A stretch of DNA of 64,000 bases from contig NZ_CP013940.1 of NCBI RefSeq assembly GCF_001277215.2, positions 1,178,001 to 1,242,000 of the forward strand. Reading direction: 5' to 3'. The notes under the pieces were generated by a model that did not search any database, was not told where the DNA came from, and worked only from the letters and a program-made list of their open reading frames with translations. This DNA comes from Cronobacter malonaticus LMG 23826 (GTDB taxonomy: Bacteria; Pseudomonadota; Gammaproteobacteria; Enterobacterales; Enterobacteriaceae). The translations under genes were made by a program, and so were the position numbers. Shown here piece after piece: positions 1 through 64,000 of the stretch. Position 1 is the stretch's first letter. Each line of letters starts with the position of its first letter.

Positions 1-1236
1 GTCGCCTTCCGGCAGCACGACGCGTTTGCCCGCTTTACGCGCAAGCTCGGTCAGCTGGTAGCGGAACGCTGGAGGAGAGAGACGACGGCTGCGCTCGGAG
101 GCGGCAGTCAGAGAGTCGATCCACTCGGCGCTAACGTGGCTTGCCACATATTCCTGTACTTTTTCGATACGCTCGTGGTCGTCTGCCGGTACTTCAAGGT
201 TGAAGCTCTGCAGGCTGAGCGAGGTCTGCCAGGTGTTAGTGTTGACCATAAATACCGGCAGGCCGGTAGCGAAAGCACGTTCGCACAGCTTGCTGATGCG
301 CTCGTCCATTTCATAGCCGCCGGTCAGCAGGATGGCGCCAATTTCCACGCCGTTCATTGCGGCGAGGCAGGCGGCTACTAACACATCAGGACGATCCGCA
401 GAGGTCACCAGCAGGGAGCCCGGACGGAAATGTTCCAGCATGTGCGGAATGCTGCGTGCGCAGAACGTCACAGACTTCACGCGGCGGGTTTTGATATCGC
501 CTTCGTTAACGATGGTCGCGTTCAGGTGACGGGCCATATCGATAGCGCGGGTAGCGATAAGATCAAAGCTCCACGGCACCGCGCCGAGAACCGGCAGCGG
601 GCTGATAGCCTGCAGATGCTGCGCGTCGATGTTGATGACTTTCGCTTTGGTGGAGTCATCGAAAATCTCGGAGAGATCCGGGCGCGTGCGGCCCTGCTCG
701 TCCACGGGCGCGTTCAGTTTGTTGACGATAACGCCGGTGATGTTGGCGTTTTTGCTGCCGCCAAAGCTGCTGCGGGTCAGTTCGATACGCTCTTTCAACT
801 GTTCCGGGGTATCGGTGCCCTGAGACATTACAAACACGATTTCCGCGTTCAGAGTCTTCGCGATTTCATAGTTCAGCGACTGGGCGAACTGATGCTTACG
901 GGTCGGCACCAGGCCTTCCACCAACACCACTTCGGCATCTTTAGTGTTCTCATGGAAGCGAGCAATGATCTCTTCCATCAGCACGTCTTTCTGGTTGCTG
1001 GAGAGCAGCGACTCGACGTGGCTCATGCGCAGCGGCTCAGCGGCTGGCAGATTGGTGTTAGCACGCACAATCGTCGTGGTCTGGTCCGGGGTATCGCCGC
1101 CAGTACGTGGCTGGGCGATAGGTTTGAAGACGCTCAAACGAACGCCTTTACGTTCCATAGCGCGGATTACGCCGAGGCTGACGCTGGTCAGGCCGACGCT
1201 GGTTCCGGTAGGAATAAGCATAATGATACGGGACAC
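1..1236 (-). CDS. pta: phosphate acetyltransferase, N-terminal part (cut by window edge)
   Basis: Pta converts acetyl-CoA and phosphate to acetyl phosphate and CoA in the cytoplasm; with AckA it forms the reversible acetate pathway. The minus strand reads open from a GTG at 1236 ([20 protein letters not shown] at the N terminus) to base 1, giving 412 codons with no stop. The family is about 714 residues long, so only the N-terminal P-loop-like domain, the middle DRTGG regulatory domain and the very start of the C-terminal catalytic domain are inside the window. The GTG start is chosen because it reproduces the conserved N terminus and is preceded by a purine-rich AAAGAGG on the minus strand. 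It lies 82 bp downstream of ackA in the same direction, the usual ackA-pta operon. Identification is by strong recalled similarity to E. coli Pta. Confidence 0.96.
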
Positions 1237-1258
1237 GGTTTATCCTCTTTTTGTTGCA

Positions 1259-1312
1259 GCCAGCCGCGCGGCTGGCACCACATAAAACAACACCGCCAGC
1301 GAGGCTGGCGGT
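1259..1312. repeat. two adjacent hairpins in the ackA-pta spacer
   Basis: The spacer holds an 18-bp perfect palindrome at 1259-1276 and a nine-base-pair stem with a GAG loop at 1292-1312. Both stems contain GCCAGC paired with GCTGGC. Neither is followed by a U-run in the direction of transcription, so they look like intercistronic mRNA structures rather than terminators. A role in mRNA processing or differential stability is inference. Confidence 0.6.
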
Positions 1313-1318
1313 GAGGGA

Positions 1319-2521
1319 TCAGGCGGTCAGGCGGCAGGCGTCCTGCGCGATAACCAGTTCTTCGTTGGTCGGAATGACCATCGCGAGGGTGGTGCCTTCT
1401 TTATTGATGAAGCCGGATTTGCCGAAACGCGCGGCCAGGTTGCGCTCGTGGTCAACCTCGAAGCCCAGCACGCCCAGTTTACCCAGGGAGAGTTCGCGAA
1501 CCATCGCCGCGTTCTCGCCGATGCCGCCGGTGAAGACGACTGCGTCCAGACGACCTTCCATCAGCGCGGTGTAGGAGCCGATGTATTTCGCCAGGCGATG
1601 GCAGTAAACGTCCATCGCGCGCTTCGCGTCTTCTTTGGTCGCGTAGTTGTCTTCAACATAACGGCAGTCGCTGGTGACTTCGGTCAGGCCCAGCAGACCG
1701 GACTCTTTAGTCAGCAGTTTGTTGATGTCATCAACGCTCATACCCAGCGCGTCGTGCAGATGGAAGACGATAGCCGGGTCGATGTCGCCGGAGCGGGTGC
1801 CCATGACCAGACCTTCCAGCGGGGTCAGACCCATGGAGGTGTCAACGCATTTGCCGTTACGGATAGCGGAAACAGAACCACCGTTGCCCAGGTGGCAAGT
1901 GATGATGTTCACTTCTTCCACCGGCTTGTTCAGCATTTTCGCGGCTTCCTGGGTCACGTAGAAGTGGCTGGTGCCGTGAGCGCCATAGCGACGGATGCCG
2001 TGTTCTTTGTACAGTTTGTACGGCAGGGCATAGAGGTAAGACTCTTCCGGCATGGTCTGGTGGAACGCGGTATCGAACACGGCCACGTTTTTATCCGCCA
2101 GGTGCGGGAAGGATTTCAGCGCTTCGGCGATACCGATCAGGTGAGCCGGGTTGTGCAGCGGCGCAAAGGAGGCGGAATCTTTGATGCCCTGAATAACAGT
2201 CTCATCAATAACAACGGAACTGGTATACTTTTCGCCACCATGCACGATACGATGACCAATCGCGGTCAGCTGTGCAGACAGCTCTGGTTTTTGTGCCAGA
2301 ATAGTATTAACGATGAAGTTCAGCGCTTCGCTGTGAGCCGCACCGGCGCCAAGCGCCGCTTCGTGTTTGCCGCCGTCCATTTTCCATTTGATACGTGCTT
2401 CTGGAAGATGGAAACATTCGGCCAGACCGGACAGGTACTCTTCACCGTTCAGTGCATCGATGATGGCAAATTTCAGTGAGGAGCTACCGCAGTTGAGAAC
2501 CAGTACTAACTTACTCGACAT
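1319..2521 (-). CDS. ackA: acetate kinase
   Basis: AckA interconverts acetyl phosphate plus ADP with acetate plus ATP in the cytoplasm. The protein has 400 residues, the normal length. Visible ASKHA-fold signatures are the N-terminal phosphate-binding stretch [11 protein letters not shown] (from about residue 8), [13 protein letters not shown] near residue 148, [10 protein letters not shown] near 210, GTRSGDIDP near 243 and FTGGIGENA near 330. It is the first gene of the ackA-pta operon and its 334-bp upstream gap is shared with divergent yfbV. The ATG at 2521 gives the conserved start [12 protein letters not shown]. Confidence 0.98.
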
Positions 2522-2855
2522 GGAAGTACCTATTAATGATACGTGGCTAAAAAAACGTCAGTGAGTCTCTCAGCGTAGCGTAAGATGACGCCGACATTTA
2601 TGATTAACGTCATAGCGAAGAGAGATTCTGCTGTGACGAAGAAATAAACAGAGTTTACGCCATTTTGCGCAAATTTCCGGCGCGAAAGGCGGCCTTAAAG
2701 ATTTGACAGCGCGAGCTTTGCCTTCTACGCCATCGCAGGCGCGCACAGGATAACTGATTGCGACTTGTATTGACAAAATATTTTGAACGTTGTCATGGAG
2801 AGTTGTTATCTTGCAGGAAAATTTTATTTTTTATTAATGAAGTTGAGGTAAGGCC
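2522..2855. promoter_or_regulatory. divergent ackA / yfbV intergenic region
   Basis: This 334-bp gap carries the divergent promoters of ackA (minus) and yfbV (plus). I see an inverted repeat ATGACG (2585-2590) / CGTCAT (2608-2613) on the ackA side and a perfect -35-like TTGACA at 2770-2775 on the yfbV side, but no good -10 at 16-18 bp from it. The yfbV ribosome binding site is the GAGG/AAGG run just before 2856. No convincing gene is present; the minus-strand open frame at 2570-2776 has no recognisable product. Confidence 0.45.
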
Positions 2856-3311
2856 ATGTCGACACCTGAAAATCGCCCCGTAAGCTTTTTTGGCCTGTTT
2901 CGTCGTGGGCAACACTATTCGAAGACCTGGCCGATTGATAAGCGCCTTGCGCCGGTCTTTATTGAAAACCGCGTGATCCGCGCCACGCGCTTTGCGATAC
3001 GCATCATGCCGCCCGTCGCCGTGTTTACGCTCTGCTGGCAGATTGCGCTCGGCGGTCAGCTCGGGCCTGCCGTTGCCACGGCGCTTTTCGCGCTGAGTAT
3101 GCCGATGCAGGGTCTGTGGTGGCTTGGCAAGCGCTCCGTCACGCCGCTGCCGCCCGGCACGCTGAGCTGGTTTTATGAAGTGCGCACGAAATTGCAGGAG
3201 GCGGGGCAGGCGCTCGCGCCGGTGGAAGGCAAGCCCGATTATCAGGCGCTGGCCGACACCTTAAAACGTGCGTTTAAGCAACTTGATAAAACTTTTCTTG
3301 ATGACTTGTAA
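2856..3311 (+). CDS. yfbV: YfbV, UPF0208 inner-membrane protein
   Basis: A 151-residue protein of the UPF0208 family with a basic N-terminal region, two adjacent hydrophobic segments at about residues 47-86 separated by a short GGQLG turn, and a C-terminal amphipathic, charged tail. The family is restricted to gammaproteobacteria and its biochemical activity is unknown; in E. coli YfbV has been linked genetically to keeping the Ter chromosomal macrodomain separate from flanking DNA. It is divergent from ackA, as in E. coli. The start ATG has an upstream GAGGTAAGG that fits a ribosome binding site. Confidence 0.93.
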
Positions 3312-3397
3312 TTGATCAAAAGACGTTTGGGCAAAAAAAGGCAAAGTAAGGGCAGTATCCCACTTTGATCGGGCTTCGCCTGAAACAGGAGCACACC

Positions 3398-3892
3398 ATG
3401 GAAATGACCCATGCCCAGCGTCTTATTCTCTCCAACCAGTACAAAATGATGACCCTGCTCGATCCGGAAAATGGCGAGCGCTATCGCCGCCTGCAAACCA
3501 TTATTGAGCGCGGTTACGGGTTACAGATGCGCGAACTCGACCGCGATTTTGGCGAGCTCAGCGAAGAAACCTGCCGCACCGTCATCGACATCATGGAGAT
3601 GTATCACGCCCTCCAGGTCTCCAGATCAAACATGAAAGACGGCCATACCATTGATGAGCGTCGCGTGACTTTCCTGGGCTTCGACGCGGCGACTGAAGCC
3701 CGCTTTCTGGGTTACGTGCGGTTCCTCGTCAATACCGAAGGGCGTTACACCCATTTCGACGCCGGTACGCACGGCTTTAACGCGCAAACGCCGATGTGGG
3801 AAAAATACCAGCGGATGCTGAAAGTGTGGCAGGCGTGCCCGCGGCAGTACCATTTATGCGCCAACGAAATTATGCAAATTATTAACGCCTGA
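3398..3892 (+). CDS. yfbU: YfbU, UPF0304 family protein
   Basis: A soluble 164-residue protein starting [18 protein letters not shown], matching the usual YfbU length. The open frame extends 11 codons further upstream to 3365, but the ATG at 3398 is preferred because it is preceded by CAGGAG at a good distance and matches the family N terminus. The protein is rich in Tyr, Arg and Glu, probably all-helical, with no membrane segment. Function is not established; overproduction of the E. coli protein is reported to be toxic. It lies 86 bp after yfbV and 12 bp before hxpA, so it is likely co-transcribed with hxpA. Confidence 0.94.
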
Positions 3893-3904
3893 CGGGAGAA
3901 GGCT

Positions 3905-4564
3905 GTGGAATGTAAAGGGTTTTTGTTCGATCTTGACGGTACGCTGGTGGATTCTCTGCCCGCCGTTGAACGCGCCTGGTGTCACTGGGCAGATCGCTTT
4001 GGCATCGCGCATGACGAGGTGCTGGGCTTTATTCACGGTAAGCAAGCGATCACGTCGCTGCGTCATTTTATGGCGGGGCACAGCGAAGACGAGATTATGG
4101 CTGAGTTTCATCGTCTGGAACAAATAGAAGCGAGCGATACCGAAGGCATCGTCGCGCTGCCGGGCGCGCTGGAGCTGCTGAACCATCTGAACGAGGCCCG
4201 CATTCCCTGGGCTATTGTCACCTCTGGCTCTATGCCCGTTGCCTCCGCGCGTCGTGGTGCTACGGGGCTGCCGGAGCCGGAAGTCTTCGTCACCGCCGAG
4301 CGTGTGAAGCGTGGCAAACCAGAGCCGGATGCCTATCTGCTCGGTGCTGAGCTGCTGGGCCTTGCGCCTCATGAGTGTGCTGTCGTGGAAGACGCGCCGG
4401 CGGGCATTCTCTCTGGCCTTGCGGCGGGTTGCTCGGTGATTGCCGCTAACCCGCCTGCCGATACGCCGCGTCTTGATGAGGCGGCGCTGGTCATAAAATC
4501 CCTTACCGAACTGGTACTGGAAAAAGGAGCGGATGGCTGGGTAAGCGTTAAAAAGCAGCCGTAA
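3905..4564 (+). CDS. hxpA: HAD-family sugar/hexitol phosphatase HxpA (YfbT)
   Basis: A 219-residue haloacid-dehalogenase phosphatase, subfamily IA. HAD motif I is [10 protein letters not shown] with the nucleophile Asp9 and acid/base Asp11, motif II is the TSGS near residue 107, motif III is [10 protein letters not shown] and motif IV is VVEDAPAG. The E. coli orthologue dephosphorylates hexitol and sugar phosphates. The start is a GTG at 3905 preceded by GGGAGAAGG. It follows yfbU by 12 bp and is closed by an intrinsic terminator at 4606-4635. Compared with the 216-residue E. coli protein the C terminus is slightly extended. Confidence 0.93.
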
Positions 4565-4605
4565 CGGCTCTCCGCCCTCAGGCGCTCTCGCGCCACCTCT
4601 CTTTT

Positions 4606-4635
4606 ACGGCGGGTTGCATCCCGCCGTTTTCGTTT
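4606..4635 (+). terminator. intrinsic terminator after hxpA
   Basis: An eight-base-pair GC-rich stem (ACGGCGGG at 4606-4613 with CCCGCCGT at 4620-4627, loop TTGCAT) is followed by TTTTCGTTT. It separates hxpA from yfbS, whose start is only 33 bp further on, so yfbS either uses a promoter overlapping this segment or depends on read-through. Confidence 0.8.
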
Positions 4636-4668
4636 CCTCAGGCCGTGATGACAACAAAAGGATACGTT

Positions 4669-6501
4669 GTGAATGGTGAATTAATCTGGGTTCTGACGCT
4701 GTTAGGGGTGGCGGTTTTACTGTTCGCCACCGGGAAAATCCGTATGGACGCCGTGGCGCTGCTGGTGATTGTGGCGTTCATCCTCAGCGGGACGCTGACC
4801 GTTAACGAAGCGTTTGCGGGCTTTAGCGATCCCAACGTCATTCTTATCGCCGCGCTGTTTGTGATTGGTGACGGGCTGGTGCGTACCGGTGTCGCGACGA
4901 AAATGGGCGCCTGGCTGGTGCAGATGGCGGGCAGTAGCGAAACCCGTATGTTAATCCTTCTGATGCTCACCGTTGCCGGACTCGGCGCGTTTATGAGTTC
5001 CACCGGCGTGGTGGCGATTTTTATTCCGGTGGTGATAAGCGTCTGCGCGCGAATGAAAATCGCCCCGTCGCGGTTGATGATGCCGTTGAGCTTCGCCGGG
5101 CTTATCAGCGGCATGATGACGCTGGTGGCGACGCCGCCAAACCTGGTGGTGAACAGCGAGCTGCTGCGTGAAGGGCATCCGGGATTTAGCTTCTTTAGCG
5201 TGACGCCTCTAGGCCTGGCAATCCTCGCGCTTGGCATCCTCTATATGCTCCTGATGCGTTTTATGCTCGGCTCCGGTGACAGCCGCGAAAAGCCGCAGGC
5301 GTGGAACCGCCGCACCTTCCGCGATTTTATCCGCGATTATCATCTCACCGGGCGGGCGCGCCGCCTCGCCATTCGCCCCGGCTCGCCGCTTATCGGCCAC
5401 CGGCTTGACGATTTAAAGCTCCGTGAGCGCTACGGCGCGAATGTGATAGGCGTTGAGCGCTGGCGTCGTTTTCGCCGTGTCATTGTGGACGTTAACGGTG
5501 TGACGGAGTTTCGCGCGCGGGACGTATTGCTTATAGATATTTCCGCATCTGATATCGATTTGCGCCAGTTTTGCAGCGAGCAGCAGCTGGAGCCGATGAT
5601 CCTGCGCGGCGACTATTTTTCCGATCAGGCGCTGGATGTCGGTATGGCCGAGTTGTCGCTGACGCCGGAAGGAACCATGGTCGGGAAAACGGTACGCGAA
5701 CTGAATTTCCGCAGCCGCTACGGGTTGAATGTGGTCGGCATTAAACGTGAAGGAAAAGCCCTGCCGGGCGCGATAGTGGACGAGCCGCTGGAGCTTGGCG
5801 ATTTACTCTTAGTGGTCGGTACCTGGAAGCTTATCAGCCAGCTCGGGCAGAAAAGCCGCGATGTCGTGGTGCTCAATCTGCCGGTGGAAGAGAGCGACGC
5901 TTCGCCCGCTCACAGTCAGGCACCGCACGCCATCTTCTGCCTGGCGCTGATGGTGGCGATGATGCTGACGGATGAAATCCCGAACCCCGTCGCCGCGATT
6001 ATAGCGTGCCTGCTGATGGGCAAGTTTCGCTGCATAAACCCCGAAAGCGCGTGGAAAGCCATTCACTGGCCAAGCATTATTCTTATTGTCGGTATGATGC
6101 CATTCGCGCAGGCGCTACAAAAAACCGGCGGGGTGGCGCTTATCGTTGACGGCCTGATGCGCGTCGGCGGCGGCTATGGCCCTCACATGATGCTGGGCTG
6201 CCTGTTTATGATGTGCGCGGTTATTGGGCTGTTTATTTCCAATACCGCGACGGCGGTGTTGATGGCACCGATCGCGCTGGCGGCGGCGAAAACCATGGGC
6301 GTGTCGCCGTATCCGTTCGCTATGGGCATCGCGATGGCGGCGTCAGCGGCCTTTATGACGCCGGTGTCCTCGCCGGTCAACACGCTGGTACTGGGGCCGG
6401 GGAACTACCGCTTCAGCGATTTCGTGAAAACCGGCGTGCCGTTCACGCTTATCGTGATGGTGGTCTGCGTGCTGTTAATTCCTGTGCTTTTCCCGTTCTG
6501 A
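4669..6501 (+). CDS. yfbS: YfbS, SLC13/CitMHS-type permease with two RCK_C (TrkA-C) domains
   Basis: A 610-residue inner-membrane transporter. Hydrophobic segments fill residues 1-200 and 390-610; between them is a cytoplasmic stretch with two TrkA-C-like regulatory domains (about 225-300 and 310-375, the second with [19 protein letters not shown]). The membrane halves carry [11 protein letters not shown] and [16 protein letters not shown], typical of the Na+/dicarboxylate or arsenite permease superfamily. The substrate is unknown. The frame is open from GTG 4645, but GTG 4669 is chosen because it gives the E. coli N terminus and length (610) and has AAAGGA six to seven bases upstream. Confidence 0.92.
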
Positions 6502-6521
6502 ACCGCTCAGAGCGGGGAATC

Positions 6522-7106
6522 CTAGCTGATTTCATCTAAAGAAAGATGGAAGCTCGGCACGAAAACCTGCATGAAGTAGTCCATTTCGGCGCTGTGCCGC
6601 TGTGCCAGCGTTTTTTCCAGACGGCTTTTGGCGAGCAGAAATTCATTGTTGCCCGCCGAAAGCTCTTCCAGACATTTCAGATAGGCGCACAGCGCATCGG
6701 CCTGTTTCACCAGCGATTTCTCATCTTCGGTGTAGTGGTGCTCATCAAGCAGCGGGGCGAAGATGTCCTGTAACTCTTCCGGCACCATCGCAATCAGTTT
6801 CTGCTGGGCGATTTTCTCGATGGCCTTATATTCATGGGCTATCTGGGAATTGAAATATTTCACCGGCGTGGGCAGATCGCCCGTCAGCACTTCACTCGCA
6901 TCATGGTACATCGCCAGCAGCGCGATACGCTCGGGGTTCACATTGCCCTGAAATTTGCGGTTTTTAATCACTGCGAGCGCATGGGCGACCATCGCCACCT
7001 GCAGACTGTGTTCAGAGACATTTTCAGTGCGCACATTGCGCATGAGCGGCCAGCGATTGATTAACTTCAGGCGAGAGAGGTAGGCGAAAAAATGACTCTG
7101 ACTCAT
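6522..7106 (-). CDS. yfbR: 5'-deoxynucleotidase YfbR
   Basis: A 194-residue HD-domain phosphohydrolase that removes phosphate from deoxyribonucleoside 5'-monophosphates and supports dTTP salvage. Residues known to matter in the E. coli enzyme are in place: Arg18 and Trp19, the metal ligands His33 (in EHSLQVA), His68 and Asp69 (in YHDASE), and Glu72. The ATG at 7106 gives [13 protein letters not shown], the family N terminus; longer in-frame starts to 7169 lack support. It is 80 bp downstream of alaA on the same strand and ends 20 bp from convergent yfbS. The C terminus is a few residues shorter than in E. coli. Confidence 0.95.
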
Positions 7107-7186
7107 AAAGATCCCTTGTCTGTAACTGCGACAAAAAACCATTGTGAGGGGAGCGGGGGGAAGATGCAAATCTCCCCCCGAATCGG

Positions 7187-8401
7187 TTACTGATGGTAGC
7201 CGGAAAGGAAGCGGCCCAGCTTGTTAATGGCGAGATCGAGTTCGTCGATGCGCGGCAGCGTTACGATGCGCACGTGATCCGGCCACGGCCAGTTGAATGC
7301 GGTGCCCTGAACGAGCAGCACTTTTTCCTGAAGCAGGAAATCAAGCACCATTTTCTGATCGTCGTGAATATTAAAACGCTTTGCGTCGATTTTCGGGAAC
7401 ATATAGAGCGCGCCGCGCGGTTTGACGCAGCTAACGCCCGGAATCTCATTGATTAGTTCCCAGGCGCGGTTGCGCTGCTCATAGAGCCGCCCGCCGGGTA
7501 CGATAAATTCGCTGATGCTCTGGTAGCCGCCAAGCGCCGTCTGAATGGCATGCTGCGCCGGGACATTGGCGCACAGGCGCATCGAGGCGAGCATTTCCAG
7601 CCCTTCGATATACCCTTTGGCGTGTTTTTTCGGCCCGTTCAGTACCATCCAGCCCTGACGGAAACCCGCCACGCGGTAGGTTTTAGAAAGGCCGTTAAAG
7701 GTGACGGTGAGCAGATCCGGCGCCAGCGCGGCGATCGAGTGGTGCTGGGCGTCATCGTAGAGGATCTTGTCGTAAATTTCGTCGGCGAAAATGATGAGAT
7801 TGTGCTGGCGGGCAATCTCAACGATATCCAGCAGCAGTTCTTTCGAATAGACCGCGCCGGTCGGGTTGTTCGGGTTAATGATGACAATCCCACGAGTGCG
7901 CGGCGTGATTTTGGCGCGGATGTCATCGAGATCCGGGAACCAGTCTGAGGATTCATCGCAAAGGTAGTGCACCGCTTTGCCGCCGGAGAGCGACACCGCC
8001 GCCGTCCACAGCGGATAATCGGGCGCGGGAACCAGCATTTCATCGCCAGTGTTCAGTAGCGCCTGCATTGCCTGGACTATCAGTTCTGACACGCCATTGC
8101 CGATATAAATATCTTCTACCGTTACATCGCGCATGTCGCGCGCCTGGTAGTGCTGCATGATGGCTTTGCGTGCGGAATATAGCCCTTTGGAATCGCAATA
8201 GCCCTGCGCGGTCGGCAGGTTGCGGATGACATCGACAAGAATTTCGTCGGGCGCGTCAAAGCCGAAAGGCGCCGGGTTGCCGATATTCAGCTTAAGAACT
8301 TTTTGACCTTCTTCTTCAAGGCGTTTGGCCTCTTTAAGCACCGGGCCGCGGATGTCATAACAGACATTGTCGAGCTTACTGGATTTTTCGATGGGCGACA
8401 T
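7187..8401 (-). CDS. alaA: glutamate-pyruvate aminotransferase AlaA (YfbQ)
   Basis: A 404-residue class I PLP-dependent aminotransferase that makes alanine from pyruvate using glutamate. Visible features are the N-terminal [27 protein letters not shown], the [11 protein letters not shown] loop, [11 protein letters not shown], the PLP-lysine motif [16 protein letters not shown] (about residue 240) and the substrate-carboxylate region near HVRIVTLPR. Length equals the E. coli enzyme within one residue. It is divergent from lrhA across a 952-bp gap, as in E. coli. Confidence 0.96.
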
Positions 8402-9353
8402 AACGTCAGAACCTTACTTGTTTTGCGCTTCCTGCCATGGAAGCCGATGGCCGACAATTTACTCCTCCCGTTCATGCTTTTAAAGCCTTGCCTGAAGACG
8501 TCATCTGGTAGTAAAGCTCTACCGGCCTGGCGTTATGTTCCATATAGATTGCTTTTTATTTTATAAAATAGTGTAAAACTAAGTGAGTTGTGCTTTTTGT
8601 GCTGGTATAAGTTTTAACTATGGTTGATGCCACCATAAGCGAAAACGTACAACATTAGCGCGTTAATTAATTCACGCGATATGAAATGTACCCCACAGAA
8701 AATAGCGAGGGTTTATCACTACGCTTATTGATGCGAAAAGGGTGCGGTATAACGCGCTTTGTAACGATCTTGTTATATGAAAAGACGGAGAAATAATGAA
8801 TTATTAAATAATATTAATTATTGGTTTTGGCAATGTCTGTAATAGAGTTACGAAAATTTAGAAATTTGCTGGCTTGTATAAGTAAAATCGCATGGAGTCT
8901 TAAAAAAAGAACAATTTTGCGATATTATAAACCCCCTGGCGCGAGACGTTTCGCCAGCGCAGCCAGGCCGAAAGGCATCTTTCGGGCAACTGGTTGTTTC
9001 CAGAGTCATTCAGGACACAAGTCAGGCATAGTTATATACTCTTCTTTTTCTTTTGTCAGAGTATGTTAAGGTCGCAAAGTCGTTGCTTTTCGCCTTAGCC
9101 AACGTAGCCAGATTTTTAATTCAAATCACGGGTCCGCTGTGCAGAATATTTGACATAAAGGCACAACGATAGCAGAAAAAATACCCTTTTACTGTTTTAA
9201 TAACCAGGGGTTTGAATTAGAAAAGCGCATGGCGGTCTTCCGACGCGGGTTGTGTTAGCCCGGAAGCATGCTTCAAAAGGAATTGCTTTCTTTCCTTTAC
9301 ACATAGCAACAGACGGTGCCCGCTGTGTGCGGTTACCTGAAAGTGATAACAAT
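8402..9353. promoter_or_regulatory. 952-bp AT-rich gap between alaA and lrhA
   Basis: No credible protein gene is visible. The alaA-proximal half (8530-8930) is much more AT-rich than the surrounding genes, as expected for a promoter region binding nucleoid proteins. A promoter-like pair and three hairpins lie at 8900-9003 and point towards lrhA. The plus-strand open frame 8821-9069 (82 codons) has neither a recognisable product nor gene-like codon use. Between 9010 and 9353 I see only low-complexity leader sequence. Confidence 0.5.
8900..9003 (+). promoter_or_regulatory. candidate lrhA promoter and three consecutive leader hairpins
   Basis: TTAAAA (8900-8905) and TATTAT (8923-8928) are spaced by exactly 17 bp, predicting a start near 8935. 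Immediately after it come three stem-loops: CTGGCG/CGCCAG (8936-8957), CCGAAAG/CTTTCGG (8968-8985) and CTGG/CCAG (8990-9003). The predicted leader before the lrhA ATG at 9354 would be about 420 nt. The promoter is my inference from hexamer matches; the inverted repeats are directly visible. Confidence 0.45.
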
Positions 9354-10289
9354 ATGATTAACGCAAATCGTCCGATCTTAAACCTCGACCTCGATCTGCT
9401 GAGAACGTTTGTCGCAGTCGCCGATCTGAACACCTTTGCCGCCGCCGCGGCAGCGGTATGCCGTACGCAGTCGGCCGTCAGCCAGCAGATGCAGCGCCTG
9501 GAGCAACTGGTCGGTAAAGAGCTGTTTGCCCGCCACGGGCGTAATAAGCTTTTAACCGAACACGGCATTCAGTTGCTGGGTTATGCACGTAAAATTTTGC
9601 GCTTCAACGACGAAGCATGCACTTCGTTAATGTATAGCAATCTGCAGGGCGTCCTGACCATTGGCGCTTCTGACGAATCGGCAGATACCATCCTGCCGTA
9701 TCTTCTCAATCGTATCAGCTCGGTTTATCCGAAACTGGCGATTGACGTGCGCGTTCAGCGTAACCCGTACATTATTGAGATGCTCAACCAGCAGGAGATA
9801 GACCTGGTTGTCACCACGCACCAGCCGGAGAATCTGGATTCGCTGGTGTTGCGTACGTCGCCCACGCTCTGGTATTGCGCGGCGGATTACACGCTGCATA
9901 AAAATGAAGCAGTGCCGCTGGTGATGCTCGATGAGCCAAGCCCGCACCGTGAAGTGATTATTGAGCAACTCAACGCAGCGAACGTACCGTGGCGTATCTC
10001 TTATGTTGCTTCCACGCTGCCTGCTGTCCGTGCAGCCGTTAAAGCGGGCCTTGGGATTACCGCGCGCCCGGTTGAGATGATGAGTCCGGAGCTGCGCGTG
10101 CTTGGCGCTTCAGACGGCTTGCCCGTATTGCCGGAGACGCAGTACATGCTCTGTCGCAACACAAATAGCAAGAACGAAATGGCGGAAGTCATCTTCCAGG
10201 CGATGGAAAGCCACTATCAACCGTGGCGTTACACCGCAGCGCTTGAAGGCGGCGACGATACGCTGCTGGTACAGGGCGATCTGGAATAA
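9354..10289 (+). CDS. lrhA: LysR-type regulator LrhA (PecT/HexA family)
   Basis: A 311-residue LysR-family transcription factor. The N-terminal winged helix-turn-helix spans about residues 10-70 ([18 protein letters not shown], then [19 protein letters not shown]), followed by the periplasmic-binding-like effector domain. In E. coli LrhA represses flhDC and hence motility, and type 1 fimbriae; PecT/HexA orthologues in plant pathogens control exoenzymes. The ATG at 9354 gives [17 protein letters not shown], matching the family; the longer frame from 9252 has an unlikely N terminus. The gene precedes nuoA in the same direction but has its own terminator at 10323. The C-terminal third is more divergent from E. 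coli than the HTH. Confidence 0.96.
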
Positions 10290-10322
10290 GTTTTCCTGTT
10301 TTGTTAAAACGTTGTTAATAAA

Positions 10323-10359
10323 GCCTCTGGCGGTCGTTCGATCCTCAGAGGCTTTTTTT
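10323..10359 (+). terminator. intrinsic terminator after lrhA
   Basis: GCCTCTG (10323-10329) pairs with CAGAGGC (10346-10352) and is followed by seven T residues. It lies 33 bp after the lrhA stop and insulates lrhA from the nuo operon. Confidence 0.9.
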
Positions 10360-10907
10360 ATACACTTTTAAAACTTAAGTGCTTGTAATTACCACTAATC
10401 AAAACACCATTTCATCTGCTCTTTCCTTCAAATAGCCCGCCAGTACGCCCTCACAGTCAGCAGAAAATTTTACTTTTGTTGTTAAAAAGTGAGCGATTTT
10501 GTTGTCTTTTTTGCCGGTCAATTAACAAAAGCGTGTCTCAGATCAAGAAAATACTCCCGAGGAGGGGGAGGAATAGTCAGAAATTCCTGCCAAAATAAGG
10601 GGTGTTTATGTCTCCTCACTTTTAACGGACACGATTCACCCGCCGGGCTCCGTAGTCTCGCACGCGGCTCACAGGACGCTTAAAGCATCAAATGTTAAGG
10701 GTCTTGGGGAGATGTAAACTAATGTTAGGTTTCTTTTGTTAAAGTTGACAAAAGGTTATAGAAAGGAGTAAAAAACCCCATCAATTTGCTGCCTAAGTTA
10801 TAATTCCGGCAGTTATTGTACGGTTGATTGTTCCTCCCCTTGAATCGATGTGGCGTTCATCTGCCAGCAAGAGCAGAGGCTTTAGCGCCACTTTTGATGA
10901 GTAAGCA
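10360..10907 (+). promoter_or_regulatory. long upstream region of the nuo operon
   Basis: About 550 bp without a gene. In E. coli the nuo promoters lie several hundred bases upstream of nuoA and respond to ArcA, NarL, Fis and IHF. Here I see TGTAA/TGTTA-type direct repeats at 10693-10697, 10713-10717, 10723-10727 and 10737-10741; the 10713/10723 pair has the 10-11 bp spacing typical of ArcA sites. A TTGACA lies at 10745-10750 and a perfect TATAAT at 10799-10804, the latter without a good -35. A purine-rich tract occupies 10558-10573. The individual site calls are inference. Confidence 0.5.
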
Positions 10908-11357
10908 ATGAGTATGTCAACATCCACTGAAGTTATCGCTCATCACTGGGCGTTCGGTATCTTTCTTATTGTTGCCATTGGCCTGTGTTGTCTGATGCTG
11001 GTCGGCGCCTGGTTCCTCGGCGGACGCGCCCGCGCCAGGTACAAAAACACCCCGTTCGAATCGGGGATCGACTCGGTCGGCACCGCCCGCTTACGACTTT
11101 CTGCGAAGTTCTACCTGGTAGCGATGTTTTTCGTCATCTTCGACGTGGAAGCGCTCTATCTCTTCGCCTGGTCAACGTCAGTTCGTGAAGTCGGCTGGCT
11201 CGGCTTTATCGAGGCCGCAATTTTCATTTTAGTGCTACTGGCTGGTCTGGTTTATCTGGTGCGCATCGGCGCGCTGGAGTGGACGCCTTCGCGCTCACGT
11301 CGCGAACGTCTTAACACCGAAGAAGCTGGCAGTCTCACTAATCGTCATACGCAGTAA
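10908..11357 (+). CDS. nuoA: NADH-quinone oxidoreductase subunit A
   Basis: A 149-residue membrane-arm subunit of proton-pumping NADH dehydrogenase I (complex I). Three hydrophobic helices are visible at about residues 12-35, 65-88 and 98-120. The loop between helices 1 and 2 contains [19 protein letters not shown], a conserved segment at the junction of membrane and peripheral arms near the quinone site. First gene of the thirteen-gene nuo operon; nuoB follows after 15 bp. The ATG at 10908 gives [16 protein letters not shown] as in E. coli. Confidence 0.98.
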
Positions 11358-11372
11358 CAGCGAGGCAATAAG

Positions 11373-12047
11373 ATGGACTATACGCTCACCCGCATAGATC
11401 CCGACGGTGAGAATGACCGTTACCCCCTGCAAAAACAGGAGATTGTGACTGATCCTCTGGAACAGCATGTACACCGCAGCGTCTACATGGGCAAGCTCGA
11501 GCATGCCCTGCATGACATGGTGAACTGGGGGCGTAAAAACTCCCTGTGGCCTTACAACTTTGGCCTTTCCTGCTGCTACGTGGAGATGGTGACCTCGTTC
11601 ACCGCGGTTCATGACGTTGCGCGTTTCGGCGCGGAAGTACTGCGTGCTTCCCCGCGTCAGGCGGATTTCATGGTGGTTGCCGGTACGCCCTTTACCAAAA
11701 TGGCTCCGGTGATTCAGCGTCTGTATGACCAGATGCTGGAGCCGAAATGGGTTATTTCCATGGGCGCCTGTGCGAACTCCGGCGGCATGTACGATATTTA
11801 TTCCGTCGTACAGGGCGTGGATAAATTCCTGCCCGTGGATGTGTATATCCCAGGCTGTCCGCCGCGCCCGGAAGCGTATATGCAGGCGCTGATGCTGCTG
11901 CAGGAATCGATTGGCAAAGAGCGCCGTCCGCTTTCGTGGGTGGTTGGCGATCAGGGCGTTTATCGCGCCAACATGCAGTCAGAGCGTGAGCGTAAACGCG
12001 GCGAACGTATCGCAGTCACTAACCTGCGTACGCCGGACGAAATTTAA
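11373..12047 (+). CDS. nuoB: NADH-quinone oxidoreductase subunit B
   Basis: A 224-residue peripheral-arm subunit holding the terminal 4Fe-4S cluster N2, which passes electrons to ubiquinone. The unusual tandem-cysteine ligand motif is present in [14 protein letters not shown], with the remaining ligands in GACANSGG and PGCPPRPEA. It follows nuoA by 15 bp; an 87-bp spacer separates it from nuoC. The start has GCGAGG upstream at a suitable distance. Confidence 0.98.
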
Positions 12048-12134
12048 TTTGCGCCTGCGGGAGGTCGCTTCTCACGTATACCAATAAACGACAGCGAGAA
12101 GCCGCCGCCCGACAGTCATCACAGACCATTGGCA

Positions 12135-13946
12135 ATGGTGAACAATATGACCGATTTAACTGCGCAAGACGCCGTTTTGCCTGTGTGGCAGACCAGGGAT
12201 CACCTCGACGACCCGGTGATTGGCGAACTGCGTAACCGTTTTGGGCCGGATGCCTTTACTGTTCAGGCCACCCGCACCGGTGTTCCGGTTGTCTGGGTCA
12301 AGCGTGAACAATTACTGGAAGTTGGCGAATTTTTAAGAAAGCTGCCGAAACCCTACGTCATGCTGTATGACCTGCATGGCATGGACGAGCGCCTTCGCAC
12401 CCACCGCAACGGTTTACCGGCTGCGGATTTTTCCGTTTTCTACCACCTGCTTTCCATCGATCGCAACCGCGACATCATGCTGAAAGTGGCGCTGTCGGAA
12501 AACGATCTCAACGTGCCGACCTTTACCCGTCTCTTCCCGAACGCCAACTGGTATGAGCGTGAAACCTGGGAGATGTTCGGTATTACCTTTACCGGCCACC
12601 CGAACCTGCGCCGCATCATGATGCCGCCGACCTGGGAAGGGCACCCGCTGCGTAAAGACTACCCGGCGCGCGCGACGGAATTCGATCCATTTACGCTCAC
12701 TAAGCAAAAAGAAGAGCTGGAAATGGAAGCGCTGACCTTCAAGCCCGAAGAGTGGGGCATGAAGCGCGGCAACGACACTGAAGATTTCATGTTCCTGAAC
12801 CTCGGCCCGAACCATCCGTCGGCTCACGGTGCGTTCCGTATCATCCTGCAACTGGACGGCGAAGAGATCGTCGACTGCGTGCCGGATATCGGTTACCACC
12901 ACCGCGGCGCGGAGAAAATGGGCGAGCGTCAGTCCTGGCACAGCTACATTCCTTACACTGACCGCATCGAATATCTCGGCGGCTGCGTAAACGAAATGCC
13001 GTACGTGCTGGCCGTGGAAAAACTGGCGGGGATTCAGGTGCCGGAGCGCGTGGAAGTTATCCGCGTGATGCTCTCTGAACTGTTCCGCATCAACAGCCAC
13101 CTGCTGTACATCTCGACGTTTATTCAGGACGTCGGCGCCATGACGCCGGTCTTCTTCGCGTTCACCGATCGTCAGAAAATCTACGATCTGGTTGAAGCGA
13201 TTACCGGTTTCCGTATGCACCCGGCCTGGTTCCGCATCGGCGGCGTCGCGCACGACCTGCCGCGCGGCTGGGATCGCCTGCTGAAAGAGTTCCTCGAGTG
13301 GATGCCGAAACGCCTCGACTCCTATGTCAAAGCGGCGCTGAAAAACACCATCCTGAAAGGCCGTTCCCAGGGCGTGGCGGCGTATGACGCCAAAGAAGCG
13401 CTGGCATGGGGCACCACCGGCGCTGGCCTTCGTGCCACCGGTATCGATTTCGACGTGCGTAAAGCGCGCCCGTACTCTGGCTATCAGAACTTTGAGTTCG
13501 AAGTGCCGGTCGGCGGCGGCATCAGCGACTGCTACACCCGCGTGATGCTGAAAGTCGAAGAAGTGCGCCAGTCGCTGCGTATCCTTGAGCAGTGCCTGAA
13601 AAACATGCCGGAAGGCCCGTTCAAGGCGGATCACCCGCTGACCACGCCGCCGCCGAAAGAGCGCACGCTGCAACATATCGAAACCCTGATTACTCACTTC
13701 CTGCAGGTTTCCTGGGGCCCGGTCATGCCGGCCAACGAATCCTTCCAGATGATTGAGGCAACCAAGGGGATTAACAGTTACTACCTGACCAGCGACGGCA
13801 GCACTATGAGCTACCGTACCCGCGTCCGTACACCGAGCTTCCCGCATCTTCAGCAGATCCCGTCGGTGATCCGCGGCAGCCTGGTGTCCGACCTGATTGT
13901 CTATCTGGGTAGTATCGATTTTGTAATGTCTGATGTGGATCGCTAA
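12135..13946 (+). CDS. nuoC: fused NADH-quinone oxidoreductase subunit C/D
   Basis: A 603-residue fusion of the NuoC (about 1-190, with the signature near [12 protein letters not shown]) and NuoD domains (about 200-603, with [15 protein letters not shown] and the C-terminal DFVMSDVDR). The fusion is normal for Enterobacterales. NuoD lines the ubiquinone pocket with NuoB; NuoC helps dock it. ATG 12135 gives [11 protein letters not shown], the E. coli start; the frame extends two codons upstream to a TTG, and GTG 12138 is an alternative. No strong ribosome binding site precedes it. The upstream spacer contains a GCTTCTC/GAGAAGC inverted repeat at 12067-12101. nuoE starts 2 bp after the stop. 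Confidence 0.96.
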
Positions 13947-13948
13947 CT

Positions 13949-14449
13949 ATGCACGAGAATCAACAACCACAGAACGAGGCTTTTGAGCTGAGTGCGGCAG
14001 AGCGTGAGGCGATTGAGCACGAGAAGCACCACTACGAAGACCCGCGTGCGGCGTCCATTGAAGCGCTGAAAATCGTTCAGAAGCAGCGTGGCTGGGTGCC
14101 GGACGGCGCTATCTATGCGATAGCGGAAGTCCTGGGCATTCCGGCGAGCGACGTCGAAGGGGTCGCGACCTTCTACAGCCAGATCTTCCGCCAGCCGGTT
14201 GGCCGTCACGTCATTCGCTACTGCGACAGCGTGGTGTGCCATATTACCGGCTATCAGGGGATTCAGTCCGCGATTGAAAAACACCTGAGCATCAAACCGG
14301 GCCAGACCACGTTTGACGGACGCTTCACCCTGCTGCCGACCTGCTGCCTTGGCAACTGCGACAAAGGGCCGACCATGATGATTGATGAGGACACTCACAG
14401 TTATCTGACGCCGGAAGGGATCCCTGAACTTCTGGAGCAGTACAAATGA
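13949..14449 (+). CDS. nuoE: NADH-quinone oxidoreductase subunit E
   Basis: A 166-residue thioredoxin-fold subunit of the NADH-oxidising module, carrying the 2Fe-2S cluster N1a. Cluster ligands are visible in [10 protein letters not shown] (near residues 92-97) and in [16 protein letters not shown]. It starts 2 bp after nuoC and its stop overlaps the nuoF start by 4 bp (ATGA), consistent with translational coupling. Confidence 0.98.
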
Positions 14450-15783
14450 AACAGATTATTCGTACTGCCGAAACGCATCCGCTAACCTGGCGTATGCGCG
14501 ACGACAAGCAGCCGGTCTGGCTTGAAGAATACCGCAGCAAAAACGGCTACGAAGGCGCGCGTAAAGCGCTCACCGGCATGGCGCCGGATGAAATCGTCAA
14601 TGCCGTGAAAGACGCTGGCCTGAAAGGGCGCGGCGGCGCGGGCTTCTCCACCGGTCTGAAATGGAGCCTGATGCCGAAAGACGAATCCATGAACATCCGT
14701 TACCTGCTGTGTAACGCCGATGAAATGGAGCCAGGCACCTATAAAGACCGCATGCTGATGGAACAGCTGCCGCACCTGCTGGTGGAAGGCATGCTGATCT
14801 CCGCGTTCGCGCTGAAAGCGTACCGCGGTTACATCTTCCTGCGCGGCGAGTATATCGAAGCCGCCGAGCGTCTGCGCCGCGCTATCGCGGAAGCGACCGA
14901 AGCCGGGCTGCTGGGTAAAAACATTCTCGGTTCAGGGTTCGATTTTGAACTCTTCGTGCATACCGGCGCGGGCCGCTACATCTGTGGTGAAGAGACGGCG
15001 CTTATCAACTCGCTGGAAGGCCGCCGCGCCAACCCGCGTTCCAAGCCGCCGTTCCCGGCATCCAGCGGTGTGTGGGGTAAACCGACCTGCGTTAACAACG
15101 TAGAAACCCTGTGCAACGTGCCGGCCATTCTCGCCAACGGCGTGGAGTGGTATCAGGGCCTGTCAACCAGCGAAGACAAAGGCACCAAGCTGATGGGCTT
15201 CTCCGGGCGCGTGAAAAACCCGGGCGTCTGGGAGCTGCCGTTCGGCACCACCGCGCGTGAAATCCTCGAAGAGTACGCGGGCGGCATGCGCGACGGCCTG
15301 AAATTCAAAGCCTGGCAGCCGGGCGGCGCGGGGACAGACTTCCTGACCGACGCGCACCTCGATCTGCCGATGGAATTCGCCAGTATCGGTAAAGCGGGCA
15401 GCCGTCTCGGCACCGCGCTGGCGATGGCCGTCGACCACGAAATCAATATGGTGTCGCTGGTACGTAACCTGGAAGAGTTCTTCGCGCGCGAGTCCTGCGG
15501 GTGGTGTACGCCATGCCGTGACGGGCTGCCGTGGAGCGTTAAAATCCTGCGCGCGCTGGAGCGCGGCGAAGGGCAACCGGGGGATATCGAAACCCTGGAG
15601 CAGCTCTGCCGCTTCCTGGGCCCGGGTAAAACGTTCTGCGCCCATGCGCCAGGTGCCGTAGAGCCACTTCAGAGCGCCATTAAATATTTCCGTGACGAAT
15701 TCGAAGCGGGCATTAAGCAGAGCCCCGGCAACACCCGTGCCATTAATGGTATTCAGCCGAACCTGCTCAAGACGCGCTGGTAA
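14446..15783 (+). CDS. nuoF: NADH-quinone oxidoreductase subunit F
   Basis: A 445-residue subunit that binds NADH and FMN and holds the 4Fe-4S cluster N3. The glycine-rich [13 protein letters not shown] (about residue 65) and [17 protein letters not shown] (about residue 180) form the FMN/NADH site; [12 protein letters not shown] and the later FCAHAPGA supply the cluster cysteines. It starts within the end of nuoE and is separated from nuoG by 45 bp containing a hairpin. Confidence 0.98.
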
Positions 15784-15799
15784 AAGCATTTTGATTAAC

Positions 15800-15817
15800 G
15801 CCTGGCTCGCGCCAGGC
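15800..15817 (+). repeat. hairpin in the nuoF-nuoG spacer
   Basis: GCCTGGC (15800-15806) pairs with GCCAGGC (15811-15817) across a TCGC loop, only 11 bp before nuoG. There is no U-run, so it is unlikely to terminate transcription; it could modulate nuoG translation or mark an RNA-processing site (inference). Confidence 0.6.
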
Positions 15818-15828
15818 CAACTGGAAGC

Positions 15829-18564
15829 ATGCTGACTATGGCTACGATTCATGTAGACGGCAAAGAATATGAGGTAGACGGCGCGGACAACCTGCTGCAG
15901 GCGTGTCTGTCGCTCGGCCTCGATATTCCTTATTTTTGCTGGCATCCGGCGCTGGGTAGCGTTGGTGCCTGCCGCCAGTGCGCGGTGAAGCAATATCAGA
16001 ACGCGGAAGATACCCGTGGTCGCCTGGTGATGTCCTGCATGACGCCGGCATCCGATGGCACCTTTATTTCTATTGACGACAACGAAGCGAAACAGTTCCG
16101 CGAAAGCGTTGTGGAGTGGCTGATGACCAACCACCCGCACGACTGTCCGGTCTGTGAAGAGGGCGGCAACTGCCACCTGCAGGATATGACCGTGATGACC
16201 GGCCATAGCTTCCGTCGCTACCGCTTCACCAAACGTACTCACCGCAATCAGGATCTGGGGCCGTTCATCAATCATGAGATGAACCGCTGCATCGCCTGCT
16301 ATCGCTGCGTGCGTTACTACAAAGATTACGCTGACGGCACCGATCTTGGTGTGTACGGCGCGCATGACAACGTCTATTTCGGTCGCCCGGAAGACGGTAC
16401 GCTTGAGAGCGAATTCTCCGGTAACCTGGTCGAAATTTGCCCGACCGGCGTTTTCACCGATAAAACGCACTCCGAGCGCTACAACCGTAAATGGGACATG
16501 CAGTTTGCGCCGAGCATCTGCCAGCAGTGCTCGCTGGGCTGTAACACCAGCCCTGGCGAACGTTATGGCGAACTGCGTCGTATCGAAAACCGCTACAACG
16601 GTACCGTTAACCACTACTTCCTGTGCGACCGCGGCCGTTTTGGCTACGGCTACGTCAACCTGAAAGACCGTCCGCGTCGTCCGGTTCAGCGCCGTGGCGA
16701 TGACCTGATCACCCTGAACGCCGAACAGGCGATGCAGGGCGCGGCGGATATTCTGCGCCAGTCGAAGAAAGTCATCGGTATCGGCTCCCCGCGCGCGAGC
16801 GTCGAAAGCAACTTCGCGCTGCGTGAACTGGTCGGTGTGGAAAACTTCTATACCGGCATTGCGGCGGGTGAGCAGGAACGTCTGCAACTGATGCTGAAAG
16901 TGCTGCGTGAAAGCGGCATCCGCACACCGGCGCTGCGTGAGATTGAATCTTACGATGCCGTGCTGGTGCTGGGCGAAGACATCACCCAGACCGGTGCGCG
17001 TGTGGCGCTGGCGGTACGTCAGGCGGTGAAAGGCAAAGCGCGTGAAATGGCGGCGGCCCAGAAAGTGGCTGACTGGCAGATCGCGGCCATCCTGAACATC
17101 GGCCAGCGCGCCAAACATCCGCTGTTTGTGACCAATGTTGACAGCACCCGCCTGGACGACATCGCCGCGTGGACTTATCGTGCGCCGGTGGAAGATCAGG
17201 CGCGCCTCGGGTTTGCCATCGCTAACGCGCTGGACGCCGCATCGCCTGCGGTGGAAGGGCTGGATCGCGACCTGCAAAACAAAGTGGACGTGATTGTGCA
17301 GGCGCTGGCAGGGGCGAAGAAGCCGCTGATTATCTCCGGCACCAACGCCGGCAGCGTGGAAGTGATTGAGGCGGCCGCAAACGTGGCGAAGGCTCTGAAA
17401 GGCCGCGGCGCGGATGTCGGTATCACCATGATCGCCCGCGCGGTTAACAGCGTCGGTCTCGGCATGATTGGCGGCGGTTCGCTTGACGACGCGCTGAACG
17501 AGCTGGAAACCGGCAGCGCTGACGCCGTTATCGTGCTGGAAAACGATCTGCACCGTCACGCCTCGGCGGCACGTGTGGACGCAGCGCTGGCGAAAGCGCC
17601 GCTGGTGATGGTGATTGACCATCAGCGCACCGCGATTATGGATCACGCGCATCTTGTGCTCTCCACCGCGAGCTTCGCCGAAAGCGACGGTACGGTCATC
17701 AACAACGAAGGCCGCGCGCAGCGCTTCTTCCAGGTGTATGACCCGTCTTACTACGACAACACCGTGACCATGCTGGAAAGCTGGCGCTGGCTGCATTCGC
17801 TGCACAGCACGCTGGAAAACCGTCATCCGGACTGGACGCAGCTCGATCACGTAATCGACGCCTGCATCGAAAAACTGCCGCACCTGGCGGGCATTAAAAA
17901 CGCCGCGCCGGACGCGACGTTCCGCATCCGCGGCCAGAAACTGGCGCGCGAACCGCATCGTTACAGCGGTCGCACTGCGATGCGCGCGAACATCAGCGTT
18001 CACGAGCCGCGCCAGCCGCAGGATAAAGACACCATGTTCGCCTTCTCCATGGAAGGGAACAACCATCCGGACGCGCCGCGTTCTCAGGTGCCGTTTGCCT
18101 GGGCGCCAGGCTGGAACTCCCCGCAGGCCTGGAACAAATTCCAGGACGAAGTGGGTGGCCACCTACGTCATGGCGATCCGGGCGTGCGTCTCATTGAGGC
18201 GGGCGAGGGCGCTATCGACTACTTCACGACCGTACCGCAGCGTTTCGCGCCGCAGGATGGTCAGTGGCGTATCGCGCCTTACTACCATCTGTTTGGCAGC
18301 GACGAGCTGTCGCAGCGCTCACCGGTCTTCCAGAGCCGCATGCCGCAGCCGTACATCCGCCTGAATCCGGCCGATGCCGCGAAGCTCGGCGTCAACGCGG
18401 GCGCGAAGGTCTCCTTCAATTACGAAGGCCAGACCATCACGCTGCCGTTGCAGCTCTCTGAAGGGCTGACGGAAGGGCAGGTCGGTCTGCCGATGGGCAT
18501 GCCGGGCATCGCGCCTGTCATGGCTGGCGCTCGTCTTGAAAATCTGCAGGAGGCTGCGCAATGA
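15829..18564 (+). CDS. nuoG: NADH-quinone oxidoreductase subunit G
   Basis: A 911-residue subunit, the largest of complex I, with an N-terminal set of iron-sulfur sites and a molybdopterin-oxidoreductase-like C-terminal domain. Ligands visible: [17 protein letters not shown] (2Fe-2S), [15 protein letters not shown] (His/Cys-ligated 4Fe-4S), [14 protein letters not shown] (4Fe-4S) and CQQCSLGCN, the off-path N7 site kept in E. coli. The start is ambiguous: ATG 15829 gives MLTMATIHV and ATG 15838 gives MATIHV, and the upstream TGGAAG sits between the ideal distances. The stop overlaps nuoH by 4 bp. Confidence 0.97.
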
Positions 18565-19541
18565 GTTGGTTGACACCGGATGTTATCGAGATCCTGCTCA
18601 GCATCCTGAAAGCGGTGGTCATTCTGCTGGTGGTCGTGAGCTGCGGCGCGTTCATGAGTTTTGGCGAGCGCCGCCTGCTCGGCCTCTTCCAGAACCGTTA
18701 CGGGCCGAACCGTGTAGGCTGGGGCGGTTCGCTCCAGCTGGTCGCGGACATGATCAAGATGTTCTTTAAAGAGGACTGGATCCCGCGCTTCTCCGACCGC
18801 GTTATCTTTACGCTGGCACCGATGATTGCGTTCACCTCGCTGCTGCTGGCGTTCGCGATTGTGCCTGTCAGCCCGACCTGGGTCGTGGCGGATCTCAATA
18901 TCGGGATCCTCTTCTTCCTGATGATGGCGGGCCTTGGCGTTTACGCGGTGCTGTTCGCAGGCTGGTCGAGCAACAACAAATACTCGCTGCTGGGCGCAAT
19001 GCGCGCCTCCGCGCAGACGCTGAGCTACGAAGTGTTCCTCGGCCTCTCCCTGATGGGTGTTGTTGCGCAGGCCGGGTCGTTCAATATGACCGACATCGTC
19101 AACAACCAGGCGCACCTCTGGAACGTTGTTCCGCAGTTCTTCGGCTTTATCACTTTCGCTATCGCGGGCGTTGCGGTGTGTCACCGTCACCCGTTTGACC
19201 AGCCGGAAGCAGAGCAGGAACTGGCTGACGGTTACCACATCGAATATTCCGGCATGAAGTTCGGTCTGTTCTTCGTGGGCGAATATATCGGGATTGTGAC
19301 CGTTTCTGCGCTGATCGTGACGCTGTTCTTTGGCGGCTGGCAGGGCCCCTGGTTACCGCCTTTCATCTGGTTCGCGCTGAAAACCGCGTTCTTTATGATG
19401 ATGTTTATTTTGATTCGCGCCGCATTACCGCGTCCTCGTTATGACCAGGTAATGTCCTTCGGCTGGAAAGTGTGCCTGCCGCTGACGCTTATCAATCTGC
19501 TGGTAACCGCGGCTGTCATTCTCTGGCAGACAGCGGCATAA
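18561..19541 (+). CDS. nuoH: NADH-quinone oxidoreductase subunit H
   Basis: A 326-residue membrane subunit with about eight hydrophobic helices that contacts the peripheral arm and helps form the quinone chamber. Conserved charged segments are visible in [20 protein letters not shown] (near residue 30), [20 protein letters not shown] and [13 protein letters not shown]. It overlaps the end of nuoG by 4 bp and precedes nuoI by 14 bp. Confidence 0.98.
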
Positions 19542-19555
19542 GGGGTGAGAAAACC

Positions 19556-20098
19556 ATGACATTGAAAGACATAGTGGTTGGTTTCGGCACCCAACTACGC
19601 AGTATCTGGATGATTGGCCTGCACGCGTTTTCCAAACGCGAAACGCGCATGTATCCGGAAGAGCCGGTTTATCTGCCGCCGCGCTACCGCGGCCGTATCG
19701 TGCTGACGCGCGATCCGGACGGTCAGGAGCGTTGTGTGGCCTGTAACCTCTGTGCGGTCGCCTGCCCGGTGGGCTGTATCTCTCTGCAAAAAGCGGAGAC
19801 CGTAGACGGTCGCTGGTATCCGGAGTTTTTCCGCATCAACTTCTCACGCTGCATTTTCTGCGGCATGTGCGAAGAGGCTTGCCCGACCACCGCTATCCAG
19901 CTGACGCCGGATTTCGAGCTGGGCGAGTTTAAGCGCCAGGATCTGGTGTATGAAAAAGAGGACCTGCTGATCTCCGGTCCGGGCAAATACCCGGAATATA
20001 ACTTCTACCGGATGGCGGGTATGGCAATCGACGGCAAAGATAAAGGCGACGCGGAAAACGAAGCCAAACCTATCGACGTCAAAGGCCTGTTACCTTAA
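19556..20098 (+). CDS. nuoI: NADH-quinone oxidoreductase subunit I
   Basis: A 180-residue peripheral subunit with two 4Fe-4S clusters (N6a and N6b). Both ferredoxin motifs are visible: [15 protein letters not shown] and [15 protein letters not shown]. The start ATG at 19556 gives [19 protein letters not shown] as in E. coli and is preceded by AAGGGGTGAG; longer frames reaching back into nuoH are rejected. nuoJ follows after 10 bp. Confidence 0.98.
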
Positions 20099-20108
20099 GG
20101 AGTCAGGA

Positions 20109-20672
20109 ATGGAATTCGCTTTTTATATCTGCGCCCTTGTGGCGGTCCTGACCACCGCCCGGGTGATCACCCACAGCAATCCGGTACACGCGCTGCTGTA
20201 CCTGATTATCTCGCTGCTGGCGATCGCAGGCGTCTTTTTCTCACTCGGCGCTTACTTCGCCGGTGCGCTGGAGATCATCGTCTACGCAGGCGCCATCATG
20301 GTGCTCTTCGTGTTCGTGGTCATGATGCTGAACCTCGGCGATTCCGTGGTGCGTCAGGAGCGCGAGTGGCTCAAACCGCAAATCTGGATTGGCCCTGGCA
20401 TTCTCTCGGCGGTTCTGCTGGTGGTGATTGTCTACGCCATTCTGGGCGTCAACGATCAGGGCATTGAAGGCAACCCGATTAGCGCGAAAGCCGTCGGTAA
20501 AGACCTGTTCCAGACTTACGTACTGGCGGTCGAACTGGCTTCCATGCTGTTGCTGGCGGGCCTGGTCGTGGCCTTCCATCTTGGCCGCGAAGAGAAAGCG
20601 GGCGATGTGGTAAGCGTGCGCGGCGGGGCTCCGTCGGACGCATCGAAAAGAAAAACGGAGGAGCGCGCATGA
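20109..20672 (+). CDS. nuoJ: NADH-quinone oxidoreductase subunit J
   Basis: A 187-residue membrane subunit with five hydrophobic helices, including the glycine/alanine-rich third helix around [19 protein letters not shown] that forms the pi-bulge region in known structures. The C-terminal tail is hydrophilic and basic. It has AAGGAG immediately upstream and overlaps nuoK by 4 bp. Confidence 0.97.
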
Positions 20673-20971
20673 TCCCGTTACAACATGGACTGATCCTGGC
20701 GGCTATTCTGTTCGTCCTGGGTCTGACCGGTCTGGTTATCCGCCGCAATCTGCTGTTTATGCTGATTGGGCTGGAAATCATGATTAACGCCGCCGCGCTG
20801 GCCTTTGTGGTCGCTGGCAGCTACTGGGGTCAGACCGACGGTCAGATAATGTATATCCTGGCGATTAGCTTAGCCGCGGCAGAAGCCAGTATCGGCCTTG
20901 CGCTGCTGCTGCAACTCCATCGTCGTCGCCAGAACCTGAATATCGATTCAGTAAGTGAGATGCGTGGATGA
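20669..20971 (+). CDS. nuoK: NADH-quinone oxidoreductase subunit K
   Basis: A 100-residue membrane subunit with three helices, an MrpC-like antiporter relative. Membrane-embedded glutamates known to matter for proton translocation are present in [15 protein letters not shown] (Glu36 region) and [14 protein letters not shown] (Glu72 region). It overlaps both nuoJ and nuoL by 4 bp, indicating tight translational coupling. Confidence 0.98.
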
Positions 20972-22806
20972 ACCTGCTCGCATTAACCATTATTTTGCCA
21001 TTGATTGGCTATATTCTGCTTGCCTTCTCCCGTGGTCGCTGGTCGGAAAACCTCTCCGCGACGGTTGGAGTCGGCTCTGTGGGACTGGCGGCGCTGGTCA
21101 CCGCTTACGCTGGCATTGATTTCTTTAATAACGGCAAGCAGGCGTTTTCTCTGCCGCTGTGGACCTGGATGTCAGTTGGCGATTTCAACATCGGCGTCAA
21201 CCTGGTGCTGGATGGCCTTTCGCTGACCATGCTCTCCGTGGTCACCGGCGTAGGCTTCCTGATCCACATGTTCGCGTCCTGGTATATGCGCGGCGAAGAG
21301 GGCTATTCCCGCTTTTTCGCGTACACCAACCTGTTTATCGCGAGCATGGTTGTGCTGGTGCTCTCCGATAACCTGCTGCTGATGTACCTCGGCTGGGAAG
21401 GCGTGGGCCTGTGCTCCTATCTGCTGATCGGTTTCTACTATACCGATCCGAAGAACGGAGCCGCCGCGATGAAAGCGTTTGTCGTGACCCGTGTAGGTGA
21501 CGTCTTCCTCGCGTTCGCGCTGTTCATCCTCTACAACGAACTGGGCACGCTGAACTTCCGTGAAATGGTTGAACTGGCACCGCAGCATTTTGCCAACGGC
21601 AATGAAATGCTGCGTTGGGCAACGCTGATGCTGCTTGGCGGCGCGGTCGGTAAATCCGCACAGCTTCCGCTCCAGACCTGGCTTGCGGACGCGATGGCAG
21701 GCCCGACGCCGGTTTCCGCGCTGATCCACGCGGCGACCATGGTGACCGCGGGCGTTTACCTGATCGCCCGTACCCACGGCCTGTTCCTGCTGACGCCGGA
21801 CGTGTTGCATCTGGTTGGTATCGTAGGTGCCATTACGCTGGTGCTGGCGGGTTTCGCCGCGCTGGTGCAGACCGACATCAAACGTGTTCTCGCGTATTCC
21901 ACCATGAGCCAGATTGGCTACATGTTCCTGGCGCTTGGCGTTCAGGCGTGGGATGCGGCGATTTTCCACCTGATGACGCACGCGTTCTTTAAAGCGCTGC
22001 TGTTCCTCTCGTCCGGTTCCGTCATTCTGGCGTGCCACCACGAGCAGAACATCTTCAAAATGGGCGGCCTGCGTAAATCCATTCCGCTGGTTTACGCCTG
22101 CTTCCTGGTGGGCGGCGCGGCGCTTGCGGCACTGCCGGTCGTGACCGCAGGCTTCTACAGTAAAGATGAAATTCTGTGGGGCGCTGCTGCCAACGGCCAT
22201 AACTACTTAATGCTGGCGGGTCTGGTTGGCGCGTTCCTGACGTCCATCTATACCTTCCGCATGATTTTCATCGTGTTCCACGGCGAAGAAAAAATTCACG
22301 CACACGCAGGGAAGGGGATTACCCATCATCTGCCGCTTATCGTGCTGCTGGTGCTTTCGACCTTTGTCGGCGCGCTGATTACGCCGCCGCTGGCGGGCGT
22401 ATTGCCGGAAAACCACTTCGGTCACGACGGCAAAATGGCGCTGGAAATCACCTCTGGCGTAGTGGCGATTGTCGGTATCCTGATCGCCGCCTGGCTGTGG
22501 CTTGGCAAGCGTACGCTGGTCACCGCCGTCGCCAAAAGCGCGCCGGGTCGTTTCTTCGGCACCTGGTGGTATCACGCCTGGGGCTTCGACTGGCTGTATG
22601 ACAAAGTCTTCGTTAAGCCTTTCCTGGGTATCGCCTGGCTGCTGCAACGCGATCCGCTGAATGCGCTGATGAACATTCCGGCCATCCTGTCCCGCTACGC
22701 AGGCCGCGGTCTGCTGCTGAGCGAGAACGGCTACCTGCGCTGGTATGTGGCGTCCATGAGCGTCGGTGCGGTAGTCGTACTGGTGTTGCTGATGGTGTTG
22801 CGTTGA
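20968..22806 (+). CDS. nuoL: NADH-quinone oxidoreductase subunit L
   Basis: A 612-residue distal antiporter-like membrane subunit with many hydrophobic helices and a C-terminal lateral helix. Proton-path residues fall in [19 protein letters not shown] (Glu near residue 144), [20 protein letters not shown] (Lys/Asp region near 230) and [19 protein letters not shown]. It overlaps nuoK by 4 bp and is followed by a 155-bp spacer with a long stem-loop before nuoM. Confidence 0.98.
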
Positions 22807-22872
22807 TTCATAAGTGAATTTTAAAAGAATTCGTTGAAAATCAAGTCCGAAAGGACAGGCCTTATCAGCGAA

Positions 22873-22915
22873 GCCACCGTGGAAACTCTCTGCGCGCAGC
22901 GGGATTCACGGTGGC
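22873..22915 (+). repeat. stem-loop in the nuoL-nuoM spacer
   Basis: GCCACCGTG (22873-22881) pairs with CACGGTGGC (22907-22915); the loop contains a self-complementary CTGCGCGCAG. It stands in the only long spacer of the distal nuo operon. No U-run follows, so it is more likely an RNA-stability or processing element than a terminator (inference). Confidence 0.6.
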
Positions 22916-22961
22916 GAGTAAGATAGCCTGAGCTGGACTTAAACAAGGAACAAAAATCGCC

Positions 22962-24491
22962 ATGTTACTACCCTGGCTAATACTGATTCCCTTTATCGGC
23001 GGCTTCCTGTGCTGGCAGACCGAACGCTTCGGCGTCAAGGTGCCGCGCTGGATTGCGCTGATCACGATGGGACTGACGCTGGCGCTCGGCCTGCAACTCT
23101 GGTTGCAGGGCGGCTACTCCCTGACGCAATCCAGTGAGTTTCCGAAGTGGCAGGACCAGTTCATTCTCGACTGGATCCCGCGTTTTGGGATCACCATCCA
23201 TTTAGCCATCGACGGGCTGTCGCTGCTGATGGTGGTACTGACGGGCCTGCTCGGCGTGCTGGCGGTGCTCTGCTCCTGGAATGAAATTGAAAAATATCAG
23301 GGCTTCTTCCATCTCAACCTGATGTGGATCCTGGGCGGCGTGATCGGCGTGTTCCTCGCCATCGACATGTTCCTGTTCTTCTTCTTCTGGGAAATGATGC
23401 TGGTGCCGATGTACTTCCTGATTGCCCTATGGGGTCATAAGGCATCGGACGGTAAAACGCGTATCACCGCGGCGACCAAATTCTTCATCTATACCCAGGC
23501 GAGCGGTCTGGTGATGTTGATTGCCATCCTGGCGCTGGTATTTGTGCACTACAACGCCACTGGCGAGTGGACGTTCAACTACGAACGCCTGCTGAAAACG
23601 CCGATGTCTCACGGTGTCGAATACCTGCTGATGCTCGGCTTCTTCATCGCGTTTGCGGTGAAAATGCCGGTGGTGCCGCTGCATGGCTGGCTGCCGGACG
23701 CGCACTCTCAGGCGCCGACCGCGGGCTCCGTTGACCTTGCGGGTATTCTTCTGAAAACCGCGGCCTACGGTCTGCTGCGCTTCTCGCTGCCGCTGTTCCC
23801 GAACGCTTCCGCAGAGTTCGCCCCGATCGCCATGTGGCTTGGCGTGATCGGCATCTTCTACGGCGCGTGGATGGCCTTTACCCAGTACGACATCAAACGT
23901 CTTATCGCATACACCTCCGTTTCCCACATGGGCTTTGTGCTAATCGCCATCTACACTGGCAGCCAGCTCGCTTATCAGGGCGCGGTGATCCAGATGATCG
24001 CTCACGGTCTTTCCGCGGCGGGTCTGTTTATTCTGTGCGGCCAGCTTTATGAGCGCCTGCATACCCGCGATATGCGCCAGATGGGCGGTCTGTGGAGCAA
24101 AATCAGATGGCTGCCGGCGCTGTCGATGTTCTTCGCCGTGGCGACGCTCGGTATGCCGGGCACCGGTAACTTCGTCGGCGAGTTCATGATCCTGTTCGGC
24201 AGCTTCCAGGTGGTGCCGGTGATTACCGTCATCTCGACCTTCGGTCTGGTGTTCGCGTCTGTTTACTCGCTGGCGATGCTGCATCGCGCGTACTTCGGTC
24301 AGCCGAAGAGCGAAGCGGCGCGTCAGGAGATTCGCGGTCTGTCGCCGCGCGAGCTGTTTATGATCCTGCTGCTGGTGGTGCTTCTGGTACTGCTGGGCTT
24401 CTATCCCCAGCCAATTCTGGATACATCCCATTCGGCGATGAGCAATATTCAGCAGTGGTTTACCGATTCTGTTTCAACTACAAGGCCGTAA
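22962..24491 (+). CDS. nuoM: NADH-quinone oxidoreductase subunit M
   Basis: A 509-residue antiporter-like membrane subunit with about fourteen helices. Characteristic segments are FFFFWEMMLVPMYFLIALWG (Glu near 144), KMPVVPLHGWLPDAHSQAPT (Lys near 234) and AYTSVSHMGFVLIAIY. The start ATG at 22962 is preceded by AAGGAA. nuoN follows after 6 bp. Confidence 0.98.
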   Translation: MLLPWLILIPFIGGFLCWQTERFGVKVPRWIALITMGLTLALGLQLWLQGGYSLTQSSEFPKWQDQFILDWIPRFGITIHLAIDGLSLLMVVLTGLLGVLAVLCSWNEIEKYQGFFHLNLMWILGGVIGVFLAIDMFLFFFFWEMMLVPMYFLIALWGHKASDGKTRITAATKFFIYTQASGLVMLIAILALVFVHYNATGEWTFNYERLLKTPMSHGVEYLLMLGFFIAFAVKMPVVPLHGWLPDAHSQAPTAGSVDLAGILLKTAAYGLLRFSLPLFPNASAEFAPIAMWLGVIGIFYGAWMAFTQYDIKRLIAYTSVSHMGFVLIAIYTGSQLAYQGAVIQMIAHGLSAAGLFILCGQLYERLHTRDMRQMGGLWSKIRWLPALSMFFAVATLGMPGTGNFVGEFMILFGSFQVVPVITVISTFGLVFASVYSLAMLHRAYFGQPKSEAARQEIRGLSPRELFMILLLVVLLVLLGFYPQPILDTSHSAMSNIQQWFTDSVSTTRP

Positions 24492-24497
24492 TTCGCC

Positions 24498-25955
24498 ATG
24501 ACAATAACTACTCAACAATTGATCGCGCTGCTACCGCTGCTGATCGTCGGATTGACGGTGGTAGTTGTGATGCTCTCCATTGCGTGGCGACGTAATCACT
24601 TCCTCAATGCCACGCTGTCTGTTGTTGGCCTGAACGCCGCGCTGCTGTCGCTGTGGTTCGTGGGTCAGGCGGGAGCGATGGACGTCACGCCGCTGATGCG
24701 CGTGGACGGTTACGCCATGCTGTATACCGGCCTGGTGCTGCTGGCGAGCCTCGCCACCTGTACCTTCGCCTATCCGTGGCTGCAGGGCTACAACGATAAC
24801 AAGGAAGAGTTTTATCTGCTGGTGCTGATCGCAGCGCTGGGCGGTATTCTTCTGGCGAACGCCAATCATCTGGCGTCGCTGTTCCTGGGTATCGAGCTTA
24901 TCTCTCTGCCGCTGTTTGGTCTGGTCGGTTACGCATTTCGTCAGAAACGCTCGCTGGAAGCGGCCATCAAATACACCATTCTGTCTGCCGCAGCGTCGTC
25001 CTTTCTGCTGTTTGGTATGGCGCTGGTGTACGCGCAGTCCGGCAGCCTGTCGTTCGTCACGCTCGGTAAGAGCCTCGCGGACAACATGCTGAGCGAGCCG
25101 CTGCTGCTGGCGGGTCTGGGCCTGATGATTGTCGGCCTGGGCTTTAAACTCTCTCTGGTGCCGTTCCATCTCTGGACGCCGGATGTCTACCAGGGCGCGC
25201 CTGCGCCGGTTTCCACCTTCCTGGCGACCGCGAGCAAAATCGCTATCTTCGGTGTGGTGATGCGTCTGTTCCTCTATGCGCCGGTAGGTGACAGCGAGGC
25301 GGTGCGCGTGGTGTTAGGCGTGCTCGCCTTCGCCTCCATCATCTTCGGTAACCTGATGGCGCTGACCCAGACCAACATTAAGCGTCTGCTCGGTTATTCA
25401 TCCATCTCCCATCTGGGCTACCTGCTGGTCGCGCTGATTGCGCTGAAAAGCGGCGATATGTCGATGGAAACCGTGGGCGTTTACCTGGCAGGTTATCTCT
25501 TCAGCAGCCTCGGCGCGTTTGGCGTGGTGAGTCTGATGTCCAGCCCGTATCGCGGCCCGGACGCGGATTCGCTCTACTCCTACCGCGGCCTGTTCTGGCA
25601 CCGTCCGATTCTCTCGGCCGTAATGACCGTGATGATGCTGTCGCTGGCGGGTATCCCGATGACGCTCGGCTTTATCGGTAAATTCTACGTGCTGGCCGTC
25701 GGTGTACAGTCCAACCTGTGGTGGCTGACCGGTGCGGTAGTCGTGGGTTCGGCGATTGGTCTCTACTACTACCTGCGCGTGGCGGTGAGTCTGTATCTGA
25801 ACGCGCCGCAGCAGCTCAACCGCGATGCGCCGTCTAACTGGGCATACAGCGCGGGCGGCGTCGTGGTGCTGATTTCCGCACTGCTGGTGCTGGTGCTGGG
25901 TGTCTGGCCGCAGCCGCTGATTACGCTGGTGCAGCTGGCGAAACCGCTGATGTAA
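24498..25955 (+). CDS. nuoN: NADH-quinone oxidoreductase subunit N
   Basis: A 485-residue antiporter-like membrane subunit, the last gene of the nuo operon. The conserved regions [39 protein letters not shown] and [19 protein letters not shown] carry the Glu and Lys residues of the proton channel. It begins 6 bp after nuoM and ends 16 bp before a bidirectional terminator. Confidence 0.98.
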
Positions 25956-25971
25956 GCTTTGTGCTTTAGCT

Positions 25972-26000
25972 AAAAACCGCCGTTTACCGGCGGTTTTTTT
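25972..26000. terminator. bidirectional terminator between nuoN and rbn
   Basis: AAAAACCGCCG and CGGCGGTTTTTTT flank a TTTAC loop. The T-run serves nuo transcripts on the plus strand and the A-run, read from the other strand, serves rbn, whose stop codon lies 8 bp away. Confidence 0.92.
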
Positions 26001-26007
26001 ATGGGCG

Positions 26008-26922
26008 CTATACCGTGATAGTCAGGAAATCTTCCGCCAGCTCGCTTGCCGGAAAAATGGTCTGGCACTCGGCGAGCAGCCTCTGACAGTCTTCCGCGCT
26101 ATAGCGTGAACTAAAGTGCGTCATCAACAGGCGCTTCGCGCCCGCGTCTCTGGCAACCGCGGCCGCCTGCTGCGTGGTCGAATGCCCGCGCCCGTTGGCT
26201 TTCTCCGCCATCGCCGCTTCAAGCGTGGTTTCATGGACCATCACATCCACATCACGGGCGAGATTAACCGCCTGCGGCGTCGGGCCGGTATCACCGAAAA
26301 TGGCTATTTTTTTGCCGGGGCGGGGCGCGCTCAGGTAATCGGCGCCGCACACCGTGCGCCCGTCAGGGAGCGTCACCGTCTCGCCGCGCTTGAGCTGCTG
26401 AAACAGCGGCCCTGGTGTGACGCCTGCCGCTTTAAGACGCGCGGCGTCCAGCGCGCCTGGTTTGTCATGCTCTTCAATCCGGTAGCCGTAACATTCCACC
26501 GGGTGTGTCAGCGGGTACGCGGTCACGATAATTTCGCCGTCGTCTGATAGCTGTCCTTCGGTAATTTCATGCACGTGTAACGGATAGCTGGTCCAGGAGC
26601 CGCTCAGGCGCAACGTAGTTTCGACAAATTCCGCTATGCCCTTTGGGCCGTAAATCTCAAGCGGCGTCTCACAGCCTGCCATAGAGCGGCTGCACAGCAG
26701 GCCTGGTAGCCCGAAGATATGATCGCCGTGCAGGTGCGTGATAAAGATTTTCTCTATTTTGCCGGGGTTAGCCGTAGCGCGCAGCATCTGGTGCTGGGTG
26801 CCTTCGCCGCAGTCAAAAAGCCACAATCCGGAGCGATTATTCTGCGGGTTCAGGACAATGGCCGTCACGTTGCGGGTGGTGGACGGCAGCCCGGCGCTGG
26901 TGCCTAAAAATGTCAGTTCCAT
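26008..26922 (-). CDS. rbn: ribonuclease BN / RNase Z (ElaC)
   Basis: A 304-residue metallo-beta-lactamase-fold ribonuclease of the tRNase Z family that trims or cleaves tRNA 3' ends. The zinc-binding signature [17 protein letters not shown] is at about residues 63-80, with further ligands in GDTGPTP, HETTLE and [12 protein letters not shown] 26922 ([14 protein letters not shown]) matches the family; a further 24 upstream codons are rejected. It is divergent from elaA across 73 bp. It is 304 residues long against about 305 in E. coli. Confidence 0.95.
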
Positions 26923-26995
26923 GAGGAATTTACTCTGTACGATTGCGCGAAAGCTTTTAGTATAACGAGGATCGCCGCACATTCTGGAGGCCAAT

Positions 26996-27466
26996 ATGAT
27001 CGACTGGCAGGATAAACATCACGCCGAGCTGGATGTCCCGACGCTGTACGCACTGCTGAAGCTGCGCTGTGAAGTGTTTGTGGTGGAACAAACGTGTCCT
27101 TATCTGGATGTGGACGGCGAAGATCTGGTGGGCGAGAACCGGCATCTGCTCGCCTGGCGCGATAATCAGCTGATTGCTTATGCGAGGATTCTGAAAAGTG
27201 ACGATCCACACGCGCCCGTCGCGATAGGGCGGGTCATTGTTTCAGGTGCCGCACGGGGCGAAAAGCTGGGTGTTGAACTCATGAAACGCGCGGTTGAGAG
27301 CTGCGAGCGCAACTGGCCGCAAAGCCCGTTATACCTGAGCGCGCAGGCGCATCTGCAGGCGTTTTACGCGCAGTTTGGTTTTGTCCCGGCCACAGAAATC
27401 TATGATGAAGACGGCATCCCGCACATCGGGATGCGGCGCGAACCGCGTCCAGGCAAAAAAGCGTGA
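26996..27466 (+). CDS. elaA: GNAT-family N-acetyltransferase ElaA
   Basis: A 156-residue GCN5-related acetyltransferase of unknown substrate. The acetyl-CoA-binding beta4-alpha3 region is visible as [25 protein letters not shown], and the later [17 protein letters not shown] is typical of motif B. The start ATG follows GGAGG by a good distance. It is between rbn (divergent) and elaB; the elaB coding start is 49 bp downstream of the stop. Confidence 0.93.
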
Positions 27467-27515
27467 GTGTGTCTATAGTTAGCAAACCGGTAACTTGATA
27501 ACACGGAGACCAGTT

Positions 27516-27827
27516 ATGCCTTTATCTTCACAACCTTATGAAACGCGTGTCGACGATGACCTGACTCTGCTGAGCGATACTCTGGAAGAGATCCTGCGTT
27601 CGTCCGGCGATCCGGCGGATCAGAAATATGTTGAGCTGAAAGCGCGTGCCGAGCAGGCGCTGCATGACGTGAAAAACCGCGTCAGCACCGCGTCCGACAA
27701 TTATTACTTCCGCGCCAAACAGGCGGTCTATCGTGCCGATGACTATGTGCATGAAAAACCGTGGCAGGGCGTTGGTATCGGTGCCGCCGCAGGTCTGGTG
27801 CTGGGCCTGCTGTTAGCCCGCCGTTAA
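27516..27827 (+). CDS. elaB: ElaB/YqjD/DUF883-family tail-anchored membrane protein
   Basis: A 103-residue protein with a long charged amphipathic, probably coiled-coil N-terminal region and a single C-terminal transmembrane segment (GVGIGAAAGLVLGLLLARR). Relatives bind ribosomes and sit in the inner membrane in stationary phase; E. coli elaB is RpoS-dependent. ATG 27516 is chosen because CACGGAGACC lies just upstream; the frame continues upstream through that site. A TATAGT at 27474-27479 without a clear -35 would fit a sigma-S promoter (inference). A strong terminator follows. Confidence 0.93.
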   Translation: MPLSSQPYETRVDDDLTLLSDTLEEILRSSGDPADQKYVELKARAEQALHDVKNRVSTASDNYYFRAKQAVYRADDYVHEKPWQGVGIGAAAGLVLGLLLARR

Positions 27828-27847
27828 TTCTCCGCACATCGCGCACC

Positions 27848-27879
27848 GGCGCATCCGTTTAGGGTGCGCCATTTTTTTT
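27848..27879 (+). terminator. intrinsic terminator after elaB
   Basis: GGCGCATCC (27848-27856) pairs, with G-U wobbles, with GGGTGCGCC (27862-27870) across GTTTA, followed by A and eight T residues. It separates elaB from the men operon. Confidence 0.9.
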
Positions 27880-27930
27880 ACCTGCAAGACCTTGTAGAAT
27901 GCAGGGTTTTAAGCAGAGGAAAGGAAATCT

Positions 27931-29220
27931 GTGAATACCCTCGCCGCCGCGCAGGCGTTGGCTGAAAAGGCACTTGCCGACGTGCCGGATATCCCCGGTC
28001 TCTGGCGCTGTGCCTTTGAATTCTCCCCTGAAAGTAACGATTTTCTCGCCTGGCTTGGCGCACAGCCGGGTTATCCGCAGTTTTACTGGCGCTCGCGCGA
28101 GGGGCATGAAGAAGCCGCCACCCTTGGCGCGGCGTGCACATTCTTAAGCCTTAACGAGGCGCAGGCGTTTTTACGCCAGTATGCCGATACGCCAGGCCTG
28201 CGCGCCTGGGGACTGAACGCGTTCGATCCGCAAACCGGGCTTTTCTTCATTCCGCGTCTGGAGCTGCGTCGGGAAGGCGATCGCGCCTGGCTGATGGTGA
28301 ACCTTTACAGCGCCTGCTCGCAACGCAAGGCGGCCCAGGCGTTAAAACCGCTTATCCACAATCTGCAACCGGCGCGGCAAACGCTGCTACAACCTGCACC
28401 GCGTCGCGTCAGCCGCTGCGATACTCCTCAGGCGCAGCAGTGGGCGCAACTGGTTGGCGCGGCGACACACGCCATCGAGCGCGGCGATTTCGCTAAAGTT
28501 GTGCTGGCGCGTGCCACCGATTTGCGCTTTGTCGCACCGCCTGATGCGACTGCGCTAATGGCCGCCAGCCGTGAGGCCAATCACCACTGCTACCACTTTT
28601 ATCTGGCCTTCAGCGCGCGCGAGGTGTTTCTTGGCTCGACGCCGGAACGCTTGTGGCGGCGCAATGGCCTGGCGCTGGATACCGAGGCGCTGGCGGGGAC
28701 GGTGGAGAATCTCTCTGACGACGGTCTGGCGCAGGCGCGCGCTATCTGGCTGCTCAATGATGATAAAAACCGCCGTGAAAACGCGTTAGTGGTCGAAGAT
28801 ATTCGCGAGCGGCTACAGGCGATTGCGCACAGCATCACGGCGCGTCTGCCGGAAGTGGTGCGGTTGCGGCGGGTGCAGCATCTCAGGTGCGCCATCTCCG
28901 CGCGGCTTTTCGCGCCGGACGACGGGGCATGCCTGCATCAGTTACAGCCGACTGCCGCGGTGGCCGGGCTGCCGCGCGAGGCGGCGCGTCGTTTTATCGC
29001 TGACCACGAGCCGTTCGATCGCGAATGGTACGCCGGCTCTGCCGGTTTTCTGTCGCTGGAAAGCGCAGAGTTTTGCGTCAGCCTGCGCTCGGCGCGCCTG
29101 AAGGATAAGACTATCCGCATTTACGCGGGTGCAGGGCTAGTGGCAGGTTCGCAGGCCGCGCTGGAGTGGCAGGAAATCGAGAACAAAGCGGAGGCGCTGC
29201 TTACGCTTCTAACGGACTGA
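27931..29220 (+). CDS. menF: isochorismate synthase MenF
   Basis: A 429-residue chorismate-utilising enzyme that makes isochorismate, the first committed step of menaquinone synthesis. The C-terminal catalytic domain shows KVVLARATDL (lysine base near residue 190), YHFYLAFS, LGSTPERLWRR, TEALAGTVEN (catalytic glutamate region), HQLQPTAAVAGLPR and YAGAGLVAGSQAALEWQEIENK. The N-terminal third is more divergent. The start is GTG 27931 behind AGAGGAAAGG, as no ATG fits. It is the first gene of the men operon; menD begins 84 bp after its stop. Confidence 0.96.
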   Translation: MNTLAAAQALAEKALADVPDIPGLWRCAFEFSPESNDFLAWLGAQPGYPQFYWRSREGHEEAATLGAACTFLSLNEAQAFLRQYADTPGLRAWGLNAFDPQTGLFFIPRLELRREGDRAWLMVNLYSACSQRKAAQALKPLIHNLQPARQTLLQPAPRRVSRCDTPQAQQWAQLVGAATHAIERGDFAKVVLARATDLRFVAPPDATALMAASREANHHCYHFYLAFSAREVFLGSTPERLWRRNGLALDTEALAGTVENLSDDGLAQARAIWLLNDDKNRRENALVVEDIRERLQAIAHSITARLPEVVRLRRVQHLRCAISARLFAPDDGACLHQLQPTAAVAGLPREAARRFIADHEPFDREWYAGSAGFLSLESAEFCVSLRSARLKDKTIRIYAGAGLVAGSQAALEWQEIENKAEALLTLLTD

Positions 29221-29304
29221 GCATCGCCACAACCCGACCCATATCAAAATTCGGTTTCGACGAGGCTTTATAATAAACCGGCTAAATTGATACCGGACAA
29301 GCTT

Positions 29305-31736
<2,432 letters not shown>

Positions 31737-31748
31737 TGGAGAACTCCC

Positions 31749-32606
31749 ATGATTTATCCTGATGAAGCGATGCTTTATGCGCCTGTCGAATGGCTCGACT
31801 GTTCGGAAGGTTACACCGATATCCGCTATCAGAAATCCACTGACGGCATCGCTAAAATCACCATCAACCGCCCGCAGGTGCGCAACGCGTTTCGCCCGCT
31901 CACCGTTAAAGAGATGATCCAGGCGCTGGCGAATGCACGCTATGACGACAATATCGGCGTCATTATCCTCACCGGCGAAGGCGATAAAGCCTTCTGCGCG
32001 GGCGGTGACCAGAAAGTGCGCGGCGACTACGGCGGCTATCAGGACGACTCCGGCGTGCATCATCTCAACGTGCTCGATTTCCAGCGTCAGATCCGTACCT
32101 GCCCGAAACCGGTGGTGGCGATGGTGGCGGGCTTTGCGATTGGCGGCGGCCACGTGCTGCATATGATGTGCGATCTCACGATTGCGGCGGAAAACGCCGT
32201 CTTCGGCCAGACCGGCCCGAAAGTCGGTTCGTTTGACGGCGGCTGGGGGGCGTCTTATATGGCGCGCATCGTCGGCCAGAAAAAGGCGCGTGAAATCTGG
32301 TTCCTGTGCCGTCAGTACGACGCGCAGCAGGCGCTGGATATGGGGCTGGTGAACACCGTCGTCCCGCTGGCGGAGCTTGAGAGAGAAACGGTGCGCTGGT
32401 GCCGCGAGATGCTGCAAAACAGCCCAATGGCGCTGCGCTGCCTGAAGGCGGCGCTCAACGCCGACTGCGACGGCCAGGCGGGGCTTCAGGAGTTGGCGGG
32501 CAATGCCACCATGCTCTTTTATATGACCGAAGAGGGTCAGGAAGGGCGCAACGCGTTCAACCAGAAGCGCCAGCCAGATTTCAGCAAATTCAAGCGTAAC
32601 CCATAA
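31749..32606 (+). CDS. menB: 1,4-dihydroxy-2-naphthoyl-CoA synthase MenB
   Basis: A 285-residue crotonase-fold enzyme that closes the second ring of the naphthoquinone from o-succinylbenzoyl-CoA. Crotonase oxyanion and CoA segments are visible in [16 protein letters not shown] and [39 protein letters not shown] matches the bicarbonate-dependent class, where a glycine replaces the usual acid. Length equals the E. coli enzyme. The stop overlaps the menC ATG by one base. Confidence 0.98.
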
Positions 32607-33607
32607 TGCGCGCGGCTCAGCTTTATCGTTATCAGGTGCCGATGGACGCTGGCGTGGTGCTGCGGGAGCGGCGCCTGAAAACCCGCGACGGCCTGCTGGT
32701 GCGCCTCTCTGACAACGGGGGCGAAGGGTGGGGCGAAGTTGCGCCGCTGCCTGGGTTTAGCGACGAGACGCTGGACACTGCGCTTGCCGCCGCGCGCGAC
32801 TGGCTTCTGGCATGGCAGCGGGGTGATTCGCTGCCGCTGCCGGAGGTGGCGAGCGTCGCGTTTGGTTTAAGCATGGCGCTGGCGGAGCTTCACGGCACGC
32901 TGCCCGAGGCCGGGAATTACCACGCTGCGCCGCTATGTACGGGCGATCCGGATGAACTCTTCGCACGCCTCGGCGGGCTGCACGGTGAGAAAGTCGCCAA
33001 AGTTAAAGTGGGGCTGCACGGTGAGAAAGTCGCCAAAGTTAAAGTGGGGCTGTATGAGGCGGTGCGCGACGGCATGGTGGTCAACCTGCTGCTGGAGGCG
33101 ATTCCCGATCTCACGCTGCGGCTCGACGCGAATCGCGCCTGGACGCCGCTGAAAGCGCAGCTGTTCGCGAAATACGTCAACCCGGCGTACCGCCCGCGCA
33201 TTGCGTTTATCGAAGAACCCTGCAAAACCCCCGATGATTCCCGCGCCTTCGCCGCCGAAACCGGCATCGCCATCGCCTGGGATGAAAGCCTGCGCGAGCG
33301 CGATTTTTCCATTACAGCGGAGCCTGGCCTGCGGGCGGTGGTGATAAAACCAATGCTCACCGGCAGCCTGCAAACGGTACAGCAACAGGTGGCGCAGGCT
33401 CACGCGCTGGGTCTGACGGCGGTCATCAGTTCCTCCATTGAGTCAAGCCTCGGCCTGACCCAGCTTGCGCGGCTTGCCGCCTGGCTGACACCGGGCATCA
33501 CGCCGGGGCTCGATACGCTCGCGCTGATGCAGGCTCAGCTGGTGCGCCCGTGGCCTGACAGCCCGCTGCCGTGCTGGCCTGTGGATGCGCTGGAGCCGCT
33601 GCTGTGA
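32606..33607 (+). CDS. menC: o-succinylbenzoate synthase MenC with internal 12-residue tandem duplication
   Basis: A 333-residue enolase-superfamily enzyme that dehydrates SHCHC to o-succinylbenzoate. Residues 124-135 ([12 protein letters not shown]) are repeated exactly as 136-147, followed by GLYEAVRDG; the E. coli enzyme (320 residues) has one copy. The repeat contains the Lys-x-Lys motif (131/133 in E. coli numbering, 133 being the catalytic base). The other active-site residues keep a uniform +13 offset: Asp174, Glu203 and Asp226 as metal ligands and Lys248 as second base, so copy two (Lys144, Lys146) has native spacing to the downstream barrel. The ATG overlaps the menB stop and the stop overlaps the menE GTG. 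Whether activity is kept cannot be told from sequence. Confidence 0.94.
32975..33046 (+). repeat. exact 36-bp in-frame tandem duplication inside menC
   Basis: Unit 1 (32975-33010) and unit 2 (33011-33046) are identical over 36 bp, and the identity runs on for six further bases (GGGCTG at 33047-33052). The ancestral single copy would therefore have been flanked by GGGCTG on both sides, a microhomology suited to replication slippage. The unit is a whole number of codons, so the reading frame is kept. Confidence 0.97.
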
Positions 33608-34980
33608 GTTTCTTCGACTGGCCGTGGCGTCATTGGGCGAGCGTGCGGCCGGATGACATCGCGCTGCGCGCCGACAATGGCGATATTACCTGGCGCGCGC
33701 TCTGCAGGCGGATTGATGCTCTCGCTGCGGGTTTTCACCAGCAGGGCGTGCGCGACGGCGACGGTGTGGCGCTGTGCGCGAAAAACAGCGAGCGAACGCT
33801 GCTCGCCTGGCTTGCGCTGTTGCAGTGCGGCGCGCGTATTTTGCCGCTTAATCCGCAACTTCCGGCGCCGTTAATCAACGCGCTGCTGCCGTCGCTCACG
33901 TTGCGTTATGTGGTTCGTATCGGTGATGCGCCCGCGCTGCCGGGCCTTACGTTGCTCGACTGGCGCGAGCCTGCGGTGGCTCATGCCGCGGCGTGGCAGG
34001 CCGATCGTCTGGTGTCCATGACGCTGACGTCCGGCTCCAGCGGACTGCCGAAAGCCGCCGTTCATACGGCGTTCGCGCATCTGGAGAACGCGAGGGGCGT
34101 GCTGAGCCTGATCCCGTTTCATGCCAGCGACTGCTGGCTGCTCTCGCTGCCGCTGTTTCACGTCTCCGGGCAGGGGATTTTCTGGCGCTGGCTGTGGGCA
34201 GGTGCGCAGCTTGCGGTGCGTGATTCCCTGCCGCTTTACGAGGCGCTGGAAGGCTGCACGCACGCCTCGCTGGTGCCGACCCAGCTCTGGCGGCTGTTAG
34301 CGATGCCGGAGCGTCGCCTGAGCCTCAAAGCCGTGTTGCTCGGCGGTGCTGCGATCCCGGTTGCGCTGACGCAAGCGGCGGCGCAGCGTGATATCGCCTG
34401 CTGGTGCGGTTACGGACTGACGGAGTTTGCCTCCACGGTGTGCGCGAAGCGCGCCGACGGCGAGGCTGATGTAGGTACGGCGCTGCCGGGGCGCGAGGTG
34501 ATGCTCGCGGGCGATGAGATCTGGTTGCGCGGCAGCAGCATGGCCGCAGGCTACTGGCGCGACGGCGAACTGATGCCGCTCACCAATGCGCAGGGCTGGT
34601 TCGCCACCCGCGACCGCGGCGCGTGGCGCGACGGTAAATTACTGGTGCCCGGACGGCTGGATAATCTTTTTTTCTGCGGTGGGGAAGGCGTTCAGCCGGA
34701 GGCGGTCGAGCGCGTGCTGAGCCAGCATCCGCAGGTGCGACAGGCGTTTGTCGTCCCGCTGGAGGATGACGAGTTCGGCGCGCGGCCGGTGGCAGTCATC
34801 GAGTGTGAGGCGTCGTTTGAGCCGCAGGCGCTGCGCCTGTGGGCAAACGACAAGCTGGCGCGATTTGAGCAGCCGGTCGCCTGGCTTCGGTTGCCTGAAG
34901 CGCTTAAAAACGGCGGGATTAAAATTTCCCGCCGTGACGTTACGCAATGGGCGACAAATACGCTCCGCCCGCAAACATAA
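33604..34980 (+). CDS. menE: o-succinylbenzoate-CoA ligase MenE
   Basis: A 458-residue adenylate-forming enzyme that activates o-succinylbenzoate to its CoA thioester. The P-loop-like core is [17 protein letters not shown] (near residue 140); [16 protein letters not shown], the ATRDRG hinge and [20 protein letters not shown] follow, and the C-terminal catalytic lysine lies in [16 protein letters not shown] 33604 overlaps the menC TGA by three bases and gives an N terminus ([16 protein letters not shown]) matching E. coli. It is the last gene of menFDHBCE and converges on tctA. Confidence 0.96.
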
Positions 34981-34982
34981 CG

Positions 34983-35004
34983 CGGCCCTTCACGTGAAGG
35001 GCCG
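34983..35004. terminator. 22-bp perfect palindrome between convergent menE and tctA
   Basis: An 11-bp stem with no spacer bases (CGGCCCTTCAC and its exact complement) lies 3 bp after the menE stop and 7 bp before the tctA stop. It is placed as a shared terminator, but neither strand has a proper T-run, so factor-dependent termination or a merely stabilising structure is possible. Confidence 0.45.
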
Positions 35005-35010
35005 TGGGGG

Positions 35011-36531
35011 TTAGCCGGCATCAACGGCCGCTTTCCGCTTTTGCTGGCGCTTACGCAGTCGCTTCACCAGCGGCGGTACGACAATCACCAGCGTTGCCAT
35101 GATGAGCAGGGTTTTGGTGACGCCGCTCTGCCAGAGAATACCGAGCTCGCCGTTGCTGATAGAGAGCGCGCGGCGCAGGTTCTGCTCCAGCATTTCGCCC
35201 AGCACAAAGCCCAGAATCAGTGGCGACATCGGGAAGTGCATTTTACGCAGGATATAACCCAGCACGCCAAGGCCCACCATCAGCAGCAGATCAAACGTGG
35301 TGCTGTGCACCGCGTAAACGCCCACCGCCGAGACAGCCGCAATCGCTGGCACCAGGAACCACAGCGGAATGGTCAGCATGCGGGTGAACAGTCCGATCAG
35401 CGGAATGTTCATGATAAGCAGCATCACGTTGGCAATCAGCAGCGCCGCGATAAGCCCCCAGACGATGTCCGGCTGTTCGGTGAACATTGCAGGCCCCGGC
35501 GTGATGTTATAGAGCGTCAGCGCGCCCATCATCACCGCCGTGGTGCCGGAGCCGGGCACGCCTAAGGTCAGCATCGGGATAAACGAGCCGCAGGCCGAGG
35601 CGTTGTTCGCCGCCTCCGGCGCCGCCACGCCGCGAATATCGCCTTTACCGAACGAGCCGTCTTTATCGCCGAGCTTTTTCTCGGTCATATAGGTAATGGC
35701 GCTGGCGATAGTCGCCCCCGCGCCCGGCAGAATGCCAACAAAAAAGCCAATTACTGACGAGCGCAGCGTCGCGCCGGTACAGGCAGCCGCTTCTTTGGCG
35801 TTAAACAGCATGCGCCCGGTTTTGCGCACCAGCGTCTGGCCGCTACTGGTGCTCTCCAGCATCAGCAGGATTTCAGAGACCGAGAACAGACCAATCACCA
35901 CCACGATAAACTGCACGCCGTCAGAAAGGTGCACGCTGTCAAACGTAAAGCGATACACGCCGGTGTTGGCGTCCACGCCGACCGTCGCAAGCCCGAGGCC
36001 AATCAGCGCGGCCAGGAACGACTTCAGCGGGTTTTGCGCCATCATGCTGCCGAGACAGGCGATGGCAAACACCATCAGCGCGAAATATTCCGCCGGGCCG
36101 AACGCCAGAGACCACTCCGCCAGCACGGGTGCAAAAAGGATAATGCCGAAAATTGCGATAAACGAGCCAACGAACGAGCTGACGGCGGAGATAGAGAGCG
36201 CCACGCCGCCGCGCCCCTGCTGCGCCATCGGGTAGCCGTCCAGCGCCGTCATGATCGCTGCCGCATCGCCCGGCACATTAAGCAGTATCGATGAAATGCG
36301 CCCGCCATACTCACAGCCGATATAGACCGTGGCAAGCAGGATCAGCGCCGATTCCGCCGGCAGATGAATTGCGAACGCCAGCGGCAGCAGAATGGCGACG
36401 CCGTTAATCGGTCCGAGGCCTGGCAGCAGCCCGACGATGGTACCGACGAAACAGCCAATCAGCGCAATCAGCAGATTGGTGGGCGTCAGCGCGACGGCGA
36501 AGCCCTGTGAGAGATAAAGCCAGGTATCCAT
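35011..36531 (-). CDS. tctA: tripartite tricarboxylate transporter large membrane subunit TctA
   Basis: A 506-residue inner-membrane protein with about twelve hydrophobic segments and the TctA signature near the N terminus (IGCFVGTIVGLLPGLGPING) with an internal echo in GFFVGILPGAGATIASAITY. With TctB and TctC it forms a secondary, solute-binding-protein-dependent transporter for tricarboxylates; the Salmonella system takes up citrate and fluorocitrate. It follows tctB by 11 bp. Very close recalled similarity to Salmonella TctA. Confidence 0.95.
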   Translation of the reverse strand: MDTWLYLSQGFAVALTPTNLLIALIGCFVGTIVGLLPGLGPINGVAILLPLAFAIHLPAESALILLATVYIGCEYGGRISSILLNVPGDAAAIMTALDGYPMAQQGRGGVALSISAVSSFVGSFIAIFGIILFAPVLAEWSLAFGPAEYFALMVFAIACLGSMMAQNPLKSFLAALIGLGLATVGVDANTGVYRFTFDSVHLSDGVQFIVVVIGLFSVSEILLMLESTSSGQTLVRKTGRMLFNAKEAAACTGATLRSSVIGFFVGILPGAGATIASAITYMTEKKLGDKDGSFGKGDIRGVAAPEAANNASACGSFIPMLTLGVPGSGTTAVMMGALTLYNITPGPAMFTEQPDIVWGLIAALLIANVMLLIMNIPLIGLFTRMLTIPLWFLVPAIAAVSAVGVYAVHSTTFDLLLMVGLGVLGYILRKMHFPMSPLILGFVLGEMLEQNLRRALSISNGELGILWQSGVTKTLLIMATLVIVVPPLVKRLRKRQQKRKAAVDAG

Positions 36532-36542
36532 AAAAGCTCCCG

Positions 36543-36974
36543 TTAATTAAGCCAGGCCCCGAGAGGCAGCGTCACGTCAAGCAGGCGGTCAAAGGCGTAC
36601 CAGAGCACGCCGCCCATCACCACGCCGGATACCAGCGCCGCCGGTAGCTGCGCGCCGAAAAGCATGCCGATGACCGCCGTCAGCAGCGCGGTGGCGAGCG
36701 GAAAGCCGAGCCATTCAAAGCCCCCGGCGTAGAGCAACAGCACAATCACCATCACTACCAGCCGTTGCAGCACGGCGTGATGCGGCCAGTCCACGACATC
36801 CGGGCGGCGCAGCAGTAACAGCACCGCGCACAGCAGCATCAGCGCGATAATGCCCATCGGGAAAGGGCGCGGCCCGACCGGTTCGTAGGCATACTCGCTG
36901 TGGATCTGCCAGCCCACAAACAGCCCGCCGATACAGAGCAGGATCCAGATCCCCGCAAAAATGCGATCGCTCAT
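36543..36974 (-). CDS. tctB: tripartite tricarboxylate transporter small membrane subunit TctB
   Basis: A 143-residue membrane protein with four hydrophobic segments, the typical TctB layout. The ATG at 36974 is chosen because AGGAGG precedes it by five bases; the in-frame GTG immediately upstream (36977) would leave only two. It lies between tctC (14 bp upstream) and tctA (11 bp downstream). The first segment (FAGIWILLCIGGLFVGWQIH) and the PVGPRPFPMGI loop match Salmonella TctB. Confidence 0.93.
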   Translation of the reverse strand: MSDRIFAGIWILLCIGGLFVGWQIHSEYAYEPVGPRPFPMGIIALMLLCAVLLLLRRPDVVDWPHHAVLQRLVVMVIVLLLYAGGFEWLGFPLATALLTAVIGMLFGAQLPAALVSGVVMGGVLWYAFDRLLDVTLPLGAWLN

Positions 36975-36988
36975 CACATCCTCCTGCG

Positions 36989-37969
36989 CTATTTCGCAAG
37001 CCCAAAGGCTTTGGCTTTTTCGCGGTAGTCGTTGACCTGATTTTTCACATATTCATCCAGCGCTTTGCCGGTCAGGTTGAATTCAAACAGGCCGCGCAGA
37101 TCGCGCTGCTTTTTGAATTCATCGGTTTGCTGGAGTTTTTCGAAAGTCTGGACCCACCACTGGTAATCGGCGTCGCTGACTTTAGGGCCGACATAGAAGC
37201 CGCGAATAATAGGCCACACCAGGTCATAGCCCTGCTCTTTAGCGGTGGGTACCTGGGCGAGCTGGCCGGGCAGGCGTTCGCTCGCGAAGACCGCCAGCAC
37301 CCGCAGTTTATTGCCGGTAAGGTAGGGCACCATCTCGCTGAGATCGCCGGATACCGCCTGCACGTGATTGCCCATCAGCGCGGTCACCGGCTCGCCGCCG
37401 CCTTCAAAGGCTACGTAGCGCATCTTGTGCGGGTCGACGCCCGCTTTCTGGGCCAGCAGCGCGGTTTTCATCCAGTCCTGGCTGCCGATGGACGCGCCCG
37501 CGCCAAACACCACGCTGTTCGGATCTTTTTCCAGCGCTTTCATCAGATCGCCGAGCGTTTTCCACGGCGAATCGGCGCGCACCGCGATCATGCCGTAATC
37601 GGTGCCGACGCTCGCGAGCCAGCGCACGTCATCGACGTTATAGCGGCCAAATTTGCCCTGCGAGAGATTGAGCAGCGAGCCGCCGGAAAACGCCACCACG
37701 GTGCCCGGCTCGCCGGGGCGCTGGGCCACAATCGCGTTATAGGCCACCGCGCCGACGCCGCCTGGCATGTACGTCACGCGCATCGGTTTTTCCAGCGCGC
37801 CGGTTTCCTGGAGGCTCACCTGGATGAGTTTGCAGGTTAAATCGAAGCCGCCGCCGGGCTTGGCAGGCGCGATGCACTCGGGGCGCGACGGCGCTTCAGC
37901 CGCCTGGGCTGCGGTAAAAGAGAAAGCCAGAGACGTTGCTAACAGGGTAGAGAGAAGTGATGTTTTCAT
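36989..37969 (-). CDS. tctC: periplasmic tricarboxylate-binding protein TctC
   Basis: A 326-residue Bug-family solute receptor that captures tricarboxylates in the periplasm for TctAB. It has a Sec signal peptide (MKTSLLSTLLATSLAFSFTA, with cleavage probably after AQA). Conserved elements include CIAPAKPGGGFDLTCKLIQ, MPGGVGAVAYNAI and GAGASIGSQDWMKTALLA. Three in-frame ATGs lie at 37981, 37975 and 37969; the third is preferred because GAGG sits six bases upstream and gives the cleanest signal peptide. First gene of tctCBA, divergent from tctD. Confidence 0.94.
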   Translation of the reverse strand: MKTSLLSTLLATSLAFSFTAAQAAEAPSRPECIAPAKPGGGFDLTCKLIQVSLQETGALEKPMRVTYMPGGVGAVAYNAIVAQRPGEPGTVVAFSGGSLLNLSQGKFGRYNVDDVRWLASVGTDYGMIAVRADSPWKTLGDLMKALEKDPNSVVFGAGASIGSQDWMKTALLAQKAGVDPHKMRYVAFEGGGEPVTALMGNHVQAVSGDLSEMVPYLTGNKLRVLAVFASERLPGQLAQVPTAKEQGYDLVWPIIRGFYVGPKVSDADYQWWVQTFEKLQQTDEFKKQRDLRGLFEFNLTGKALDEYVKNQVNDYREKAKAFGLAK

Positions 37970-38102
37970 TTTCATCCTCATGCATGACTGCCGTGATGTT
38001 TCTGATTATGTGAACTGCTTTGTAGCGTATCAGTTGCATGATTGTTAAAACTAAAGCCTTTCAGTTTCCTTTCATCGCGACAGAAACTTTACTGGATGTG
38101 AT

Positions 38103-38783
38103 ATGCGTCTCTTACTGGCGGAAGATAACCGTGAGCTGGCTCACTGGCTGGAGAAAGCGCTGGCGAACACCGGCTTTGCGGTGGACTGCGTCGGCGATGG
38201 CCTGGCGGCGGATCACCTGCTGCAAAACGAGCGCTACGCCGTGGCGGTGCTGGATATTGAAATGCCGCGCATGAGCGGGCTGGAGGTGCTAAGCCGTCTG
38301 CGTCGTCGCGGGCAGGCGGTGCCGGTGCTGCTGCTCACCGCGCATGGCGCGGTGGCCGACCGGGTGAAAGGACTTAACGAGGGCGCTGATGATTATCTGC
38401 CAAAGCCGTTTGAGCTGAGCGAGCTGGAGGCGCGGCTGCGCGCGCTGGTACGCCGCAGCGAAGGGCAGCTGCAGGAGGCCCAGCGGCTCGGCGAACTGAC
38501 TTTTCACGATGAAGGCTATTTTGAGCTACAGGGCAGGCCGCTTGCGCTCACGCCGCGCGAACATGCGCTCTTAACGGTGCTGATGTACCGCCGTCGCCGC
38601 CCGGTCACGCGTCAGCAACTCTTCGAACAGGTGTTCAGCTTAAGTGACGACGTCAGCCCGGAAAGCATTGAGATCTATATTCACCGGCTGCGTAAAAAAC
38701 TGCTGGCGAGCAATGTTCAAATCACCACGCTGCGCGGCCTGGGCTATGTGCTGGAGTGCAGCGATGAGCTGGTGGCGCCCTGA
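38103..38783 (+). CDS. tctD: response regulator TctD
   Basis: A 226-residue OmpR/PhoB-type response regulator. The receiver domain has the acidic pair in LLAEDNRELA, the phospho-acceptor Asp51 (VLDIEMPRMSG), the conserved Thr in LLTAHG and Lys in LPKPFELSELEARL. The C-terminal winged helix includes LTPREHALLTVLMYRRRRPVTR and the recognition region ending IYIHRLRKKL. It presumably activates divergent tctCBA. The 133-bp promoter gap contains an inverted repeat AGTTTC (38063-38068) / GAAACT (38083-38088) that could be an operator (inference). It overlaps tctE by 20 bp. Confidence 0.94.
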   Translation: MRLLLAEDNRELAHWLEKALANTGFAVDCVGDGLAADHLLQNERYAVAVLDIEMPRMSGLEVLSRLRRRGQAVPVLLLTAHGAVADRVKGLNEGADDYLPKPFELSELEARLRALVRRSEGQLQEAQRLGELTFHDEGYFELQGRPLALTPREHALLTVLMYRRRRPVTRQQLFEQVFSLSDDVSPESIEIYIHRLRKKLLASNVQITTLRGLGYVLECSDELVAP

Positions 38784-40197
38784 ATCCCTGCTCGGAAAAC
38801 TGCTGCTGTTTCTCGGCCTGCCGCTCTCGCTGCTGTGGGCGTTTTCGGCGTTAAACAGCTATGTCAGCGCGCTGAACGCCGCAACCCAGGCCTACGATCG
38901 CACGCTGCTGGCCTCGGCGCGTATTGTCGCCGAGCGCCTCAACGTGCATCACGGCGAATTACAGGCGGACGTGCCCTGGGTGGTGCTCGATAGCGTCGAG
39001 CGCAACATGAATGACCGGCTCTACTACAAAGTGAAAGATACGCGCGGGCGGGTTATCTCCGGCTATGACGATCTGCCCGCGATGCCGCGCGGGGTGGCGC
39101 GTACCGACCTTTACCCGGCGCTGGCGTGGTTTTATCACGCGACTTATCAGGGCCAGCGGCTGCGGGTGGCGCGGCTGTTGCAGCCGGTTAACGAAGGCGG
39201 CGTGGTCGGTATGGCGGAGATTTATGTCGCCGAGACGTTGCAGTCGCGTCATCTGCTGGCGCGGCAGTTGCTTATCTCATCGGCGCTTTCGCAGGGCGGA
39301 CTGGTGCTGTTAACGCTGGTGCTCGCCGGGCTGCTGCTGCGTCGCGTACTCAAGCCGATGCGCAAGCTGTCGCGCCTGATGGTCAGGCGCTCGCCCGGCG
39401 AACTGACGCCGCTGCCCGATCTGCTGCCGTGGTCGGAAACGCGCCTGCTGATTATCGCTTTCAACCGCTATATGAGCCGCCTGCGTGCGCTCATCGCCCG
39501 CCAGGAGCGCTTCAGCGCCGACGCCTCTCATCAGTTAAAAACGCCGCTGGCCGTGCTGAAAACCCAGGCGGCCGTGGCGCTGGCAAGCCCCGATCCGGCG
39601 CAGTGGCGCGAAAGCCTTCAGGCAATGAGCGCGACGCTCGATCAGACTATCGATCTGACCGAGCGGTTGTTGCAGCTGGCGACGCTGCGGCGGGCGGAGC
39701 CGGGCGATACGCGCACGCTCGATGTGGTGGATCTGGTGGCGGCGGCGCGGGAAAGCTGTTTCTCCCGGCTGCCGCAGGCGCGCAGCAAGCCGGTCGATCT
39801 TGGTTATGAAGGCGAAGAGGGGCCGGTATGGGTCGCTGCTGAACCGCTGCTGCTGGCGGAGCTGTGCGCCAATTTGCTGGATAACGCGCTGAAATATACG
39901 CCCGCAGGCGGCGTGGTGACGGTGCGCGTCTGCGTTGAGGCGGACGGAGCGCGTCTTGAGGTGGAAGATAGCGGCCCGGGGATTGACGCCGCGCAGCGCG
40001 ACCAGGCGCTGACGCCGTTTCGCCGTCTCGATAACGCCAGCGCGCACCCCGGCGCCGGGCTGGGGCTGGCGCTGGTTAATGATATCGCCCGCTGGCACCG
40101 CACCCGCGCCGAACTGCTGAAAGGCGAGCAGCTCGGCGGATTGCTGGTGCGCGTGCGTCTGCCGCTTCATCCTCCGCCGGGTCAAAGCGGCGTTTAA
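38764..40197 (+). CDS. tctE: sensor histidine kinase TctE
   Basis: A 477-residue membrane kinase, partner of TctD. Two transmembrane segments (about residues 13-33 and 163-186) flank a periplasmic sensor domain; then a HAMP-like linker, the H-box FSADASHQLKTPLAVLK with the phospho-acceptor His256, the N-box LCANLLDNALKYTPAGG, the G1 box VEDSGPGID and the G2 region PGAGLGLALVNDI. The ATG at 38764 has GGAG seven bases upstream and lies 20 bp inside tctD; a longer in-frame reading runs back through tctD and is rejected. A hairpin with a T-run at 40297 closes the operon. Confidence 0.94.
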   Translation: MSWWRPESLLGKLLLFLGLPLSLLWAFSALNSYVSALNAATQAYDRTLLASARIVAERLNVHHGELQADVPWVVLDSVERNMNDRLYYKVKDTRGRVISGYDDLPAMPRGVARTDLYPALAWFYHATYQGQRLRVARLLQPVNEGGVVGMAEIYVAETLQSRHLLARQLLISSALSQGGLVLLTLVLAGLLLRRVLKPMRKLSRLMVRRSPGELTPLPDLLPWSETRLLIIAFNRYMSRLRALIARQERFSADASHQLKTPLAVLKTQAAVALASPDPAQWRESLQAMSATLDQTIDLTERLLQLATLRRAEPGDTRTLDVVDLVAAARESCFSRLPQARSKPVDLGYEGEEGPVWVAAEPLLLAELCANLLDNALKYTPAGGVVTVRVCVEADGARLEVEDSGPGIDAAQRDQALTPFRRLDNASAHPGAGLGLALVNDIARWHRTRAELLKGEQLGGLLVRVRLPLHPPPGQSGV

Positions 40198-40261
40198 TGC
40201 TGTTGTGCATAGATGTTTTCTCCTTTTTCGCGCCTCGCCGGTGTTGCGCGGCCGCATCACG

Positions 40262-40289
40262 TTGATTGCCGCCCCGATACAGGTACAAT
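40262..40289 (+). promoter_or_regulatory. candidate yfaZ promoter
   Basis: TTGATT (40262-40267) and TACAAT (40284-40289) are separated by 16 bp, predicting transcription from about 40296, right at the base of the 40297 hairpin and 43 bp before the yfaZ ATG. This is inference from hexamer matches alone. Confidence 0.45.
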
Positions 40290-40296
40290 GCCGCGT

Positions 40297-40327
40297 TGCC
40301 CTTTGCAGGGCACTTTTTCTTTTTTTG
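40297..40327 (+). terminator. hairpin plus T-rich tract after tctE
   Basis: TGCCCT (40297-40302) pairs with AGGGCA (40307-40312) across TTGC, followed by a T-rich tract to 40327. It is placed 100 bp after the tctE stop and 12 bp before the yfaZ ATG, so it can end tctDE transcripts and also sits inside the yfaZ leader. Confidence 0.7.
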
Positions 40328-40338
40328 AGATACATGGA

Positions 40339-40881
40339 ATGAAAAACACACTTCGTTTAGCAATGGCCGGCCTGCTGCTGGCTGCCACCCAGGCGAGCGC
40401 TATCAGCGTCAACGGCTCCGTGGGCGAGCATTACACCAATATGGGCGTGGGTCTCGGCACCGAAAGCAGCGGTCTGCAGCTCACCGGCAACTGGGCGCAC
40501 AATGACGATCACGGTGATATCGTGGGCGCGGGACTGGGCTTCAATATGCCGCTCGGGCCGTTTATGGTCACGCCTGGCGTGAAGGCGGTTTACCTGAACC
40601 CGAAAGAGGGCAGTGAAGGCTACGCGGCGGCGGTCGGCGGCGGCGTGCGCTGGGATCTCGGCCAGCATCTTTCGCTGTTTGGCGACTACTACTACTCGCC
40701 GGATTCGCTCTCCAGCGGCGTGAATGATTATCAGGAAGCCAGCGCAGGCGCGCGTTTCTCTCTGTTCCGCCCGATTAGCGTCGAAGCCGGTTATCGCTAC
40801 ATCAACCTGACCGGTAAAGATGGCGATCGCGACAGCAAAGTGGCCGATGGCCCATACCTGGGCGTCAGCGCAGGGTTCTGA
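40339..40881 (+). CDS. yfaZ: YfaZ family outer-membrane protein
   Basis: A 180-residue exported protein with a Sec signal peptide (MKNTLRLAMAGLLLAATQAS, cleavage probably after ASA). The mature part is glycine- and aromatic-rich with alternating patterns and repeated GAGLGFNMPLGPF, YAAAVGGGVRWDLG and SVEAGYRYINL strands ending in aromatic Phe, as expected for a small beta-barrel. The family is probably porin-like; its function is unknown. The ATG at 40339 follows GAGATACATGGA, a weak ribosome binding site. It is followed by its own terminator. Confidence 0.9.
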   Translation: MKNTLRLAMAGLLLAATQASAISVNGSVGEHYTNMGVGLGTESSGLQLTGNWAHNDDHGDIVGAGLGFNMPLGPFMVTPGVKAVYLNPKEGSEGYAAAVGGGVRWDLGQHLSLFGDYYYSPDSLSSGVNDYQEASAGARFSLFRPISVEAGYRYINLTGKDGDRDSKVADGPYLGVSAGF

Positions 40882-40888
40882 TTTTCCG

Positions 40889-40916
40889 GGCGCAGTGTTC
40901 CGCTGCGCCTGTTTTT
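40889..40916 (+). terminator. intrinsic terminator after yfaZ
   Basis: GGCGCAG (40889-40895) pairs with CTGCGCC (40903-40909), followed by TGTTTTT. A TATAGT at 40941-40946 just beyond it is a plausible -10 for yfaY, without a clear -35. Confidence 0.8.
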
Positions 40917-40974
40917 CTCCTTCTTCTTTTCTCTGCGCGCTATAGTAAAGCGTTCCCTTCTTGCGGAGAAAATA

Positions 40975-42171
40975 ATGCTACAGACAGAAATGCTCTCGAC
41001 CGGCGATGAGGTGTTGCACGGTCAGATTGTCGATACCAACGCCGCCTGGCTTGCCGATCTGTTTTTTAATCAGGGATTGCCGCTGACCCGCCGTAACACC
41101 GTGGGTGATAGCCTCGAATCGCTGGTGTCCGCGCTGACCGAACGCAGCCAGCACGCCGATATTTTAATCGTCAACGGCGGCCTCGGGCCGACCAGCGACG
41201 ATCTCAGTGCCGAAGCGGCGGCCCGCGCGGCGGGCGTGGAGCTGGTGCTGCATGAAGGCTGGCTCGCGCAGATGGAGCGTTTTTTCGAAGCGCGCGGGCG
41301 CGTGATGGCCGCGAGTAACCGTAAACAGGCGCTGCTGCCAGCGGGCAGTGAAATGATCGACAACCCGGTCGGCACCGCCTGCGGGTTTGCCATCAAGCTC
41401 AACCGCTGTCTGATTTTCTTCACGCCGGGCGTGCCGTCTGAATTTAAGCGCATGGTGGAGCATGAGATCCTGCCGCGCCTGCGCGAGCGCTTTACGCTCC
41501 CTGAGCCGCCGCTCTGCCTGCGTCTGACCACGTTTGGCCGCTCTGAAAGCGATCTCGCCGCCGCACTCGATTCGCTGACGCTACCGCCGGACGTCGTGAT
41601 GGGCTATCGTTCCTCCACGCCGATTATCGAACTCAAACTGACCGGGCCTGCGTCGCGGCGCGCGGAGATGGAAGCCGTCTGGCCGAAAGTGCGTGAAGTG
41701 GCGGGCGACAGCCTGATTTTTGAAGGCACCGAAACGCTGCCTGCCCAGATTGCCCGCTGCCTGCGCGAGCAGCAGCTCAGCATTACGTTAAGCGAGCAGT
41801 TCACCGCGGGCCTGCTGGCGCTGCAACTGTCGGGTGCCGACGCGCCGCTGCTGGCAAGCGAAGTGCTGCCCGCCCAGGTGGAGACGCTGGCGCAGACCGC
41901 CCACTGGAACGTGGATCGTCGCAGCCGTCATCTAGCCGACCTGGCGCTGAGCATCGCGAGCGTGGAAGACGACGAGATTAACATCGCGCTCACCACGCCG
42001 CAGGGCACGCACGCCGTGCGCCTGCGCTTTAACGCCAGCCGCTATGCGCTGCATATCCGCCAGGAAATTTGCGCCATGATGGCGCTGACGCTGGTGCGCC
42101 GCTGGCTTAACGGCCAGGACGTGACGGCAAGCCAGGGCTGGGTGCAGGTAGTCGAAACACACACGGTCTGA
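40975..42171 (+). CDS. yfaY: CinA-like nicotinamide mononucleotide deamidase-related protein YfaY
   Basis: A 398-residue protein of the CinA family. The N-terminal MoCF/MoaB-like domain is clear (EMLSTGDEVLHGQIVDTNAAWLA, VNGGLGPTSDDLSAEA, NPVGTACGF, FTPGVPSEFKRMVEHEILPRL). The C-terminal region corresponds to the CinA deamidase domain but is degenerate compared with PncC, and the E. coli paralogue YfaY is reported to lack NMN deamidase activity. The molecular role is therefore uncertain. It begins with ATG 40975 after GCGGAG. The next gene, glpT, is 336 bp away. Confidence 0.9.
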   Translation: MLQTEMLSTGDEVLHGQIVDTNAAWLADLFFNQGLPLTRRNTVGDSLESLVSALTERSQHADILIVNGGLGPTSDDLSAEAAARAAGVELVLHEGWLAQMERFFEARGRVMAASNRKQALLPAGSEMIDNPVGTACGFAIKLNRCLIFFTPGVPSEFKRMVEHEILPRLRERFTLPEPPLCLRLTTFGRSESDLAAALDSLTLPPDVVMGYRSSTPIIELKLTGPASRRAEMEAVWPKVREVAGDSLIFEGTETLPAQIARCLREQQLSITLSEQFTAGLLALQLSGADAPLLASEVLPAQVETLAQTAHWNVDRRSRHLADLALSIASVEDDEINIALTTPQGTHAVRLRFNASRYALHIRQEICAMMALTLVRRWLNGQDVTASQGWVQVVETHTV

Positions 42172-42507
42172 CACTGCAACGGGGCGCCTGTGCAGAGCCG
42201 GGCGTCCGTTATCTGCTGAACATCCAGACGCGCTGCTCTGCGCTCTATTCCCCTCTCTGTTTTCCATTTAGCGTACTGGCGCTCACACCGCGCATTTTCC
42301 TTCTCTTTTATGCGCTTAATCGAAAGTAAACGCGCACCATTCGAAAATAAATGGCAAAAATTTGCGCTTTTGTTTTCGAATGTCATATTTCTGTAACATT
42401 TTGTGCGACGTTTCACAGCATAAATAATCCATTTTGCCTACTATCACGCTCGCAAAGGAAACATAAGTAAAACGAATAGATATAAACCTCATCAGCAGGA
42501 GACAGAG
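42172..42507 (+). promoter_or_regulatory. glpTQ upstream region
   Basis: This 336-bp gap has no gene. Its right half is AT-rich and holds several TTCGAAA-like elements at 42318-42327, 42339-42348 and 42373-42382; the last two form an inverted pair resembling half-sites of the GlpR repressor operator. A CRP site and -10 element lie at 42402-42444. In E. coli this space would be the divergent glpT/glpA promoter region, but glpABC is not present here. GlpR assignment is inference. Confidence 0.5.
42402..42444 (+). promoter_or_regulatory. CRP site and class II promoter of glpTQ
   Basis: TGTGC-N6-TCACA at 42402-42417 fits the CRP consensus with one half-site mismatch, and TACTAT at 42439-42444 is a good -10. 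With a start near 42451, the CRP centre falls at -41.5, the classic class II position, which fits the known cAMP-CRP activation of glpTQ. The match is seen in sequence; use of the site is inference. Confidence 0.7.
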
Positions 42508-43860
42508 ATGTTAAGTATTTTTAAACCCGCCCCGCATCGCGCAAGGCTGCCTGACGGCGAGATAGATCCGCTCTATCGTCGCCTGCGCTGGCAGATTTTT
42601 ATGGGGATTTTCTTCGGCTATGCCGCTTACTATCTGGTGCGTAAAAACTTTGCCCTCGCGATGCCGTATCTGGTGGAGCAGGGCTTCTCGCGCGGCGATC
42701 TCGGTTTTGCGCTTTCGGGCATTTCCATCGCTTATGGATTCTCAAAGTTCATCATGGGTTCAGTGTCTGACCGCTCGAATCCGCGGGTCTTCCTGCCCGC
42801 GGGTTTGATCCTCGCGGCGGCGGTGATGCTGTTTATGGGCTTCGTTCCCTGGGCGACATCGAGCATTATGGTGATGTTTGTGCTGCTGTTCCTGTGCGGT
42901 TGGTTCCAGGGCATGGGGTGGCCGCCGTGCGGGCGCACGATGGTGCACTGGTGGTCGCAGAAAGAGCGCGGCCGGATTGTCTCCGTGTGGAACTGCGCCC
43001 ATAACGTGGGCGGCGGGATCCCGCCGCTGCTGTTTTTGCTCGGCATGGCATGGTTCAACGACTGGCACGCCGCGCTCTATATGCCCGCGTTCGCAGCAAT
43101 TCTGGTAGCGATTATCGCCTTCGCCCTGATGCGCGATACGCCGCAGTCCTGCGGCCTGCCACCCATCGAAGCGTATAAAAATGATTACCCGGACGACTAT
43201 AACGAGAAGCACGAAGAAGAGCTGACCGCGAAGCAGATCTTCATGCAATACGTGCTGCCGAATAAGCTGCTGTGGTACATCGCTATCGCGAACGTGTTCG
43301 TTTACCTGCTGCGCTACGGCATCCTCGACTGGTCGCCGACCTATTTAAAAGAGGTGAAGCATTTCGCGCTGGATAAATCGTCCTGGGCGTATTTCTTCTA
43401 TGAATACGCGGGCATCCCCGGCACGCTGATTTGCGGCTGGATGTCGGACAAGGTTTTCCGTGGCAACCGCGGCGCGACCGGCGTGTTCTTTATGACGCTG
43501 GTGACCATCGCCACTATCGTTTACTGGCTCAACCCGCCGGGCAACCCACACATTGATATGGTGTGCATGATTGTCATCGGCTTTCTGATTTACGGCCCGG
43601 TGATGCTGATTGGTCTGCATGCGCTGGAACTGGCACCGAAAAAGGCGGCGGGCACCGCGGCGGGCTTTACCGGCCTGTTCGGCTACCTCGGCGGCTCGGT
43701 GGCGGCGAGCGCTATCGTGGGCTACACCGTCGATTTCTTTGGCTGGGATGGCGGCTTTATGGTGATGATTGGCGGCAGCATTCTGGCGGTATTACTGCTG
43801 ATTATCGTGATGGTCGGTGAGCATAAACACCACCATGCAACGCTTGCGAAACGCGGATAA
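42508..43860 (+). CDS. glpT: sn-glycerol-3-phosphate/phosphate antiporter GlpT
   Basis: A 450-residue major-facilitator transporter with twelve helices that exchanges external glycerol-3-phosphate for cytoplasmic phosphate; it also admits fosfomycin. The N-terminal [20 protein letters not shown] holds a substrate-binding arginine (Arg45 in E. coli), with the MFS motif [16 protein letters not shown] and [15 protein letters not shown]. The second arginine region is near [17 protein letters not shown]. The ATG at 42508 has CAGGAGACAG upstream. glpQ follows by 9 bp. Confidence 0.98.
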
Positions 43861-43869
43861 GGAGCACCC

Positions 43870-44928
43870 ATGAAACTGAAAATGACGCTGGCGGCGCTGG
43901 CGATTGGCGTGATGTCGGCAAGCGCGCTGGCGGCGGATAAACTGGTGATCGCGCATCGCGGTGCCAGCGGATATCTGCCAGAGCATACGCTGCCTGCCAA
44001 AGCGATGGCCTATGCGCAGGGCGCGGATTACCTGGAGCAGGATCTGGTGATGACCAAAGATGACCAGCTGGTGGTGCTGCATGACCACTACCTGGATCGC
44101 GTCACCGACGTGGCGGAGCGCTTCCCCGACCGCGCGCGTAAAGATGGCCGTTACTACGCGATCGATTTCACGCTCGCGGAGATCAAATCGCTGAAATTCA
44201 GCGAAGGCTTTGAACTGGAAAACGGCAAAAAGGTGCAGACCTTCCCTGGTCGCTTCCCGATGGGTAAATCCGATTTCCGGGTGCATACCTTTGAAGAAGA
44301 GATCGAGTTTGTGCAGGGACTGAACCACTCCACCGGTAAAAACATCGGTATTTACCCGGAGATCAAAGCGCCGTGGTTCCATCATCAGGAAGGCAAGGAT
44401 ATCGCCGCGAAGACGCTGGAAACCCTGAAAAAATATGGCTATACCACGAAGCAGGATAAGGTCTATCTGCAATGTTTCGACGCCAACGAGCTTAAGCGCA
44501 TTAAAAATGAGCTGGAGCCGAAAATGGGGATGGATCTGAAGCTGGTGCAGCTTATCGCTTACACCGACTGGAACGAAACCCAGGAGAAGCAGGCCGATGG
44601 CAAATGGGTAAACTATCGCTATGACTGGATGTTTAAACCGGGCGCCATGAAGCAGATTGCGCAGTACGCCGACGGCATCGGGCCGGATTACCATATGCTG
44701 GTGGCGGAAGGCTCGACCAAGGACCACGTGACGCTGACCGATATGGCGAAAGAGGCGCACGCCAGCCATTTGCAGGTGCACCCGTATACGGTGCGCGCCG
44801 ACCAGTTGCCGGTATACGCCACGGATGTGAATCAGCTTTATGACGTGCTGTATAACAAGGCGGAAGTGGACGGGCTGTTTACCGATTTCCCGGATAAAGC
44901 GGTGAGTTTTTTGAAAGATAATCGCTGA
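43870..44928 (+). CDS. glpQ: periplasmic glycerophosphodiester phosphodiesterase GlpQ
   Basis: A 352-residue exported enzyme that releases glycerol-3-phosphate from glycerophosphodiesters for import by GlpT. It has a Sec signal peptide (MKLKMTLAALAIGVMSASAL, cleavage probably after ALA). GDPD-domain motifs are visible: IAHRGASGYLPEHT with the catalytic histidine, YLEQDLVMTKDDQLVVLHDH with metal and catalytic residues, and YPEIKAPWFH. The second gene of glpTQ, 9 bp after glpT; it converges on yfaE across 90 bp. Confidence 0.97.
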   Translation: MKLKMTLAALAIGVMSASALAADKLVIAHRGASGYLPEHTLPAKAMAYAQGADYLEQDLVMTKDDQLVVLHDHYLDRVTDVAERFPDRARKDGRYYAIDFTLAEIKSLKFSEGFELENGKKVQTFPGRFPMGKSDFRVHTFEEEIEFVQGLNHSTGKNIGIYPEIKAPWFHHQEGKDIAAKTLETLKKYGYTTKQDKVYLQCFDANELKRIKNELEPKMGMDLKLVQLIAYTDWNETQEKQADGKWVNYRYDWMFKPGAMKQIAQYADGIGPDYHMLVAEGSTKDHVTLTDMAKEAHASHLQVHPYTVRADQLPVYATDVNQLYDVLYNKAEVDGLFTDFPDKAVSFLKDNR

Positions 44929-44955
44929 TATTGCCGGTTGGCGGTTTCGCCTGAT

Positions 44956-44985
44956 CCGGCCTGGTACCAGGGGTTGCCAGGCCGG
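44956..44985. repeat. REP-like hairpin between convergent glpQ and yfaE
   Basis: CCGGCCTGG (44956-44964) pairs with CCAGGCCGG (44977-44985). The flanking CGCCTGATCCGGCCTGG resembles enterobacterial REP/PU elements, which often sit between convergent genes. It may serve as a transcript-end stabiliser for glpTQ; the REP assignment is inference. Confidence 0.5.
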
Positions 44986-45018
44986 GTATGCGTCGCGCCA
45001 CCCGACAATACGGCGTTG

Positions 45019-45273
45019 TTACATCTCTATTTCGATATCGCCCTGCGGTTTACAGCAGCAGGGCAAAATCTCGCCCTCCTGAATAAACGCCAGCGGTTTC
45101 GTCAGCCACTGCACCTGGCCTGCGACCAGTTTGCAGCGGCACGAGCCGCAATAGCCTTCACGGCATTGGTACTCCACCGTCACCGCGTGTGACTCCAGCG
45201 CCGCCAGCAGGGAAGGGTGCTCATCCGGGCACGACAGCTCGGTGCCCGTCACGCGAAGCGTAATACGACCCAT
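45019..45273 (-). CDS. yfaE: 2Fe-2S ferredoxin YfaE, ribonucleotide reductase maintenance protein
   Basis: An 84-residue plant-type ferredoxin. Cluster ligands lie in CREGYCGSCRCKL and in EILPCCCKPQGDIEIEM near the C terminus. In E. coli YfaE supplies electrons to rebuild the diferric-tyrosyl radical cofactor of NrdB. It starts one base after the nrdB stop, so it is the third gene of nrdA-nrdB-yfaE. Confidence 0.96.
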   Translation of the reverse strand: MGRITLRVTGTELSCPDEHPSLLAALESHAVTVEYQCREGYCGSCRCKLVAGQVQWLTKPLAFIQEGEILPCCCKPQGDIEIEM

Positions 45274-45274
45274 A

Positions 45275-46405
45275 TCAGAGCTGGAAGCTGCTCAGATCGT
45301 CATGGTCGATTTCCGAATCGATCTGGCCGACCAGATAAGAGCTCACTTCCACTTCCTGCGGCGCTACCTGTACGTTATCAGACACCAGCCAGGTGTTGAT
45401 CCAGGGAATCGGGTTGGAGCGGGTTTTGAACGGCAGATCCAGACCGACAGCCTGCATACGGATGTTGGTGATGTACTCAACGTACTGGCAGAGAATATCT
45501 TTGTTCAGACCGATCATGGAACCGCCCTGGAACAGATATTCCGCCCACTCTTTCTCCTGCTGCGCCGCCAGCACGAACAGGTCGTAGCACTCCTGTTTGC
45601 ACTCTTCGGCAATCGCGGCCATTTCCGGATCGTCTTCGCCGCTGCGCATCAGGTTCAGCATGTGCTGGGTGCCGGTCAGGTGCAGCGCTTCGTCACGCGC
45701 GATAAGGCGGATGATTTTGGCGTTGCCTTCCATCAGTTCGCGCTCGGCGAACGCGAAGGAGCAGGCGAAGCTGACGTAGAAGCGAATCGCTTCCAGCGCG
45801 TTGACGCTCATCAGGCACAGGTAGAGTTTTTTCTTAAGCTCGTGCAGGTTCACGGTCACGGTTTTGCCGTTAACGCTGTGGGTGCCTTCGCCCAGCAGGT
45901 GCCAGTAGCTGGTCATCTCGATCAGATCGTCGTAGTAGTGCGAGATGCCTTCGGCGCGCTTTAAGATCTGCTCGTTGGTGACGATATCGTCAAACACCAC
46001 CGCCGGATCGTTGACGATATTGCGGATGATGTGGGTGTAAGAGCGCGAGTGGATGGTCTCGGAAAACGCCCAGGTTTCGACCCACGTTTCCAGCTCCGGG
46101 ATGGAGATCAGCGGCAGCAGCGCGACGTTCGGGCTGCGGCCCTGGATTGAGTCGAGCAGCGTCTGGTATTTCAGGTTGCTGATGAAAATATGTTTTTCAT
46201 GCTCCGGCAGCGCCTGGAAATCGATGCGGTCGCGGGAAACGTCCACTTCTTCAGGACGCCAGAAGAATGACAGCTGCTTTTCGATAAGCTTTTCGAAAAT
46301 TTCATATTTTTGCTGATCGTAACGCGCCACGTTGACCGGTTGGCCAAAAAACATGGGTTCAAGGAGCTGGTCGTTTTTCGTCTGTGAAAATGTGGTGTAG
46401 GCCAT
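45275..46405 (-). CDS. nrdB: ribonucleoside-diphosphate reductase class Ia beta subunit NrdB
   Basis: A 376-residue radical-generating subunit. Conserved diiron and radical segments are visible: [17 protein letters not shown] (Asp region), [19 protein letters not shown] with Glu and His ligands and the radical tyrosine, and [17 protein letters not shown] with the second Glu and His set. The C-terminal tail [14 protein letters not shown], which docks to NrdA, is intact. ATG 46405 gives [14 protein letters not shown] as in E. coli; eight further upstream codons run towards the repeat array and are rejected. nrdA lies 274 bp upstream across REP-like repeats. Confidence 0.98.
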
Positions 46406-46432
46406 GACGTAAATCCTGTCTGCAAACAATAT

Positions 46433-46643
46433 CGGCTGTTAACGGTGGGTGCGCTTCGCTTACCCACCCTACGGCCAACGGTTCGGCTGTTAACGGTGGG
46501 TGCGCTTTGCTTACCCACCCTACGGCCAACGGTTCGGCTGTTAAGGGTGGGGCGCTTTGCTTACCCACCTTACGGCCAACGGTTCGGCTGTTAAGGGTTC
46601 GGCTGTAAATGGTGGGTGTGCTTCGCTTACCCACCCTACGGCC
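46433..46643 (-). repeat. array of four REP-like GTAG hairpins between nrdA and nrdB
   Basis: Four units of about 51 bp: 46433-46483, 46484-46534, 46535-46584 and 46600-46643, plus a 15-bp fragment at 46585-46599. Each contains a GGTGGGT / ACCCACC stem around an 11-base loop, flanked (minus strand) by a 5' GTAG, the hallmark of RAYT-associated REP elements. All four share one orientation. Units 1 and 2 differ by one base; unit 3 has a base deletion and substitutions, unit 4 is diverged. No coding function. REP assignment rests on the GTAG-plus-hairpin form. Confidence 0.8.
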
Positions 46644-46654
46644 TTAACAACAAG

Positions 46655-46674
46655 AGGGCGGGTTTCCCCGCCCT
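46655..46674 (-). terminator. strong hairpin directly after nrdA
   Basis: AGGGCGGG (46655-46662) pairs with CCCGCCCT (46667-46674) across TTTC, ending 5 bp from the nrdA stop codon. There is no T-run on the minus strand side, so partial attenuation or 3'-end protection of nrdA mRNA is more likely than full termination, since nrdB lies downstream. Confidence 0.5.
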
Positions 46675-46679
46675 GCGTG

Positions 46680-48965
46680 TTAGATTTTACATGCGCCGCT
46701 TTCGCAGCCGTCATCCTGAATGGATGGCGCCAGGTCATCCTGGGCATCTTCCGCGCCGTCGCGGGTGTTCTGATAATACAGCGTCTTCACACCGAGCTTA
46801 TAGGCGGTGAGCAGGTCTTTCAGGAGCTGCTGCATCGGCACTTTGCCTGACGGGAAGCGCGTCGGATCGTAGTTGGTGTTGGCAGAAATCGACTGGTCGA
46901 TAAATTTCTGCATGATGCCCACCAGCTGCAGATAGCCGTCGTTGCCCGGCATTTCCCACAGCAGCTCGTACTGATCTTTGAGCTGTTCGTAGTCCGGCAC
47001 CACCTGACGCAGGATACCGTCTTTCGAGGCTTTGATGCTGATGTGGCCGCGCGGCGGCTCAATGCCGTTGGTGGCGTTAGAGATCTGCGAAGAGGTCTCG
47101 GACGGCATCAACGCAGACAGCGTGGAGTTACGCAGGCCGTGCGTCTTGATGGATTCGCGCAGGCTTTCCCAGTCGTAGTGCAGCGGCTCGCTGGCGATCG
47201 CATCCAGGTCTTTCTTATAGGTGTCGATCGGCAGGATGCCTTTACTGTAGGTGGTTTCATTGAACCACGGGCATGCGCCTTGCTCTTTCGCCAGCTCGTT
47301 AGAGGCTTTCAGCAGATAGTACTGAATCGCTTCGAACGTTTTGTGCGTCAGGTTGTTGGCGCTGCCGTCGGAGTAACGCACGCCGTGCTTCGCGAGATAG
47401 TAAGCGAAGTTAATCACGCCGATGCCGAGGGTGCGACGACCCATCGCGCCGCGTTTCGCCGCCGGGATCGGGTAATCCTGGTAGTCCAGCAGGGCGTCCA
47501 GCGCGCGAACGGCCAGCGTGGAAAGCTCTTCCAGCTCGTCCAGGCTCTCGATAGCGCCCAGGTTGAAAGCAGACAGGGTGCAAAGCGCGATTTCGCCGTT
47601 TTCGTCGTTTACATCATCCAGCGGTTTGGTCGGCAGCGCGATTTCCAGGCACAGGTTAGACTGGCGCACCGGCGCGACAACCGGATCGAACGGGCTGTGG
47701 GTGTTGCAGTGATCCACGTTCTGGATGTAGATACGGCCGGTAGAGGCGCGCTCCTGCATCATCAGCGAGAACAGCTCAGAGGCTTTAATGCGCTGTTTGC
47801 GGATGTTCTCGTCCTGCTCATATTTGGTGTACAGACGCTCGAACTCGTCCTGATCAGCGAAGAATGCGTCATACAGGCCCGGCACGTCGGACGGGCTGAA
47901 CAGCGTGATGTCTTCGCCTTTCAGCAGGCGCTGGTACATGAGCTTGTTGATCTGTACGCCGTAGTCCATGTGACGCACGCGGTTCGCTTCGGTACCGCGG
48001 TTGTTTTTCAGCACCAGCAGGCTTTCGACTTCCAGATGCCACATCGGGTAGAAGAGGGTGGCCGCGCCGCCGCGAACGCCGCCCTGCGAGCAGGATTTCA
48101 CCGCGGTCTGGAAATGCTTGTAGAATGGAATGCAACCGGTGTGGAACGCTTCGCCGCCACGAATCGGGCTGCCGAGTGCACGGATGCGGCCCGCGTTAAT
48201 GCCGATACCGGCGCGCTGGGAAACGTATTTCACGATGGCGCTGGAGGTGGCGTTGATGGAATCCAGGCTGTCGCCGCACTCGATCAGTACGCAGGAGCTG
48301 AACTGACGGGTCGGGGTGCGCACGCCGGACATGATCGGCGTCGGCAGTGAAATTTTAAACGTAGAGACCGCATCATAGAAACGCTTCACGTAATCCAGAC
48401 GGGTTTCGCGCGGGTAGTTAGAGAACAGGCACGCTGCGACCAGAATGTAGAGGAACTGCGCGCTTTCGTAGATCTCGCCGGTAACGCGGTTCTGAACGAG
48501 GTATTTCCCTTCGAGCTGCTTCACGGCGGCGTAGGAGAAGTTCATATCGCGCCAGTGGTCGATGAAGCCGTCCATCTGCGCAAACTCTTCTTCGCTGTAA
48601 TCCTGCAGCAGGTGGTGGTCATATTTACCCAGCTCCACCATCTTCACGACGTGGTCGTACAGTTTCGGCGGCTCGAACTGACCGTAGGCTTTTTTGCGCA
48701 GGTGGAAAATCGCCAGGCGCGCGGCCAGGTACTGGTAATCCGGCGCGTCGCGGGAGATAAGATCCGCCGCCGCCTTGATGATGGTTTCATGAATATCGGA
48801 GGTTTTGATGCCGTCGTAGAACTGAATGTGAGAACGCAGCTCTACCTGGGAGATGGAGACGTTATGCAGACCTTCCGCAGCCCAGTCCAGAACACGATGA
48901 ATTTTATCCAGGTTAATGCGTTCCTGGCTGCCATCTCGTTTTGTTACCAGCAGACTCTGATTCAT
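46680..48965 (-). CDS. nrdA: ribonucleoside-diphosphate reductase class Ia alpha subunit NrdA
   Basis: A 761-residue catalytic subunit, the E. coli length. The N-terminal ATP-cone covers about residues 1-95 (VTKRDGSQERINLDKIHRVL). Active-site features include SSCVLIECGDSLDSINATSS (cysteine of the redox pair), RQSNLCLEIALPT (the thiyl-radical and partner cysteines) and the C-terminal CESGACKI with the two shuttle cysteines. ATG 48965 gives MNQSLLVTKRDGS; 51 extra upstream codons are rejected because they cross the DnaA and NrdR sites. First gene of nrdA-nrdB-yfaE. Confidence 0.98.
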   Translation of the reverse strand: MNQSLLVTKRDGSQERINLDKIHRVLDWAAEGLHNVSISQVELRSHIQFYDGIKTSDIHETIIKAAADLISRDAPDYQYLAARLAIFHLRKKAYGQFEPPKLYDHVVKMVELGKYDHHLLQDYSEEEFAQMDGFIDHWRDMNFSYAAVKQLEGKYLVQNRVTGEIYESAQFLYILVAACLFSNYPRETRLDYVKRFYDAVSTFKISLPTPIMSGVRTPTRQFSSCVLIECGDSLDSINATSSAIVKYVSQRAGIGINAGRIRALGSPIRGGEAFHTGCIPFYKHFQTAVKSCSQGGVRGGAATLFYPMWHLEVESLLVLKNNRGTEANRVRHMDYGVQINKLMYQRLLKGEDITLFSPSDVPGLYDAFFADQDEFERLYTKYEQDENIRKQRIKASELFSLMMQERASTGRIYIQNVDHCNTHSPFDPVVAPVRQSNLCLEIALPTKPLDDVNDENGEIALCTLSAFNLGAIESLDELEELSTLAVRALDALLDYQDYPIPAAKRGAMGRRTLGIGVINFAYYLAKHGVRYSDGSANNLTHKTFEAIQYYLLKASNELAKEQGACPWFNETTYSKGILPIDTYKKDLDAIASEPLHYDWESLRESIKTHGLRNSTLSALMPSETSSQISNATNGIEPPRGHISIKASKDGILRQVVPDYEQLKDQYELLWEMPGNDGYLQLVGIMQKFIDQSISANTNYDPTRFPSGKVPMQQLLKDLLTAYKLGVKTLYYQNTRDGAEDAQDDLAPSIQDDGCESGACKI

Positions 48966-49012
48966 GGGTAATACCTGTCCGTGAAATCCGTGAAAATAGA
49001 AATATCCCCCGC

Positions 49013-49088
49013 TTATCCACAAGTGACTAACTCTGTGGATAAATACTATATATAGGGGGTTTGAGATAAGTGAAACGCTATATGGTGA
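49013..49088 (-). promoter_or_regulatory. nrdA control region: two DnaA boxes and two NrdR-like boxes
   Basis: TTATCCACA at 49013-49021 and its complement TGTGGATAA at 49034-49042 are two perfect DnaA boxes facing each other. Two NrdR-type palindromes follow: 49043-49058 (core CTATATATAG) and 49073-49088 (core CTATATGG with GTGA). Their centres are 30 bp apart, close to three helical turns, as expected for cooperative NrdR binding. DnaA and NrdR are established regulators of nrdAB in E. coli; use here is inference. Confidence 0.75.
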
Positions 49089-49254
49089 GTATTCTAGTCC
49101 GGATTCTTTTGAGAACAAGGCTTGATTTCGATGTTAATTTGCGGTTGCAAAATCTCAAAATTAAGTAAGTCCTCATCGCATAAGGGCTTGAGGGCTTGTC
49201 AAGGCGGCAGGAAAAAAAATGAAAATTTGATCGAACGCTGATTTCCTGGTCAGG

Positions 49255-49283
49255 AAAAAAATGGCGCAACAGAACGTTGCGCA
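49255..49283 (-). terminator. intrinsic terminator after ubiG
   Basis: GCGCAAC (49264-49270) and GTTGCGC (49276-49282) form a stem followed on the minus strand by seven U residues (complement of 49255-49261). The other side carries a short T-run as well, so it may also block plus-strand transcription. Confidence 0.8.
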
Positions 49284-49318
49284 ATTTTTAATACGAAAAG
49301 CTTCTGACAGGACGGTTT

Positions 49319-50050
49319 TCAGACAGGTTTCTTAGCCTGTGTATGCAACATATAGTTAACATCAACGCCTGGCGCGAGCTTGAAACGGTTGGTCAGCGGA
49401 TTGTAATGCAGGCCGATGATATGACGCTCTTCCAGCGGCGTTTCGTCCACCCAGCCCAGCAGTTCGGAAGGGCGGATGAACTTTTTGGCGTCGTGCGTGC
49501 CTTTCGGCACCATGCGCAGCACATACTCCGCGCCCACCACCGCCATCAGCCAGGATTTGGCGTTGCGGTTAAGCGTGGAGAAAAAGACGTGACCGCCGGG
49601 CTTCACGAGTTGTGCACAGGCCTGTACTACCGAGCGCGGGTCCGGCACGTGTTCGAGCATCTCCATGCAGGTCACAACGTCATAGGCACCGGCATTCTGC
49701 GCGGCGTGCTCTTCCACGGTCTGCTGAACGTAGGTAAGCTCAACGCCGCTTTCCAGCGCGTGCAGACGCGCCACTGCCAGCGGCTCCGCGCCCATATCGA
49801 GCCCCGTGACGTTCGCCCCTTCGCGCGCCATGCTCTCAGAGAGAATGCCGCCGCCGCAGCCGACATCCAGCACCTTTTTCCCGAACAGACCGCCGGCGCG
49901 CTCGGCAATATAGCCAAGACGCAGCGGGTTAATGCGATGCAGCGGTTTAAATTCCCCTTCAGTGTCCCACCAGCGCGAAGCGACAGCTTCAAATTTGGCG
50001 ATTTCTTCTAAGTCTACGTTGTGCGCAACGGGCGGTTTTTCAGCATTCAT
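49319..50050 (-). CDS. ubiG: ubiquinone biosynthesis O-methyltransferase UbiG
   Basis: A 243-residue class I SAM-dependent methyltransferase that carries out both O-methylation steps of ubiquinone synthesis. SAM motif I is [13 protein letters not shown] (about residue 60), followed by [28 protein letters not shown] and [12 protein letters not shown]. The ATG at 50050 gives [21 protein letters not shown], and it is divergent from gyrA across 159 bp. Length is within a few residues of the E. coli enzyme. Confidence 0.97.
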
Positions 50051-50113
50051 GGACGCCTCTACTCCTTTCTTCGCAAGAGCGTCGAGTATAACAGGCGTTA
50101 GTGGGGAATAAAG

Positions 50114-50165
50114 CGGCCTGACGGGGCTATTCGGTTTACCGAACAGGCCGCGGCTGTGTTATAAT
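50114..50165 (+). promoter_or_regulatory. gyrA promoter with nested inverted repeats
   Basis: A perfect TATAAT lies at 50160-50165 with a poor -35 (TTACCG at 50136-50141, 18-bp spacer). The -35 is inside a hairpin TTCGG/CCGAA (50130-50143), itself nested within CGGCCTG (50114-50120) / CAGGCCG (50144-50150). The gyrA ATG follows at 50210. A weak -35 with a strong -10 fits the relaxation-stimulated nature of gyr promoters known in E. coli; any role for the inverted repeats is inference. Confidence 0.6.
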
Positions 50166-50209
50166 TTGCGACCTTTGAATCCGGGACACAGTAGAGGGAT
50201 AACGGTCAG

Positions 50210-52846
50210 ATGAGCGACCTTGCCAGAGAAATTACACCGGTCAACATTGAGGAAGAGTTAAAGAACTCCTATCTGGATTACGCGATGTCGGTTATTGTCG
50301 GCCGCGCGCTTCCGGATGTCCGAGATGGCCTCAAGCCGGTACACCGTCGCGTACTTTACGCCATGAACGTATTGGGCAATGACTGGAATAAAGCCTACAA
50401 AAAATCCGCCCGTGTCGTTGGTGACGTAATCGGTAAATACCATCCCCACGGTGATTCCGCCGTCTACGATACCATTGTACGTATGGCTCAGCCGTTCTCG
50501 CTGCGCTATACGCTGGTGGATGGTCAGGGCAACTTCGGTTCTATCGACGGCGACTCCGCTGCGGCGATGCGTTATACGGAAATCCGTCTGGCGAAAATCG
50601 CCCATGAACTGATGGCCGACCTCGACAAAGAAACCGTTGATTTTGTCGATAACTATGACGGCACGGAAAAGATCCCGGACGTCATGCCGACTAAAATCCC
50701 GAACCTGCTGGTAAACGGGGCTTCCGGTATCGCGGTCGGGATGGCAACCAACATTCCGCCGCATAACCTGACGGAAGTCATCAACGGCTGCCTCGCCTAT
50801 ATCGATGATGAAGATATCAGCATCGAAGGGCTGATGGAGCATATCCCCGGCCCGGATTTCCCGACTGCCGCTATCATTAATGGCCGTCGCGGCATTGAAG
50901 AGGCGTACCGCACCGGGCGCGGCAAAATCTACATTCGCGCGCGCGCGGAAGTGGAAGTCGATCCGAAAAACGGCCGCGAAACCATCATCGTGCACGAAAT
51001 TCCGTATCAGGTGAACAAAGCGCGCCTGATCGAGAAAATCGCCGAGCTGGTGAAAGAGAAACGCGTCGAAGGCATCAGCGCGCTGCGCGACGAGTCTGAT
51101 AAAGACGGTATGCGCATTGTTATTGAGATCAAACGCGACGCCGTGGGCGAAGTGGTGCTCAATAACCTCTATTCCCAGACGCAGCTGCAGGTGTCTTTCG
51201 GTATCAACATGGTCGCGCTGCACCACGGTCAGCCGAAGATCATGACGCTGAAAGAGATTCTGGCGGCGTTTGTTCGCCACCGTCGTGAAGTCGTGACCCG
51301 CCGCACCATCTTCGAACTGCGCAAAGCCCGCGAGCGCGCGCATATCTTAGAAGGTCTGGCGATTGCGCTGGCCAACATCGATCCGATTATCGAGCTGATT
51401 CGCCGCGCGCCGACCCCGTCGGAAGCAAAAGCGGGCCTCATCGCGCAGGCGTGGGAGCTTGGCACCGTTTCTGCGATGCTGGAGCGCGCCGGTGATGACG
51501 CCGCGCGTCCGGAGTGGCTGGAGCCGGAGTTCGGTATTCGCGATGGCAAATACTGGCTGACCGAGCAACAGGCGCAGGCGATCCTCGATCTGCGTCTGCA
51601 AAAGCTCACCGGCCTTGAGCATGAAAAACTGCTCGACGAGTATAAAGAGCTGCTGGAGCAAATCGCAGAGCTGCTGCATATCCTCGGCAGCGCCGACCGT
51701 CTGATGGAAGTGATCCGCGAAGAGCTGGAGCTTATCCGCGATCAGTTCGGCGACGAGCGCCGCACCGAAATTACCGCTAACAGCGCCGATATCAACATCG
51801 AAGATCTGATCAACCAGGAAGATGTGGTGGTCACCCTGTCTCACCAGGGCTATGTGAAATATCAGCCGCTGACGGATTACGAAGCGCAGCGCCGCGGTGG
51901 TAAAGGCAAATCCGCCGCACGTATTAAAGAAGAAGACTTTATCGACCGCCTGCTGGTGGCCAACACCCACGATACGATCCTCTGCTTCTCCAGCCGTGGT
52001 CGTCTCTACTGGATGAAAGTCTACCAGTTGCCGGAAGCGAGCCGTGGCGCGCGTGGACGTCCTATCGTCAACCTGCTGCCGCTGGAAGCGAACGAGCGTA
52101 TCACCGCGATCCTGCCGGTACGCGAGTATGAAGAAGGCGTTAACGTCTTTATGGCGACCGCGAGCGGCACCGTGAAGAAAACGGCGCTGACCGAATTCAG
52201 CCGTCCGCGTACCGCCGGTATCATCGCGGTGAACCTGAACGAAGGCGATGAGCTTATCGGCGTCGACCTGACCGCAGGGAAAGACGAAGTGATGCTGTTC
52301 TCCGCGCAGGGCAAAGTGGTGCGCTTTAAAGAAGACGCGGTGCGTCCGATGGGCCGTACCGCCACCGGCGTGCGCGGTATTCGCCTCGGCGAAGGCGACA
52401 GCGTGGTGTCGCTTATCGTTCCGCGCGGCGAAGGCGCTATCCTGACGGCCACCCAGAACGGTTACGGTAAGCGTACCGCGGTGGAAGAGTACCCGACCAA
52501 GTCGCGTGCGACGAAAGGGGTTATCTCCATCAAAGTGACCGATCGCAACGGGCCGGTGGTCGGCGCGGTGCAGGTCGATGACGCTGACCAGATCATGATG
52601 ATCACCGACGCCGGTACGCTTGTGCGTACGCGCGTGTCGGAAATTAGCGTGGTAGGCCGTAACACCCAGGGCGTTATCCTCATCCGTACTGCGGAAGATG
52701 AAAACGTGGTGGGTCTGCAGCGTGTCGCTGAACCGGTGGATGACGAAGAGCTCGACTCTATCGACGGCAGCGTGGCGGAAGGCGATGACGACATCGCGCC
52801 GGAAACCGACGCCGACGACGATGCGGCGGACGACGCAGACGAGTAA
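50210..52846 (+). CDS. gyrA: DNA gyrase subunit A
   Basis: An 878-residue type II topoisomerase subunit that cleaves and rejoins DNA. The N-terminal winged-helix region has [17 protein letters not shown] with Ser83 and Asp87, both the quinolone-sensitive residues, and the catalytic Tyr122 in [10 protein letters not shown]. The GyrA-box QRRGGKG near residue 560 starts the C-terminal DNA-wrapping beta-pinwheel. The acidic C-terminal tail (rich in Asp/Glu after about 845) is typical of enterobacteria. A strong terminator follows. Single gene, divergent from ubiG. Confidence 0.99.
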
Positions 52847-52884
52847 TCGTCACGCGGCTTTCGCACACCGTGTTTTCTCCTGTA

Positions 52885-52915
52885 AAAGGGCCGGTCTGAC
52901 CGGCCCTTTCTTTTT
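52885..52915 (+). terminator. intrinsic terminator after gyrA
   Basis: AAAGGGCCGG (52885-52894) pairs with CCGGCCCTTT (52900-52909) across TCTGA, followed by CTTTTTG. The ten-base-pair stem makes it one of the strongest terminators in the window. Confidence 0.95.
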
Positions 52916-53031
52916 GCGGCGCAGGCTGCTCTGAATATCGCCGGATAATCGCGTTGCCGTTGCGGCACAAGGGTTTTGCGGCTACCTTAACGGCATTCCT
53001 TTTTCATACCTCACGGCTGGCTGGTGCCCCT

Positions 53032-55881
53032 TTGAAATACTTCGTCTCTTTCCGCTCGACGCTTAAAGTGTCTCGCTATCTTTTCCGGGCGCTGGCGCTG
53101 CTGCTCTGGCTGCTTATCGCCCTGTTTTCGGTGTTTTACATCGTAAGCGCGCTGCATGTGAAAGAGTCGGAAATTCGTCAGGAATTTAACCTGAGCTACG
53201 ATCAGGCTCAGCGCTATATTCAGCGCACCTCTGATGTGATGAAAGAGCTGAAGTATGTGGCTGAAAACCGGCTGGAGAATATCGACGCGCTGATGAAAAG
53301 CGGACGCGCGCAAAACGAAGCGCTCACCGCGCCGTCGTTTGTACCGCTGTTTGCCGACTCCGACTGTAATACGCTCGGCACCAGCTGGCGCGGCTCGTTA
53401 CAATCGCTCTCCTGGTTTTTACGCTACTGGCACGACAACTTCTCCGCCGCCTACGACTTAAACCGCGTGTTTCTGATAGGCTCCGATAACCTCTGTATGG
53501 CGGATTTCGGCCTGCGGGAGATCCCGCTTGAGCGCGACAAAACTCTCCAGGCGCTGCATGAGCGCATTATTAAGTATCGCAACGCGCCGCAGGACGAGCG
53601 CGGCAACAGCCTGTTCTGGGTATCGCCTGGCCCGCGTCCGGGCATCGGTAATTTCTACTCCCTGACGCCGGTCTACCTGGCGAACCGCCTGCAGGGGCTG
53701 CTGGGTATTGAGCAGACCATCCGCATTGAAAACTTCTTTACCCCTGGCAGCATGCCGATGGGTGTGACGATCCTGGATGAAAACGATCGACCACTCTTTT
53801 CGCTCACCGGTTCGGAAACGCGTCTTGAGCGTAACGGTGAGTGGGAGCAGGAGCGCGCGTGGTTTGGCTATACGTCTGGCTTTAAGCAGCTGATCCTGAA
53901 AAAAAGCCTGCCGCCGTCGTCGCTCAGCATTGTCTATTCCGTGCCGGTCGATCTGGTGCTGGAGCGTATCCGGATGCTTATCCTCAACGCCGTACTGCTC
54001 AATGTGCTGGTGGGGATTGTATTGTTTACGCTGGCGCGCATGTATGAGCGGCGCATCTTTATTCCGGCGGAAAACGACGCCCAGCGTCTGGAAGAGCATG
54101 AGCAGTTTAACCGTAAAATCGTCGCCTCGGCGCCGGTCGGGATCTGTATTCTGCGCACCCAGGACGGGACCAATATTATCTCCAACGAGCTGGCGCATAA
54201 CTATCTGAACATGCTGACGCATGAAGACCGCCAGCGGCTTACGCAGATTATCTGCGGACAGCAGGTGAATTTCGTCGATGTGCTCACCAGCAACAACACC
54301 AACCTGCAAATCAGCTTCGTGCATTCGCGCTATCGCAATGAAAACGTGGCGATCTGCGTGCTGGTCGATGTCTCGGCGCGCGTCAAAATGGAAGAGTCGC
54401 TGCAGGAGATGGCTCAGGCGGCCGAACAGGCGAGCCAGTCGAAATCAATGTTCCTCGCGACTGTCAGCCATGAGCTGCGCACGCCGCTGTACGGGATTAT
54501 CGGTAACCTTGATCTCCTGCAAACGCAGGAGCTGCCGAAAGGCGTCGATCGTCTGGTGACGGCGATGCACAACTCCTCAAGCCTGCTGCTGAAAATCATC
54601 AGCGATATTCTCGACTTCTCGAAAATCGAATCGGAACAGCTCAAGATCGAGCCGCGCGAGTTTTCACCACGCGAAGTGATGAGCCATATCACCGCCAACT
54701 ATCAGCCACTAGTGGTGCGTAAACAGCTCGGCCTCTACTGCTTTATCGAGCCGGACGTGCCGATGACGCTGCTGGGCGACCCGATGCGTCTGCAACAGGT
54801 CATCTCCAACCTGCTGAGCAACGCCATTAAGTTCACCGATATCGGCTGCATTATTCTGCATGTGGGCACCCAGGGTGATTATCTCTGCTTCCGCGTACGC
54901 GACACCGGCGTCGGTATTCCGGCGAAAGAGGTGGTGCGGCTCTTCGATCCGTTCTTCCAGGTCGGCACTGGCGTGCAGCGCAACTTCCAGGGTACAGGGC
55001 TTGGGCTTGCTATCTGCGAAAAACTCATCAACATGATGGACGGCGATATCTCAGTCGATACCGAGCCGGGCATGGGCAGCCAGTTTACGATTCGTATTCC
55101 GCTCTGGCAGGCGCAGCTGCCGCCGAAGCCCAACGTCGACGGGCTTTCCAATAAGCGCTGCTGGCTGGCGGTACGCAACGCGTCGCTGTGCGAATATTTG
55201 CAGGGCTTGCTCTCGCGCAACAATATTCGCGTACAAAATCATCACGGCGAAACGCCGGATAAAGACGATATCCTGATTACCGACGATGAAAACTGCGTCG
55301 AGTGGCAGGGCAGAGGGGTCATCTTCTTCTGCCGCCGCCATATCGGGATGCCAGTGGAGCGCAGTCCGGGCGTCTGGATGCACAGCGTTGCCGCGCCGCA
55401 TGAGCTTCTGACGTTGCTGGGCCGCATTTACAGCATTAATGTCGATGTGCCGGGCAGCGAGCCTGTGCTGCCGGCCGCCGCTACCAGCGCCGAACAGAAC
55501 GAAGATATGATGATCCTGGTGGTGGATGACCACCCGATTAACCGCAGGTTGCTTGCCGATCAGCTCGGTACGCTGGGTTACCAGTGCCGCACCGCGAATG
55601 ACGGCGTGGACGCGCTCAACGTGCTCAGCAAAAATCATATCGATATCGTGTTAAGCGACGTCAACATGCCAAATATGGACGGTTATCGCCTGACGCAGCG
55701 CATTCGCGAGCTTGGCATGACGCTGCCGGTCGTGGGCGTGACTGCCAACGCGCTGGCGGAAGAGAAGCAGCGCTGTCTGGAATCCGGGATGGACAGCTGT
55801 CTGTCGAAACCGGTGACGCTGGATGTGCTGAAGCAGACGCTGGCGGTGTATGCCGACCGGGTTCGTAAGACGCGCGGCTAA
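53032..55881 (+). CDS. rcsC: hybrid sensor kinase RcsC
   Basis: A 949-residue inner-membrane hybrid kinase at the top of the Rcs envelope-stress phosphorelay. Two transmembrane segments (about 20-41 and 315-335) flank the periplasmic domain; then a PAS-like linker, the H-box FLATVSHELRTPLYGIIGNL with His480, N/G boxes (LLSNAIKFTD, RDTGVGIP, GTGLGLAICEKL), an ABL domain and a receiver with Asp876 (LSDVNMPNMDG). TTG 53032 is chosen because it gives LKYFVSFRSTLKVSRY and exactly the E. coli length of 949; 26 extra upstream codons have no family support. It converges on rcsB. Confidence 0.96.
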   Translation: MKYFVSFRSTLKVSRYLFRALALLLWLLIALFSVFYIVSALHVKESEIRQEFNLSYDQAQRYIQRTSDVMKELKYVAENRLENIDALMKSGRAQNEALTAPSFVPLFADSDCNTLGTSWRGSLQSLSWFLRYWHDNFSAAYDLNRVFLIGSDNLCMADFGLREIPLERDKTLQALHERIIKYRNAPQDERGNSLFWVSPGPRPGIGNFYSLTPVYLANRLQGLLGIEQTIRIENFFTPGSMPMGVTILDENDRPLFSLTGSETRLERNGEWEQERAWFGYTSGFKQLILKKSLPPSSLSIVYSVPVDLVLERIRMLILNAVLLNVLVGIVLFTLARMYERRIFIPAENDAQRLEEHEQFNRKIVASAPVGICILRTQDGTNIISNELAHNYLNMLTHEDRQRLTQIICGQQVNFVDVLTSNNTNLQISFVHSRYRNENVAICVLVDVSARVKMEESLQEMAQAAEQASQSKSMFLATVSHELRTPLYGIIGNLDLLQTQELPKGVDRLVTAMHNSSSLLLKIISDILDFSKIESEQLKIEPREFSPREVMSHITANYQPLVVRKQLGLYCFIEPDVPMTLLGDPMRLQQVISNLLSNAIKFTDIGCIILHVGTQGDYLCFRVRDTGVGIPAKEVVRLFDPFFQVGTGVQRNFQGTGLGLAICEKLINMMDGDISVDTEPGMGSQFTIRIPLWQAQLPPKPNVDGLSNKRCWLAVRNASLCEYLQGLLSRNNIRVQNHHGETPDKDDILITDDENCVEWQGRGVIFFCRRHIGMPVERSPGVWMHSVAAPHELLTLLGRIYSINVDVPGSEPVLPAAATSAEQNEDMMILVVDDHPINRRLLADQLGTLGYQCRTANDGVDALNVLSKNHIDIVLSDVNMPNMDGYRLTQRIRELGMTLPVVGVTANALAEEKQRCLESGMDSCLSKPVTLDVLKQTLAVYADRVRKTRG

Positions 55882-56018
55882 TCGTGACGCGCGTCGTCAT
55901 GCATGAGCGGCGCGCGATGGTTTACGCGTGTGAGGATAAAAACACATGGCGTGTCATCATTAGCGGCATTAATTGATTACGTAAAAAATGGCAGGAAAGC
56001 AGGGCGGGAACAACGGTG

Positions 56019-56043
56019 TGTCCCTGCCCGGCGGGCAGGGACA
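56019..56043. repeat. hairpin between convergent rcsC and rcsB
   Basis: TGTCCCTGCCC (56019-56029) is a perfect complement of GGGCAGGGACA (56033-56043) with a three-base loop, ending 8 bp before the rcsB stop. No T-run adjoins it on either strand; it may stop exonucleases or polymerase between the two convergent Rcs genes (inference). Confidence 0.55.
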
Positions 56044-56050
56044 GCGAGAA

Positions 56051-56701
56051 TTACTCTTTATCCGCAGGCGTCAGGCTTACGGAAGAGAGGTAGTTCAGCA
56101 GCGCGATATCGTTATCCACGCCGAGTTTCATCATCGCCGATTTCTTCTGGCTACTTATGGTTTTAATACTGCGGTTCAGCTTCTTGGCAATTTCAGTCAC
56201 CAGGAAACCTTCGGCGAACAGACGCAGTACTTCGCTCTCTTTCGGCGACAGGCGTTTATCGCCATAGCCGCCTGCGCTAATCTTCTCAAGCAGACGGGAG
56301 ACGCTTTCCGGGGTAAATTTCTTACCTTTTTGCAGCGCAGCCAGCGCTTTCGGCAGATCGGTCGGCGCGCCTTGCTTGAGAACAATCCCTTCGATATCGA
56401 GATCTAACACGGCGCTCAGAATCGCCGGGTTATTGTTCATCGTCAGCACGATAATAGACAAGGTCGGGAAATGACGCTTAATGTATTTAATAAGCGTAAT
56501 GCCATCGCCGTATTTATCGCCCGGCATGGAGAGGTCGGTGATAAGAACGTGTGCGTCTAACTTCGGCAAATTGTTAATTAATGCTGTGGAATCTTCGAAC
56601 TCACCGACAACATTCACCCACTCGATTTGTTCAAGAGATTTGCGAATGCCGAACAGAACAATCGGATGGTCATCGGCAATAATTACGTTCATATTGTTCA
56701 T
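56051..56701 (-). CDS. rcsB: response regulator RcsB
   Basis: A 216-residue NarL/FixJ-type regulator, the DNA-binding output of the Rcs phosphorelay controlling capsule, motility, small RNA and stress genes, alone or with RcsA. The phospho-acceptor is Asp56 in LITDLSMPGDKYGDG; the acidic pocket is in IIADDHPIVLFG, and KQGAPTDLPKAL supplies the conserved lysine. The LuxR-type HTH is LSPKESEVLRLFAEGFLVTEIA through IKTISSQKKSAMMKLG. It is 16 bp downstream of rcsD. Sequence is almost the same as the E. coli protein. Confidence 0.98.
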   Translation of the reverse strand: MNNMNVIIADDHPIVLFGIRKSLEQIEWVNVVGEFEDSTALINNLPKLDAHVLITDLSMPGDKYGDGITLIKYIKRHFPTLSIIVLTMNNNPAILSAVLDLDIEGIVLKQGAPTDLPKALAALQKGKKFTPESVSRLLEKISAGGYGDKRLSPKESEVLRLFAEGFLVTEIAKKLNRSIKTISSQKKSAMMKLGVDNDIALLNYLSSVSLTPADKE

Positions 56702-56717
56702 GTATTAGGCTACCTTG

Positions 56718-59390
56718 CTACAGCAGGCTCTTGACGTAAACGTCAATGTCGCTGATATATTTTTCTATGGCTGTGGCATCCTTCTCGCGAATAAGATGCT
56801 CCAGTGTTTCACATAACTGTTTGCCGGGAACCAGATTCAGCATGGCGAACACCCCCTTCAGGCGGTGCGCCGTCTGCGCCAGCGCAGCAAAATCGCCGGC
56901 GGACGATTCAGTATACAATCTCTGAACATCATCCGGTACCGTATCGACGAACAGCGCATAATAGCCGCTGGCATGAAGCTGCGCATTTTCATCGCCGCCC
57001 ATTGGTGATTCAGGAATATCTTCCTGCGCCAGTTGCTCTTCAATTAGTTGTAGCACTGCTTCCTGCATCGCGTGACTAATATTAAAGTTGACGCGCAGCT
57101 GTCCTGGTCCGATGCGTCGTACGCCGGCCTCATCATCGCTTAAAAGCAGGCCGTTGGCAGTAAGATTAGACGGATTATCAGTCAAAAATATATCGTACTC
57201 TTGACTTGATAATCTTTCGTCCGGCGTGATGCAGGACGCGCCCCACTGTTCGAGCTGGCGCACCACCACATTACGGACTTCGTTCGACGTAATATCGATC
57301 ATCGCGATAACGTCATCCAGCAGGCGCTCGTCGCTCTCTTCAGTCTCCAGCGGCTCTACCGGCATCGTCACATGCAGGGAATAGCGCGTGCCCAGCTCTT
57401 TGCGGGCTTTGATATTCAGATGCCCGCCGAGGCGGCGCGCCAGTTGGTTGCACAGATAGAAGGTGAGGCCGTTGGCTTTGCCGAACTGATCGGTGGACGT
57501 GCCGTTCAGGAACGGGAAGTGCAGGTTGTCGATTTCGCTGTTGCTGATGCCTTCGCCGGTATCGAGCACGCGGAACAGCAGACGCTCGCGCGCGCCTTCT
57601 TCCGCCATAATCTCCAGCGTGATTTTGCCAATCTGCGTGGTGGTGACGGAGTAGTGCAGCAGCATCAGCAGCACTTTGCGCAGCGCCTCGCGATCGCCGT
57701 GGCGCTCTTCATTAGCGGCGAGCTGGTTATTAATCAGCAGTTGCAGACCCTTGCGTTTAATAACCGGCAGCACTTCCGGCACCACTTCGTCGATCAACTC
57801 CTGAATGGTGAAATCGGTCGGCGTCGGGCGCCAGAAATCCGCTTCCAGCTGGTTCACCAGCTGAATTTCATCCACCAGGCGCGCGATGCGTTCGGCCTGT
57901 TCAGCCAGCACCTGGCTTTCCGGTGCCTCAATCAGCGCCGCCTGCTGCGCCAGCTGTTGCGTCGGCTCTTTCAGCGCCGCGCCGATATTCTGCATAAACG
58001 CGGAGCGGCCTTGCTGGTTTTTCTCATACAAACGCTGCGCCTGCTTGAGTTTCTTATTCACCAGGATTTCACGATCCTGATCGCGAATAATGAAAATCTG
58101 GGTGCGCGGCACGACCTGGCTTCGGAACAACCGGATCTCGTACAGCTCGTTATTGACCGTCGCCTGAATAATGCCCTGATGCTGATCCGCCATTGACGTG
58201 ATGTTTTGCAGATTCAGATGCGGCAGCAGGTGGTCGGCGATTTTGTTGCTCATGATAGTGCGGCTGGATTCCTGGTCGTGAACCAGCAGCCCCAGCGGCA
58301 GCACGCTTAAAATCTCTTCATTCAGCGCGCGCAGCATTTGCAGTTCAGCATTGTTCGCGCTGCTGGTGACGGTTTCCACCGGGCGGCTCGGCTGGTGGCG
58401 GAACGTGGTATAGCCAAACAGCGCCAGCGCCAGCAGGCCGATATTGAGCAGCAGCGGCAGCAAGATATTTTGCAGGGTTTCCATCAGCAGAGAGCCGAAC
58501 GGCACTTCCCAGATGATGCGCAGCTGCGTGCTGGTCAGCGCGGAGGAGATCTCAATGCGGTTGCTGTTGAAATTAATGGTGACGCTGTCCGGATCGTCTT
58601 TATTCTGGCCTGTAAGCGCGTTCTGGCTGCTGTCCGGCTCCAGGCGGAAGCTCTCAAGCGGCATGCCTGGCGGGATCAGATCGTTAATCGGCACGTCGAA
58701 CGCAACCACCGTCGCCAGATGGCCCGGCTGATTAAAGGTGGTGCGCAGCGTGAAGTAATAACCGTTCTGCCAGGCGAGTTTACGTAGCGGGGAGAAACTT
58801 TCGCGCTCGTCCAGCGCATTCGCCTGCTGGAGCATCTCGGCGCGGCGCGAATCGGCAATCGCGTTAATGGAATTCTCTTTAAAACCGGAGGAGAGATCTT
58901 TTAACGGTAGCGTGGAGACCAGGATCATACTGTTGTCCTGGCCATTCAGATAATACATCGACCACGGTGCGCCTTCCGCGCCCCACAGCGTGTCGAGATA
59001 ACTCGAAATGCGCTGTGTCATATCGAGCGTCGAGCTGTCGTGCGAGCCGAAAATCAGCGCTTCGGTTTTACGGTGCGGTTTTTCCAGATAATAGACGTCC
59101 TGGCGCAGACGCGTTTCCTGTAACCCTTCGCCGTTCTGGCCTGCGGCGCTGGCGCCGATGTTGTCATAAATCTGCCAGGTGGCGTAACGGTAGGTGTCGA
59201 CCCGTTTATGCAGCGCGTGGGAGATATCGACTATCTGGTAGCTCTTGTCTTTCAGCCAGGCGTTGACGGCGCTCTGGACCATCACGCCCATCGTCACCAG
59301 CAACACCACAATCAGTAAAAGGAAGAAACGGGTAATACTGCCCGGCATAAGGGAAAATTTATTGGGGATCATTGCGTCTGGCTGACTCAT
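56718..59390 (-). CDS. rcsD: phosphotransfer intermediate RcsD (YojN)
   Basis: An 890-residue inner-membrane protein that relays phosphate from RcsC to RcsB. Two transmembrane segments (about 17-42 and 305-325) flank a periplasmic domain. A histidine-kinase-like region (about 455-680) lacks a usable phospho-histidine H-box, an ABL domain follows, and the C-terminal HPt domain contains TAHRLKGVFAMLN with the phospho-acceptor His842. ATG 59390 gives exactly the E. coli length; a 60-codon longer reading is rejected. rcsB follows by 16 bp. The N-terminal tail differs from E. coli before SLMPGSITRFF. Confidence 0.96.
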   Translation of the reverse strand: MSQPDAMIPNKFSLMPGSITRFFLLLIVVLLVTMGVMVQSAVNAWLKDKSYQIVDISHALHKRVDTYRYATWQIYDNIGASAAGQNGEGLQETRLRQDVYYLEKPHRKTEALIFGSHDSSTLDMTQRISSYLDTLWGAEGAPWSMYYLNGQDNSMILVSTLPLKDLSSGFKENSINAIADSRRAEMLQQANALDERESFSPLRKLAWQNGYYFTLRTTFNQPGHLATVVAFDVPINDLIPPGMPLESFRLEPDSSQNALTGQNKDDPDSVTINFNSNRIEISSALTSTQLRIIWEVPFGSLLMETLQNILLPLLLNIGLLALALFGYTTFRHQPSRPVETVTSSANNAELQMLRALNEEILSVLPLGLLVHDQESSRTIMSNKIADHLLPHLNLQNITSMADQHQGIIQATVNNELYEIRLFRSQVVPRTQIFIIRDQDREILVNKKLKQAQRLYEKNQQGRSAFMQNIGAALKEPTQQLAQQAALIEAPESQVLAEQAERIARLVDEIQLVNQLEADFWRPTPTDFTIQELIDEVVPEVLPVIKRKGLQLLINNQLAANEERHGDREALRKVLLMLLHYSVTTTQIGKITLEIMAEEGARERLLFRVLDTGEGISNSEIDNLHFPFLNGTSTDQFGKANGLTFYLCNQLARRLGGHLNIKARKELGTRYSLHVTMPVEPLETEESDERLLDDVIAMIDITSNEVRNVVVRQLEQWGASCITPDERLSSQEYDIFLTDNPSNLTANGLLLSDDEAGVRRIGPGQLRVNFNISHAMQEAVLQLIEEQLAQEDIPESPMGGDENAQLHASGYYALFVDTVPDDVQRLYTESSAGDFAALAQTAHRLKGVFAMLNLVPGKQLCETLEHLIREKDATAIEKYISDIDVYVKSLL

Positions 59391-59787
59391 TATTGTGCGT
59401 AATCCACCGGCCTGCGCCGTGTAAAGAATAAAGAACCGTGCTGCGCCGGCGGCAGCTATCCATTTTTTTGCCTTCTTGTCCTGCAACGTCGCGGTGAAGC
59501 CAGCGCGCGACGCCCGTAGCACAGGGCTTGTCGGGGGCGACAACTGTCGTTTTAACAGTATCGCAAACAATGAAGTATAAAGCGAAACGTATGATTTACC
59601 AGATGGTGAGAACGGTCTGAAACTGCGCCATAAGCGGCGGCTGGTCAGGCTGAGGCGGAGGGATTTTATAGCCTTTTAATGAGGAATGATAATTCGCAGG
59701 CGAACAAAATAACGACAATGTGATTAATTAATAGTCGTTAACTTTACGCTAATTTACCCTGAAATAGTTGAAACTGAAATTTCAGGT

Positions 59788-59881
59788 AAAAAAATGCCGG
59801 ATGCGAGCATCCGGCGGTAATAGGGGTAAAACGAACATTCAGATCTGAATGACGGTAATAAATAAAGTTAATGATGATAGC
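59788..59881 (-). ncRNA. micF: MicF small regulatory RNA
   Basis: A 94-nt RNA read from the minus strand. The 5' end GCTATCATCATTAACTTTA is the known MicF seed that pairs with the ompF ribosome binding site. A CATTCAGATCTGAATG stem-loop follows, then a terminator formed by CCGGATGC/GCATCCGG and seven U residues. The -10 TAGAAT lies at 59889-59894 on the minus strand. MicF represses OmpF and others (lrp in E. coli) under high osmolarity and OmpR control; it is divergent from ompC. Identified by recalled sequence match to E. coli MicF; the mid-hairpin and terminator loop differ in detail. Confidence 0.95.
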
Positions 59882-60048
59882 GGGATTAATTCTAGTGGAC
59901 TCTTCTTATTTGGTTTTGGCATTCAGTGCGGTAAATAATCTGAATGGTTAAGTGTTTGATTTAAATGATTAAAATAAGTTTTCTTGATAATTAGTGCGAA
60001 TATATTTAGCGATTAGTGCGGAAAAAAGTTCCCTTTCATTAATGATTT

Positions 60049-60105
60049 CTTACATTTTGTAGGCATTATGAAACACCTAAAAAGTTTTCGTATCATAATC
60101 CTGTT
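60049..60105 (+). promoter_or_regulatory. OmpR-type sites and ompC promoter
   Basis: TTACATTTTG (60050-60059) and ATGAAACACC (60068-60077) match the tandem half-sites of the E. coli ompC OmpR box C1 region. TATCAT at 60091-60096 is the -10 and transcription should start near 60103-60106, giving a leader of about 105 nt whose end (ATAACAGAGGGTTAATA) is the conserved ompC ribosome binding region, a target for Hfq-dependent small RNAs in E. coli. Confidence 0.7.
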
Positions 60106-60210
60106 GGATTATTCGGCTCCGGTTTCGGACAATGGATTCGCCCACTGGTTCCCTGAATTAGTGAGCAGTGGCAATAATAATATAAAGGCATATAACAGAG
60201 GGTTAATATA

Positions 60211-61335
60211 ATGAAAGTTAAAGTTCTCTCCCTGCTGGTCCCGGCTCTGCTGGTCGCAGGCAGTGTACATGCGGCAGAAATTTATAATAAAAATGGCAAC
60301 AAATTAGACCTGTTCGGTAAAGTTGACGCCGAGCACTACTTCTCTGATAACAACAGCGACGATGGTGATAAGACCTACATGCGTATCGGCTTCAAAGGCG
60401 AAACGCAGGTAAACGATCAGATCACCGGTTACGGCCAGTGGGAATATCAGATTCAGGGCAATACTGCTGAAAGTGATAATAAATCCTGGACCCGTGTGGC
60501 GTTCGCTGGTCTGAAATTCGGTGACGCAGGTTCTTTCGATTACGGTCGTAACTACGGCGTTATCTACGACGTGACCTCCTGGACCGACGTGCTGCCGGAA
60601 TTCGGCGGCGACACCTACGGCGCGGACAACTTCCTGCAGTCTCGTGCAACTGGCGTAGCTACCTATCGCAACACTGACTTCTTCGGTCTGGTTGACGGCC
60701 TGAACTTTGCCCTGCAGTACCAGGGTAAAAACGGCAGCACCAAAGGTGAAGATGACAACGGTCGCGGTGTTCTTAATCAGAACGGCGACGGCTATGGTAT
60801 GTCTCTGACCTACGATCTGGGCGAAGGCTTCAGCGTGGGTGGTGCGATGGCGACTTCCAAACGTACCTATGATCAGAACAACCTGGCGGGTATTTATGGC
60901 GAAGGCGACCACGCGGAAGTTTACTCCGGCGGCCTGAAATACGACGCGAACAACATCTACCTGGCGGCGCAGTACTCCCAGACCTACAACGCGACCCGTT
61001 TCGGTTCTGATTCCGACTCAAATGCTTACGGCTTCGCTGACAAAGCGCAGAACTTCGAAGTGGTTGCACAGTACCAGTTCGACTTCGGCCTGCGTCCGTC
61101 CGTGGCTTACCTGCAGTCCCGCGGTAAAGACATCGCCAACAAAACCACTGGCGAATCTTTCGGCGACCAGGATCTGCTGAAATATGTTGATGTTGGCGCG
61201 ACTTACTACTTCAACAAAAACATGTCCACCTTCGTGGATTACAAAATCAACCTGCTGGATGACAACAAATTCACCCGTCAGGCTGGTATCGGCACGGATG
61301 ACGTCGTAGCGGTAGGCCTGGTTTACCAGTTCTAA
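60211..61335 (+). CDS. ompC: outer-membrane porin OmpC
   Basis: A 374-residue general porin precursor. A 21-residue Sec signal peptide ([20 protein letters not shown], then A) is followed by [25 protein letters not shown], typical of trimeric enterobacterial porins. The constriction loop 3 carries [24 protein letters not shown], and the protein ends with a C-terminal phenylalanine (VGLVYQF) needed for Bam recognition. Variable surface loops (for example around [17 protein letters not shown]) distinguish it from OmpF. Control by OmpR is expected from its upstream region. Confidence 0.95.
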
Positions 61336-61352
61336 TCCCCGACCTGATGTGC

Positions 61353-61379
61353 AAAAGGAGCCTGCGGGCTCCTTTTTTT
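61353..61379 (+). terminator. intrinsic terminator after ompC
   Basis: AAAAGGAGCC pairs with GGGCTCCTTTT across TGC with seven T residues. It separates ompC from apbE. Confidence 0.93.
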
Positions 61380-61431
61380 ATGTCTGAAGAAAATAGGGTA
61401 ACCTGTCGCCGCCGTTACAGAGGAGAAACGC

Positions 61432-62463
61432 GTGAAATTACTGGCTTTACGAACCCTGCTGCTGACTGCTGTCTTGATGGTTGCAGGTTGTGACACCGCT
61501 CCGCAGGCGCTGGTGCTGGAAGGCAAAACGATGGGGACGTCGTGGCGCGTCAGTCTGGCGGACGTTGATGCGGCGCGCGCAAGCGAACTGCGTGAAAAAA
61601 TCCAGGCGCGCCTCGACGCCGACGACCGGCTCCTTTCCACCTGGAAAGACGACTCCGCGCTGATGCGCTTTAACCACGCCCGCACCACGGCGCCCTGGCC
61701 GGTGGACGAGGCGATGGCGGATATCGTCACCGAATCGCTGCGCGTCGGCGCGAAAACCGATAACGCGATGGATATCACCATCGGGCCGCTGGTTAACCTG
61801 TGGGGCTTCGGGCCGGATAAACAGCCGGTGAAAACGCCGGATCAGGCGCAGATTGACGCGGCCCGCGCGCGTACCGGCCTGTCGCACCTGAAAGTCATCA
61901 ACGGTTCCGGGCAGCAGTGGCTGCAAAAAGATCTGCCCGACCTCTATGTCGATCTCTCCACCGTCGGCGAAGGTTACGCCGCCGATCATCTGGCGCGCCT
62001 GATGGAAGAAGAGGGCATCAGCCGCTATCTGGTATCGGTGGGCGGCGCGCTCGCAAGCCGCGGCATGAACCCCGGCGGGCAGCCGTGGCGCGTGGCTATC
62101 CAGAAGCCAACCGATCAGGAAAACGCCGTCCAGGCGGTGGTGGATATTAACGGCCACGGCATCAGCACCTCCGGCAGCTACCGCAACTATTATGAGCTTG
62201 ACGGCAAACGCCTGTCGCACGTGATCGACCCGGCGACCGGACGGCCCATCACGCATAAGCTGGTCTCAGTGACGGTCATTTCGCCGACGGCGCTGGAAGC
62301 AGACGCCTGGGACACCGGCCTGATGGTGCTCGGCCCGGAAAAAGCGAAAGCCGTGGCGCTGCGTGAGAAGCTCGCGGTCTATTTGATCACCCGCGAGGGC
62401 GACGGCTTCGCGACCTGGATGTCGCCGCAGTTCGCAAGCTTCATTGAGAAAACCGAAAATTAA
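61432..62463 (+). CDS. apbE: FAD:protein FMN transferase ApbE (lipoprotein)
   Basis: A 343-residue exported lipoprotein that transfers FMN from FAD to threonine side chains of Rnf/Nqr-type flavoproteins. The signal peptide MKLLALRTLLLTAVLMVAGC ends in the lipobox VAGC with acylated Cys20. Family motifs are visible: GKTMGTSWRVS, DIGPLVNLWGFG-like TIGPLVNLWGFG, DLSTVGEGYAADHL, SVGGALASRG, GISTSGSYRNY and HVIDPATGRPI. The GTG at 61432 follows GAGGAG. Its stop codon overlaps the Ada operator of the next gene. Confidence 0.96.
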   Translation: MKLLALRTLLLTAVLMVAGCDTAPQALVLEGKTMGTSWRVSLADVDAARASELREKIQARLDADDRLLSTWKDDSALMRFNHARTTAPWPVDEAMADIVTESLRVGAKTDNAMDITIGPLVNLWGFGPDKQPVKTPDQAQIDAARARTGLSHLKVINGSGQQWLQKDLPDLYVDLSTVGEGYAADHLARLMEEEGISRYLVSVGGALASRGMNPGGQPWRVAIQKPTDQENAVQAVVDINGHGISTSGSYRNYYELDGKRLSHVIDPATGRPITHKLVSVTVISPTALEADAWDTGLMVLGPEKAKAVALREKLAVYLITREGDGFATWMSPQFASFIEKTEN

Positions 62464-62470
62464 AAAGCAA
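62458..62470 (+). promoter_or_regulatory. candidate Ada operator upstream of ada-alkB
   Basis: AAT-N6-GCAA, the recognised Ada binding pattern, occurs at 62458-62470, 66 bp before the ada ATG, and overlaps the apbE stop codon. Methylated Ada activates ada-alkB through this kind of site in E. coli. The pattern is short, so the call rests on position. Confidence 0.6.
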
Positions 62471-62535
62471 GAAGATGCGTTTTCGCAGGCGGCTGGTCGG
62501 GCAAACTCACGCTAACCTGTAAGAAGGAGAGCGCC

Positions 62536-63600
62536 ATGAACGTAGCAGATTTTACCAGCGAACACGCCCGCTGGCAGGCGGTGGAAAACCGCGACGCGCG
62601 TGCCGATAACGCTTTTGTGTTTGCGGTAGTGACCACCGGGATTTTCTGTCGCCCGTCGTGCCGGGCGCGCAGGCCGCTTCGCGAAAACGTGCGTTTTTAC
62701 CCGGATGCCAGCGCCGCCAGCGCGGCAGGCTTTCGCCCCTGCAAACGCTGCCAGCCGGCAGGGCTGCCGCCGCAGGCGCAAAAAGCGCAGCGCATCGCGG
62801 CGGCCTGTCGGCTCATGGAGCAGAGCGACACGCCGCTGACGCTGGCAGCACTTGCTGAAAGCGCCACCATGAGCCCGTACCATTTTCACCGTGAATTTAA
62901 AGCGGTCACCGGCCTGACGCCGAAAGCCTGGCAACATGCCCTGCGCGCGCAAAAGCTCCAGGCGGCGCTGCGTGGCGGCATGAGCGTTACGGATTCGCTC
63001 TGGGAAGCCGGGTTTTCCTCCGACAGCGCGCTCTACCGCGACGCCGACCGCGCGCTCGGCATGCGACCGCGCCAGTACCGGCGTGGCGGCGAAAAAATAG
63101 CAATTCGCTACGCCATCACGCCCTGCGAGGCCGGGTTGTGTCTGGTGGCGACCAGCGATCGCGGACTCTGCGCGGTGCTGCTGGCAGATGACGCCGCGGC
63201 GCTTGAAGCGGAGCTTGCGACCATTTTCCCTCATGCGGAGCGTCTCGCGCCGGATGAAACCTTTCGCGCGCAGGTGGCGCAGGTCATCGCGTGGCTCGAT
63301 GCGCCGCAGGGCGAACTGGCGCTGCCGCTCGATTTACGCGGCACCGCGTTTCAGCTGCGCGTCTGGCAGGCGCTACAGTCGGTGCCGCCCGGCAGCACGA
63401 TCAGCTATCAGGCACTCGCGGAGCGCACCGGCAATCCGCAGGCGGTGCGCGCTGTCGCCAGCGCCTGCGCGGCAAACAAGCTCGCAATTGTCGTACCGTG
63501 TCACCGGGTAGTGCGCCGCGACGGGGCGCTCTCCGGCTATCGCTGGGGCGCTGACCGCAAGGCGCGGCTGCTTGCCCGCGAACGTGAACAGGAGAAATAA
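62536..63600 (+). CDS. ada: Ada: methylphosphotriester/O6-methylguanine-DNA methyltransferase and regulator
   Basis: A 354-residue two-part repair protein and activator of the adaptive response. The N-terminal zinc site has Cys38, Cys42, Cys69 and Cys72 (FCRPSC and FRPCKRC), where Cys38 accepts methyl from phosphotriesters. An AraC-type HTH follows (about 85-185). The C-terminal MGMT domain has ASACAANKLAIVVPCHRVVR with the acceptor Cys322. It is the first gene of ada-alkB, whose ATG overlaps the ada stop by one base. An Ada operator-like site precedes it. Confidence 0.96.
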   Translation: MNVADFTSEHARWQAVENRDARADNAFVFAVVTTGIFCRPSCRARRPLRENVRFYPDASAASAAGFRPCKRCQPAGLPPQAQKAQRIAAACRLMEQSDTPLTLAALAESATMSPYHFHREFKAVTGLTPKAWQHALRAQKLQAALRGGMSVTDSLWEAGFSSDSALYRDADRALGMRPRQYRRGGEKIAIRYAITPCEAGLCLVATSDRGLCAVLLADDAAALEAELATIFPHAERLAPDETFRAQVAQVIAWLDAPQGELALPLDLRGTAFQLRVWQALQSVPPGSTISYQALAERTGNPQAVRAVASACAANKLAIVVPCHRVVRRDGALSGYRWGADRKARLLAREREQEK

Positions 63601-64000
63601 TGCTCGATCTTTTTGCCGATGCCGAACCCTGGCAGGAGCCGCTCGCCGACGGTGCCGTGGTGCTGCGCCGTTTCGCGCTCGCTTCTGCACCGGCGCTGAT
63701 GGCGGGCATCGAGGCCGTCGCGGCCCGCTCGCCGTTTCGCCATATGGTGACGCCCGGCGGTTATACCATGTCGGTCGCGATGACCAACTGCGGCGAGGTG
63801 GGCTGGAGCACCAACCTGAAGGGCTATCTTTACGCCCAGGTCGACCCGCAAACCGGCGCGCCGTGGCCCGCGATGCCGGATGCCTTTCGCACGCTGTGCG
63901 ACGCGGCCGCGAGCGCGGCGGGCTACCCCGATTTCAGGCCGGACGCCTGTCTTATCAACCGCTACGCGCCCGGCGCGAAACTGTCGCTGCATCAGGATAA
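63600..64000 (+). CDS. alkB: AlkB, Fe(II)/2-oxoglutarate DNA dealkylase (cut by window edge)
   Basis: The first 133 codons of a dioxygenase that removes alkyl groups from 1-methyladenine and 3-methylcytosine in DNA. The family length is about 216 residues. Visible are the nucleotide-recognition region MVTPGGYTMSVAMTNCG, WPAMPDAFRTL, DACLINRYAPGAKLSLHQD and the first two iron ligands His131 and Asp133; the third (His187 in E. coli) is outside the window. The ATG overlaps the ada stop (TAATG), showing coupling. Confidence 0.96.
   Translation, partial: MLDLFADAEPWQEPLADGAVVLRRFALASAPALMAGIEAVAARSPFRHMVTPGGYTMSVAMTNCGEVGWSTNLKGYLYAQVDPQTGAPWPAMPDAFRTLCDAAASAAGYPDFRPDACLINRYAPGAKLSLHQD

Follow-up and report, generated by a model that had tools for sequence, protein, structure and literature searches.

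The menC gene of Cronobacter malonaticus LMG 23826, which encodes o-succinylbenzoate synthase (OSBS), carries an exact in-frame tandem duplication of 36 bp that doubles the barrel strand with the catalytic Lys-x-Lys motif, and this duplication is most likely recent and either neutral or mildly harmful. The gene (32606..33607, 333 aa, plus strand like all features of the locus given here) lies in the window, i.e. the 64,000-nucleotide stretch of DNA that was analysed (positions 1,178,001 to 1,242,000 of contig NZ_CP013940.1). Copy 1 of the unit occupies 32975..33010 (residues 124-135, with Lys132 and Lys134) and copy 2 occupies 33011..33046 (residues 136-147, with Lys144 and Lys146, the counterparts of E. 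coli Lys131 and Lys133). As the initial annotation had described, the copies are adjacent and 100% identical. Tandem Repeats Finder placed them in a single array at 32975-33052 (period 36, 2.2 copies, 100% match), and the match of menC to itself at an offset of 36 runs over 42 bases, comprising the 36-bp unit and a GGGCTG at 33047..33052, a microhomology of 6 bp that lines up with the first bases of both copies.

We conducted several control searches on the repeat. First, probing the whole genome for the 36-bp unit with up to 3 mismatches returned two forward sites and no reverse site, and the reversed-pattern control returned none. Second, an exact tandem duplication (unit of 10-199 bp, with a matching run at least as long as the unit and of at least 20 bp) appeared in 0 of 200 codon-shuffled versions of menC; a chance origin of the duplication is excluded. 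Third, a scan for units of 10-999 bp over 904 kb (the 64-kb window, 40 kb from two smaller contigs and 800 kb of chromosome) identified menC as the sole place with an exact tandem duplication of a unit of at least 25 bp in an open frame of at least 150 codons.

The genes menD, menH, menB, menC and menE (NCBIfam names) are consecutive in the window, and menC sits between menB (31749..32606; NF005637, 532.2 bits) and menE (33604..34980; NF006539, 690.9 bits), as expected of a MenC of the gamma-proteobacterial type. The menB stop codon and the menC start share one base, and the GTG start of menE at 33604, which is our choice over a longer frame from 33571 in the ORF list, overlaps the menC stop. 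The protein scores 484.9 bits against NF003473 (cut-off 236) and 389.4 bits against TIGR01927 (cut-off 130.55), each model matching in two stretches, and Pfam MenC_N and MR_MLE_C also exceed their cut-offs: a two-copy MenC clears the family models far above cut-off without warning.

The duplication is a real sequence feature of one PacBio-only assembly. C. malonaticus LMG 23826T has a closed genome, which was obtained with PacBio RSII, HGAP, minimus2 and Quiver, short reads not being named (PMC4807230), and an independent LMG 23826T draft of 69 contigs, AJKV00000000, is mentioned in an excerpt of PMC3680222. It is improbable that the second copy is false and arose in the deposited sequence: such an error would fit with a single assembly for which no short-read polishing is named and with the lack of another record of the two-copy form, which is absent among 321 protein representatives, but a clean in-frame duplication that ends in the 6-bp microhomology of its congeners is what slippage produces, and the other 840 kb scanned from this genome, the only one scanned, contain no second exact tandem duplication whose unit reaches 25 bp in a frame of at least 150 codons. 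PacBio reads easily span 78 bp and err mainly by single-base indels, which also argues against an artefact.

The comparison across strains and relatives that the initial annotation had proposed revealed no wide spread of the two-copy form, as all 109 loci read in relatives hold one copy of the strand. Matches to menC were present in 38 of 60 relatives, source genome included, and the 29 loci fetched from the 37 other matching genomes are all one-copy, the strand having been left unread in 8 distant genomes among the 37. The same holds for 80 of 80 further relatives' loci (out of 305 confirmed). Moreover, 251 of 392 family genomes match menC, and among the matches listed for these genomes none is longer than 966 bp, as judged by eye from the lengths, except that of the source genome itself (999 bp).

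At the protein level, the best-scoring matches to the window MenC are C. malonaticus MenC proteins, of which the closest full-length ones have 321 aa. One copy is found in each of P0001-P0006, which are 321 aa long and of which all but the unlabelled P0005 bear a C. malonaticus label, and likewise in P0012, a MenC fragment of 274 aa. Aligned with the window MenC, P0001 shows 6 differences over 321 residues and P0012 shows 4 over 274. Three protein searches failed to reveal the doubled sequence among the 321 protein representatives of a database clustered at 90%, in which 39 member sequences of P0001 are hidden and two-copy strains could hide inside clusters. A two-copy representative should top a search in which only residues 113-160 are scored, and among the best 120 of 477 matches the one protein placed ahead of the one-copy proteins was P0013, which has a different and longer duplication. 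Copy number differs only between the source strain and other strains in these data (109 loci; proteins clustered at 90%). No published account of such a menC duplication was found in the titles and abstract openings of the literature on menC and Cronobacter or on duplication and o-succinylbenzoate synthase.

The one-copy relatives also bear on the origin of the repeat. In the congeners L002 and L007 the single segment is bounded on both sides by GGGCTG, 36 bp apart, and the borders of the duplication coincide with these same sites, which upholds the earlier suggestion of slippage between GGGCTG microhomologies. The left GGGCTG site is off by one or two bases in the remaining 4 of 6 congeners, and the full pair was found in 2 of 6 congeners and 2 of the 107 loci read for it (109 minus L024 and L030). 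Exact copies side by side, with microhomology at both borders of the ancestral segment, are the pattern of a slipped-strand duplication, and slippage is the simple origin because the 6-bp microhomologies flank the one-copy segment 36 bp apart in congeners. With respect to age, the initial annotation had considered the repeat either recent or kept homogeneous. We favor a recent event because the two-copy form is restricted to one strain in the data (0 of 109 relatives' loci), exactness over 36 bp by itself being a weak clock, and we found no evidence that the copies are kept homogeneous.

On balance, we think that a recent slippage event in this strain probably placed copy 2 in the barrel and left copy 1 looped out, with activity kept or reduced and little effect on aerobic fitness. 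The two GGGCTG sites lying 36 bp apart on either side of the strand-2 segment of menC would have mispaired during replication, leading to the 36-bp segment being copied twice. As 36 is a multiple of three, the reading frame and the overlap with menE are intact. Copy 2 would then most likely form barrel strand 2, with Lys144 and Lys146 taking the places of E. coli Lys131 and Lys133, and copy 1 would bulge out as a loop that joins helix alpha1 to strand 2, on the barrel face opposite the active site. OSBS activity would be kept or reduced, and the allele would be near-neutral in aerobic culture.

The assignment of copy 2 to the barrel builds on its spacing. The positions of E. coli Lys131, Lys133, Asp161, Glu190, Asp213 and Lys235, the catalytic residues of the OSBS barrel, correspond to residues 144, 146, 174, 203, 226 and 248 of the window protein, which reproduces the uniform offset of 13 noted earlier and resolves it: the duplication accounts for 12 residues, and a capping domain that differs from the E. 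coli one by a single residue in length accounts for 1. The alignment shows no loss at any of the six catalytic positions. Copy 2 is natively spaced to the remaining active site (Asp174, Glu203, Asp226 and Lys248), as had been claimed, and Asp174 (codon 33125..33127; E. coli Asp161), the first listed active-site residue past the repeat, is Asp in 286 of 287 relatives.

To place the 12 extra residues, we determined the lengths on either side of the strand in 287 one-copy MenC proteins, i.e. the 321 proteins without those shorter than 290 aa or longer than 345 aa and without P0013. Relative to E. coli, the G112-K133 interval is longer in 43 of the 287 [-1 (7 proteins), 0 (237), +1 (8), +2 (32), +3 (1), +4 (1), +5 (1)] and the K133-D161 interval is of equal length in 280 and one residue longer in 7, these counts being drawn from related proteins chosen by similarity and hence not independent. 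On the basis of this length variation, insertions are tolerated ahead of the strand and scarcely behind it, and we infer that copy 1 is the one extruded, in the alpha1-beta2 loop. The +12 that the window protein itself shows before the strand is a placement by the aligner and carries no evidence for the register. With copy 2 as strand 2, everything downstream would be native and the 12 extra residues would lie at the barrel end away from the active site; with copy 1 as strand 2, they would follow strand 2, ahead of helix alpha2 and on the active-site side of the barrel. The earlier statement that one copy must be extruded or the enzyme impaired is sharpened by the family lengths, which suggest copy 1, before the strand, as the extruded one and make impairment a weaker alternative than it first seemed.

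In favor of that alternative, the largest insertion seen at this site is +5, under half of 12, and reduced stability is possible with 12 residues so well beyond it. One natural one-copy MenC (L024) has four extra residues before the strand. An extruded, valine-rich strand sequence could compete for strand 2 or aggregate. In the extreme case, the real duplication would break the enzyme through competition of the copies for strand 2, leading to misfolding or inactivity and little or no menaquinone, which would go unnoticed aerobically. We regard this outcome as rather unlikely. It draws on the size of the insertion and on the tolerance of aerobic E. coli to loss of menC, but length varies more in the loop preceding strand 2 than on the other side of the strand, and menC exhibits no further decay; menA and frdA are also kept, which says little for so recent an event.

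The tolerance is indicated by several reports. A revertant of E. coli that still carried IS186 in menC matched the wild type in growth and colonies (PMC5371073), menC mutations occurred in 5 DM25-evolved genomes (PMC7299349) and the mutations listed for heat-evolved E. coli include a menC frameshift (PMC10044804). As aerobic E. coli copes with the loss of menC, an allele of good or of poor function could persist. Two menC variant counts for evolved E. coli (PMC4079197) do not enter the argument, and the passages of PMC8018945 name menC only for small colony variants of S. aureus.

As to the state of the gene, menC of the window has no stop codon inside, and full-length open matches to menA and frdA are present in the source genome. 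The dN/dS values of the window menC were 0.244 versus L002 and 0.223 versus L003, compared to 0.201 for L002 versus L003, averages that are blind to a recent loss of function. As a sign of relaxed selection on menC, these values show no clear excess, lying slightly above the congener pair. For the neighbors, dN/dS was 0.019-0.049 in menB and, versus L002, L003 and L005, 0.183, 0.178 and 0.136 in menE; the menE values versus L004, L006 and L007 (about 0.30) are implausibly high and probably reflect a frame or alignment fault, and menE was left out of the argument. Q186L is the only private substitution of the window MenC against seven closely similar proteins, and Leu at this position also occurs in the distant relative L025. 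Together with the slightly raised dN/dS, it may hint at relaxed constraint.

We then asked whether the repeat could act as a switch. The initial annotation had considered menaquinone synthesis potentially switchable, an idea that gained no support, as both forms were not seen in one population. Direct repeats can recombine, and the two direct copies could do so in principle. Nonetheless, it is highly improbable that menC is a reversible contingency locus whose repeat changes in copy number frequently enough to turn menaquinone synthesis on and off in a population: there are only two copies, the two-copy form occurs in no other strain or species, a mixed population was not visible, and among the 321 proteins two Lys-x-Lys motifs occur only in P0013, whose 76-residue unit is a different one. 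For such a locus, a passage on tuberculosis can be cited from an excerpt of PMC12817950. Distinctly improbable, too, is a two-register enzyme in which an active fold with copy 2 in the barrel and copy 1 looped out beneath it, and an inactive fold with copy 1 in the barrel and copy 2 looped across the active site, would be in exchange, and in which the repeat could also collapse genetically.

In-frame repeat insertions in enzymes and the toleration of inserted or displaced strands are already known; what is unusual here is that the catalytic strand of a housekeeping enzyme is affected, and in a type strain. E. coli MenC (PDB 1FHU, 1FHV, 1R6W and 2OFJ) belongs to the same family, with residues 1-333 of the window protein aligning to 1-320 of 1FHU (E 3.1e-143) and all catalytic positions present, but lacks the 12 residues that double the Lys-x-Lys strand. 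An in-frame tandem duplication that doubles this strand is also present in the 396-aa, E. coli-like MenC P0013, but the unit there is 76 residues, exact at the protein level, and P0013 is known from the protein alone, from a single unverified ENA contig of 20,450 bp. KPC beta-lactamases offer natural repeat-mediated in-frame insertions within an enzyme gene, with 42 variants, but the two insertions that the abstract names measure 3 and 6 bp and are drug-selected (PMC12593533), whereas that of menC is 36 bp and has no known selection.

Structural parallels come from two further reports. In engineered insertions of T4 lysozyme and with the nine-residue insert of Piccolo C2A, an insert within secondary structure can be absorbed or can displace a native strand (PMC2924343); those are engineered or splice forms, whereas menC is natural and has two identical copies of a catalytic strand. 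If it did adopt two registers, the menC enzyme would provide a natural parallel, within a catalytic strand, to the insertions engineered in T4 lysozyme. In the beta-strand slip of ARNT PAS-B, one strand takes two registers in one fold (PMC9119131), but there the strand is single-copy and the protein a human point mutant.

The allele amounts to a natural experiment in which an enolase-superfamily barrel faces a second copy of its catalytic strand, and natural one-copy alleles, the closest of them only 6 of 321 residues away, are available as controls. If the allele is weak, the anaerobic physiology of the type strain would be unrepresentative of the species.

Irregular menC sequences were also encountered among the relatives. 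At L028 (G032:C1:3037711-3038304, minus strand), menC seems to lack about 30 in-frame residues compared to L026, just before the catalytic strand and including helix alpha1, and this shortening falls where the window menC is lengthened. At L029 (G034:C1:1626228-1627164; same family, genome 49% complete), menC is split into three parts, with a single TAG and shifts of frame; its strand can be read and is one-copy. P0191 is a 423-aa frame on a 1,798-bp contig that fuses a broken MenC to the start of MenE (PF13378, PF00501), probably owing to frameshifted sequence.

Finally, the 904-kb scan printed 14 exact tandem repeats that make up 13 distinct arrays, one 8-bp array appearing at two periods. 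Three arrays have a unit of at least 25 bp, and the two besides menC carry GC-rich palindromes, one without an open frame of at least 100 codons and one in a 102-codon frame. Within the window, a tandem array at 46432-46598 (51-bp period, 3.3 copies, 96% match) consists of a palindromic GGTGGGTGCGCTTNGCTTACCCACC-like element and lies between the minus-strand genes at 46680-49118 and 45275-46429, which from their translations we take to be nrdA-like and nrdB-like, respectively, the called start of the latter being perhaps too long. Exact tandem arrays of GC-rich palindromes of similar look, with 56- and 48-bp units, occur on the same chromosome at L128 5528-5675 and L139 9021-9127, indicating that such elements form tandem arrays repeatedly. 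At L127 3883-3954, nine exact copies of the 8-bp GCAGTAAA (periods 16 and 24) lie in a 132-codon frame, a candidate frame-shifting simple repeat that would be more contingency-like than menC.
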